Shown piece after piece: positions 1 through 45,195 of a stretch of DNA of 45,195 nt. A program made the translations under genes and the position numbers. Numbering within the stretch: position 1 is the stretch's first letter; every line of letters begins with the position of its first letter. Source of the stretch: Candidatus Kuenenia stuttgartensis (GTDB lineage Bacteria > Planctomycetota > Planctomycetia > Pirellulales > UBA1268); the NCBI GenBank assembly GCA_943332855.1, contig CALQRA010000012.1, forward strand, positions 1 to 45,195, written 5' to 3'. The notes below the pieces were generated by a model, which was given only the letters and a program-made list of their open reading frames with translations, was not told the DNA's origin and made no database searches.

Positions 1-2624
<2,624 letters not shown>

Positions 2625-2720
2625 GCCCGTTTTGCCCCATACAAAACGACCGCACCTGCGTCTCCTTGGGAGTGGGGGAGGAAGAGTTTCCTGCCCCTCA
2701 TTCCCCTTTCCCGGTGACGC

Positions 2721-3539
2721 ATGGCTGCCGCTGCCCACTCCGATCCCACCGCGGCCTTCCGCGCCCGGGCCGCAGGGCTCGAGGCGGCGGGGCTGCCGGT
2801 GGCGTGGGCCGGCCCGGCCGCGACCGCGGCCCTCGCCGAGGCGGTGCGGCTCGGGGCCGATGCCGACAGGATTCTCGAAGCGGCCGTCCGCACCGGGCAA
2901 GACGCGGCGACGCGGGCCCGTGGAGCCTGGCGGCCGTGGTTTTATCCAGCACTTGTTTGTGCTGGTGCGGCCCTCGGTGCGGCGCTGTTGGGGACAGGGC
3001 TAACGCCGTTGTTTGAAGGGGTGTATGCCGAGTTCCGCGTCCGGCCGGGGAGTGGCCTGGGGCTCCTCGAGGCCGCCCGGGCCGCGGCACCCTGGCTCCT
3101 CTCAGCCATGCTCATGGCGCTTGCCGTCGCCTGGTGGGCCGCGACCGCGCGCCGCTCCCGATCAGACGGGGCCGATCCGCTCCGGGCAGCGCTGGGATGT
3201 GAAACGCTTGCGGCACTGGCCGACGCTGGCGTTCTCCCCGAGGAAGCCGCGGCCGTGGCCGGGGCGTTCGGGATCGGGGCGGCTCCCTCCACGCCCCCCC
3301 TCATCCCATGGGCCACCGGCCTCGATCTCGGCGGCATGCCGCGCGGTGAAGCCCTTCGGCAGGCAGCACGAGTGGCCCGGGCCCGCGCCGCCCGGCGCGA
3401 CGGTGAAGCGCGCCAGTTCGGGCGGATCGTCGTGGCGCTGGTCATCGCCGGCTTGGCCGTCCTCGCCTATGCCCTCGTCATCTTCCTCCCGGCGATCGAT
3501 TTCTTCATGGCGATCTCCGAGGCCTCCGCCAGCCGCTGA
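2721..3539 (+). CDS. GspF-like membrane protein 1 (diverged)
   Basis: The 272-residue product has an alanine-rich N-terminal helical part and membrane segments near residues 75-97, 126-145 and 235-260. The stretch FYPALVCAGAALGAALL followed by PLFEGVYAEF resembles the core of the GspF/PilC inner-membrane platform, where a transmembrane helix leads into a P-F-E type amphipathic segment. The similarity is weak and the call rests largely on the next two genes, which are clearer. It is shorter than a usual GspF (about 400 residues). It is the first gene of the operon, 96 bases after thiC. Its likely role is part of the assembly platform for the pseudopilins encoded downstream. Confidence 0.55.
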   Translation: MAAAAHSDPTAAFRARAAGLEAAGLPVAWAGPAATAALAEAVRLGADADRILEAAVRTGQDAATRARGAWRPWFYPALVCAGAALGAALLGTGLTPLFEGVYAEFRVRPGSGLGLLEAARAAAPWLLSAMLMALAVAWWAATARRSRSDGADPLRAALGCETLAALADAGVLPEEAAAVAGAFGIGAAPSTPPLIPWATGLDLGGMPRGEALRQAARVARARAARRDGEARQFGRIVVALVIAGLAVLAYALVIFLPAIDFFMAISEASASR

Positions 3540-3560
3540 CGATTCGCGGAAAACCCACCC

Positions 3561-4538
3561 ATGGCTCCCCCCGATACCACCGCCGTCTCTGCTGCCACCG
3601 CCGCGCTTGGCCCCTGGCTCGGCCGCGCGCTCGAAGTCGGCGGTGGGATCATCCCGGCGCTCCGGGCCCTTGGCGCCGAGCTCTCACCGCGCCGCCGCGC
3701 TGCCTGGGAGGAACTCTGCGAGACGCTCGCCGCGGGGGATGCCTCACGGGCCAGCCGGGCCCTCGAGCACGATCCCGACACCTGGATCCCGCTTCTCACC
3801 GCCGCGGCCCCCGGTGCAACCACCGGCGACGGGGCCTCGGAAGCTGCCTTTCTCGCCCGGGCCGTCGATGTGGTCGTGACGGAGGAGACGAAGAGTCGGT
3901 GGTGGCTGCCGCTGGTTTATCCGTTCCTCGTGACACTCCTGGCGGTTGCTGTGACGTCGTTTCTGGCCCTACTTGTCGTGCCGGAGTTCGAGAAGATTCT
4001 CTCCGACTTCGGGATGCGGCTGCCGCTGATCACCGAGGCGCTGATCGGATTCTCCCACTTCCTCCGGGAGGGTTGGGGGGCGCTGCTTGCGGCGGCGGCT
4101 GTGGCGACAGCGCTCTGGCTCACAGCCGGCCGCTGGTGGCCGTCGTGGCTCCGCCTCCCCGGCGGCCGGTTCGCGCAGTCGGGGCGGTTTGCCCGCTTCG
4201 CCGCCGATCTCCTCGCCGCAGAGGTGCCGCAGCCGGTGGCGTTTGCCGTGGCGAGCCATGCGGTCGATCCGCAGCACCGGATGACCGCAGCCGACGAGCC
4301 CCCCCGCTGGCTCTCCGCGACCGTGCGCCACGCCCTCGACGGAACGATGACCGCGGCCACGCGGGTCCGGCTCCTCGACCGGATCGCCACCTGCCACGAC
4401 CTCCGGCTCGCCGCCAGCCGCTCTTGGCTCTCCTGGTGCCTCGGTCCGGTGGCCGTGTTCGTCACCGGCCTTCTTGTCTTCCTCATGGTCCTCGCCCTGT
4501 TCATGCCGCTGATCAAATTGCTCACCGACCTGTCCTGA
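3561..4538 (+). CDS. GspF/PilC-like platform protein 2
   Basis: The 325-residue product contains a clear T2SS/type IV pilus GspF signature at about residues 118-190: a membrane helix beginning YPFLVTLLAV, then VVPEFEKILSDFG, LPLITEAL and a second helix. A last hydrophobic helix lies near the C terminus (about residues 295-320), as in GspF. In known systems this inner-membrane protein couples the cytoplasmic ATPase to growth of the pseudopilus. Only one full GspF repeat is evident, whereas canonical GspF has two. ATG 3561 follows the upstream stop by 21 bases. No secretion ATPase or secretin gene lies in the window, so these must be encoded elsewhere if the system works. Confidence 0.8.
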   Translation: MAPPDTTAVSAATAALGPWLGRALEVGGGIIPALRALGAELSPRRRAAWEELCETLAAGDASRASRALEHDPDTWIPLLTAAAPGATTGDGASEAAFLARAVDVVVTEETKSRWWLPLVYPFLVTLLAVAVTSFLALLVVPEFEKILSDFGMRLPLITEALIGFSHFLREGWGALLAAAAVATALWLTAGRWWPSWLRLPGGRFAQSGRFARFAADLLAAEVPQPVAFAVASHAVDPQHRMTAADEPPRWLSATVRHALDGTMTAATRVRLLDRIATCHDLRLAASRSWLSWCLGPVAVFVTGLLVFLMVLALFMPLIKLLTDLS

Positions 4539-4560
4539 CGCCGTTGCTTCCGGTGCCCCG

Positions 4561-5661
4561 ATGTCGCTTTTCCCCACCTTCGCCAAATATCTCGCCGCCC
4601 GCGGGATCGACTCCCAGGCGTCGCAGCAGGGGCTGTTTGCCACGCTCTTTGGCATGTTCCTGCCGACGTCGTCGGGGCAGCGGCGGGCGCTGGCGGAATT
4701 GCTCGCCTTGGGGCTCGACGAGGGGCTCCCGCTCGCCCCGCTCCTTGCGGCCTGGGCCGCCGATGAGCGTGGCTGGCAGGCCGCGAGAGTGAGGAAGCTC
4801 GCCAAGCTCGTGGCCGCAGGCATGCCGCTCGACGCGGCGCTTGTGCGGGTGCGCGGAGCCCTCCGCCCCCAGGATGCGACGGCGCTTTCCGTAGCAACAA
4901 CGCTCCATGGCAATGCCACCGAAGCACTCGCTGGCTTTAGCGCGCCGGCGGCCTCGACCGAACCGGTGGAGCGCGATATTCGCTGGGTGCTGGGATACGC
5001 GGCCACGCTCCTCCTCGTGAGCCTGCCGGCCTTGACCTTCGTGATGGTCAAGCTCCTGCCGATGTTCCGGAAGATTCTCGATGACTTCGAGATGGAGGAA
5101 TCTCCCTGGATGACACTCCTGCGGTGGCTCGGCAACTCTTTCGTGAACTATTGGTATCTCCCGCTGCTTGCGATCCTCGTCGCCCGGATCGCATCCCGCC
5201 TCGCCCCGCGGGCCTGGGCTGGGCTGCGGCGGACTTTGGGCCTTGGCGGCCTGGGAGTGCTCGGCGACGCCCGAGCCGCCGATTGGCTTGGCAGCCTCGA
5301 TGTCGCGGCGCGGGCCGGGGAGGGGGAGGCGCAGGCCGCTCAGGCCCTGGCATTGGGGACGATCGACCGGGGCCTTCGCTCGACGCTCAAGGAGAAAGCG
5401 CAGGGCCCAGACCGGGCCGCCCGATCGAGTCGAGCGGGAGTCCTCTCGCCAGCCGAAGCCGCAGCCCTCGATGCCAGCCCTGAGGCCGGCTGGGTGACGC
5501 GGGCGCTTGCTCGCCGCCACCGGGAGCGGATCCTCGAGCGGATGTGGCTCCTCTCTGATTTGATCCTTCCGGCGTTCGTGATGGCGATGGGAGTCTTCGT
5601 CTTCATCCTCGCCATGGGGGTGATGGAGCCGCTCTTCGACATGATTCGGGGGCTCGCCTGA
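4561..5661 (+). CDS. GspF/PilC-like platform protein 3
   Basis: The 366-residue product has the GspF pattern of a transmembrane helix (about residues 140-165), then KLLPMFRKILDDFEME, a second helix near 200-215 and a C-terminal helix near 335-360. The N-terminal region includes the helical bundle seen in GspF cytoplasmic domains (GLDEGLPLAPLL, then LAKLVAAGMPLDAAL). It is the closest of the three to ordinary GspF in length and layout. It starts 22 bases after the previous gene and its TGA shares one base with the next ATG at 5661. Three GspF-like genes in a row is unusual. Confidence 0.8.
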   Translation: MSLFPTFAKYLAARGIDSQASQQGLFATLFGMFLPTSSGQRRALAELLALGLDEGLPLAPLLAAWAADERGWQAARVRKLAKLVAAGMPLDAALVRVRGALRPQDATALSVATTLHGNATEALAGFSAPAASTEPVERDIRWVLGYAATLLLVSLPALTFVMVKLLPMFRKILDDFEMEESPWMTLLRWLGNSFVNYWYLPLLAILVARIASRLAPRAWAGLRRTLGLGGLGVLGDARAADWLGSLDVAARAGEGEAQAAQALALGTIDRGLRSTLKEKAQGPDRAARSSRAGVLSPAEAAALDASPEAGWVTRALARRHRERILERMWLLSDLILPAFVMAMGVFVFILAMGVMEPLFDMIRGLA

Positions 5662-6101
5662 TGACCACGCATCGCCTCACACGCCGCGCCGATCACGGGA
5701 ACATGAGGCGCCGCGGGATCACCCTCTTCGAGCTCCTCGTCTCCTTCGGGATCCTCTCCGTCATCATCTCGGTGTCGGCGGGGCTCCTCGTTCGCCACGG
5801 CCGGCTGCTCGTCTCGGGTCGCAACCAACGCCTCGCCGTCGAGGAGCTTGCCAATCGGATGGAAGTCCTCCAATCGCTCCCTCCGACCGCACGCGAGGCC
5901 TTCCTCGCTGCCCCCGCGCCCTCCCCCTTCGCCGCGGCGCACCTCCCGGGGGCGACGCTCGCCGCCGTCGCCGCCGCCCCTGACGACGATGGCCTGCAGC
6001 GAATCGAGCTGGCGATCGAGTGGAATGAACCTGGCCGCCGCGGCCACCCGCTTCGCCTGGCCGGATGGCTCCGCGGCACGTCAGGGGAGGGAGCACCATG
6101 A
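5661..6101 (+). CDS. pseudopilin-like protein (type II/IV, GspI or PilV-like)
   Basis: The product has a class III prepilin signal: basic residues, then G, then ITLFELLVSFGILSVIIS, with the conserved Glu at position +5 after the predicted prepilin-peptidase cut. ATG 5661 overlaps the upstream stop by one base and gives 146 residues with a 19-residue leader. ATG 5703 would give 132 residues and a shorter, more typical MRRRG leader. Either start is possible; 5661 is given because of the overlap. The mature protein should be an inner-membrane minor pseudopilin with a short globular domain. Its stop overlaps the next start as ATGA. Confidence 0.75.
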   Translation: MTTHRLTRRADHGNMRRRGITLFELLVSFGILSVIISVSAGLLVRHGRLLVSGRNQRLAVEELANRMEVLQSLPPTAREAFLAAPAPSPFAAAHLPGATLAAVAAAPDDDGLQRIELAIEWNEPGRRGHPLRLAGWLRGTSGEGAP

Positions 6102-6742
6102 AAACGATGAGACGCATGACACCCCCGATCTCCGCTCGGCGTCCACCGCGGGGCATCTCACTGATCGAGCTTCTCATGGCGATGGGGGGGGTGACCCTTG
6201 TCATCACCTCCAGCGCCATGCTCCTCCACGGCGTGATGCGGGCCCAGTCGGAGAGCCGCCGATTCTTCGACGACGAGCGGACCAGCGCCCGCCTCGCCCG
6301 AGTGTTCCGGGCCGATGTCCATGCCGCGGCACAAGTCGATGCCCAGGTCGACGCCCAAGTCGATGCCCAAGTTGCGGCGCCGGCCGGGGAACGGCTCGTG
6401 GCCTTCACGCTCCCCGATGGCGGCACGATCGAGTACCGTCACTCGGCTGACCATCGACAGATCCAGCGGCGTCTCCTCACTCCCGGCAACGAAGCGCCAG
6501 TGGCCCGCGAGGACTATTCGCTTGCTGGGCCGTGCGCCGCGATCGTGACCGTGGCCCAGCAACAGATTCATCTCGAGCTCGGCGCCGAGGGAGCAGACGG
6601 AGAACTCGCCCCCCCGGGCGTCGTGCGGCCGCCACGAACCCCCGCCGAGGCAAAAAGAAAGCCGCCAGCACTCACCGTCGAGGCAGATCTCGGCCGAGAT
6701 CTCCGCTTCCTGCCGGCGCGTGACGGGGAGGCGCGACCATGA
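6098..6742 (+). CDS. pseudopilin-like protein (GspJ or PilW-like)
   Basis: ATG 6098 is preceded by a strong purine run (GGGGAGGG, 6084-6091) and overlaps the upstream stop as ATGA, so it is preferred over the in-frame ATG at 6065. The 214-residue product has a prepilin signal (RGISLIELLMAMGGVTLV) with Glu at +5, and a larger globular domain, as in GspJ/PilW minor pseudopilins. Residues 79-94 are a degenerate four-unit repeat of the tetrapeptide QVDA encoded by 12-bp units. The stop overlaps the next start as ATGA at 6739-6742. Partners are the other pseudopilins of this operon. Confidence 0.7.
   Translation: MKTMRRMTPPISARRPPRGISLIELLMAMGGVTLVITSSAMLLHGVMRAQSESRRFFDDERTSARLARVFRADVHAAAQVDAQVDAQVDAQVAAPAGERLVAFTLPDGGTIEYRHSADHRQIQRRLLTPGNEAPVAREDYSLAGPCAAIVTVAQQQIHLELGAEGADGELAPPGVVRPPRTPAEAKRKPPALTVEADLGRDLRFLPARDGEARP
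6332..6379 (+). repeat. 12-bp tandem repeat, four units, in a pseudopilin gene
   Basis: Units at 6332-6343, 6344-6355, 6356-6367 and 6368-6379 encode QVDA, QVDA, QVDA and QVAA. Units 1 and 3 are identical, unit 2 differs at two wobble bases, and unit 4 has drifted. The repeat keeps the frame and sits in a probable linker. Confidence 0.85.
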
Positions 6743-7230
6743 CCCACCCTTCCTGCCATCCGCTGCCGTCGCAATCCCGTCGTGGCGCGACGCTCATCGC
6801 GGTCCTCGTGGCAATGGCCGTTGTCCTGGTCATGCTCGGCGGGATGCTGAAGATCGCCCTTCTGGGGCGGCGCCAGTTCCTCAAAGAGCTTGAGCTCCGT
6901 CAGGCGGAGTGCCTCCTCGAAGCCGCTGCCGAGCGGGCCGTCATCCGTCTCCGCGCCGAGCCGGCCTGGACCGGCGGGCGCACGACCGTGGCTTCCGAGG
7001 AGATCGTCGGGAAGGGGGCCGCGGAGGTGACCACGTCGGTCACGCTCACGCCCGACGGCGTTAGCCTCGGCCTTGTCGTTGAGTATCCCGCCGGGCGGCC
7101 CGATTCGGTCCGCCGCGAGCGCGCCATCCGCGTGGCCCGGGACGTTCTCCAGCCCCTTCCATCGCCCACCGTTCCACCATCCACCGTTCCCGAACCATCT
7201 CCTGCCGTTACCCCGGAGGCTCTCCCATGA
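6739..7230 (+). CDS. pilus-assembly-like membrane protein (GspK/PilX-like)
   Basis: The 163-residue product starts with a basic stretch and then RRGATLIAVLVAMAVVLVML, a single hydrophobic helix of the kind found in GspK/PilX minor pseudopilins, which often lack the +5 Glu; here the +5 residue is Ile. A helix rich in E, R and L follows (KELELRQAECLLEAAAERA), a PilX/GspK-like feature. The tail is a proline-threonine-rich segment (PSPTVPPSTVPEPSPAVTP), probably disordered. Start and stop both overlap neighbours as ATGA, so translation is likely coupled. The family assignment rests on position and helix pattern, not on a firm domain match. Confidence 0.6.
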   Translation: MTHPSCHPLPSQSRRGATLIAVLVAMAVVLVMLGGMLKIALLGRRQFLKELELRQAECLLEAAAERAVIRLRAEPAWTGGRTTVASEEIVGKGAAEVTTSVTLTPDGVSLGLVVEYPAGRPDSVRRERAIRVARDVLQPLPSPTVPPSTVPEPSPAVTPEALP

Positions 7231-8135
7231 CCACCGACCGTTCCCACCGCCGGCTGCGGGCGTTCACGCTCGTCGAGCTGCTCGTCGTCATCGCCATCAT
7301 CGGCACGCTCGTCGGCCTCCTCCTCCCGGCCGTGCAGTCCGCCCGTGAGGCCGCCAGGCGCTGCTCCTGCTTGAACAACACGACGCAGCTCGGCCTCGCC
7401 CTCCACAACCACGAGTTCCACACCGGCCACTTCCCGGCCGGCGTCACCAATCCCGACGGCCCGATCAGAAACGAGGCCGTCGGCCAGCATGTTTCCTGGA
7501 CGGTGCACGTGCTCCCCTACATGGAGCAAAACAGCCTCTTCCGGATGTTCGACCAGCAGGCCGGGGCCTACGCCGAGGTCAACGACACGCTGCGACGGTC
7601 GAATATCGCGGTGCTGCGTTGCCCGTCCTCCCCCGGGCCGAGGGGGGGCGACCAGAGTGGCGCAAGCCCCATCGGATGGTCGAGCTACGTCGGCTGCCAC
7701 AACTCGGTCGAGGCGCCGATCGACGTCGGCAACGACGGCCTCCTGTTCCTCAACAGCCGGATCCGGTTCGACGACATCCTCGACGGCAGCTCGCATACGC
7801 TCCTTGTCTCGGAGCACGTTTTTGAAGATCCCGATCCCAATAACGGTGTCTCCCCGATCGAGCTCGGCTGGCCGTCGGGAACGCGGGCGACGCTGCGGAA
7901 CACCGGCCGGAAGATCGAGCAATTCTCGATGCGGCGGATCACCGGACTCGCCGAGGACGAGCCGGCCGAAAAGGGGCCGCTGTTTGTCGGCGGATTCGGT
8001 GCCTATCACCCCGGCATGGCGGTGGCGGGGATGGGCGACGGTTCGACGCGGGCACTCTCCTTCACGATCGACCGCGAGGTCCTCCACGCCCTCGGCAGCC
8101 GGGCCGGTGGCGAGCTTCCCAACGCCGAGTGGTGA
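7227..8135 (+). CDS. DUF1559 prepilin-like protein
   Basis: This 302-residue protein belongs to the DUF1559 (SBP_bac_10) family, greatly expanded in planctomycetes. The N-terminal prepilin signal reads AFTLVELLVVIAIIGTLVGL, with Glu at +5, and continues into the family motif LLPAVQSAREAARR. The C-terminal block contains AYHPGMAVAGMGDGSTRAL, matching the family pattern of a His followed by a DG pair. The protein is likely membrane-anchored and processed by prepilin peptidase; its function is unknown. It is the last gene of the operon and overlaps its upstream partner as ATGA. The DUF1559 gene sitting with GspF-like and pseudopilin genes suggests that it forms the fibre or a surface subunit. 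Confidence 0.9.
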   Translation: MTTDRSHRRLRAFTLVELLVVIAIIGTLVGLLLPAVQSAREAARRCSCLNNTTQLGLALHNHEFHTGHFPAGVTNPDGPIRNEAVGQHVSWTVHVLPYMEQNSLFRMFDQQAGAYAEVNDTLRRSNIAVLRCPSSPGPRGGDQSGASPIGWSSYVGCHNSVEAPIDVGNDGLLFLNSRIRFDDILDGSSHTLLVSEHVFEDPDPNNGVSPIELGWPSGTRATLRNTGRKIEQFSMRRITGLAEDEPAEKGPLFVGGFGAYHPGMAVAGMGDGSTRALSFTIDREVLHALGSRAGGELPNAEW

Positions 8136-8153
8136 GCAACGCCACCGCTCCCG

Positions 8154-8183
8154 TGGCCCGGTGACGTTGCCGTCACCGGGCCA
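8154..8183. terminator. bidirectional hairpin between convergent operons
   Basis: A perfect 13-bp stem (arms 8154-8166 and 8171-8183) encloses the four-base loop TTGC. It lies in the 54-base gap between the stop of the DUF1559 gene and the stop of the convergent GH130 gene. No clear T-run follows on either strand, so termination may depend on the stem alone or on Rho. Confidence 0.7.
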
Positions 8184-8189
8184 GGAGGC

Positions 8190-9185
8190 TTAGATCGTCA
8201 TCCCGGGGCGATCGCGCGGCGGCGGGACGGGGCAGGTGCGGAGATAGGCGAGGATTTCCGAGAGGTTCGCCGTCGCCAGCGCCAGGCAGGAATCGGCACC
8301 GCCGTAGTACATCCGGATCACGCCGGTCGCCTCATCGAGGATCCAGCCGCAGGGAAAGACGACACCGTTGACATCCCCCTGGCGCTCGTAGGGGAGCTCC
8401 GGGGCGAACACCCAGTCGTCGCTGCGGCGGATCACCCGCCACGGCTGCTCGAGGTCGAGCAGCGCAAACCCGAGCCGATAGAGGCAGCCACCGGCGGTGT
8501 GGCGAACGCCGTGATAGAGGAGGAGCCAGCCGTCGGGCGTCTCCAGCGGCGGGGGGCTCAAGCCGATCTTGTTGGCGTCCCACCAGGCTCCGCGGCGGGC
8601 ATGGAGGAGGACATGGTGATCCCCCCAATGCCGCAGGTCGGGGGAGAACGACAGCCAGATGTGGGCCCCGGAGCTCCCCGCCGACACCGGCCGGTGAATC
8701 ATGGCGTAGCGGCCGCCGAACTGGCGGGGAAAGATCGCGGCGTCCTTGTCCTCCGGCGGCATGACTGGACCGAGCCGGACGAATGTCTTGAAGTCGACCG
8801 TCGAAGCGAGCGACACCAGCGGCCCGATCGGGGAGAACGACGTGTAGGTGATGATCCACTCCGCGCGATCGGCCACCCACGTAATGCGGGCGTCTTCCAC
8901 CCCCCAGGCCTCTTCGGCGTAATTCGCCGGGTCGGGGGGAAACGTCGGCTTGGGATCGATCCGCCAGTTGGAAATCCCGTCGGCACTCCTGGCCACACAC
9001 AGATGCGAATGGCCGCGACGATCCTCGACTCGCACCAGGAGGAGCGTCTCGTCGCCAACCTGACAGGCCGCGGCATTGAAAACGGTGTGTGCCGGATAGG
9101 GCCAGTCGTCGGCGGTGAGGATCGGATTGCCTTCGTAGCGCTGGAACAATTCCGGATAGTGCCGTTTGCTGGCGATGGGAGTCAT
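8190..9185 (-). CDS. GH130 family glycoside phosphorylase or hydrolase
   Basis: The 331-residue product matches the GH130 five-bladed propeller family, cytoplasmic enzymes that mostly phosphorolyse beta-mannosides. Visible signatures include AWGVEDARITWV (the family G-V-E-D-x-R-I motif, whose Asp is the catalytic acid), IFPRQFGGRYAMIHRP, WDANKIGLSPPP, GWLLLYHGV and YYGGADSCLALA. The Arg and His in the HRP region are those that bind phosphate in the phosphorylases, which favours phosphorylase over hydrolase. The start at 9185 overlaps the stop of the upstream gene as ATGA. It is the last of three coupled genes with a GT4 enzyme and a toroid protein. The exact linkage (beta-1,4 or beta-1,2) cannot be read. 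Confidence 0.88.
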   Translation of the reverse strand: MTPIASKRHYPELFQRYEGNPILTADDWPYPAHTVFNAAACQVGDETLLLVRVEDRRGHSHLCVARSADGISNWRIDPKPTFPPDPANYAEEAWGVEDARITWVADRAEWIITYTSFSPIGPLVSLASTVDFKTFVRLGPVMPPEDKDAAIFPRQFGGRYAMIHRPVSAGSSGAHIWLSFSPDLRHWGDHHVLLHARRGAWWDANKIGLSPPPLETPDGWLLLYHGVRHTAGGCLYRLGFALLDLEQPWRVIRRSDDWVFAPELPYERQGDVNGVVFPCGWILDEATGVIRMYYGGADSCLALATANLSEILAYLRTCPVPPPRDRPGMTI

Positions 9186-10294
9186 GCGTCGGTGCATTCC
9201 AGGGGGGTGCGGAGGGGAGAAAAGGGGAGGATGGCGGCTGCCACGCCGAGGCCATCGACGGGCGGGAGCGTGCTCCCGAGCCACTCGGTCCAGAGCGCGG
9301 CGAGGGTCGATTCGGCCCCCTGGTTGCGGTTGGGGCCGTTCTGCTGGAGGCCGTCGCAGCACCCGCCCGTGAGTGGATCGGTGAGGGGGACGCGCAGGCT
9401 GTTGCGCCCCGCGAACCAGGCCTGGGCCCGGTGGAACGTAGCGAGATGCCGGCTGTCGCCACGCGCGGCGAAGGCTGCCAGCGCCGCCTCGGCCATCGTC
9501 GAGGCCTCGACCGGCTGCTGGTCGTAGGGGGATTTTGTCTCGCCCCGGGCATACCAATCGAGGTTGCCGACGGGCCAGAAGCAATCGTCGACGGTGGTCT
9601 CCACGACGAGGAAGCCGAAGGTTGCCTCGGCGACCGACAGGAAAGGCCCTTCCGGCCAGAGCTCGGCGGCGGCAAACAAGCTGTGCGGGAGGACGGCGTT
9701 GGCATACGTCATCCTTGATTCAAACCACGGCCAATCGGGGCGGTGGGACCGGGAGAAAGCCACCGTGAGCCGCAGCGCTGCCTGATGCGCCACCGTCTCC
9801 AGCGCCCGCGCTTCGCGGATGTCGGCCTTGTGGAGATGCGACCAGGCGAGGATCACGTAGGCCTGGGCCCGCAGGCTGCGGATCTCGGCGAGCGTCGGCA
9901 GGACGGTCTTGATCAGTTCCCAGGCCACCGACCGGTAGCCCTCGGGGAGCCGACTGCCGAGGACCTCGGCCAGCGCTAAAACAGCCTGCCCCTGGCAATC
10001 GCCGGTGCCGGTCGCATCGAGCCAGTCACGCTGATAACTGAGAAAATTGTGGAAGCCCTTCACCTGACAGCGGGCATGCTCGAGGAAGCTCAAATAGCAC
10101 GACACCCTCGACAGCATTCGTTCGTCCGGAGCCTGGCTCCACAAGCGCGTGCAGAGGCGGAGGGCGCGGGCGTTGTCGTCGGTGGTGTAGCCGCTCTCCC
10201 GGCGTGGGATCCCGTAGATCGCATGCTGGATCAGACCGGTGCAGTCGGTCATCCGGTCGAGGTGGGAGAGGAGGAGGCGGGTGGGGGCGGTCAT
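9182..10294 (-). CDS. alpha/alpha-toroid protein of a GT4-GH130 operon
   Basis: The 370-residue soluble protein is mostly helical and rich in aromatic and acidic residues, as in (alpha/alpha)6 toroid enzymes and epimerases. Motif-like stretches include [38 protein letters not shown] and [18 protein letters not shown]. The DDNARAL segment and the repeated W-D/E pairs suggest a sugar-binding cleft. I do not recognise a named family with certainty; related domains occur next to or fused with GT4 glycosyltransferases. It overlaps both neighbours as ATGA, which ties its role to the same glycan or oligosaccharide. There is no signal peptide, so it should be cytoplasmic. Confidence 0.65.
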
Positions 10295-11544
10295 CGGGCC
10301 TCCCCGTGGAGCGCGGTGACGAGCGCGGAAGCCGATAACTCCGACCGCACATCGCGTGGGGTTGGCCGGCGATCCTCCGCGGCGACCCGGCCGAAGAGGT
10401 CGTGGTAGCTGCGGCCGACGTTCGGCCAGAACATCGGCCGGACGTAGCGGTAGGCCTTCTGCTGGGTCTGCATGCGCAGCCTGTCGTCCGTGAGCAGGAG
10501 AATGGCGGCGCGGGCGAGGCTGTCGCTGTCGGAGAAGGGAACGAGGATCCCGCGCCCCTCCGCCAGCATCTCACAGGCATAGAGGTACGGCGTGCTGATG
10601 ACCGCGCCGACGACGGCCATGGCGTAGGCCATCGTGCCGCTGGCGATCTGATCCTTGCCGGGGTAGGGAGTGACGAACACATCGCAGGCCTGGAGATGGG
10701 CGAGCAGCTCCGGGAGCGACAGATAGCGATTGACAAACCGCACGTGGTCGCCGACGCCGAGCGACCGAGCCAGCTCGGCGAGCCCTTCGCGGTAGACCTC
10801 CCCTTCCTGGAGCTTCACCTGGGGGTGGGTCGCCCCGACGATCAGATAGAGGACCTCCGGGCAGGCGGCCACCACCGCCGGGAGGCCGCGGATCATGTGC
10901 TCGAGCCCCTTGCCGCGGTTGATGAGACCGAAGGTGCAGATCAGCCGGCGACCGGCGAGCCCGAGTGACTCCTGGAGCGAATCATCGCGGGAAGGATGGC
11001 GCGGGTCGTCGCGGCCAAAAGGCACCGGAGGGACACCGTGGGGAATGATCCGCACGGAATCGGGATCGACACCGTAATCCTCTTCGAGCAACCGGGCCGC
11101 GATCCGGGTCATCACAACAACGCGCCGGCTGCGTGCCGCGAGCTCGCGGACGATCCGCCGCGGCGCCGGTTGAGGCTCCGGGAGGAGGGTGTGGAAGGTG
11201 GTCACGATCGGCTTCGTGCAGGCCGCCGCGAAGTCGAGGATCCGGCAGCCCCAGTCGCCTGGATAGAGCCCGAACTCGTGCTGGAGGTTGACGACGTCGC
11301 AGGGGCCGTCATTGGCAACCTCGGCGGCGAAGGTGTAGGCCTCGGGGCGACGGTTGTCGATGACATGCGTCACCCGCGGATCGTTCGTGGGGATGGTGGC
11401 GATCCGCTCGATCGCCGCGACCGACGACACGGCCTGCCCGGCGGCCAGATCGACCGCATCGGCGGTGTCTTTGGTGAAGGTCGCCAGCCCGCACGCCTCG
11501 GGGGGATAGGTGGAGATAAAAAGCGGGCGCACGGGGTCAAGCAT
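10291..11544 (-). CDS. GT4 family glycosyltransferase
   Basis: The 417-residue product has the GT-B fold layout of retaining GT4 enzymes. The N-terminal domain begins [17 protein letters not shown] and includes [14 protein letters not shown]. The C-terminal nucleotide-sugar domain includes [28 protein letters not shown] and a late E in [19 protein letters not shown] followed by [10 protein letters not shown]4 enzymes use GDP- or UDP-activated sugars; the donor here is unknown, but the downstream GH130 gene suggests mannose. The start at 11544 has the strongest Shine-Dalgarno in the window: GGAGGTGAT two bases before ATG. It is the first gene of a three-gene coupled operon. Confidence 0.9.
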
Positions 11545-12020
11545 CGATCACCTCCAGGGGGATGGCTGCACCGCAGGCCCCCCAAGAGGCCAGAAGGCCA
11601 GGGGGCCAAGAGGCCACAGCCACCGAATGTCGGACATGCCGGCCAGAGTGGCCGGCACGTGTCAATCGCGACCAACGCGTCGCGTTGCACCCATGGATCA
11701 TCAAACGATCCACCGGATCGCAGTCCGAGGGCCTCCGGGGCTTTGATCCGGAATACCGCTCGCTGCATCCCCCAGACGAAGAACTGACCGGGATCATACG
11801 CCCCGCGACACCGACAAACAAGGAACCGCGGCCGGCTCGACCCGATGGCCGCTCAATCTCCGCCGGCCTTCACCGTCATGTCGGGAGCAACCGGCGCGCG
11901 TCCGGTCGTTTATCCTCGCCCGCGCTCCCATCAGCCGCAGCACGCCCCGTCAGTCGACAGCTTGGCCGAGAAATCGCTCCACTTCAGCGCTGGAGGCGGC
12001 GGCAGGCCGCTCACCCGCGG
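11545..12020. other. 476-base noncoding gap with repeats and a hairpin
   Basis: This gap precedes the minus-strand GT4 operon and follows the end of the minus-strand sugar kinase gene. At 11581-11621 a run of short units containing AGGCCA or GGGCCA is repeated. At 11633-11662 an inverted repeat has a 9-bp core (TGCCGGCCA and TGGCCGGCA around GAG), extended outward by a few pairs and one bulged base. A possible minus-strand -10 box, TATGAT, lies at 11793-11798 and would give a leader of about 240 bases. Long open frames crossing the gap on the plus strand run antisense into the kinase gene and are not credible. Confidence 0.5.
11633..11662. repeat. inverted repeat in the leader of the GT4 operon
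   Basis: A 9-bp perfect core stem with a three-base loop is flanked by GACA on the left and GTGTC on the right, extending the stem with one bulge. It lies 90-118 bases upstream of the GT4 start and could be a leader attenuator or a terminator for the upstream kinase transcript. No T-run is present. Confidence 0.5.
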
Positions 12021-12959
12021 TCACCCTATCCGCAGATCGGCGGGGATCGGCGGCGTGCCGCCAGCCTGTGTGCAGACGAAGGCCGCCACACGTTCGGCAT
12101 GGGCATGGAGCTTCGACAGCGGCCAGCCGGCAAGGAGCCCGAGGGTCACTGCGGCAGTGAAGGCATCGCCAGCGCCGACGGTGTCGATGACGGTGACCGG
12201 CGTGCCAGGCAGGTCGCTGGCAGCACCGTCGGCCGTGACCAGGAGCGAGCCTTTCGCCCCACGGGTGAGCGCGGCCAGGCGGAGCCCGAAGCGCCCCACG
12301 AGGGCGTGGAGGATCGATTCCGGGGAACCCTCCAGCCCGAGCAGCTCCGCCACCACCGGCAGTTCGTCGTCATTGCATTTGACGATGTTGGCAAGCGGGA
12401 GCGAGTCACGGACGACGTCCGGCGACCAAAACGGCGGGCGGAGGTTGATGTCGAGGATCCGCAGGGCAGGGGAGGGGACGGCGGCGACGAAGCGGCGGAT
12501 CGTGGCCAGCGACACGCTCCCGCGGGAAGAGAGCGTGCCGAAGCAGACGGCAGACGTCGCGGCGGCAAGCCGCTGGAGACTATCGCTCCAGGGGACGTTG
12601 TCCCAGGCACAGTCGGGGGCGAAGACGTACGAGGCGTGGCCTGCCAAATCGACCGTCACGTCGACGCGGCCTGTCGGCTGCGGCAAGACCGCCACCGCCG
12701 TCACGTCGACGCCGCGCGAGGTGAGCTCGGCCAGCGCCCTCCGGCCGAGATCGTCGCGGCCGACGGCACCAGCCATGCCCACGCGGGCAGAGCCGGCGGC
12801 GAGACCGGCGGCACTGGAGGCGAAGTTGGCCGGGGCCCCGCCGAAGCGGGCCCCGTCGGGGAAGACATCCCAGAGGATCTCCCCCAGGCCGACGATCTGG
12901 TTGTCGGTTTGGGAATCGATCTGGGAATCGATCTTGAGTTGCGCGGAAGGGGCGCTCAC
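12021..12959 (-). CDS. PfkB family sugar kinase (fructokinase-like)
   Basis: The 312-residue product is a ribokinase/PfkB fold protein. The N-terminal signature is GEILWDVFPDGARFGGAPANFA and the C-terminal ATP/anion-hole signature is DTVGAGDAFTAAVTLG, with the catalytic Asp in GAGD. The GEILWD plus GGAPANFA combination is typical of fructokinases. It should phosphorylate a free ketose or a related sugar in the cytoplasm. The GTG start overlaps the cysS stop as GTGA, so it is translationally coupled to a housekeeping gene. The N terminus carries a small tandem repeat (IDSQIDSQ) before the conserved fold begins, so the true start may be slightly downstream. Confidence 0.9.
   Translation of the reverse strand: MSAPSAQLKIDSQIDSQTDNQIVGLGEILWDVFPDGARFGGAPANFASSAAGLAAGSARVGMAGAVGRDDLGRRALAELTSRGVDVTAVAVLPQPTGRVDVTVDLAGHASYVFAPDCAWDNVPWSDSLQRLAAATSAVCFGTLSSRGSVSLATIRRFVAAVPSPALRILDINLRPPFWSPDVVRDSLPLANIVKCNDDELPVVAELLGLEGSPESILHALVGRFGLRLAALTRGAKGSLLVTADGAASDLPGTPVTVIDTVGAGDAFTAAVTLGLLAGWPLSKLHAHAERVAAFVCTQAGGTPPIPADLRIG
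12910..12933 (-). repeat. 12-bp perfect tandem duplication at the 5' end of the PfkB gene
   Basis: Two identical 12-base units (12910-12921 and 12922-12933) encode IDSQ twice, followed by a diverged third copy (TDNQ). The repeat lies upstream of the conserved domain. Confidence 0.85.
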
Positions 12960-14524
12960 GACTTCCTCGACCAGCCGGTGCCATCGGGGCGATCCTCGAG
13001 GACGACGCCGGCGGCGGTGAGCTTCGTGCGGACGAGATCCGCCGTGGCAAAATCCTTCGCCTTCCGGGCATGGGCACGAATCTCGATGACGAGCTCCATC
13101 AGCTTGCCGACGAGATCGTCGTCGCCGCCGGAGGTTTTCGCCTTGGGCTCGACCAGGAACAGGCCGAGCACCCCCGTCAGTTCGCGAAACACCTCCATCA
13201 TCGCCCGGAGGCTCGCCTGATCGGCCGGGGTGGATTGCTTCTCGATCCCCTGGGTGTCGATGAACTTGTTCACCTGACGCACGAGATCGAAGAGCGTCGC
13301 CATCGCGATCGCCGTGTTGAAATCGTCGTCCATGCTCCCAAGGAACTTCTGCCGCAGCGCCGTCACGTCGGGCCCGGCAGCCGCCACGGCCGCGTCACCG
13401 GCGGGCCGGTTGCGCGCCAGGAGCGCGTAGAAGGAGGTGCCGGTGAGACGCTCGAAGCGCTGGAAGAGGCGCTCGAAGGCCTCCATGGCGCGGGCGCTCT
13501 CGCCGAGCGGCTCCTCACCGAAGGCGATCGGACTGCGGTAGTGGGTGGAGAGGAGGAGGAAGCGGATCGCCTCGGGGCGGTGGCGGGCGAGGAGGTTCTT
13601 GAAGGGCTCGGCGCCGGTTGACTTGCTGATCTTCGTGGCTGTTTGGCTGGCCACATCCTCGCCCCCTTCGCTCCCGCGCGGTCGCCCCCCCACCTTGCCG
13701 GCGGCGCCAGAGGCCTGCATCAGTCCATTGTGCATCCAATAGGTGGCCATCGGCTTGTCGTGGAGCGATTCACTCTGCGCGATCTCGTTCTCGTGGTGAG
13801 GGAAGATGAGGTCGAGACCGCCACCGTGGATGTCGAAGTGTTCGCCGAGGATCGCCCGCGACATCGCCGAGCACTCGATGTGCCAGCCGGGCCGGCCCGG
13901 CCCCCAGGGGCTCTCCCAGGAGGGCTCCCCCGCCTTGGCCTTCTTCCAGAGGGCGAAGTCGGCAGCCGATCGCTTCCGTTCGGCGGTCGAGCCTCCCTCC
14001 CCCTGCATGGCGTCGACCGAGCGGTTGGTGAGCTTGCCGTAATCGGCGTCGCGGGTGACGTCGAAGTAGACGTCGCCGTCGGAGGCATAGGCACAGTCCT
14101 TCGCGATCAGTCCCTCGATGAAGGTGATGATCGTGCCGATGTGCTCGGTCGCCTTCGGCATCTGGTCGATCGTCGTCACGCCGAGAGCAGCGAGGTTGTC
14201 GAGGTAGTCGCGGGTCATCTCCTCGGCGAGCTTGGCCATCGTCGTGCCGCGCGCAGCGCTCTCAACGATGATCTTGTCGTCGACGTCGGTGACGTTCACG
14301 ACCCACGTCACCTTCCAGCCGGAGTAGACGAGGTACCGCTTGACGGTGTCGAAGATCACCGGGCCGACCATGTGGCCGATGTGGCTCGGCTTGTAGACCG
14401 TCGGCCCACAGAGATACATCCCCACTTCGCCGGGGCGCACCGTCTCGAGCACCTGCTTCTTCCGCGAGAGCGTGCTGTAAACCTCGATCTTCGGCAGGGC
14501 CTTCGTCGCCTCGGTCGTCGCCAT
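12956..14524 (-). CDS. cysS: cysteinyl-tRNA synthetase
   Basis: The 522-residue product charges tRNA-Cys. The class I signatures are present: HIGH at residues 48-51 in PTVYKPSHIGHM, and KISKS at 298-302. Zinc ligands are visible as C39, C218 (GWHIECSAM) and the HHE cluster in FPHHENEIAQSES. ATG 14524 is chosen because it is preceded by an AAGGA element (about 9 bases) and begins family-like sequence soon after; an upstream in-frame extension would run into the ispF gene. A glycine-rich insert of about 25 residues sits just before KISKS. The gene lies between ispF and the PfkB gene in one minus-strand operon. Confidence 0.95.
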   Translation of the reverse strand: MATTEATKALPKIEVYSTLSRKKQVLETVRPGEVGMYLCGPTVYKPSHIGHMVGPVIFDTVKRYLVYSGWKVTWVVNVTDVDDKIIVESAARGTTMAKLAEEMTRDYLDNLAALGVTTIDQMPKATEHIGTIITFIEGLIAKDCAYASDGDVYFDVTRDADYGKLTNRSVDAMQGEGGSTAERKRSAADFALWKKAKAGEPSWESPWGPGRPGWHIECSAMSRAILGEHFDIHGGGLDLIFPHHENEIAQSESLHDKPMATYWMHNGLMQASGAAGKVGGRPRGSEGGEDVASQTATKISKSTGAEPFKNLLARHRPEAIRFLLLSTHYRSPIAFGEEPLGESARAMEAFERLFQRFERLTGTSFYALLARNRPAGDAAVAAAGPDVTALRQKFLGSMDDDFNTAIAMATLFDLVRQVNKFIDTQGIEKQSTPADQASLRAMMEVFRELTGVLGLFLVEPKAKTSGGDDDLVGKLMELVIEIRAHARKAKDFATADLVRTKLTAAGVVLEDRPDGTGWSRKS

Positions 14525-14580
14525 GGACTGTCCTTCGTTTCCTGGTCTTCCGCGCGGCCGGCCACCCTCGGCCGGACGGT

Positions 14581-15057
14581 TCAATCGCGCTCGATCAACA
14601 CCACACACTCCGCGCCGATCGCGAGCTCCTCGCCGATCGGCCCCACCTTCTCACCCGTCTTCGCCTTGAGCCACACCCGGTCAACGTCGATCCCGAGGAT
14701 CGCAGCGACGCGGCTGCGGATCGCGGCGCGGTGCGGGAGGATTTTGGGGCGCTGGGCGAAGATCACGCAATCCAGATTCACAATCCGCCACCCCGCCTCG
14801 GCCACCCGGTCGCAGGCGACGCGGAGCATTCCGGCCGAATCCCGCCCCCGGTTGGCCGGATCGGTGTCGGGGAAGATCTCGCCGATATCGCCGAGGGCTG
14901 CCGCCCCGAGGAGCGAATCGGTGATGGCGTGGAGGAGGACGTCGGCATCGCTGTGGCCGAGGGCCATCCGGTCGTGCGGGATCGCGATCCCACCGAGCAC
15001 GAGCGCCGTGCCCGGCCCGAGGCGATGGGTGTCGTGGCCGAGACCGACGCGGATCAT
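14581..15057 (-). CDS. ispF: 2-C-methyl-D-erythritol 2,4-cyclodiphosphate synthase
   Basis: IspF makes the cyclic diphosphate intermediate of the MEP isoprenoid pathway in the cytoplasm as a trimer. The 158-residue length is typical. The metal ligands are visible as D9 and H11 in GLGHDTHRL and H43 in HSDADVLLHAITDSLLGAAALGDIG; KAKTGEKVGPIG is the conserved C-terminal block. ATG 15057 begins the family sequence exactly and has GGAGG about 8 bases upstream. It is the first gene of the ispF-cysS-pfkB operon and is divergent from the ABC transporter gene, with 45 bases between the two starts. Confidence 0.97.
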   Translation of the reverse strand: MIRVGLGHDTHRLGPGTALVLGGIAIPHDRMALGHSDADVLLHAITDSLLGAAALGDIGEIFPDTDPANRGRDSAGMLRVACDRVAEAGWRIVNLDCVIFAQRPKILPHRAAIRSRVAAILGIDVDRVWLKAKTGEKVGPIGEELAIGAECVVLIERD

Positions 15058-15090
15058 GGGGGGCCCTCCGGGTGAGCGGAGGTTTTCCCC

Positions 15091-15096
15091 TATACT
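15091..15096 (+). promoter_or_regulatory. candidate -10 box (TATACT) very close to a start codon
   Basis: TATACT lies six bases before ATG 15103 in the 45-base divergent gap. If used as a -10 box, transcription would start at or next to the ATG, giving a leaderless mRNA. There is no good -35 match 16-18 bases upstream and no Shine-Dalgarno before the ATG. Confidence 0.4.
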
Positions 15097-15102
15097 CCCG
15101 CG

Positions 15103-16164
15103 ATGCACAACTCCAGTCAGCCCCGGACAAACGCCCCGAGCGCGGCGGGCGAGCCCGTGATCGAGGTTCGGGGGCTCGCCAAGGAGTACCGGGTGTTCGA
15201 CAAGCCGGAAGGGCTGCTGGCGAGCGTCACGGGGCTCTTCAACCGGAAAAGCCGCGTCGTCGAGGCCCTCCGGGGGGTCGACCTGCAGGTGGAGAAGGGG
15301 GAGTTCGTCGCCATGCTCGGCCCCAACGGCGCCGGCAAGACAACCTTTCTCAAGCTCCTCTCCGGGATCATCACCCCGACCCGCGGCACGGCCACCGTTC
15401 TCGGCAGCGTCCCCTGGGAGCGGACCGACGACTTCCGCCGCCGCTTCGCGCTGGTCATGGGGCAGCGCAACCAGCTGTGGTGGGATCTCCCCGCCGCCGA
15501 GAGCTTCCGGCTCCACAAGGAGATCTACCGGATCGACACGCCGCGTTTCGAACGGACGCGCGACGAGCTTGTCGATCTCCTCGACGTCCGCAAGCTCCTC
15601 CTCCGGCCGGTCCGCGACCTCTCGCTCGGGGAGCGGATGAAGCTCGAGCTCGTCGCTGCCCTCCTCCACGAGCCGGAGGTCCTGTTCCTCGACGAGCCGA
15701 CGATCGGCCTCGACGTTGTCGCCCAGCACTCCCTCCACCGCTTCCTCGCCCACGTCCAAGCCGAGCGGCAGATGACGGTGATCCTCACCACCCACTACAT
15801 GAAAGACGTGGCGGCGCTGTGCAAGCGGCTCGTCGTCGTCACCGAGGGGAGCATCCTCTACGACGGGTCGCTGGAGCAGATCGTCGACCGCTTCACCTCC
15901 CACAAGATCGTCACCCTTGATCTCGACGCCCCCCCCGATCCGGCCGCCATCGACCGCCTCGGCTTCCCCTGCGAGATCCGCGGGCCGCAGGTGATCCTGC
16001 GGATCGACCGGACGCGGATCGCCGATGTCCTCCCCGGGATCCTCCGCGGGCAGGGGGTGCGCGACGTGTCGGTGGAGGATGTGCCACTCGAGGAGATCGT
16101 CGCCGAGATGTTCCGCTCGGGGAGCACCGCCGGCACCAACGGCGCGACGGGGGCCCCGCGATGA
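15103..16164 (+). CDS. ABC-2 type exporter ATP-binding protein
   Basis: The 353-residue product is an ABC ATPase with Walker A GPNGAGKT (residues 73-80), signature LSLGE (173-177), Walker B VLFLDE (193-198) and a following switch His in LTTHYMKDV. The extended N terminus with the segment EGLLASVTGLFNRK and the Q-loop region VMGQRNQLWWDLP are typical of the NatA/YadG-like group that pairs with two short ABC-2 permeases. A C-terminal domain of about 100 residues follows. It overlaps the next gene as ATGA. Its partners are the permeases at 16161 and 17258. The exported substrate cannot be told. Confidence 0.92.
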   Translation: MHNSSQPRTNAPSAAGEPVIEVRGLAKEYRVFDKPEGLLASVTGLFNRKSRVVEALRGVDLQVEKGEFVAMLGPNGAGKTTFLKLLSGIITPTRGTATVLGSVPWERTDDFRRRFALVMGQRNQLWWDLPAAESFRLHKEIYRIDTPRFERTRDELVDLLDVRKLLLRPVRDLSLGERMKLELVAALLHEPEVLFLDEPTIGLDVVAQHSLHRFLAHVQAERQMTVILTTHYMKDVAALCKRLVVVTEGSILYDGSLEQIVDRFTSHKIVTLDLDAPPDPAAIDRLGFPCEIRGPQVILRIDRTRIADVLPGILRGQGVRDVSVEDVPLEEIVAEMFRSGSTAGTNGATGAPR

Positions 16165-17048
16165 CCGCAGCCGCGAGCGATCCCGCGCCATCGGGCTTCC
16201 TCGCCCGCCGCCGCCTGGGCCTGCGCGTGTGGTGGACGATGCTCGTCATCTGCCTCGAGGAGCGTCTGGTCTACCGCGGCGACTTCGTCCTCGGCACGCT
16301 CATGCGTTTCCTGCCGATCGTCACGCAGGTCTTCCTCTGGACGGCCGTCTTCGGCGCAACGAGCTCGGGATCGATCGCCGGCTACTCCCGCAACGACATC
16401 GTCGCCTACTACCTCCTCACGATGGTCTCGCGCGCCTTCTCCAGCATGCCGGGCCTGGCCAGTGGCATCGCGCGCAGCATCCGCGACGGGTCGATCAAGA
16501 AATACCTCGTCCAGCCGGTCGACTACGTCGGCTACCTCCTCGCCGCGCGGATCGCCCACAAGCTCGTCTACTACGCCGTGGCAACCCTCCCCTTCGCCGG
16601 CGTGTTCCTCTTCTGCCGCGACTACTTCCCGCCGATCCCCGATTGGACGACGCTTGGGGCCTTCACGCTCTCGCTCGTGCTCTCCTTCCTCCTCGGATTC
16701 TTCATGGAGGCGACGCTGGGGATGCTCGGCTTCTGGTTCCTCGAGGTCTCGAGCATCGTCTTCGCCTACATGCTCGTGCAATACATGCTCTCCGGTCACA
16801 TGTTCCCCCTCGACATGCTCCGCGACATCCCCACCGGTGTCGCCGGGGTGAGCGTGGCGGATGTCGTCCGCTTCCTCCCCTTCGAATACACCGCCTACTT
16901 CCCGGCGGCGGTGTGGCTGGGGAAGGTGCAGGGGGCGGAGCTTGTCCGGTCGCTCCTGGTGGAAGCGGCCTGGGTGGGGGTGATGATCGTCGCCTGCCGG
17001 ATCGCCTGGTGGCGTGGCACGCGGCGCTACAGTGCTTTTGGAGGGTGA
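16161..17048 (+). CDS. ABC-2 family permease 1
   Basis: The 295-residue product has about six hydrophobic segments and the ABC-2 transporter look, including YSRNDIVAYYLLTMVSRAF and a DGSIKKYLVQPVDYVGYLLA block near residues 110-130 that corresponds to the coupling region of the DUF990-type permeases. It overlaps the ATPase gene by four bases. Family members work as heterodimers with a second permease, which here is the gene at 17258. Some members of the group export cationic compounds, but no substrate is implied by this sequence. Confidence 0.85.
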   Translation: MTAAASDPAPSGFLARRRLGLRVWWTMLVICLEERLVYRGDFVLGTLMRFLPIVTQVFLWTAVFGATSSGSIAGYSRNDIVAYYLLTMVSRAFSSMPGLASGIARSIRDGSIKKYLVQPVDYVGYLLAARIAHKLVYYAVATLPFAGVFLFCRDYFPPIPDWTTLGAFTLSLVLSFLLGFFMEATLGMLGFWFLEVSSIVFAYMLVQYMLSGHMFPLDMLRDIPTGVAGVSVADVVRFLPFEYTAYFPAAVWLGKVQGAELVRSLLVEAAWVGVMIVACRIAWWRGTRRYSAFGG

Positions 17049-17131
17049 GCATGGGATCGAGCCAGACTGAAGGCCGCAGCCCGCCATCGCCCGCTCAAGC
17101 GGTTCGGGTCTCCCCCTGCACCGGGGAGGAT

Positions 17132-17195
17132 GGGATCGGCGAACGCTCGAGGAGAGAGGAGGTCCCCCGACGAACGACGAGACTTTTGCCGGCCC
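17132..17195 (+). repeat. dispersed repeat element, copy C (beta core)
   Basis: This 64-base segment in the 209-base gap between the two permease genes matches the cores at 24133-24197 and 24438-24502: it opens GGGATCGGCGAACGCT and ends CTTTTGCCGGCCC in all three. It is in the same orientation. It lacks the 5' part of the 125-base unit present in the other copies and has lost most of the central palindrome. Confidence 0.8.
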
Positions 17196-17257
17196 ATCCG
17201 GGGATCACTTCAGCGTCGTTGGGGCGCGTGCTTGACCATTCCAGGGAACCACGTCCG

Positions 17258-18076
17258 ATGACCCGCTACATCTCGATCTTGCTCACCTTCGCGCGGGCCT
17301 GTTTGGTCCGCGACATGACGTTCCGGGCAAACTTCGTCCTCGAGTGCGTCACGAGCCTCGGCTGGATGGCGATGAATCTCGCCTTTTACCTCCTCGTCTT
17401 CACCTTCACCCCCGAGATCGGCCTGGGGACGGGCTGGACGAAGGAGCCGTTCTTCGCCTTCGTCGCCACCGGGTTGATCATCAACTCGATCGTCCAGGCC
17501 CTCTTCATGCCGAGCGCCGAGGAGCTCACCGAAATGGTCCGCACCGGCGGGCTCGACGGAATCCTCGTCCAGCCGCTCGATGCGCAGTTCCTCCTCTCGA
17601 TGCACCGGGTCGACTTCTCGGCCTTCGCCAATGGCCTCGTCGGCGTCGGGCTCCTTGCCTGGGCGATCCCCCGCCTCCCGCAGCCGCCGCATCCTGTGGC
17701 GATCCTCCTCTTTCCACTCCTCGTGGTCTGCGGCGTGGCGATCCTCTACAGCCTCGTGATCATGCTCGCCGCCGCCACAATCCATCTGGGGCGCAATCAG
17801 AGCCTCTACGATTTCTGGTTCTATCTGACGAACTTCTCCCGCTATCCCGCCGAGATCTACTCCGGTCCCTGGGGGGGCCCGCTGCGCGCCCTGTGCACGT
17901 TTGTGATCCCGATTCTCCTCGTCGTCAACGTCCCGGCGCGGGTCATCGCCCAGCCGCTGACAGGGCAGGGGGGGATAATGATGGCCGGAACGGTGTTCGC
18001 CGCCGCGGCGGCGCTCGTGATATCGCGGTGGGTGTTTCAGTCGGCGCTTTCAAAATACCGCAGCGCCTCGAGCTGA
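17258..18076 (+). CDS. ABC-2 family permease 2
   Basis: The 272-residue product is a second ABC-2 type permease with about six membrane segments. The block DGILVQPLDAQFLLSMHRVDF (near residue 105-125) parallels the DGSIKKYLVQPVDY block of permease 1, showing that the two are homologous partners. ATG 17258 is the first methionine before family-like sequence (MTRYISILLTFARACL); the upstream in-frame codons include repeat sequence and should not be translated. The 209-base gap before it is unusual, because the other genes of this exporter overlap; it holds a copy of the dispersed repeat. Confidence 0.85.
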   Translation: MTRYISILLTFARACLVRDMTFRANFVLECVTSLGWMAMNLAFYLLVFTFTPEIGLGTGWTKEPFFAFVATGLIINSIVQALFMPSAEELTEMVRTGGLDGILVQPLDAQFLLSMHRVDFSAFANGLVGVGLLAWAIPRLPQPPHPVAILLFPLLVVCGVAILYSLVIMLAAATIHLGRNQSLYDFWFYLTNFSRYPAEIYSGPWGGPLRALCTFVIPILLVVNVPARVIAQPLTGQGGIMMAGTVFAAAAALVISRWVFQSALSKYRSASS

Positions 18077-18116
18077 AACCTTGCGGATGCGAGGCTGATG
18101 ACACAAAGGAGACCTC

Positions 18117-19547
18117 ATGGCAACTGATCCCGGTGCCGACGTTCGCCGTCGCGGGTTCCACGAAGACTCCGCCGCGATCCTCATCGGTGTGGCGCTGGTG
18201 GCGCTGGCGCTGGCCATCGGCTGGAGCACTCGGCCGACCGGGGATGCGGCCAGCCGCAAGGCCTTCCCGAAGGGCTGGCCCAATCGGCTTTCTGCGACGA
18301 TCGACAAGCCACAGACCTGGAGCGATGCGCCACAGCAAGCCCTCGTCGTCGTCGACAAGAAAGACAAGACGAAGGTCAAGCCGGTCTCGATCCCGATCCT
18401 CCTCGGGATGACGTGGGTCGTCGGCATCCTCGCCGCCGGCACACTTTTGCGGGGCCGGTCGCTCGCCGCCGTCCTCCCCGGGGCATGCTTGCTTGCGCTC
18501 CTCGGTGGCCTTGCCTATCTGATGGCCGCACAGAAGGTGATCAACTACTACAACCTTGAGTATCCCCTCTGGGCGCTTCTCGTCGGCCTCGTCATCGGCA
18601 ATACCATTGGCGTAGCAAGGTGGCTCGAGCCGGCGCTCCAGGGGGAGTTTCTCATCAAGACCGGGCTGGTGGTGTTTGGGGCGGAGGTCCTCTTCAGCCG
18701 GCTCCTCGAGCTCGGCCTGCCGGGACTCCTGACGAGCTGGGTGGTGACGCCGATCGTCCTGGTCGTCACCTATCTGTTCGGGGTCCACTGGTTGAAGATC
18801 CCCTCCAAGAGCCTGTGCATGGTGATCGCTGCCGACATGTCGGTGTGCGGGGTGTCGGCGGCGATCGCCACCGGCGCTGCCTGCAAGGCGAAGAAGGAGG
18901 AGCTGTCGCTGGCGATCGGGCTGTCGCTGCTGTTCACCGTGGCGATGATGGTGGTGATGCCGCCGTTCATCCAGTGGGCGGGGATCGATCCGATCGTCGG
19001 GGGCGCCTGGCTCGGTGGCACGATCGATGCCACCGGGGCCGTCGTCGCCGCCGGCGAGATGCTCGGGAAGAATCTCGACGACAAGCGCCCGGCCGAAGTG
19101 GCGGCCACGGTGAAGATGATCCAGAACTCGATGATCGGGATCATCGCCTTCGCGGTTGCCGTCTACTGGGCCGGCTGGGTCGATCGCGATGCGGCCGGCC
19201 CGAAGACGTCGCTCGTGGCCGAGGCCTGGCGTCGGTTTCCAAAGTTCATCCTCGGCTTCATCGGCACGTCGATCGTCTGCTCCTGGCTGTTCACGATGTC
19301 GCCCGAGCTCGCGCTCCTCGTCGACGGCGCAATCAACGGATTCACGTCGCGGCTGCGCGGCTGGCTGTTCTGTGTGGGCTTCATCTGCATGGGGCTGCAG
19401 ACGAACTTCCGCGAGCTTGCTCCGACGCTCGCCAGCGGCCGGCCGCTGATCCTCTATTGTGGAGGCCAAGTGCTCAATCTCGTCCTCTCCCTGGCGATGG
19501 CGAGCCTGACGTTCGGCTGGCTCTTCCGGCAAGGGGTGACGCCGTGA
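18117..19547 (+). CDS. YeiH/UPF0324 family membrane transporter
   Basis: The 476-residue product belongs to the YeiH (UPF0324, putative sulfate exporter) family, with about 11-13 membrane helices. Family hallmarks are [50 protein letters not shown] and [17 protein letters not shown]. It is longer than the usual 330-350 residues: about 100 extra N-terminal residues add a hydrophobic helix and a soluble loop with [12 protein letters not shown] 18117 has a good Shine-Dalgarno (AAAGGAG). The gene may be cotranscribed with the permease gene ending 40 bases upstream. The substrate is unproven even for the family. Confidence 0.88.
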
Positions 19548-19798
19548 CACATCCCTCCGGCATCCTCCCGAAGATTCCCCCCGGGCTGCGGCTGGCCTTC
19601 GCCACGGCGATTCTCGCGGTCGTCTGGCTCGTCGTTCTTCCCTCAATCGGCCGGTACCCCGCCGTCGAGCGGCATGTGCGGCTGATGGAGTCGCGCGACG
19701 TCAATCCCTCGGCGATGGTCTACACGGAGCTCGAGCATCTGCCGCTCCGCCCGGCCTGGATCGAGCGCCACCTCGTTCTCTGGCCGACGGGAAACTAG
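19544..19798 (+). CDS. small single-pass membrane protein coupled to YeiH
   Basis: The GTG start at 19544 overlaps the YeiH stop as GTGA. The 84-residue product has one clear membrane helix near residues 16-33 ([18 protein letters not shown]) after a basic-proline N terminus, then a charged tail with R, E and H ([14 protein letters not shown]) and a final segment [18 protein letters not shown] do not recognise a family. The overlap and its size suggest an accessory subunit of the transporter. It is read as real because it uses the coupling arrangement common here, but homologues would be needed to confirm it. Confidence 0.6.
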
Positions 19799-19862
19799 AC
19801 TCTCTCGGTCCCGGGGGGAGTCATGGCCTGTCGGCCGGTCCCCCCGCCAGCTCGGAGTCATC

Positions 19863-20729
19863 ATGCCCCTCTCCCTCGCCTTCTCCTCCAACGCCTACCT
19901 CGATGTCCCCGTGGAGCAGGCGATCCGCCGGATCGCCAGCTTCGGCTATTCCGGCATCGAGCTCCTCGCCGACGTCCCCCATGCCTGGCCCGCCGGCCTG
20001 CTCGGCGTTCAGAAAGACTCGATCCGCCGGGCCCTGGCCGAGTCAGGCCTGACGATTTCCAACATCAACGCGTTCATGATGAACGCCATCGCCGATCCCC
20101 GGCAGCCCTACTGGCATCCCGGCTGGACCGACCCCGACCGCCACTACCGGGCAATCCGCCGTGAGCACACGAAGCGTGCCCTCCGTCTGGCGGCCGAACT
20201 CGGCGCCAAGACGATCTCCACCGAGCCGGGTGGCGAGGTCGCCGAGGGGCAGACCTACGCCCAGGCCACCGACATCTTCTACGACGAGATCATGCCGGTC
20301 CTCGACGTGGCCGCAGAGGTCGGGGTGACGCTCCTGATCGAGCCGGAGCCGGGGCTGCTGATCGAGAAGTTCGGGCAGTATCTCGAGTTTGCCGAGCGTG
20401 TGAATCACCCCGCCCTCGGCCTCAACTTCGACATCGGCCATGCCTATTGCGTCTCCGAGGATCCGGCCGAGTGGGTGCCGATCATGAAGCCCCACACGAA
20501 GCACTACCACTTCGAGGACATCGCCGCGACGCGGGTTCACCACCACCTCGTTCCCGGTGACGGGGCGATCGACTTCGACGGGGTGTTCCGCGCCATCGCC
20601 GAACACACGCCCGACATCTGGGTGACCGTCGAGCTCTACCCCAACCGCGCCAAGCCGGACGAAGCGGCGAAGGCCGCGCGGGAATACCTCCAAGCCAGTG
20701 CCGGCCGGGCCGGCGTGGCGATCGGGTGA
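19863..20729 (+). CDS. sugar phosphate isomerase/epimerase (TIM barrel) 1
   Basis: The 288-residue product is an AP-endonuclease-2/xylose-isomerase-like TIM barrel. It starts LAFSSNAYLDVPVEQAI, has the strand motif IEPEPGLLIE and the metal-site segments NFDIGHAYC, HYHFEDIA and VTVELYPNRA. The E-D/H-H-E pattern suggests a divalent-metal isomerase or epimerase of a small polyol or sugar. There is no signal peptide. It starts 64 bases after the small membrane protein gene and its stop overlaps the prenyltransferase start as GTGA. Position in front of EboC- and EboF-like genes suggests that it belongs to the same pathway; the substrate is unknown. Confidence 0.88.
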   Translation: MPLSLAFSSNAYLDVPVEQAIRRIASFGYSGIELLADVPHAWPAGLLGVQKDSIRRALAESGLTISNINAFMMNAIADPRQPYWHPGWTDPDRHYRAIRREHTKRALRLAAELGAKTISTEPGGEVAEGQTYAQATDIFYDEIMPVLDVAAEVGVTLLIEPEPGLLIEKFGQYLEFAERVNHPALGLNFDIGHAYCVSEDPAEWVPIMKPHTKHYHFEDIAATRVHHHLVPGDGAIDFDGVFRAIAEHTPDIWVTVELYPNRAKPDEAAKAAREYLQASAGRAGVAIG

Positions 20730-21688
20730 CGCGCATGGGGCAAGGGCTCGCCTGGGCACGACTGCTGCGGCTGCCGAATCACTTCACGGCGATCGCCGAC
20801 GTCCTCGCCGGCTATCTCGTCGTCGCCGGGCTGACCTCGCTCCATGCGCGGCCGGCAATGATTCTGGCCGCCGCCGCGGGCTGGGCGTTCTATGCCGCTG
20901 GGATGGTGCTCAACGATGTCTTCGACGTTGCCCTCGATTCAGTCGAGCGCCCCGAGCGTCCGCTCCCCTCCGGGCAGATCGACGTGAAGACAGCGGCGCT
21001 GGTCGGCCAGGGATTACTGGCGCTGGCTGGCCTGGGAGCGTGCGGCGCGGCCTTCGCCTCGGGGTATCCGGCGCCGGCGCTGGTCGGAGCAGGGCTCACC
21101 GCAGCGATCTGGACCTACGACCGGCATGCCAAGAGCACCCCCTTCGGCCCGGCCGTGATGGGGCTCTGCCGAGGGCTCAACTGGCTCCTGGGAATGTCGG
21201 CCGCCGGCGGCCCGCTCCTCCTGCCCCACTGGCTGATCCCGGTGGGAATCGCCGTCTATGTGGCGGGGATCACGCTCTACGCCCGCGACGAGGCAACGAT
21301 GAGCAGGCGGGCGGCGCTGGCTCGGGCCACGGCCACGATGGCCCTGGGGCTGGTGCTGGCCGGCTGTGGTGCGTTCTTCGGCGTGCGGGCTTCCACCGGC
21401 GCGATCCCCTGGGCGGGCGCGGTCCAGCCCGGGATGGCCGTCGACCGGCTCACCGCCTGGACGATCCTGTGGACGCTGGTGTCGGCCTCGATCCTCCTCC
21501 GCGCTGGAATTGGCGTGCTCAACCCCGTGCCGCAGGCTGTCCGTGCGGCGGTCGGCAACGCGATCATGTCGCTGATCACCCTCGACGCGATCCTCGTGCT
21601 CTCCGTCTGCGGCGAGCCGTGGGCCGTGGTGATCCTCGTGCTCCTCGCGCCTTTTCAACTCCTGCGGCGTTTCATCCCCCCCCCCTGA
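20726..21688 (+). CDS. UbiA-superfamily prenyltransferase, EboC-like
   Basis: The 320-residue membrane protein has the UbiA signature NDVFDVALD (residues 63-71) and a second aspartate motif YDRHAK near residue 131, with about eight hydrophobic helices. The stretch LPNHFTAIADVLAGY and the run VERPERPLPSG after the first motif match my recollection of EboC, the UbiA-like protein of the ebo operon. UbiA enzymes transfer an isoprenoid or related group to an acceptor in the membrane. The GTG start overlaps the preceding gene by four bases; an ATG nine bases later is an alternative. Nineteen bases separate it from the next gene. The acceptor and donor are unknown. Confidence 0.85.
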   Translation: MTRMGQGLAWARLLRLPNHFTAIADVLAGYLVVAGLTSLHARPAMILAAAAGWAFYAAGMVLNDVFDVALDSVERPERPLPSGQIDVKTAALVGQGLLALAGLGACGAAFASGYPAPALVGAGLTAAIWTYDRHAKSTPFGPAVMGLCRGLNWLLGMSAAGGPLLLPHWLIPVGIAVYVAGITLYARDEATMSRRAALARATATMALGLVLAGCGAFFGVRASTGAIPWAGAVQPGMAVDRLTAWTILWTLVSASILLRAGIGVLNPVPQAVRAAVGNAIMSLITLDAILVLSVCGEPWAVVILVLLAPFQLLRRFIPPP

Positions 21689-21706
21689 CCGGCACCCGCC
21701 GCCGCC

Positions 21707-22609
21707 ATGCGCCCCGGATTCAGCACCAACAGCATCGGCGACGTGCCGCCGGCCGACGCCGTCGCGATCCTCGCCGATCTGGGCTACCGGTCGCTGGCGC
21801 TCACCCCCGATCACGATCTCTTCTCCGGCGTAGCCACAGGGAGCCTCGCCGGCCTCTCCGCCGAGATCGATCACTGGCGCTCGCTCCTGGCCCACACGCG
21901 GATGGCCTGCACCATAGAGACGGGTGCCCGCCATCTCCTCGATCCCCTCCACAAGCACGAGCCGACCCTCGTCTCCCCCGATCCCACCGCCCGGAAGCGC
22001 CGCGTCGACTTCCTCCTCGCGGCAGTCGATCTTGCCGCCGAACTGGGCGCCAAGTCAGGCGCCGAGTCGGGCGCTCCCTGCCTCTCCCTCTGGTCGGGCG
22101 TGGGGCGCGACGCCGCCGACGACCCGACCATCCTCGACCGGCTCTGCACCGGCCTTGGGCCCGTCATCGAGCGGGCGACGAAGCGTGGCGTGCAGCTGGG
22201 ATTCGAGCCGGAACCGGGCATGGTGATCGATACGCTGGCCCGGTGGGCCCTGCTCCGCGACCGCCTCGGTAATCCGCAGTGCTTCGGCCTCACCGTCGAT
22301 CTCGGCCACTTGGAGTGCATGGGGGAATGGCCCCTCGCTGCCAGGCTCGAGCCCTATGTCGAAACAATCGTCAATGTTCATGTCGACGACATGCTCGCCT
22401 GCCGCCACGATCATCTCCCCCTCGGAGCCGGCGACGTCGATTTTGCCGCCCTGCTCCCCCTCCTCGCCGCCGCCGGCTATGACGGGGGGCTTCATGTCGA
22501 GCTTCCCCGCCAGTCCCACCGCTGGCTCGACACCGCCCGCGAGTCGTTCTCCTTCCTCACCCGCCACCTTCCCCCTGCCGCCTCCCACTCTCCCCGGAGC
22601 CACCGATGA
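21707..22609 (+). CDS. TIM-barrel sugar isomerase/epimerase-like protein 2
   Basis: The 300-residue product is another xylose-isomerase-like TIM barrel, starting MRPGFSTNSIGDVPPADAVA. Likely metal-site segments are FEPEPGMVID, TVDLGHLECM, VNVHVDDM and HVELPRQSHRW, giving an E-D-H-E pattern. It is distinct from the isomerase at 19863 but shares its fold. A 12-bp tandem duplication (22046-22069) encodes GAKSGAES in a loop. It lies between the EboC-like and EboF-like genes and overlaps the latter as ATGA. In ebo operons a TIM-barrel protein (EboE) occupies this position, but this sequence is not obviously a true EboE. Confidence 0.82.
   Translation: MRPGFSTNSIGDVPPADAVAILADLGYRSLALTPDHDLFSGVATGSLAGLSAEIDHWRSLLAHTRMACTIETGARHLLDPLHKHEPTLVSPDPTARKRRVDFLLAAVDLAAELGAKSGAESGAPCLSLWSGVGRDAADDPTILDRLCTGLGPVIERATKRGVQLGFEPEPGMVIDTLARWALLRDRLGNPQCFGLTVDLGHLECMGEWPLAARLEPYVETIVNVHVDDMLACRHDHLPLGAGDVDFAALLPLLAAAGYDGGLHVELPRQSHRWLDTARESFSFLTRHLPPAASHSPRSHR
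22046..22069 (+). repeat. 12-bp in-frame tandem duplication
   Basis: Units 22046-22057 and 22058-22069 differ at two bases and encode GAKS and GAES; a partial third unit (GGCGCT) follows. The repeat lies in a loop of the TIM-barrel gene. Confidence 0.75.
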
Positions 22610-24012
22610 CCGACGCCGCCGACCCCCAGCCGCTCCACGTCCTCTTCCTTTCGGTCCCCGGCCTGCGGCCTGAAGACCTCGCCCGGATGCCGGTCGTGGC
22701 CGGGCTTGCCGCGCTCGGTGGGAAGGTGCCGCTTGCGCCCTGTTTCCCCGCCGTCACCTGCCCGGTGCAGGCGACGCTCACCACCGGCGGCACGCCGCGG
22801 AAGCACGGGATCATGGCCAACGGCGTCTACGACCGCAACGAGCACCATCTCGAAATGTGGATCAGCCCCGACTCGGTCCACCGGATCCCGAGGATTTGGG
22901 ACCGCCTCAAGGCCTCCCGTCCGGAGCTGCGCACCGCCGCCTGGTTTCTCCTCCAGTCGAAGCACGCCACGGCCGATCTCGTCTGCCTCCCGGCCCCCCG
23001 GCACAACCCCGACGGCACCGAGACGATGTGGTGCCACACAAACCCGGAGCCGCTCTACGCGACTCTCCGGGAGAGCCTCGGCGACTTCCCGCTCCACAAG
23101 TTCTGGGGGCCGCTGGCCGGCATCGAATCCTCGCGCTGGATCGCCCAGAGCTTCCTCGCCGCCGCCCAGGAAGCCCCGCCGCATCTGGCCGTTGTCTATC
23201 TCCCCCACCTCGACTACGCCGCGCAGCGACAAGGCCCCGACAGCGACGCCGCCCACGCCGCTTGCGGCGAGCTCGACGCCGAGATCGGGGCCCTCGTCGA
23301 GGAGTATGGAAGGCTTGTAGGGGTGGAGAATCTGGTCGTCGTCGTGGCGGGTGAATACCGGATCCGCCCGGTGACGCACGCCGTTTTCGTCAACCGCATC
23401 CTCCGCGATGTCGGCCTGCTCTTCGTCAAGGGTTCCCCCGACGGGGAGCTGATCGACATGGAGAAGAGCCGGGCGTGGGCGCTGGCTGATCACCAGGTAG
23501 CGCATGTCTTTCTCAAGCTCGGCCTGGCGCGTGAGGAGCGTGACCGGCTGGTGCAGCAGATCCACACCCTCTTCGACACCCGGCGCGGCGTGAAGCAGGT
23601 CTATTCGGGAACGGCGCTTATCGGCGCGGCGCTCTCCGACACCCCCGTCCCGGCGCTGGCCAGCCACTGCGGCGATGTCGTGCTCGAGAGCACGTCGGAG
23701 GCCTGGTTTGCCTATCCGTGGTGGGTCGACGTCAACAAGGCGCCGACCTTCGCCCGCACGATCGACATCCACAAGAAGCCGGGCTACGACCCGCTCGAGA
23801 TGTTCATCGACCGGACCGCACCGCCGCCGCCGGGGATGCCGTTCGGGATCCCGCTCGACACGAATCTCGTCAAGGGCTCGCACGGCGCGATCGACGCCGA
23901 TGATCCCCACGAGACGATCCTCATCTGCTCCCGCCCCGACGTCATCGGCTCCGAGCCCCTCCACGCCCGCGACGTGGCCGGCATCGTGCTCAAGCTCTTC
24001 GGGGCGAAGTGA
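22606..24012 (+). CDS. EboF-like phosphodiesterase/nucleotide pyrophosphatase homologue
   Basis: The 468-residue product has the alkaline-phosphatase-superfamily (type I phosphodiesterase) fold. The nucleophile block is kept: PAVTCPVQATLTTG, T51 being the expected nucleophile, followed by HGIMANGVY. Other metal ligands are changed: the usual N-terminal DG is PG (P18), the usual D-x3-H is D203 with Q207 (HLDYAAQRQGPDSD), and the usual DH pair is E250-Y251 (AGEYRI). The C-terminal H426 in KGSHG is kept. From memory, EboF-type proteins share these replacements. It has no signal peptide and starts with an ATGA overlap. It may bind or process the prenylated product of the cluster, or may not be a classical two-metal enzyme. 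Confidence 0.8.
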   Translation: MTDAADPQPLHVLFLSVPGLRPEDLARMPVVAGLAALGGKVPLAPCFPAVTCPVQATLTTGGTPRKHGIMANGVYDRNEHHLEMWISPDSVHRIPRIWDRLKASRPELRTAAWFLLQSKHATADLVCLPAPRHNPDGTETMWCHTNPEPLYATLRESLGDFPLHKFWGPLAGIESSRWIAQSFLAAAQEAPPHLAVVYLPHLDYAAQRQGPDSDAAHAACGELDAEIGALVEEYGRLVGVENLVVVVAGEYRIRPVTHAVFVNRILRDVGLLFVKGSPDGELIDMEKSRAWALADHQVAHVFLKLGLAREERDRLVQQIHTLFDTRRGVKQVYSGTALIGAALSDTPVPALASHCGDVVLESTSEAWFAYPWWVDVNKAPTFARTIDIHKKPGYDPLEMFIDRTAPPPPGMPFGIPLDTNLVKGSHGAIDADDPHETILICSRPDVIGSEPLHARDVAGIVLKLFGAK

Positions 24013-24051
24013 GGCGCGGGGCGACGCTGCTTACCGGATCTGCTTCGAACT

Positions 24052-24086
24052 CAAACTTCGCTTCGGGGTCGCCCGTGCCCCGTCGC
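24052..24086 (+). repeat. repeat module alpha, copy A
   Basis: This 35-base unit has 32 matches to 24241-24275. The shared core is GCTTCGGGGTCGCCC, then a variable base and TGCCCCGTCGC. It directly abuts beta copy A, overlapping it by three bases. Confidence 0.8.
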
Positions 24087-24208
24087 TGGCGGCGTCGCGC
24101 GGGGTGCTTTTCGAGAGCGCGTAGACGAGGCGGGGATCGGCGAACGCTTGAGGAGTGACGAGGTTCCTCCGAGGAACGACGAAACTTTTGCCGGCCCCGC
24201 CGACGAAC
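24084..24208 (+). repeat. dispersed repeat element, module beta, copy A (125 bp)
   Basis: By eye it matches 24389-24513 at 118 of 125 positions with no gaps. It contains the odd palindrome GTTCCTC-C-GAGGAAC at 24163-24177, followed by CTTTTGCCGGCC. Its core (24133-24197) is found a third time at 17132-17195. Confidence 0.9.
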
Positions 24209-24240
24209 CCCCCACGGGCTCGCCACCCAGGCTTCCATCC

Positions 24241-24275
24241 CAAACGTAGCTTCGGGGTCGCCCATGCCCCGTCGC
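24241..24275 (+). repeat. repeat module alpha, copy B
   Basis: This copy differs from 24052-24086 at three of 35 positions. It is followed not by a beta module but by about 100 bases of unique sequence with a hairpin. Confidence 0.8.
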
Positions 24276-24284
24276 CGGACGTTC

Positions 24285-24308
24285 GCGGAGGGCATCCATG
24301 CCCTCCGC
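24285..24308. repeat. perfect 11-bp inverted repeat with two-base centre
   Basis: The arms GCGGAGGGCAT and ATGCCCTCCGC are separated by CC. It is the strongest single palindrome in the gap and lies between the two beta repeats. Confidence 0.85.
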
Positions 24309-24388
24309 TCTCTCAGCGCCGCTATCGCTTTCGCCCTCCTATCCTGCGCTCACCGGCGAGGCCGGCTCTCGGAGCACGGGCGACCCCT

Positions 24389-24513
24389 CGCTGGCGGCGT
24401 CACGCGGGGTGCTTTTCGAGAGCGCCCAGGCGAGGCGGGGATCGGCGAACGCTTGAGGAGTGACGAGGTGCCTCCGAGTCACGACGAAACTTTTGCCGGC
24501 CCCGCCGACGAAC
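24389..24513 (+). repeat. dispersed repeat element, module beta, copy B (125 bp)
   Basis: This second copy is 305 bases downstream of the first, in the same orientation. In its palindrome (24468-24482) one pair has changed on both arms (T-A to G-C), while the next pair is broken. Confidence 0.9.
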
Positions 24514-24556
24514 GACCCACAGGCCCTCTCCCATCCAGCACCCCACTGAGCCCCGT

Positions 24557-24916
24557 TCACACCCATTCCACCGGCTGCGGCTCGAGGGTGTCGGCGGGGC
24601 GCTTGCCCGCATCGGCGCGGCCGGAGCCGGCGAGGCGGTGTGGCGCCTTCACGCTCATGTCTTGATCGCAGAGCATCTGGCAGGAGAGCCGCACGCCGGG
24701 CGTCGTGATCCCCTTGGCGGCGAGGACATTCTTCTCCGCCTTCGTCATCGCGGCCGGCTCGCCGCCGACAAACTCCACCCGGCAGGTGGTGCAGCGGCCG
24801 TTGCCGCCACAGGCATGGAGCTGATCGATCCCGCACTCGTCAACGAGCGCGTTGACCAGCCGCTTGCCGGCGGGAACCTCGAAATCACCGACGCCATCGA
24901 CGGAAAGCTTGGGCAT
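24557..24916 (-). CDS. [2Fe-2S] ferredoxin (plant/adrenodoxin fold)
   Basis: The 119-residue product carries the 2Fe-2S ligand pattern: C-x5-C-x2-C in ACGGNGRCTTCRVEF and a fourth Cys in RLSCQMLC about 35-40 residues later. The fold begins MPKLSVDGVGDFEVPAGKRL. It is a soluble cytoplasmic electron carrier. The C-terminal 25 residues are a charged, probably flexible tail (RADAGKRPADTLEPQPVEWV) that is not part of the core fold. It has a GGAG element about 9 bases before ATG. The partner reductase or oxygenase is not in the window. It lies 56 bases downstream of the terminator of the neighbouring minus-strand gene, so it should have its own promoter. Confidence 0.92.
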   Translation of the reverse strand: MPKLSVDGVGDFEVPAGKRLVNALVDECGIDQLHACGGNGRCTTCRVEFVGGEPAAMTKAEKNVLAAKGITTPGVRLSCQMLCDQDMSVKAPHRLAGSGRADAGKRPADTLEPQPVEWV

Positions 24917-24972
24917 GGAACGGTCTCCAGGAAAAAAGAAGGGGGGGGATCAGTCAGGTGCTGGGTCGCTTG

Positions 24973-25008
24973 AAAAAAAGCGGGGCGGGGGAGAGGCCCC
25001 CGCCCCGC
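24973..25008 (-). terminator. Rho-independent terminator after the DUF1080-ThuA gene
   Basis: A perfect 12-bp GC stem (24980-24991 and 24997-25008) with a five-base loop is followed on the minus strand by seven T residues (A-run 24973-24979 on the plus strand). It lies 40 bases downstream of the TGA of the 25048 gene. Confidence 0.93.
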
Positions 25009-25047
25009 GTCGAATCATGTCGTCGCTCTCGCTTGCGACAGCTCGGC

Positions 25048-26577
25048 TCACTTCCCCTTGGCGTCGAGGTTCGCCGCCAGGTCGTCGGCGGTGACGCCGC
25101 TGGCGATCCCCTCGGCGGGGACATCCAGGCCCGTCGTCCAGACCAACGCGTTGAGCATCAGGCGACGGAAGTCGTCGTTGGCCCAGTTGCGGTGGAAGTG
25201 GGCGCCGGTGCAGCCGAAGCCACGGCCCCCCTCGGGGCGCTCATAGGCCCAGGCGAGGACCTCGCGGCTCCCCTTGCCAGCCCGGACGGTGGGGTTGTTG
25301 CTGTGGGGGCCATCGGGACGCTCGCGGGTGTCGTCCGGCGGGACGGCCGAGAGGATCGACACCACCTTCGACTGCGGCTCCTTGAACCGCATGTGGTAGT
25401 ACCACTCGTCGTTGGTCTCGAAGGGCTTCACGCCGCGCGTGATCGGATGATCCTTGGCAAGCTCCGTCTTGGCGAGCATCCAGTGGGGATTCACCGACCA
25501 ATGGGGCTCGAAGTAGCCCCCCATCCAGTTGAGGAACTCGGGGCCCCCCTTCTCCTTGGGCACTTCCACCGCGTAGTGGAGGCAAGCGATGCCGATGCCG
25601 CGCTTCGCCAGCGCGTCGACCATTGCCAGCCGGTTGCTCTGGAGGACGGGATGGCCGCCACCGCCGTCGGCGAAGAAGAAGATCCCGTCGGCGTTGTCGA
25701 AGGCGGTCGGGTCGGCCGGCCAGCCGTGGTCGTAGGCAGCCGTGACGACCTTTCCGCCGCTGGAGTCGAGGCACTTTTCCAGCAGCTTGACGCCCGCGCG
25801 GAACTCGTGCTCGCCGGAGCCGTGGCTGGCGTTGCCCGCCACGAGAACGAGCTTCTTGCGACCGTCAGCGAGCTTGGTGCGCTTGAGATGGATGTCCTTG
25901 AACTGGACCACCATCGGCGGGCCGGCGTGGAGCTGGAGGGCGAGGACCCCCTTCTCGGTGCGCTTCCCCTCCTGCTGGTCGATCGTCTCCGACATCAGCG
26001 TGCCGTTGATGAAGTGGGAGAGCTTCGGCCCCTTGGCGACGAGGTGGTATTCGTTCCACTCGCCGGGCTTGATGACCTTCTGGAGCTCATCCTTGTTGGC
26101 GATTTCCTCGACCGACTTGGTTCCATCGGGGGCAATCGTCACCCGCTGACCGCGCTCGGCGAGGATCCCACGGCCCCGCTCCTCGTAGTTGATGCCGGAG
26201 TAGGTCGGGCCGGAGTCGATGTCGGCCTGGTAGCCGCCGACGACGAAGTCACCATGGTGGTGGCTGCGGTATTGGATGCCGCTGTTGCCCCCTTCGATCT
26301 GGTACTTGAGCTTGAGCTCGAAGTCGTCGAGCGTGCCCTGCTGCCAAATCAGGAAGGTGTTGCCGTTGGTCGGCTTCTCGGCCGTCGTCGTGCCGACGAT
26401 CGCGCCGTCCTTGACCGTCCAGAAGTCTTTCCCCTCCCAGCCCTCGAGCGAGGTGCCGTTGAAGATCGGCGTGAAGCCGGCATCGGCCTCGGCGGCGACG
26501 CCGCTGCCAGAAAAGGAAAGGGCGGCTGCGAAGCCAGCCACCAGGAGCCATCCACCCGTCCAACGTGCTGTGCGCAC
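25048..26577 (-). CDS. exported DUF1080 (3-keto-disaccharide hydrolase) - ThuA fusion
   Basis: The 509-residue product has an N-terminal signal peptide (LLVAGFAAALSFSGSGVAA). Residues about 35-235 form the DUF1080 lectin-like jelly roll: FTPIFNGTSLEGWEG, GGNSGIQYRSHH, GEWNEYHLVAKG and FKDIHLKR. Residues about 240-490 are a ThuA-like domain: KLVLVAGNASHGSGEHEF, ADGIFFFADGGGGHP, GIGIACLHYAVEVP and ARGFGCTGAHFHRNW-type sequence near the end. DUF1080 proteins bind or hydrolyse 3-keto-sugars, and ThuA domains belong to the class I glutamine amidotransferase-like fold. Planctomycetes have many such exported sugar proteins. The protein should act in the periplasm. It ends at a strong terminator. Confidence 0.92.
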   Translation of the reverse strand: MRTARWTGGWLLVAGFAAALSFSGSGVAAEADAGFTPIFNGTSLEGWEGKDFWTVKDGAIVGTTTAEKPTNGNTFLIWQQGTLDDFELKLKYQIEGGNSGIQYRSHHHGDFVVGGYQADIDSGPTYSGINYEERGRGILAERGQRVTIAPDGTKSVEEIANKDELQKVIKPGEWNEYHLVAKGPKLSHFINGTLMSETIDQQEGKRTEKGVLALQLHAGPPMVVQFKDIHLKRTKLADGRKKLVLVAGNASHGSGEHEFRAGVKLLEKCLDSSGGKVVTAAYDHGWPADPTAFDNADGIFFFADGGGGHPVLQSNRLAMVDALAKRGIGIACLHYAVEVPKEKGGPEFLNWMGGYFEPHWSVNPHWMLAKTELAKDHPITRGVKPFETNDEWYYHMRFKEPQSKVVSILSAVPPDDTRERPDGPHSNNPTVRAGKGSREVLAWAYERPEGGRGFGCTGAHFHRNWANDDFRRLMLNALVWTTGLDVPAEGIASGVTADDLAANLDAKGK

Positions 26578-26754
26578 CGGTCACCTCCGCATGGGGTCAA
26601 CGGAGGCGCCGTCCGTCCGTCGGCCGGTCACCCCCGGCGGACAGTATGCCACGTTTGCCAGCACCGGGCACGCCGGGCGGGGGCGGGGGAGGCAGGAGGG
26701 GGGAGAGGAGAGCAGCAGAGGCGCGGCACGTCGGCCGGCAACTCCCCCCAGCGG

Positions 26755-28203
26755 TCAGCTGCCGGCGGGCTGCGGGGTCCGGCCGGCGGGACGGAGGCGG
26801 TTGGTGTCGAAGGAGCTGCGATCGAGCCCCATCATGTCGAGGAACGTGTCGACGCCCACCACCCGGATACCAAGGCGCTTCGCTTCCTTGAGCATCCGCT
26901 CGCGGCGCGTCTCGTCGGCGGGCCGCCAGCCGGCCGGCTTTTCCCCGGCCACGATCCGCGGCGGGCCGGCATCGACCAAGAGCGTCGTCGACGGGGTCAC
27001 CGAGGGCTCGACGCGACCACCGCTCCGCTCCACGAGCCGGGCGAGATCGTCGCTGTCTTGCCCGCTGTCCCGGTCAACCTGCACGTAGCCGATAAAGACT
27101 GCTTCGAAGCCCTGACCGGGGCTCCACAGGCTCGTCGACACGCCGTCGCCGGCGAGGATCGGATCGCGCGTCGACTGGTGGCGGACGCGGGCCCGGGCAA
27201 CGGTTGGCCCCTCGATCGCCTGGATCTCAACGACCGCCTTCTTAGCGCCGATCTGGGGGCGCGGATCTTTCGGATCGTAGACGTTGAAGACCGTCCCGGT
27301 CCGCAGTCCCTGCGTCGATGTGACGTCGAGGACGATCGTTCCCTCGACCTCGTTGACGGAGACGACCTGCCCGTCGAAGCCGTCGATGCGGTCGTCCTTC
27401 GGGGTCGCAGCGAGGACCATGTCTTGGAGGCCCTTGTCGGCGACGCGGAGGTCAGCCAGGATCTCGTTCTGGCGGGCGATCATCGTCTCCCGCCGACGCA
27501 ACTCGTCGTACAGCTGCGTCACCTGTCCCTCGGCCTTGGCGGCCTTATATTTCGCCTGCTGGTCAACGGCGACCAGCGGCTCCCCCTTGCCGATCTCCTC
27601 GACGAGGAGCTTGATCCGGTCGGAAGCCTCGTTGGCCTTCTTGAGATCGGCCTGGAGCCTCGCGGTCAGCTCCTCAAACTGCTCGCGCCCCTTGTTAAAC
27701 TCGGCGCGTTCGGCTTCGGCGTCGGCCTCCTGCTTCTTGAGCAGCTGCTCGAGCTCGTTTTGCCGGTTGCGGGAATCGGCGAGGGCCTGATCCTTGCCCG
27801 TCTCCATGGCCAGCTTCTCGGCCTGGAGTGTCTTGAGGGCCTCATCCTTGCTCTTGACGGCGCCGAGCAGCCAGTCGGAGAGCTTGAGATACGCCTTCTG
27901 GTCGTCGCGGAAGTCGCCGTACTTCTTCTCGAAGGCCTCGTTCGTCTCCGTCTCGACCTCTTGGACCGGCTTTTCCTCGGGGAAGCCGAGGATCCCGAGG
28001 AGCTTGGCCCGATCACCGGCCGCCTTCTGCATATCCTGCTTCGACTTGGCGGAATCGGCATTGGCCACCGCCATCGCCGCGTCGGCGTCCGTCGCCTTCT
28101 TGAAGAACAGGTACGTCGTCACCGCGAGGATGAACGTGAGCATCACGAACACGATCAGCGCGATCGTCAGGCCCTGCTGGGCACTGGCGCGGTTGGCGGC
28201 CAT
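26755..28203 (-). CDS. membrane-anchored coiled-coil protein with a possible BRCT domain
   Basis: ATG 28203 is preceded by GGGGAAG and begins MAANRASAQQGLTIALIVF; the in-frame extension upstream is less likely. The 482-residue product has one membrane helix (about residues 11-33), then a long, charged coiled coil to about residue 235 (for example KLAMETGKDQALADSRNRQN and LEQLLKKQEADAEAERAEFN), a beta-rich segment, and a C-terminal region with LARLVERSGGRVEPSVTPST and KRLGIRVVGVDTFLDMMGL, which resembles a BRCT fold. The topology puts the bulk outside the cytoplasm if the positive-inside rule holds. I recognise no named family. A role in envelope architecture or as a sensor scaffold is only a guess. 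Confidence 0.7.
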   Translation of the reverse strand: MAANRASAQQGLTIALIVFVMLTFILAVTTYLFFKKATDADAAMAVANADSAKSKQDMQKAAGDRAKLLGILGFPEEKPVQEVETETNEAFEKKYGDFRDDQKAYLKLSDWLLGAVKSKDEALKTLQAEKLAMETGKDQALADSRNRQNELEQLLKKQEADAEAERAEFNKGREQFEELTARLQADLKKANEASDRIKLLVEEIGKGEPLVAVDQQAKYKAAKAEGQVTQLYDELRRRETMIARQNEILADLRVADKGLQDMVLAATPKDDRIDGFDGQVVSVNEVEGTIVLDVTSTQGLRTGTVFNVYDPKDPRPQIGAKKAVVEIQAIEGPTVARARVRHQSTRDPILAGDGVSTSLWSPGQGFEAVFIGYVQVDRDSGQDSDDLARLVERSGGRVEPSVTPSTTLLVDAGPPRIVAGEKPAGWRPADETRRERMLKEAKRLGIRVVGVDTFLDMMGLDRSSFDTNRLRPAGRTPQPAGS

Positions 28204-28337
28204 CTGCTTGCTTCCCCGGGGGCTCGGCAGGCCCTCTTGGCCGGCCGGTGGACACGACAATGGATGCTATCGACACCACACCGGAGCGGTGTCCAGCATC
28301 CCACCGATTGTACGGGTCGCACCGGCCGCGGGGTCTG

Positions 28338-29600
28338 TCAGGCCGTCGCGGAGGGGGAAACCAGTCCCTTCCAGGCGATCGGCCGGCCTGCCGCCGCCAT
28401 CTGCCCCATCACGGCCAGCCCCGTAGCCCGCAGCAGCCGCTGCCCCCCGAGCGTCGCCCCAGGAACCGTTTCACCTTGGCCGGCCGATCCCGAACGGATC
28501 ATCCCCAGGAGGGCATCCATCGCTGACTGGTACATCTCCCCCGCCTCCCCCGGCCGGCAATCGGCGGCCCTCCACGGGGCTTGTCCGGCTTCCTCGACCG
28601 TTCCGGCGACAAGGTCGGCCCGCCCGCGGCTGCCGACAAGGCTTTCGGAAGTGCCCGTGCCAGGCGTCGCCGAGCGCCGGCAGGAGGCATCGAGGATCAC
28701 CCCGGACGCAAACTGGTACCGGACCCGGACGGCGGCCGGCAGATCGCCGCCGTGCCCCGCCGCCGGAGCCTCGGGCGCCCCGATGCGCTCGACCGCGACC
28801 GGGTCGTCGTCGCCGAGGAGCCACAGCGCCCGGTCGAGGGCATGGATGTGGTGCTCGATGAAGTGCCCGCCGGAACGGCAGGCGTGGGAGATCCAATTGC
28901 GCTCGAGCTGTTCCTCGGGGGACACCGGCGCCGCAACGGGCTTCCACCAGGGAAGACCGCCGTCGTGATGGAGGGCGATGGAGCGGATCGATCCCACCGC
29001 CCCGGCGCGAATCCGCTCGATCGTGCTGACGGTCGGAGGGGAAAAACGGCTGCACAGGCCGGAGGCGACGACGAGCCCCTTCGCCGCCGCCAGTTCCAAG
29101 CCTGCGGCAAACCGGGAGAGCCCGACAGGATCGATGGCCGCGGGGGTCTCACACCAGACATGGAGGCCGGCGGCGACCGCGGCCTCGAGATGGGCCGGAC
29201 GGGTCGAGGGAGGGGCGGCGAGGATCACCAGATCGATCCCCGCGCCGACGAGGTCGCGGGCGGCCGCGGGCCCGACATACCTCCCGTCAGGGGTTACCGC
29301 GAAGCGATCGCCAAGGGCTCTCTCGAGCACCGCCGCGCTCGACGCCACCTGATCGTCGTAGAGATCGGCAAGGGCGACGACGCGGACGGCGGGATCGGCG
29401 AGTGCCGCCTGGATCGCGGCCCCGGTGCCGCGCCCACCGCAACCAATGACACCGACCCGCAGCGTCCTTCCGCTGACGCCGTCAGCCGCCAGGCTGCCCG
29501 GCGACGGCCATCCCGCCGCGAGCCACGCGGCCGGAAGCGTCGACGCCCCGGCGAGGAGGGAACGACGGGACAACGCAGACTCGCTTCGGGGAGTGGCCAT
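28338..29600 (-). CDS. Tat-exported Gfo/Idh/MocA family oxidoreductase
   Basis: The 420-residue product starts with a twin-arginine signal (LSRRSLLAGASTLPAAWLAAG) and then an NAD(P)-binding Rossmann motif, VGVIGCGGRGTGAAIQ. The middle includes the segment HVWCETPAAIDPVGL, where most relatives have E-K-P; here the lysine is replaced by Thr. The catalytic region includes SGGHFIEHHIHALDRALW. These enzymes oxidise or reduce sugars and inositols; in planctomycetes many are exported. ATG 29600 gives the Tat signal directly; the longer frame adds unrelated codons. Substrate unknown. The missing lysine makes classical activity uncertain. Confidence 0.88.
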   Translation of the reverse strand: MATPRSESALSRRSLLAGASTLPAAWLAAGWPSPGSLAADGVSGRTLRVGVIGCGGRGTGAAIQAALADPAVRVVALADLYDDQVASSAAVLERALGDRFAVTPDGRYVGPAAARDLVGAGIDLVILAAPPSTRPAHLEAAVAAGLHVWCETPAAIDPVGLSRFAAGLELAAAKGLVVASGLCSRFSPPTVSTIERIRAGAVGSIRSIALHHDGGLPWWKPVAAPVSPEEQLERNWISHACRSGGHFIEHHIHALDRALWLLGDDDPVAVERIGAPEAPAAGHGGDLPAAVRVRYQFASGVILDASCRRSATPGTGTSESLVGSRGRADLVAGTVEEAGQAPWRAADCRPGEAGEMYQSAMDALLGMIRSGSAGQGETVPGATLGGQRLLRATGLAVMGQMAAAGRPIAWKGLVSPSATA

Positions 29601-29648
29601 GCGGTGGGCTCCGGGAGTGGGGGAGGTATCGAGAGGCTGTCGGCGACC

Positions 29649-29678
29649 ACTGTAGCAGTCGGCTGAGGGACTGATCCA
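29649..29678 (-). promoter_or_regulatory. candidate promoter for the Gfo/Idh/MocA gene
   Basis: On the minus strand TGGATC (29673-29678) is followed after 18 bases by TACAGT (29649-29654). The -10 match is fair and the -35 is weak. It would give a leader of roughly 40 bases. Confidence 0.25.
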
Positions 29679-29698
29679 CGACCTTTTCCTGTTGTTGG

Positions 29699-30892
29699 CT
29701 ACTCCTTCCAACGGGCGAGGAACTTCATCAGCGGTTGTTCGAGCTCGTGCGGCTCGACACCGAACGCCGCCACGAAATCCCGGAGGCGCTCCTCCGGGCC
29801 GTCGGGGGAGAGGGGAGGTTTGGCCCCGATCGCGTTGATGTACTCGACGAGCGCTCCCTTGCGGGTCTGGGCGAGGAACGCCGTCAGGGCCCAGGCCCGG
29901 GCGTAGGCGTCGATCGCTCCCTCCGATGCGCGGAACGGCTCATCGCCACGGACGATCTCGTCGAGGACTCCCGCTCGATAGCCGGCGAGGAAGGTGTCGA
30001 GCCGGGGGCGGTTGATCCCGCCGATCCGCTTCCAGCCCCGCCCCCCCGGATCGGGCGTCTCGAAGAAGGTGGCCACCCCCTCGCTGATCCACACCGGCAC
30101 CGGCGCCAGCCGCCGGTGCATCCGGCAGTTGAAGGCCATCTGGTGGCTCGCCTCGTGGACGAGCGTCGAGACCAGCCCGGCCGCCTCGGGGCTGGCGAGG
30201 ATCTCGAGCCCGGCGCGGGCCGCCGACGTCGCGGGGCGGCGGTCGAGTTGGTCGCTGCCGGTGAGATCGAAGGTCGTCACCCGGTTCGACATCAAATTGT
30301 AGTAGCCCACCACCCGGTCGGCGGCCGCACCGAGATCGCGGGCCGCGTGCGCCTCGTAGCGCTCGCGGTCGGAGAAGATCACGACGACCAGCGGCCGGCG
30401 CGGTGCCTCCACCTCGACTCCCGCCTTGCGCCAGTAATTCAGGAACGCATCGTGGAGCTTCTCGAACAGGGCGCCGGACCACTGGGCATAGGCGCGCGAC
30501 GTGTCGAAACAGATGACGTAATGGCGCGTGACGAGGAGATCGAAGCCGGCGGGGAGCTCCGCGAGGATCCGCCTCCCCTCCTCGCGCGGCGTCGGAGCGG
30601 TGGAGGGCGCGTCGACCGTGCGCCGCGAGCGGACTTCGTTTCCCTGGAGGAGCTCGAGGCGCTGGTCATCGAGCTCTAGGAGCATCGCGCCGTCGGCGGC
30701 CTCGATCACGACCGTCCCCTCGAGCGACCGTTCCCCCTCGTCCCCGCGGACGACCACGGCCACCCGCTCGGCCACCGCGACGTCCTCCGCGGCCACCGGG
30801 GGAGACGCGGCCCCGCGGACAAGGGCGATTCCCCACGCGGCGACGAGGGCCGCGAGGACCAACCGCAGGGTCACTGGAGCGATTCGGTGCAT
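29699..30892 (-). CDS. exported DUF1570 protein (putative metallopeptidase)
   Basis: The 397-residue product has an N-terminal signal (VTLRLVLAALVAAWGIALVRG) and the DUF1570 layout: HYVICFDTSRAYAQWSGALF, VVVIFSDRERYEAHAARD, GYYNLMSNRVTTFDL and a zinc-peptidase-like HEASHQ in STLVHEASHQMAFNC, then PVWISEGVATFFE, where the Glu may be the third metal ligand, as in gluzincins. It should be a periplasmic or surface zinc enzyme; DUF1570 has no proven substrate. ATG 30892 is chosen because the signal peptide begins there; the frame extends 83 codons upstream but reads low-complexity sequence. It is divergent from the HEAT lipoprotein gene. Confidence 0.85.
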   Translation of the reverse strand: MHRIAPVTLRLVLAALVAAWGIALVRGAASPPVAAEDVAVAERVAVVVRGDEGERSLEGTVVIEAADGAMLLELDDQRLELLQGNEVRSRRTVDAPSTAPTPREEGRRILAELPAGFDLLVTRHYVICFDTSRAYAQWSGALFEKLHDAFLNYWRKAGVEVEAPRRPLVVVIFSDRERYEAHAARDLGAAADRVVGYYNLMSNRVTTFDLTGSDQLDRRPATSAARAGLEILASPEAAGLVSTLVHEASHQMAFNCRMHRRLAPVPVWISEGVATFFETPDPGGRGWKRIGGINRPRLDTFLAGYRAGVLDEIVRGDEPFRASEGAIDAYARAWALTAFLAQTRKGALVEYINAIGAKPPLSPDGPEERLRDFVAAFGVEPHELEQPLMKFLARWKE

Positions 30893-31021
30893 GGCACTTC
30901 CGATCGTGGCGACGGGATCCCACACGCTCCATGCGACCAGTTCGCAGGCCCGTGGGGAAGGCCAACCGCACGCCTCCTCCTTGCCGCAGCCACACGCCTC
31001 GCCGAAGGGCGCGAAGTGGCC

Positions 31022-31051
31022 TTGGCGGCGCCCCCGTCGGGCCGCTACCGT
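31022..31051 (+). promoter_or_regulatory. candidate promoter for the HEAT lipoprotein gene
   Basis: TTGGCG (31022-31027), an 18-base spacer and TACCGT (31046-31051) lie 62 bases before ATG 31114, in the 221-base divergent gap. Spacing and -35 match resemble the candidate at 42329-42358. Confidence 0.35.
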
Positions 31052-31113
31052 CCCGACCCGATCGCCGACCCTGCCGTTCCCAGGCCCGGCCCTTCCACCC
31101 CACTCCGAGTCCC

Positions 31114-31842
31114 ATGGCCGCGACCATCCCCCGTCTGCCATCCGCCCCGCGGCACCGGGCTTCGACCGGGGCCGCGGCGCTGCTTGCCTGCCTCCTCGTG
31201 GCCCTGCTCGCCGCGCCGGGCTGCGCCGGCTGGCGCCCGTGGCGCAACCGGGAGAAGGAAGCGCGGCTGGCGGAGAAGTACGGCCCGACGGCCAAGCAGC
31301 GGATCGAGTCGCTCCAGGAGCAGGCCAAGAAGGCGAAGGGGGGGAGTGGTGGGGATCAGGTGACCTTCACCCGCGAGCTCATGCGCCAGGTGCTCGAGGA
31401 ACACGACCCCCGCGTCCGCTGCGAGATCCTCCAGACAGCGGCCGATTTCGATACCCCAGCAGCGGTGGCGATCTGCAAAGGTGCCCTCCAGGATCCCGAC
31501 GAGCGCGTGCGGACGACCGCCTGCGAGGTGTGGGGGGAACGTGGCGGTGCTGAGGCCGTCCAACTCCTCTCGCAACGATTCCAGACCGATGCGGAACTCG
31601 ACGTCCGCCTCCGCGCGCTGCGAATGCTCGGCAAGCTCGAGGACAAGGACGCGATTCCGGTCCTCGCCAAGGCGCTTGAGGATCCCGATCCGGCGGTCCA
31701 GTACCGGGCCGTGGCGGCCCTCAAGCAGGTCAGCGGCCGCGATCTCGGGAACGACGTCAACGCCTGGCGGGCCTGGGCCGCCGACCCGGCCGCCGACCGC
31801 AACGACTGGTCGATCGCCGAACAGTTCCGCAAGCTGTTCTGA
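31114..31842 (+). CDS. HEAT-repeat lipoprotein
   Basis: The 242-residue product has a lipoprotein signal: hydrophobic ALLACLLVALLAAPGC with a lipobox LAAPGC and Cys at about residue 37. A short basic-charged linker follows (REKEARLAEKYG). Residues 80-215 hold about three to four HEAT-type helical repeats (RCEILQTAADFDTPAAVAIC, then DERVRTTACEVWGERGGAEA, then LDVRLRALRMLGKLEDKDAI, then PAVQYRAVAALKQVSG). It should sit on a membrane facing the periplasm and act as a protein-binding scaffold. ATG 31114 begins the signal; upstream codons in frame are leader sequence. The function is not known. Confidence 0.85.
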   Translation: MAATIPRLPSAPRHRASTGAAALLACLLVALLAAPGCAGWRPWRNREKEARLAEKYGPTAKQRIESLQEQAKKAKGGSGGDQVTFTRELMRQVLEEHDPRVRCEILQTAADFDTPAAVAICKGALQDPDERVRTTACEVWGERGGAEAVQLLSQRFQTDAELDVRLRALRMLGKLEDKDAIPVLAKALEDPDPAVQYRAVAALKQVSGRDLGNDVNAWRAWAADPAADRNDWSIAEQFRKLF

Positions 31843-31933
31843 TCGGGGAACCGGCGGAAGCTCCGTCGACCTTGCGGGCGCTCCGTCGCCCCGGTGCTGC
31901 GCGGCCTCCCGGCCCGGCCCCCCCCTCTTCGCT

Positions 31934-31953
31934 GACCGGCACGCTCGCCGGTC
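31934..31953 (+). terminator. possible terminator of the HEAT lipoprotein gene
   Basis: Perfect 7-bp stem GACCGGC/GCCGGTC with the loop ACGCTC, followed by CCTTTCC. It is 91 bases after the stop codon and lacks a T-run, so it is a weak candidate. Confidence 0.3.
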
Positions 31954-32073
31954 CCTTTCCCCGCCGCCCCGATCGCCTGCGCCGATCGCTCCTCGCGTGC
32001 CGAACAGTCAAACCGTGCGTTTGATTCCTGAGGGGCAAGCTGCCCGAACCCTCCCGCTGCGGAAGACGGGGTC

Positions 32074-32117
32074 AACGATCGCGCTATCGATCCGGCCGAT
32101 AGCTCATGGCGATCGTT
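32074..32117 (+). promoter_or_regulatory. bulged hairpin before the toroid-like gene
   Basis: The outer stem AACGATCGC/GCGATCGTT (9 bp) is directly continuous with the inner stem GCTATCG/CGATAGC (7 bp) on the 5' side, with a five-base bulge TCATG on the 3' side and a seven-base loop. It ends 36 bases before ATG 32154 and could be a leader structure or an operator. Confidence 0.55.
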
Positions 32118-32153
32118 TGAAACTTCCCCAACCGTCTTGTGTCCCCCCCCCAC

Positions 32154-33755
32154 ATGACTTCGCGTCACTCCGCATCAGCCGAGCCCACCGCCCGCCGCCC
32201 GTCCTCCCGGGCCGACCGGCGGCTCCGTCTGCCCGCGATCCTCGCCGGGTGCTGCGCGGCGATCGTGGCCGGCGGCATCATCCTGCCGGCGTACGACTCG
32301 GCAACGGTTGCCGCGCCGACCGGCAAAGCCTCCTCGATGCGGAAGCGGATCCTCGATGCCTTCGGCGGCAAGCCGAAGTCGACCGAGCCGCAGGAGCTCA
32401 TCGCGGCGCCGACACCGCCGCACCCCAACGAGATCGAGCGGCTGGAGAAGTCTTCCCGCAAGCTCTCGGTGCCACCGGCGACGCAGCGTCTGGCGTTGGC
32501 TCCCGCCAGCCTCCCCTCCTGGAATGACGTCAAGCACCTCGCCCAGGATGCGGCCAGGAAGATCGCTCCGAGTCGCGACGAGGCGAATCTGGATAACACG
32601 CCGATCGCTGAGCCGGCCCCCGCCGCCGGCGAAGCGCAGGGAAGGGCCGGCGTCGCCGAGGGGAACGCCCCGCGCCCCCCGGCCAGCCAGCGATTCAACC
32701 GCCTCAAGAGCCGGGTCGCGCAAGCACTCGTCGCCTACCAGCGACGTCCCCTCAACACCGCCGAGCACACCCCTTGGGAGGTGATGCATGGCTTCATCGC
32801 CTTCGGCATCCCGTCGAAGGTCCGCGTCGGCGGCCCGTCGGGCGACCCGATCAACTCGATCGGCTGGATGAACTCCGGAGGGCGCTGCAAGGGACAGGTG
32901 ATGCTCGCCACCGAGGACGAGCGCCTCGTGGCGATGCGCGGCGTCGGCGTCCAGGGGCATCAGGCCCAGTACCTCGCGATCCTCGCCCAGTGCCGCGTGG
33001 CACTGAACTCGCCCATTCAGGTCGAAGGGGCGGGATTCACGGTCGCTGATCTGGTCGAGGAGGAGAAGCTCGCCTGCCTCTCCGGTACGGAGTTGACGTT
33101 CGCGCTCATCGGTCTGGCCCATTACCTTCCCACCGACGCCGAATGGACGGCCCGCGATGGCCAGATTTGGACCCTCGAGCGGCTCGTTTCGGAGGAGATC
33201 GAACAGCCGATCCGCGGCGCTCCGTGCGGTGGCACCCATCGGCTCTTCGGGCTCTCCTATGCCTGCCAACGCCGGCTCCGGGCCACCGGGTCGCTCGACG
33301 GCCACTACGCTCGGGCCGAACACTTCGTCCGCGACTACCAGCGCTTCACCCTCACGAAGCTCCAAAACCCCGACGGCAGCTTCAGCACGGAGTGGTTCAA
33401 GTATCCGGCTGACCGCGAAGACGACGTCGACCGCAAGGTGCAGACCACCGGCCACATCCTCGAGTGGCTCGTCGGGTCGCTCGAACAGGACCAGCTCTAC
33501 CAGTCGCGGGTCGTGTCGGCGGTTGAGTTCCTCTCGGCAGCGCTCCTCCGCGAGCCGTCGCGGGAATGGAAGCTCGGCCCCCTCGGCCACGCCCTCCATG
33601 CCCTGACGATCTACCAGGAACGGGTCTGGGGGAAGGTCCTCCCCGGCGGGATTGCCGCCTACAGCGGCCCGATGAAGACAGCCCCGGACGGAGCGCGGAC
33701 GGCCCTGCGCAGCGATGCCGACCGCTCCGAGGTGCCCGATACCCTCCTCCGCTGA
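32154..33755 (+). CDS. uncharacterised planctomycete protein, membrane-anchored, toroid-like
   Basis: The 533-residue product has a basic N terminus and one membrane helix (LPAILAGCCAAIVAGGIIL, about residues 26-44), then a proline/alanine-rich linker to about residue 170. The C-terminal 350 residues are helical with NSGGRCKGQVML, a QNPDGSFSTEWF repeat-like motif, GGTHRLFGLSYAC and KVQTTGHILEWLVGSL. QxPDGSF motifs occur in terpene-cyclase/prenyltransferase-type alpha toroids (QW-like motifs), so a toroid fold is likely. No catalytic DxDD is visible. ATG 32154 is preferred over a GTG 15 bases earlier, though neither has a Shine-Dalgarno. Function unknown; probably periplasmic. Confidence 0.7.
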   Translation: MTSRHSASAEPTARRPSSRADRRLRLPAILAGCCAAIVAGGIILPAYDSATVAAPTGKASSMRKRILDAFGGKPKSTEPQELIAAPTPPHPNEIERLEKSSRKLSVPPATQRLALAPASLPSWNDVKHLAQDAARKIAPSRDEANLDNTPIAEPAPAAGEAQGRAGVAEGNAPRPPASQRFNRLKSRVAQALVAYQRRPLNTAEHTPWEVMHGFIAFGIPSKVRVGGPSGDPINSIGWMNSGGRCKGQVMLATEDERLVAMRGVGVQGHQAQYLAILAQCRVALNSPIQVEGAGFTVADLVEEEKLACLSGTELTFALIGLAHYLPTDAEWTARDGQIWTLERLVSEEIEQPIRGAPCGGTHRLFGLSYACQRRLRATGSLDGHYARAEHFVRDYQRFTLTKLQNPDGSFSTEWFKYPADREDDVDRKVQTTGHILEWLVGSLEQDQLYQSRVVSAVEFLSAALLREPSREWKLGPLGHALHALTIYQERVWGKVLPGGIAAYSGPMKTAPDGARTALRSDADRSEVPDTLLR

Positions 33756-33917
33756 TCCCCCACTGTCGACGGCTTTGTTGAACCGTTCCCGTCCGCTCCG
33801 TAGGCTTTGCCGGTGGCTCCGCCCAATTCAGGCGGGGCCGCCTCGCCTCTGATCGGTGACTTTCGGGCCCTCCTAGGGCCGGGCACCCCGGTCGGTCCGG
33901 CGACAAGGAACGGCTCC

Positions 33918-34850
33918 GTGAGCCCGGCTGACTTCCCACCGCAGCTCGAAAATCTCCTCGAGGCGGCGGTGCGCCTGCTCGGCTCGTCGACGGCCGACGC
34001 GATGCTCCTGCTGGTTGACCAGCGGCTCGACTGGGACCGCGTCCGCTCGCTCGTCGGCTCTGGCCAACCGCTCCTGGTCGCGGCCGACGAGAAGAACCAC
34101 CTCGCCGGCTGCGAAGATTGGGGGCTGCGGCGCGTGCTCCTCGACGTCGCCGGGCTGCCGGTCCACGAACGACTCGCCCAGGCGCTCCTCGAATGCGTCG
34201 CGGCAGAGCTGATTGCCCCGGAGGCGCAGGTCGTGGCGATCTACTCCGGCTTCGAGGCGGGGACGATCGACTCGGTGAGCGTCCTGCGGCTCGAGGAGCA
34301 TCTCGGCCAACTGACGAGTCGCGACCTGCGAAACCTCGAGACGAAGGTGCCGCTGGAGACGCTCAAGCAGGTGGTCGATCTCGCCGTCGAGATCGGCCGC
34401 GAGGGGCGCGAGGGGAAACCGGTGGGAACGCTGTTCGTCGTCGGCGACACGCGGAAGGTGATGACATCGAGCCACGCCACCGGCTTCGATCCGGTCCGCG
34501 GCTACTCCCGCGCCGAACGCAAGCTCTCCGACCCGCGCGTCCGCGAGGGGATCAAGGAGATCGCGCAGCTCGACGGCGCCTTCGTCGTCGGCCCCGACGG
34601 CACCGTTGAGGCCGCCGCCCGCTACATCGACGCCTCCGCCGAGAACGTCTCCGTCGCCAAGGGGCTCGGGGCCCGCCATTGGGCCGCCGCCGCGATCACT
34701 CGCCGGACGCGGAGCGTTGCCGTCGCCGTCAGCGAGACCAACGGGACCGTCCGTCTCTTCCAAAACGGCGAGGTCGTCCTCCGCATCGAGCCTTTCCGCC
34801 GCGCGATGAAGTGGAAGGATTTCGAATACGAGCCGCCTTCGGGGGACTGA
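33918..34850 (+). CDS. DisA_N domain protein, DacZ-like diadenylate cyclase candidate
   Basis: Diadenylate cyclases join two ATP into c-di-AMP. This 310-residue product has an N-terminal alpha/beta domain (residues 1-130), then GREGKPVGTLFVVGDTRKV (about 161-181) and GYSRAERKLSDPRVREGIKE, and the catalytic DGA (219-221) in LDGAFVVGPDG. The expected RHR motif appears as GARHW (251-255), so the second Arg is Trp. SETNGTVRLFQNGEVVLRI closes the domain. GTG 33918 is chosen because AAGGAA precedes it; the open frame extends upstream to a TTG at 33807 with poorly conserved sequence. It has no membrane helix. It may lack full activity if the Arg is essential in this group. Confidence 0.8.
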   Translation: MSPADFPPQLENLLEAAVRLLGSSTADAMLLLVDQRLDWDRVRSLVGSGQPLLVAADEKNHLAGCEDWGLRRVLLDVAGLPVHERLAQALLECVAAELIAPEAQVVAIYSGFEAGTIDSVSVLRLEEHLGQLTSRDLRNLETKVPLETLKQVVDLAVEIGREGREGKPVGTLFVVGDTRKVMTSSHATGFDPVRGYSRAERKLSDPRVREGIKEIAQLDGAFVVGPDGTVEAAARYIDASAENVSVAKGLGARHWAAAAITRRTRSVAVAVSETNGTVRLFQNGEVVLRIEPFRRAMKWKDFEYEPPSGD

Positions 34851-34993
34851 CCCCGGTTTCGTCGACGCATCCTCGCCTCACAGGCCGATGCCCGTCCCCG
34901 CGGCCTGCCGGGTAGACTGCCCCCCGCCGTGGCGCCTTGCGGGATTCCCTGCACGGCTGCCACCTGATGCCACCATCTTGCTCGGGGGGACTC

Positions 34994-37210
34994 ATGTCGA
35001 ACGGCCGTCTGCTCGGTCTGATGTGGAGCGCGCTGGTCGGCGCGATGGTGTTCGGATCGCCCACCGTCGCGGACGAACTGAGGATTCTCGCCCCCCGGTC
35101 CCATGAAGTGATCCAGCGCGTCGGATTCCAGCCCGGTCAGGCGCCCGGGGGGAACTTCGCCCCGGGGCAGGCTGACGTGGCGATCGAAGTGGACGTTCCG
35201 GTGCCGATCGACCGCACCACGGCGGTGGCGAGGGTCGTGCCAATCGAGGGGCCCCCGGCCGTCGCGGAACCGGTGTGGACGCGCGTCGATCTGGTCCCCG
35301 GGGCGAAGGCAGGCCTCCACGTCGGCAGGCTCCTCGTGCCGGCCCGCGGGTGGTTCCGTCTCGACATCAGGATCGTTCGGGCCGACGGGGCACCGCCGCT
35401 GACGGCGAGCGTCGAACCGGTCGGCGTCGGCGAGGTGTTTTTGATTGCTGGGCAGTCGTATGCCACGAACACCAACGACGAGAAGCTGACGGTGGCCGAT
35501 CCGCGCAAGCGCGTGGCGGCCCGTGACTGGGCGACCGGCGCGTGGCGCGTGGCCAATGATCCACAGCCGGCCCCCGACGGGAGCGACGGCGGCTCGATCT
35601 GGCCGGCGGTGGGGGACGAGCTCGCCGCGCGTCTCGGCGTGCCGATCGGGTTTGCGAATGTCGCCTGGGGAGGAACGTCGTCGGCCCAGTGGCAGCCAGG
35701 GACGGAGCTCCACGAGCGCCTCGTGGCCACCGGAAAAAGCCTCGGCCGGTTCCGCGCCGTCCTCTGGCAGCAGGGGGAGTCGGATGTCATCAATCACACC
35801 TCCACCGACGACTATGTCGCGGCGATGGAGCGGATCCGCGGGGGGGCGGTGCGGGCGTGGGGGTTTGAGCCGGCGTGGCTGTGTGCGAAGTCGACCCACC
35901 ATCCGACGGTCTACAACGACCCGGAAGGGGAAGGGAGGATCAGGGCAGCGGTTGACCGCCTCGTGGCGATGCCCGGATTTGGCGTCGGCCCCGACACCGA
36001 CTCACTTCAGGGGGATTCCCGCGGCGACGTGAACTCGCGCCGACATTTTTCCGCGATCGGCCAGCGTCGCGCGGCAGCGCTCTGGGGCGGTGTCCTCTTC
36101 GATCGACTTGCCACAATTCCGAAGGGGGTCGAGGCGGCGTCGTTTCTTCTTGCTGACCTCCATCTCCTCGAGCCCGCCTGGAAGAGCGACACCGTCTGGC
36201 GGGAGAGCAGCGTCCTCCGGGGGGCAAGTGCCACCGAGCCGGCCCGCGCCCGCCTCGCCTTCCCGGCCGAGTCGATCCTCGCCGTGACGACCGCTGACGG
36301 AGCGCGGTCGGTCGAGGCGGGCACGGCGCGGCAGCACGCGCCGGGGAGCCGAGAGATCGTCTTTCCGTTGCCGACGCCGGTGCCGCCGATTCTCGACGCC
36401 GATCGGTATCTGCCGGAAAACGCGGCACACGCCTACCGGCACCGCGTCGGTAACCCACAAGAATGGCTCCTCTACCGCCCCGGCCGCTGGTTCCACGACC
36501 ATGACGTCGAAATCACCTACCGTCGCACCCGCGGGGCGGCCGACGCTCCGGCGATCGAGGTCGTCCATGGCAGCCTGCCGAAGACCCGGGCCCGGCTCGG
36601 GGCAGGGGAGCCGGTGCGGATCGGCGTCAGTGGCGACAGCATCTCCACCGGCCTCGACGCGTCGGAGACGACAGGCACGCCCCCCTTCCAGCCGGGCTGG
36701 GCGGAGCTTGTCGTGGCGCAGCTGCGCGTGAGCACGAAAAGCCGCGTGACGCATGTCAACCGGGCGGTGGCGGGCTGGAGCGTGGCCAATGGCGTGGCCG
36801 ATCTCGACGCGCTGCTGGAGTCGCAGCCAGACCTCGTCCTCGTGGCCTACGGGATGAACGACGTCGGCCGCCGCGATCCGGCCTGGTATCGCGACCAGAC
36901 GGCGAGCCTCGTGGCGCGCGTCAAGGAAAAACGCCCCGACGCCGAGATCATCCTCGTGGCGACGATGCTCGGCAACGACGAGTGGATCCACACGCCGCGC
37001 GAGATGTTCAACCGCTACCGCGACGAGCTGAAATCGCTCGTCAGCCCGGGGGTGGCGCTGGTCGACATGACGGCGGTGTGGGAGGAGCAGCTGCGAGCCA
37101 AGGAGATGTTCGATCTGACCGGCAACGGACTGAATCACCCCAACGACTTCGGCCACAGGCTCTATGCCCAGGGGGTGCTCGCGCTGCTGCTGGGGGAAAA
37201 GCTGCCATGA
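34994..37210 (+). CDS. exported double SGNH hydrolase (sialate O-acetylesterase-like plus GDSL)
   Basis: The 738-residue product has a signal peptide (MSNGRLLGLMWSALVGAMVFGSPTVADEL) starting at ATG 34994, which follows a GGGGGG run. The first SGNH domain has the nucleophile block EVFLIAGQSYATNTND (Ser about 155), then NVAWGGTS, LWQQGESD and HFSAIGQRRAAALWG-type sequence, as in the carbohydrate-esterase DUF303 group. The second domain starts about residue 530: RIGVSGDSISTG, VNRAVAGWSV, VAYGMNDVG and the late D-x2-H type block LNHPNDFGH. Both domains retain Ser, Gly, Asn and His, so both could be active deacetylases or esterases acting on extracellular polysaccharide. The stop overlaps the next gene as ATGA. 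Confidence 0.88.
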   Translation: MSNGRLLGLMWSALVGAMVFGSPTVADELRILAPRSHEVIQRVGFQPGQAPGGNFAPGQADVAIEVDVPVPIDRTTAVARVVPIEGPPAVAEPVWTRVDLVPGAKAGLHVGRLLVPARGWFRLDIRIVRADGAPPLTASVEPVGVGEVFLIAGQSYATNTNDEKLTVADPRKRVAARDWATGAWRVANDPQPAPDGSDGGSIWPAVGDELAARLGVPIGFANVAWGGTSSAQWQPGTELHERLVATGKSLGRFRAVLWQQGESDVINHTSTDDYVAAMERIRGGAVRAWGFEPAWLCAKSTHHPTVYNDPEGEGRIRAAVDRLVAMPGFGVGPDTDSLQGDSRGDVNSRRHFSAIGQRRAAALWGGVLFDRLATIPKGVEAASFLLADLHLLEPAWKSDTVWRESSVLRGASATEPARARLAFPAESILAVTTADGARSVEAGTARQHAPGSREIVFPLPTPVPPILDADRYLPENAAHAYRHRVGNPQEWLLYRPGRWFHDHDVEITYRRTRGAADAPAIEVVHGSLPKTRARLGAGEPVRIGVSGDSISTGLDASETTGTPPFQPGWAELVVAQLRVSTKSRVTHVNRAVAGWSVANGVADLDALLESQPDLVLVAYGMNDVGRRDPAWYRDQTASLVARVKEKRPDAEIILVATMLGNDEWIHTPREMFNRYRDELKSLVSPGVALVDMTAVWEEQLRAKEMFDLTGNGLNHPNDFGHRLYAQGVLALLLGEKLP

Positions 37211-37404
37211 CTTCGCAACACAGGACCCGGCGGAAGAAACGCGATCTCCACTTCCTCGATTCCGAGGGGCGCGTGGCCTGCAATCCCCGCGATCGCGAGG
37301 CGGCACACCGGGCCGAGGTGGAGGGAATCGCCACCGAGACGAGGTCGGCCGTCACCTGCAAGAAGTGTCTGGACGCGATGCGGAGCACCGAGCCGATCGG
37401 ATGA
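37207..37404 (+). CDS. small CxxC protein coupled to the SGNH hydrolase
   Basis: The ATG overlaps the hydrolase stop as ATGA. The 65-residue product is basic at the N terminus (TSQHRTRRKKRDLHFLD) and has three cysteines: VACNPRD near residue 25 and VTCKKC near residue 50-53, which could bind a metal ion with a nearby His. It has no signal peptide, so unlike its partner it should stay in the cytoplasm. The pattern resembles small zinc-ribbon-like proteins, but I cannot name a family. The overlap, length and Cys pattern support it as a real gene. Confidence 0.65.
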   Translation: MTSQHRTRRKKRDLHFLDSEGRVACNPRDREAAHRAEVEGIATETRSAVTCKKCLDAMRSTEPIG

Positions 37405-37521
37405 CGTTCCCGTGATCTCCGGGGGCAGGGCGAATTGATACGATCAGGCCGCGTGTAGGACGAGCTCCGTTTCCCCCGGTTCGCGGCCCATCCTTTGAAA
37501 TCAACCTGCGGAGACGTTCCG

Positions 37522-38760
37522 ATGCGACGAACATGCCTGTCCGTTTCTGCTCTGCTCTTCGTATTTCTGCCGGCGCTTGCCCCGGCCGACGAGTGGCCCG
37601 GTTTTCTCGGGGCCCGCCGCGACGGGATCTCCCAGGAGACAGGGCTGATCGATGCGATCCCGGCCGATGGCCCGAAGGCGATCTGGCGCGTGCCGGGGGG
37701 CGTCGGGATGTCGGCCGTCGCCGTCGCCGACGGCCTGGCCATCACCACCTGGAACAATGCCGGCCAGCAGTGGCTTGTCGCCCTCGATGCCGCCACCGGC
37801 AAGGAAGCCTGGAAAACCCCGCTCGGCCCGGCCTACGAAAACGCCATGGGAAACGGCCCCCGCGCCACGCCGACGATCGCGGGGGAACGGATCTTCGCCT
37901 TCTCGGGCGAAGGGATTCTCGTCGCCGTGAGCCGCACCGATGGAAAAATCCTCTGGCAGGTTGACGCCGTCGGGGAAGCGGATGGAAAGCCCTCTGACTA
38001 CGGGATGGCGTCGTCGCCGCTGGTCGTCGCCGAGCAGGTGATCGTCCACGTCGGTGGTGAGAGTGGCGCGATCGCGGCCTTTTCAAGCGCCGATGGCAAG
38101 CCCGCCTGGAAGGCCTCCGCCGGCAGCGCCGGCTATTCATCGCCGACGCTGCTCGAGATCGGTGAGACGAAGCAGATCGTCAGTGTCACCGGCACCGAGG
38201 TCGTCGGGCTCCGTCCGGGGTCGGGGAAGGAGCTGTGGCGATTTCCGTTCGAGACCGACTTCGGCTGCAACACGGCGACGCCGATCGTCGTCGACGGGGG
38301 AGTGTTCGTCTCGGCGGGGGAAAACCATGGCTCGGTGCTGATTGACCTCGGCCGCGATGGTGATCGATATGCCCCGCAGGCGCGGTGGGAGTCGCTCGGC
38401 CCCAAGAGCCTGATGCGCAACGAATGGCAAACGTCGATCGTTGTCGGCGATCACCTCTACGGCTTCGACAACGTCGGGGCGGCGGGGCCGGTCACACATC
38501 TGGTCTGCCTCGAAGCGAAGACGGGGCGGGAAGTGTGGCGGAAGACCCGCTTCGGCAAGGGGAACATGGTGTGGGCCGACGGGAAACTGTGGATCACCAC
38601 CTTCGAAGGGGAACTCGTTCTCGCCCGCGCGACCCCGGCGGGCTATCAAGAGCTCGGCCGGGCGGAGCTTCTCGGCCGGTCGCGGCAATCGCTCACGATC
38701 GCCGGCGGCCGGGGCTATCTGCGCGACGACCGCGAGGTGCTCTGCATCGGGCTCGAGTGA
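37522..38760 (+). CDS. exported PQQ-like beta-propeller protein
   Basis: The 412-residue product has a signal peptide (SVSALLFVFLPALAPADEW) and a mature start DEWPGFLGARRDG, the W-P-x-F-x-G-x-R-x-DG opening typical of planctomycete PQQ-binding-like propellers. Repeated blades are visible: WLVALDAATGKEAWKTPLG, LVAVSRTDGKILWQVDAVG, IAAFSSADGKPAWKASAG, VVGLRPGSGKELWRFPFE and LVCLEAKTGREVWRKTRFG. These W-motif repeats usually form seven or eight blades. Whether it binds PQQ or only proteins cannot be told. ATG 37522 has GGAG about 9 bases upstream; a longer start at 37495 adds nothing family-like. Periplasmic. Confidence 0.9.
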   Translation: MRRTCLSVSALLFVFLPALAPADEWPGFLGARRDGISQETGLIDAIPADGPKAIWRVPGGVGMSAVAVADGLAITTWNNAGQQWLVALDAATGKEAWKTPLGPAYENAMGNGPRATPTIAGERIFAFSGEGILVAVSRTDGKILWQVDAVGEADGKPSDYGMASSPLVVAEQVIVHVGGESGAIAAFSSADGKPAWKASAGSAGYSSPTLLEIGETKQIVSVTGTEVVGLRPGSGKELWRFPFETDFGCNTATPIVVDGGVFVSAGENHGSVLIDLGRDGDRYAPQARWESLGPKSLMRNEWQTSIVVGDHLYGFDNVGAAGPVTHLVCLEAKTGREVWRKTRFGKGNMVWADGKLWITTFEGELVLARATPAGYQELGRAELLGRSRQSLTIAGGRGYLRDDREVLCIGLE

Positions 38761-38853
38761 CCGTCACCACATTCGCGGGGGACCATTCAGCCGCCTTCGT
38801 GGAAGCCGCGGCTGCCGCCGCGGGGCGGAGGAGCAGGATTCCGGAGATCGACC

Positions 38854-39414
38854 ATGAATGACATCGCGATCAAGACGCACAGGCCCTGGCTGGAGGAGGT
38901 CTTCGCCCCCTACGTCGACACGATCGGCGGCGATTATCCCGGCTACCGCAATCATGTCTATCGGACCGTGACCTACGCCATGCATTTCCTGGACAACGAC
39001 CCGTCCGTCGAGCGGGTCGTGGAAACGGCGCTTGTCTATCACGACATCGGCCTCTGGACCGACAAGGAGCTTGCCTATCTCGAACCGTCGGAGGCGGTCG
39101 CCGTCGCCGACAACGCCAGGAATGGCTGGGGGTTCGATCCCGACCTGCTTTGCGGCATCATCCACTGGCATCACAAGGTGTTCGCTTACCGAGGGCCGCA
39201 CGCGCGGGTCATCGAAGCCTGCCGCCGGGCCGACTGGATCGATGCCTCGCTTGGGTGGGTGCGGAAGGGAATGCCGAGGAGATCGATCCGCGCCGTCGAG
39301 GATGCCTTCCCCAACCTCGGCTTCCACGCGGCGCTGGTCCGGCTGGCCAGGGATATCGGGGGATCGACCCTCGGCGGCGGAATCAAGGTCGTCCGTGGGA
39401 TCGTCAAGTGGTGA
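38854..39414 (+). CDS. HD-domain phosphohydrolase-like protein
   Basis: The 186-residue soluble protein shows an HD-superfamily pattern: H34 (YRNHVYR), the H63-D64 pair (LVYHDIGLWT), H104/H106/H107 (IIHWHHKVF) and D127 in CRRADWIDAS. HD proteins are metal-dependent phosphohydrolases, often acting on nucleotides. The substrate is unknown. It starts 93 bases after the propeller gene and has a GGAG element about 10 bases before ATG. The next genes are two acetyltransferases, so no clear operon logic is visible. Confidence 0.85.
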   Translation: MNDIAIKTHRPWLEEVFAPYVDTIGGDYPGYRNHVYRTVTYAMHFLDNDPSVERVVETALVYHDIGLWTDKELAYLEPSEAVAVADNARNGWGFDPDLLCGIIHWHHKVFAYRGPHARVIEACRRADWIDASLGWVRKGMPRRSIRAVEDAFPNLGFHAALVRLARDIGGSTLGGGIKVVRGIVKW

Positions 39415-39513
39415 GGCAACGCCGGGGACGATAGCCTTGGCGGGGCGCTCGAAAAACGGGCGTGGTGCGGCCACTCGATGACGGTGCCTTGCCAAGAACG
39501 GAGCTCGAGGAAA

Positions 39514-39954
39514 GTGTCTGGTTACGACTACTCGACCGATCCCGGTCGGATCGACGCGGTGGCGGCGCACGCCTTCCTCACCCGTTCCACCTGGTCGCCC
39601 GGCATCCCCCTTGACGTCGTCGCGCGGGCGATCGCCAATTCCCTCTGCGTCGCCGCCTTCCATGGTGGCCGGCAGGTCGGCTTCGCCCGGGCGGTGACCG
39701 ACCGGGCCACGTTCGCCTATCTCGCCGATGTCCATGTCCTCGAGGAACATCGGGGGAAGGGTGTCTCCCGGAGGATGCTCGAGACGCTGCTGGCCCACCC
39801 CGACCTCCAGGGGCTGCGCCGGCTTCTGCTGGCCACGCGCGACGCGCACGCTCTCTACCGGAAGTTCGGTTTCACGCCCCTTGCCAACCCCGGGACCTTC
39901 ATGGAGATTCATCGCCCGGGCATCTACCGCCACCCAGACGGCACCGATCACTGA
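39514..39954 (+). CDS. GNAT acetyltransferase 1
   Basis: The 146-residue product has the GNAT core: STWSPGIPLDVVARAIANS, then QVGFARAVTDRATFAYLADV and the acetyl-CoA loop VLEEHRGKGVSRRMLET (R/Q-x2-G-x-G/A variant), then ATRDAHALYRKFGFTPL. The opening YDYSTDPGRID followed by ...RSTWSPGIP matches a common small GNAT group. GTG 39514 is preferred over ATG 39478, because a GAGG element precedes it and the family sequence begins right after it. The substrate is unknown; it is cytoplasmic. Confidence 0.88.
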   Translation: MSGYDYSTDPGRIDAVAAHAFLTRSTWSPGIPLDVVARAIANSLCVAAFHGGRQVGFARAVTDRATFAYLADVHVLEEHRGKGVSRRMLETLLAHPDLQGLRRLLLATRDAHALYRKFGFTPLANPGTFMEIHRPGIYRHPDGTDH

Positions 39955-40042
39955 CGCGGCGGCGGCGAGGGACCGGCCGGTGCTCGGGCACTCCCCGATC
40001 CGCCGTCCCGATCCCGACAGGATGCGTTGCGCTCGTGAATCC

Positions 40043-40447
40043 ATGACACCACCGACCGTCGAATACCGCCGCGATGTGCCGCTCGATCCGGTCGAGGTCG
40101 CCCGTGTCTTCGACGAGTCGGGGATCCGCCGGCCGACCGACGATCTCCCTCGGATCGCGCGGATGTTCTCGGCCCCGAGCCTCCAGCTCTCGGCCTGGGT
40201 CGGCGACGAGCTCGTCGGCGTCAGCCGCTCGCTCACGGATTACGTCTGGTGCTGCTACCTCTCCGACCTCGCCGTGTCGAGGAAATACCAGCGCCGGGGC
40301 ATTGGCCGGGAATTGGTCCGGCGGACACAGGAGATCCTCGGAACGCGCGTGACGCTGATCCTCCTGGCCGCCCCGGAGGCAATGGCCTACTACGACCGGA
40401 TCGGCTTCGAGCCGGCCGCCAACGCGTTCGTCAAAAAGCGGAGTTGA
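40043..40447 (+). CDS. GNAT acetyltransferase 2
   Basis: The 134-residue product is a short GNAT protein: FDESGIRRPTDDLPRIARM, VGVSRSLTDYVWCCYLSDLA, the acetyl-CoA loop VSRKYQRRGIGRELVRR (Q-R-R-G-I-G) and LILLAAPEAMAYYDRIGFE. It belongs to the compact GNAT group with an N-terminal DVPLDPVEVARVF segment. ATG 40043 begins this sequence; ATG 40022 would add seven residues. It lies 88 bases after the first GNAT gene, in the same direction, and is convergent with the minus-strand gene that ends at 40535. Confidence 0.88.
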   Translation: MTPPTVEYRRDVPLDPVEVARVFDESGIRRPTDDLPRIARMFSAPSLQLSAWVGDELVGVSRSLTDYVWCCYLSDLAVSRKYQRRGIGRELVRRTQEILGTRVTLILLAAPEAMAYYDRIGFEPAANAFVKKRS

Positions 40448-40534
40448 CCGGCGACCTCGCCGCGATCAGGCCGGTGGCGACGCGGATGTCGAGCACGAAG
40501 GCCGTCCCGATCGGCCGGGCGCTGATGCCGGGGA

Positions 40535-42103
40535 TCACCCCAGGCCGAGCAACTCACACGCCTCCGCGATCCCCGGGGCGGGGCTGCCGTACTCGCTCGC
40601 CGTGACGCGGGAGAGCGCCACGAGTTGCCGTGCCCGGTGCTGCGGCCTGGCGCGGGCAAGCTCGTCGGTGACGGTCCGGTAGTACTTCTCGGCGTGGAGC
40701 GAGCCATCCTCGCTAACGGCGTAGTTCAGGAGGACATCGAGGATGCCCCGGTGGGAGTGGCCGAGATCGCAGGCGCGCTGTGCCACGGCACAGGCCCGCT
40801 CCTGGTCACCAGCGCGGATTGCGTCATCGAGCTCGGCAAGGAGGAGGGGGGGATCGGTCATCGTCACGCCGCGAAGGACGTCGGCCGTCGGACGGGGCTC
40901 CCAATCGGCGAAGGGCCGGCCGGTCTGGTGATAGTCGAGGCCAAGGTGCCAGGCGGCGAGGATCAGGCTCGCGCAGGCGTTGTGGTGGTTGGCGGAGAGA
41001 GCGATGTGCCGCCAGGCGTTGGCCGCGTCGCAGGCGTGAACGCCGATCGAGTCGCCATGGACGCTCCCCGGCGGCTTGCCCGGCTGCGCCCATTCCGGCG
41101 GCCGACCCGCGTCACGGAGGACGAGCTGATTGGCGGCAAGCGCCAGGGCGTCGCAGATCCCCGTGCGGTCGATCCCCGCCGCCAGCCATTCGGCCACCTG
41201 CCCCGCCGCGTCGTCCGGCGGGAGTTTCATGAGCGTCGCACACGCCCCTTCGAGCCAGGCATCATCCGCCGTCCGGCCGACCGCCGGCGCCGCATCGAGA
41301 CGGTGCTCCTCATAGAGCCGCGGTAGCATGTCCCGCAGGGTCGCAAACCGGGCGGCCGACTGCTCCTCGAGCTTCCAGCAGTAGTGGAGCGACTGGCGCA
41401 GGAGCGTGCCGGCATGCTCCGGGCCGACAAGGCCGAGCATGTCCCAGGCGCGGTGGGCGAGGACGATGCGGTGGACATCGACGCCGTCATGGACCGTCGG
41501 GAGAAGGGCATTCCACGCCTCCTCGGCAGTGCCCCGCACCAGCCCGGCGAAAACGCTCTCCCCACCGGGAAGATCGCGGGCCCGGACTGCCTCGCGGAGA
41601 TCGGCGGCCGTCGTCGTGCGGGTCTCCGCAGCACTGATCAGCGCAAGCGTGTCGCTGGCTCCGGCGCGCGTCGAATCGTGGAGGCAGCGGGCATTGCGGT
41701 GGAGAACCTTCAGAACAGGGAGAGCACGGCGGTCGGGCGACAACTCCCGCGACATCTGCAGGGCAGGGGCGAGCGCCATGAAGGTGTGGAATCCGACATA
41801 ATCCTCGCCGCCACAAGCCCGCGCATTGGCAAGCGCCCCGGCGGCGACGAGCTCCTCGAGCGTCGTGCCCGACCGGAGCCGATCGATGACCACGCGGACG
41901 ATTCCCTCGGGAGGCGTCTCGGCGAGGAGATCGACGAGCTGTTCGCGAGGGCCGAACGTGAGCCGCTCGGAAACGCCGTCGGCGGCGACCGCGCGAGCCG
42001 ACAGGAATCCCATCTCCACCGCGAGCGGTCCGCCAATCCCGGCGACGAGCATTCCCTGACCGAGCCGGGCGAGAAACGCGCGTCGGTCGTGGTACTTTTC
42101 CAT
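40535..42103 (-). CDS. uncharacterised exported alpha-helical protein
   Basis: The 522-residue product begins MEKYHDRRAFLARLGQGMLV, a possible twin-arginine signal (DRRAFL) with a hydrophobic stretch to about residue 32. The remainder is almost entirely helical, with a conserved-looking histidine-rich set: DYVGFHTFMA, VLHRNARCLHD, HDGVDVHRIVLAHRAWD, GDSIGVHACDAANAWRH, LSANHHNACASLILAAWHLGLD. The many His and Trp residues suggest a metal or cofactor site. I recall no named family; related proteins are known to me only as planctomycete hypotheticals. It stands alone on the minus strand between plus-strand genes. Confidence 0.7.
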   Translation of the reverse strand: MEKYHDRRAFLARLGQGMLVAGIGGPLAVEMGFLSARAVAADGVSERLTFGPREQLVDLLAETPPEGIVRVVIDRLRSGTTLEELVAAGALANARACGGEDYVGFHTFMALAPALQMSRELSPDRRALPVLKVLHRNARCLHDSTRAGASDTLALISAAETRTTTAADLREAVRARDLPGGESVFAGLVRGTAEEAWNALLPTVHDGVDVHRIVLAHRAWDMLGLVGPEHAGTLLRQSLHYCWKLEEQSAARFATLRDMLPRLYEEHRLDAAPAVGRTADDAWLEGACATLMKLPPDDAAGQVAEWLAAGIDRTGICDALALAANQLVLRDAGRPPEWAQPGKPPGSVHGDSIGVHACDAANAWRHIALSANHHNACASLILAAWHLGLDYHQTGRPFADWEPRPTADVLRGVTMTDPPLLLAELDDAIRAGDQERACAVAQRACDLGHSHRGILDVLLNYAVSEDGSLHAEKYYRTVTDELARARPQHRARQLVALSRVTASEYGSPAPGIAEACELLGLG

Positions 42104-42328
42104 GGCCTTCCCCTCAGCGTGAAAAACCCGGATCCCGGTCGTTACTCTACACGAGTTTCCCAGATGCCCCCGCCCGGAGTGGTACGAGATCTGGGCACGA
42201 GACCTGCAGGCCAGGGATTCCCTGCCGATGCCTCTGCATCTGATCGGGTGTCCTCCCGGCCACGAATCACAACGGCAGGAAAGTCGTTGGAGGGGGCCAG
42301 CACCGGCCGCGACGGAGCGATTCGGGGG

Positions 42329-42358
42329 TTGGCCATCGGGGAAATCCCGGTGTAGTCT
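42329..42358 (+). promoter_or_regulatory. candidate promoter for the second Gfo/Idh/MocA gene
   Basis: TTGGCC (42329-42334), an 18-base spacer and TAGTCT (42353-42358) lie 42 bases before ATG 42401. The rest of the 297-base gap (42104-42400) shows no gene or strong repeat. Confidence 0.4.
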
Positions 42359-42400
42359 GGTCGCGGGGATTTCAGGGCCACTCCATCGATCGGGGGATCC

Positions 42401-43666
42401 ATGTCACGACGCTCCACGACCCGGCGCCGATTTCTCGGGACTGCCGCCACCGCCACCGGGGCCGCCATGGCCGCCCCCTACGTGATCACCTCCAAGGCGC
42501 TCGGCAACGCCACCACCCCTCCGGCCAGCGATCGGATCGTGATCGGGGGGATCGGCATCGGCAACATGGGCTCCGGCGACCAAGGGGCGTTTCTCGGCCG
42601 CAGCGACGTGCAGTATGTGGCGGTGTGCGACGTGCGGCGCACTTGGCGCGACGATGGCAAGGGGCGCGTCGACGGCAAATACGGCAACAAGGACTGTGCC
42701 GCCTACGTTGATTTCCGCGAACTGCTGGCCCGGGATGACATCGATGCGGTCCACATCGCCACCCCCGACCATTGGCACGCGATCATGACGATTGCTGCCT
42801 GCCGGGCCGGCAAGGATGTTTATCTCCAGAAGCCCGAAACCCTCACGCTCCGTGAAGGGCCGCTGATGATCGCGGCTGCCAGGCGCTACGGCCGGGTTGT
42901 TTCCGGCGGCAGCCAACGGGTGCTCGAAGACTACCGGGACATCGTCAATCCCTGCTGGTCGGGCGAGGTCGGCACGCTTAAGGCCGTCGACATTTCCGTC
43001 GGCGGGCCGTCGATGCCCTGCTATCTCCCCGCTGTGGCCACGCCGCCGGACATCGACTGGGATCTGTGGCTCGGGCCTGCCCCCTGGGAGCCTTACAACC
43101 CCGGTCGCTGCGACGGCAATTTCGGCACCGGCGGCGGCAGCTGGCGTTCGTACGTCGACTATTCCGGCGGCAGCCTCACCGACTGGGGCGCCCATCACTT
43201 CGGCGGCGCGATCTTCGCCGCCGACCTCCGCGAGTTGCAGCCTGCCTCGGTGGCCTTCCACCCCGCCAGCGGCGGCGCCGGTCCGTACGTCTCACTCACC
43301 TATCCCAACGGTGTCGCGGTCCATCACAACCGGCCGCAGCCGTTGCGCCCCGAGATGCCCTCGGTCGCCCATGGGGGGGATATCCAGGTGCATGCCGACG
43401 GAACGCCTCGGGAGGGGAAGGTGGTTCCCACCTACAAGGGGGAGGGGGGGATCTATGGCGACTTCATCGACTCCGTGAAAACCCGGGCAAAGCCGTTCCG
43501 CGACATCGAACTGGCAGTCAATACCATGACCGGACCACACATGATCGCCATCGCCTACCGTCTGGAGCGGTCTTTGACATGGGACCGCAGCGCCCAGCGA
43601 TTCACCGGTGACGACGAGGCCAATCGGCTCCTCGACCGCGCCCGCCGGGAACCCTGGATTCTTTAA
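42401..43666 (+). CDS. Tat-exported Gfo/Idh/MocA family oxidoreductase 2
   Basis: The 421-residue product starts with a twin-arginine signal (TTRRRFLGTAATATGAAMAA) and has the Rossmann motif IGGIGIGNMGSGDQGAF. The E-K-P block of the family reads VYLQKPETLTL: the Lys is kept and the Glu is Gln. Later blocks are DIDWDLWLGPAPW, GGSLTDWGAHHFGGA and YGDFIDSVKTRAKPF, all typical of the planctomycete subfamily. It probably oxidises a sugar or inositol derivative in the periplasm with a tightly bound cofactor. The gene ends W-I-L-stop, and this ending is repeated in tandem after the stop. The next genes encode HEAT-repeat proteins in the same direction. Confidence 0.93.
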   Translation: MSRRSTTRRRFLGTAATATGAAMAAPYVITSKALGNATTPPASDRIVIGGIGIGNMGSGDQGAFLGRSDVQYVAVCDVRRTWRDDGKGRVDGKYGNKDCAAYVDFRELLARDDIDAVHIATPDHWHAIMTIAACRAGKDVYLQKPETLTLREGPLMIAAARRYGRVVSGGSQRVLEDYRDIVNPCWSGEVGTLKAVDISVGGPSMPCYLPAVATPPDIDWDLWLGPAPWEPYNPGRCDGNFGTGGGSWRSYVDYSGGSLTDWGAHHFGGAIFAADLRELQPASVAFHPASGGAGPYVSLTYPNGVAVHHNRPQPLRPEMPSVAHGGDIQVHADGTPREGKVVPTYKGEGGIYGDFIDSVKTRAKPFRDIELAVNTMTGPHMIAIAYRLERSLTWDRSAQRFTGDDEANRLLDRARREPWIL

Positions 43667-43715
43667 AGCTGGATTCTCTGAAACTGAATTCTTCGAAGCT
43701 GGATCCTCTGAAGAC
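43656..43715 (+). repeat. four tandem 15-bp units spanning the stop codon
   Basis: Units at 43656-43670, 43671-43685, 43686-43700 and 43701-43715 share the pattern GGATTCTCTGAAGCT with drift. In the gene frame, units 1, 2 and 4 read W-I-L-stop, with the W codon beginning one base before the unit; unit 3 has drifted. The first unit contains the TAA stop of the oxidoreductase gene. Confidence 0.85.
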
Positions 43716-43774
43716 AGCGACCATATCGGCGTCAACTTTCTCTCCGATCATCCCCCATCCCTCGGGTGCCGCTC

Positions 43775-44503
43775 ATGGCCTTCGACCTCAACACTCTCGA
43801 TGCCCACTTCACGGCCCTCGCGGGCTTCGATTGGGGAGCCGACGCCGATTTCTTCAAGTCCATCGATGCCGCCGTCGTGGCCGCCCATGGCGACACCTCC
43901 CTGCGCGCGGACCTGGAGAAGCGATTCGGGGCGCTGCTGGGTGGCAGCACAAGCCGGGCCACGAAGGAATATGTCTGCCGGAAGCTGGCGATGATCGGCA
44001 CGGCAGTGTCGGTGCCGGCGCTTGCGGCGCTGCTGACCGACGCCGACAACTCGCACATGGCCCGCTTCGCCCTGGAGCGGATCGATGCTCCCGAGGCCGC
44101 CGCCGCCCTGCGGAAGGCGCTGGGCATGGTCGAGGGGAGCCTCAAGATCGGCATGATTTCGTCGCTGGCTTCCCGTGGCGACCTTCAGAGCGTGGCGGCG
44201 ATCGGCGGGCTACTCGGGGGCGACGCGACGATTGCGGCGGCCGCTGCGGCGGCGCTGGGAACCTTGGCGACCCCGGAAGCGGCCGCGGCGCTCGCCGGCG
44301 CCAAGCCTGGCGGAGACATGGCCGCGGCCGTCGTCGACGCCCGGCTGGCGTGCGCCGAAGCCTTTCTCGCCAAGGGAGATCGGAAAGCGGCCAAGGCGAT
44401 CTACTCGTCGATCAGCGCCTCCATCGGCGAGGCACCGAAGACGCATCGAGAGCGAGCCGTGCGCGTCGCCGCAAAACGTGGCTTGCTGGCCGCTGCGGAA
44501 TAG
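43775..44503 (+). CDS. HEAT-repeat protein, cytoplasmic
   Basis: The 242-residue product has no signal peptide and no membrane segment. Helical repeats of HEAT/PBS-lyase type are visible: GTAVSVPALAALLTDADNS, HMARFALERIDAPEAAAALR, LKIGMISSLASRGDLQSVAA and AAAAAALGTLATPEAAAALA. Such repeats serve as protein-binding scaffolds. ATG 43775 is chosen; a GTG nine bases upstream is also in frame. It lies between an exported oxidoreductase gene and an exported HEAT-repeat gene, an arrangement that suggests one transcription unit, although 108 bases separate it from the former. Confidence 0.85.
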   Translation: MAFDLNTLDAHFTALAGFDWGADADFFKSIDAAVVAAHGDTSLRADLEKRFGALLGGSTSRATKEYVCRKLAMIGTAVSVPALAALLTDADNSHMARFALERIDAPEAAAALRKALGMVEGSLKIGMISSLASRGDLQSVAAIGGLLGGDATIAAAAAAALGTLATPEAAAALAGAKPGGDMAAAVVDARLACAEAFLAKGDRKAAKAIYSSISASIGEAPKTHRERAVRVAAKRGLLAAAE

Positions 44504-44553
44504 GCAGGCCTTGTTCAGCCAGCCGGTCGCCACTCCCTCCGTGAATCGTGCCC

Positions 44554-45195
44554 ATGCGCCCTGTCAATGCCCTGGTTTGCTTTGTCATCCTGCTCTCCCT
44601 TGCGACGCCGTCGCTGCTGGCTCAACAGGCTGCCGAGCCCCCATCGCGCGACGTCCTCGACAGCGTCGTCGAGCTGATTCGTTCCGGTGATGCAGACCTG
44701 CTGCCGGTGGCCCTGGAGAAGGTTCGGGGCGGACTGAAGGGGGAGGATTTCACGCGCGAGCTCGCCGAGGTGGTGCTGCCGGGGCTGGAGCGAAGCCAGG
44801 ATCGAGCGGCGCTCATCGCCGCACTTTCGGATCGTGGTGACAAGGCCGCCCTTCCGGCCATCATGGCCATGGCGCAGGGGCCGGCCGACGCCCTCGTCCG
44901 AGTGGCGGCGATCCGCGGCGTGGCGGCCCTGGGTGGATCTGACGAGGTTCCTTTTCTGGAGTCACTGCTTTCAGGTGATGCCGGCACCGTTGACGCAGCC
45001 CGCGGGGCGCTGGTGGCCATCCGCTCCGACATCGTGTCACCGCGACTGGTGATCGCACTTGGCGACAAGGCCCGCTCTGGTCCGCAGCGACTGGCGATCG
45101 TCGGCATCCTCTCCGAGCGGCGCGAGGCAGCGGCACTGCCGGCCTTGGTGGCCGCCGCCGTCGACGCCGACGCCGACGTGCGTGCAGCGGCCATG
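44554..45195 (+). CDS. exported HEAT-repeat protein, 5' part (cut by window end)
   Basis: The frame is open from ATG 44554 to the last base, giving 214 residues with no stop. A signal peptide is clear: VNALVCFVILLSLATPSLLA followed by QQAAEPPSRD. Helical repeats follow: LAEVVLPGLERSQDRAALIA, DKAALPAIMAMAQGPADALV, RVAAIRGVAALGGSDEVPFL, GTVDAARGALVAIRSDIVSP and RLAIVGILSERREAAALPAL. In related planctomycete proteins such repeats come before domains such as DUF1080 or a cytochrome, so more may lie beyond the edge. It starts 50 bases after the preceding HEAT gene and is probably cotranscribed with it. Confidence 0.85.
   Translation, partial: MRPVNALVCFVILLSLATPSLLAQQAAEPPSRDVLDSVVELIRSGDADLLPVALEKVRGGLKGEDFTRELAEVVLPGLERSQDRAALIAALSDRGDKAALPAIMAMAQGPADALVRVAAIRGVAALGGSDEVPFLESLLSGDAGTVDAARGALVAIRSDIVSPRLVIALGDKARSGPQRLAIVGILSERREAAALPALVAAAVDADADVRAAAM

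Follow-up and report, generated by a model that had tools for sequence, protein, structure and literature searches.

The best understood interspersed palindromes of bacteria are explained by RAYT transposases. In integron attC sites, the folded strand carries its extrahelical bases on a single side, the apical structure is variable, and the sites follow one another head to tail. REP elements are defined as palindromes of 20-40 bp with an unpaired GTAG/CGTC tag, in which head-to-head dimers predominate and head-to-tail dimers are rare (PMC3733652). Class 3 TnpA-Y1 proteins, which are atypical and occur with high-copy hairpins, are reported mainly from Planctomycetes (PMC6006769). The window, which is the whole stretch of 45,195 nucleotides analysed here, carries three copies of a hairpin element, beta, which is as numerous and as structurally constrained as the RAYT palindromes, yet no RAYT partner was found for it and its dimer geometry is the opposite one.

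Two of the copies lie in a noncoding island 3' of a PF01663 phosphodiesterase gene and ahead of a convergent Fer2 ferredoxin gene (24557-24916, minus strand), where the modules follow in the order alpha-remnant, beta, alpha, beta. The beta units at 24084-24208 and 24389-24513 are identical at 118 of 125 positions by direct comparison, exactly the count of the initial annotation, and the second-best ungapped match to the unit inside the window reaches 62/125. The hairpin core of copy 1 is located at 24123-24208 (covariance model score 113.5 bits, E 2.6e-23) inside a full repeat unit of about 24079-24219, delimited by BLAST. Its basal stem is formed by the 5' arm GGCGGGG (24129-24135) and the 3' arm CCCCGCC (24195-24201), a stem with strong covariation in other genera, and further up a mismatch ladder of tandem G.A/A.G between Watson-Crick pairs is recognized from column counts (5' side 24150-24161, 3' side 24171-24182), with compensatory changes in the pairs between the mismatches. 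Copy 2 has its core at 24428-24513 (111.3 bits, E 8.4e-23) and its full unit at about 24384-24524. The core near 17132-17195 mentioned in the initial annotation is also real: BLAST matches 17126-17195 (87%, E 1.7e-17) and the hairpin of this copy 3 extends over 17122-17206 (96.9 bits, E 2.6e-19), in the gap that separates an ABC2_membrane_6 gene from the next. Its basal stem, GGATGGG/CCCATCC, differs from that of copy 1 and is compensated. All window copies are on the plus strand and between genes, as first described. The region 18117-24012 of the window holds an ebo-like cluster composed of an EboC-like prenyltransferase, two TIM-barrel sugar isomerase-like proteins and the phosphodiesterase; the prenyltransferase (20726-21688) has NF035940 as its top NCBIfam match, with a score below the cut-off.

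The alpha module at 24236-24398 (plus strand) is an inverted-repeat element of about 150 bp, defined by matches in its own genome, by the family search and by a fold z of -3.6. The initial annotation saw no terminal repeat pair, but one exists in alpha, where the arms are GGGGTCGCCC (24254-24263) and GGGCGACCCC (24378-24387). The two 35-bp alpha modules described there are present as sequences but are pieces of this longer element, the second of them being its left arm; the element is complete once and persists once as a deletion remnant at 24052-24089 (plus strand), where the left arm is fused to the right flank, as indicated by the sequence and by a BLAST match to alpha positions 6-43. Alpha has 39 BLAST matches in its own genome, always parallel to beta, and is found in 62 of the 72 genomes of the family, with up to 230 first-look candidates in a genome; some genomes, such as G020, G029, G067 and G069, have alpha and no detected beta. 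Since alpha and beta come and go separately at orthologous sites, alpha is a separate element. Other short repeats were seen close to these modules: a direct-repeat array of GCATCACCCA-type units adjoins an alpha copy at L021:1150-1290, and upstream of beta in two loci of genus g8 (L066 and L067) there are short palindromes of the GCATGGCATCCTGCCATGC and GCAAACGCAGTTTGC types, in opposite order between the loci.

The searches of this genome and its relatives and the covariance model, which had been proposed together with the first description, were run and recovered a family, so the observation is real and larger in extent than first noted. The 141-bp beta unit matches 30 places by BLAST in the 4.9-Mb genome of the window, and a covariance model built from 23 copies detects 27 hairpins there, where three copies had been noticed before. 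The outcome that the initial annotation named as a refutation, just these three copies in any genome, is thereby clearly contradicted. Within the same family the model finds beta in 60/72 genomes and 10/12 genera, in agreement with the earlier suggestion of a repeat family of this lineage. Counts among related species range from 0 to about 76 per genome, with 0 in G012 and G029, which are 94-97% complete. The model matched none of 23 genomes of other families of the same order, and a model from the other genera, with the 15 best candidates per genome scored, matched none of 293 further genomes across the rest of the phylum. A scan with the exact core pattern, with one genome per species, gave at least 116 stretches; the 80 among the matches listed are all in planctomycete assemblies, whose isolate names often come from a lake or reservoir. 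These loci are used for distribution and context only and are left out of the conservation evidence because the pattern itself fixes those bases. Some public assemblies with beta (L135, L141 and L131) are labelled Candidatus Kuenenia stuttgartiensis or Planctomicrobium piriforme, and these records are probably mislabelled. The core pattern has no exact match in the viral contigs of IMG/VR, Rfam 15 gives no match at gathering score and only chance-level matches for the window and six loci of other genera, and searches of the literature on planctomycete interspersed repeats and noncoding RNA brought up no description of the element. Beta appears to be an undescribed hairpin element restricted to one family of freshwater Planctomycetes. 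A freshwater planctomycete clade has been named Vodnikaceae (PMC6461901), and we infer that the family which carries beta is this one. The covariance model is a marker for genome plasticity in such uncultured freshwater bacteria.

Fold of the beta hairpin—Beta is a single long imperfect hairpin in which the basal stem covaries, the middle is invariant and the apical arm varies, and its core in the window genus reads GGCGGGG-AU-CGGCGAACG-C-UYGAGGAG...CGACGARACUUUUGCCG-G-CCCCGCC. The 23 copies of the window genus have both-side changes in four pairs and 97.7% of their cells are paired, against at most 54.1% when the arms are slid. Among 72 distinct copies of other genera, both-side changes occur in 13 of 21 pairs and 94.8% of cells are paired (at most 54.9% slid), counts which refer to sequences rather than independent events, in an alignment made by a model that contains these same Watson-Crick pairs; none of 500 shuffles of this set scored as high on any of five measures. 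The basal stem varies freely in sequence while complementarity is kept. In the invariant middle of the same 72 copies, a bulged U is present in 70, a bulged C in 71 and a conserved G-U wobble in 67, and two tandem G-A mismatches, which the model treats as unpaired so that the alignment is not fitted to them, are kept in 61-71. In 8-9 copies G-C/C-G stands in place of the first tandem mismatch; between the two mismatches, the Watson-Crick pair reads G-C in 64 copies and C-G in 8. Outside the fixed wobble there are 17 G-U cells and one A-C, and therefore the plus strand is the folding one. Folded singly, most relatives have a stability far above that of shuffled sequence (z down to -6.1 as RNA and -4.8 as DNA), and the window copies have less distinctive folds as RNA (z -0.8, -2.9 and -1.1). 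The core measures 71-73 nt in the short form and 110-111 nt in the long form of the window genus, with model matches up to 131 nt, and the apical arm can be as short as a few bases or as long as about 75, short and long forms being found in several genera. Within genera, the A3 alignment (L066-L126, L363-L400) has both GAACG and GGAAG cores and apical arms of two lengths; the subfamilies are therefore either older than the genera or were exchanged between them.

Conservation of the predicted secondary structure is thus strongly supported, though part of the covariation in a family of many copies goes back to few ancestral events, and evolution appears to have preserved the folded shape of beta and not its sequence. 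Four other identities were considered and rejected. A protein-coding remnant, which the initial annotation had named as what would overturn its proposal, does not agree with apical arms that differ by single bases among copies, with changes that are paired across the hairpin, or with stops in two plus-strand frames. An intrinsic terminator would have a T-run after the hairpin, which is missing on either strand, and a kink-turn would have a three-base bulge, also missing. The minus strand of beta in the window genus has CGTC at its foot, as a CGTC-class REP would, but the other genera are without it.

Neighbouring alpha and beta modules are parallel in 27 cases against none, and adjacent betas less than 600 bp apart have the same orientation in 20 of 21 cases (15:1 in other genera and 5:0 in the window genome); tandem copies can be 5-45 bp apart. 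Neighbourhood clustering of 141 loci revealed ordinary, unrelated genes and no recurrent neighbour. With duplicates removed and home-made gene calls, which make the figures approximate, 53 of 74 copies have a 3' end as their nearest gene end and 5 of the 74 lie in divergent gaps; co-directional gaps show a weak sense bias (30:17, p 0.08). Beta tends toward gene 3' ends, and a strong sense-orientation bias was discarded as non-significant once duplicates were removed.

Orthologous sites of congeners, whose neighbouring proteins are about 96-97% identical, can hold beta, alpha, both, the long-loop variant or nothing. The site at 17.1 kb is filled only in G000 and G009, two of the ten genus genomes examined, and there the entire short spacer is replaced; the remaining genomes have unrelated spacers, mostly of about 12 nt. 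The phosphodiesterase site has beta-alpha in G001 and G006, an alpha remnant alone in G002, and neither module in G008, G011 or other genera. At the ilvD site, G009 has beta without alpha, G002 has alpha without beta and G004 has the long-loop form. The citrate synthase site is alpha-beta in G000, beta-alpha in G009 and alpha plus the long-loop form in G005; the spacer is short in G001, G002, G004 and G007, and likewise in G008, where no module is detectable. Judging from these comparisons, beta and alpha seem to be gained or lost independently in close relatives. No clean target-site duplication was found at the filled and empty junctions compared at the 17.1-kb, ilvD, citrate synthase and other sites; a 5-bp TGACG repeat at the ilvD junction is also explained by deletion, and scars at several sites are compatible with deletion between short repeats. 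Several sites could reflect losses instead of gains, although the phosphodiesterase site is empty in outgroup genera as well; since nearly all genomes are drafts, a copy that seems absent from a site may in some cases have been lost in assembly. These presence/absence sites make the mobility of beta directly testable.

Beta is probably an interspersed palindromic element that is non-autonomous and is mobile, or was until recently, with a plus-strand fold that would be read by a protein acting in trans. This reading is suggested by the dispersal of beta, its presence or absence in sister species, its limit to one family and selection that acts on a folded strand and keeps its unpaired bases; the trans-acting protein, a single-stranded intermediate and the direction of the copying step are what we infer from them. 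The information of beta would then be the folded single strand of fixed polarity, that is, the plus strand as given. Its recognition section would be the invariant middle with two bulged bases, the G-U wobble and two tandem G-A mismatches, and the conserved bulges and mismatches do look like a protein-recognition site; the basal stem would be free in sequence but obliged to pair, and the apical arm dispensable. The fold, whether present in RNA or in DNA that is single-stranded while it replicates, would be bound by a protein in trans, which would bring about its copying into further intergenic sites. Duplication or recombination would then give rise to tandem copies in head-to-tail order, copies would be lost through deletion between short repeats, and the window island may have been formed by such duplication and deletion. 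A more specific form of the idea, in which beta would be the recognition structure of an undescribed, one-family mobility system that acts in trans, has an enzyme that reads the folded single strand with its bulges and tandem G-A mismatches and works on DNA or by way of an RNA intermediate, and is unrelated to RAYTs and integrons, can be offered only tentatively.

The conserved core and bulges could be equally consistent with an RNA function. Tandem G-A mismatches, bulges and G-U wobbles are typical RNA recognition features, and they are combined in beta with a fixed folding strand and with a placement close to gene 3' ends and rarely in divergent gaps, so a multicopy structured RNA module with a host function, such as a 3'-UTR element recognised by an RNA-binding protein, with spread as a secondary matter, is a possible explanation, though not one that we expect to be correct. 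It does not fit well with copy numbers that fall to zero in nearly complete genomes of related species, the weak sense bias, the lack of an Rfam match, or tandem copies as close as 5 bp, which have no room for separate promoters. Paired changes alone would also be produced by template switching at replication forks, a known mutational process that corrects quasi-palindromes and would keep stems complementary without selection on the fold; this process would also erase mismatches, bulges and wobble, which are the best-conserved parts of beta, and it is a very improbable account of them.

Mobilisation of beta as a REP/REPIN-type element by a RAYT, a Y1 HUH transposase, is suggested by its high-copy intergenic hairpins near gene 3' ends, by Y1_Tnp matches in 26 of the 72 family genomes and by the planctomycete class 3 proteins mentioned above, but it is improbable. 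Y1_Tnp is missing from the window genome and from the high-copy G024 and G082 (93-95% complete), no beta hairpin lies within about 1.5 kb of the Y1 genes at the 20 best of 36 matches in the family, the proteins with readable motifs have NHWH...YVERNP and not the class 3 signature, and the REP definition fits poorly. Five congeners (L350, L351, L353, L355 and L356) share a nearly identical 244-aa Y1_Tnp with this motif, which has no beta nearby and was not found in the window genome. The conserved folded strand of beta, with its extrahelical bases on a single side, its variable apical part and its head-to-tail neighbours, would also suit a recombination site like attC that a tyrosine recombinase inserts in one orientation; with no cassette genes between copies and an outer stem unlike that of attC, this is hardly credible. 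No mobilising enzyme was found, and the spread of beta is accounted for by no known transposase.

Among described systems, REP/REPIN (BIME) elements share with beta a palindromic structure, an interspersed intergenic location near gene 3' ends and tens of copies, while beta has 71-131 nt instead of 20-40, no conserved GTAG/CGTC at its foot and neighbours in the same orientation instead of head-to-head. In the strict sense, the REP-like option of the initial annotation thus fails: on size, tag, orientation of dimers and link to a transposase, beta falls outside the REP definition of PMC3733652. The hairpins of class 3 TnpA-Y1 from Planctomycetes and Acidobacteria (PMC6006769) are likewise atypical and of high copy number, with a Y1 class that is mainly planctomycete; they were compared by description only, and differ in the motif and flanks of the Y1 proteins, as described above. 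The MITE option holds in form for alpha, which is non-coding and has inverted terminal arms, but no target-site duplication or parent transposon was found, and beta has no terminal repeats other than the arms of its own hairpin. Integron attC sites differ by RYYYAAC/GTTRRRY boxes, absent from the foot of beta, whose outer stem varies freely. ERIC, the enterobacterial RU-1 (127 bp) and other stem-loop repeats (PMC2267715) are intergenic repeats of about 125 bp with one long hairpin, as beta is; beta is set apart from them by description, since it occurs in other bacteria, has a free covarying basal stem around a fixed mismatch-rich core and is accompanied by alpha. Beta works like REP or ERIC repeats in that it is a hairpin dispersed through the genome.
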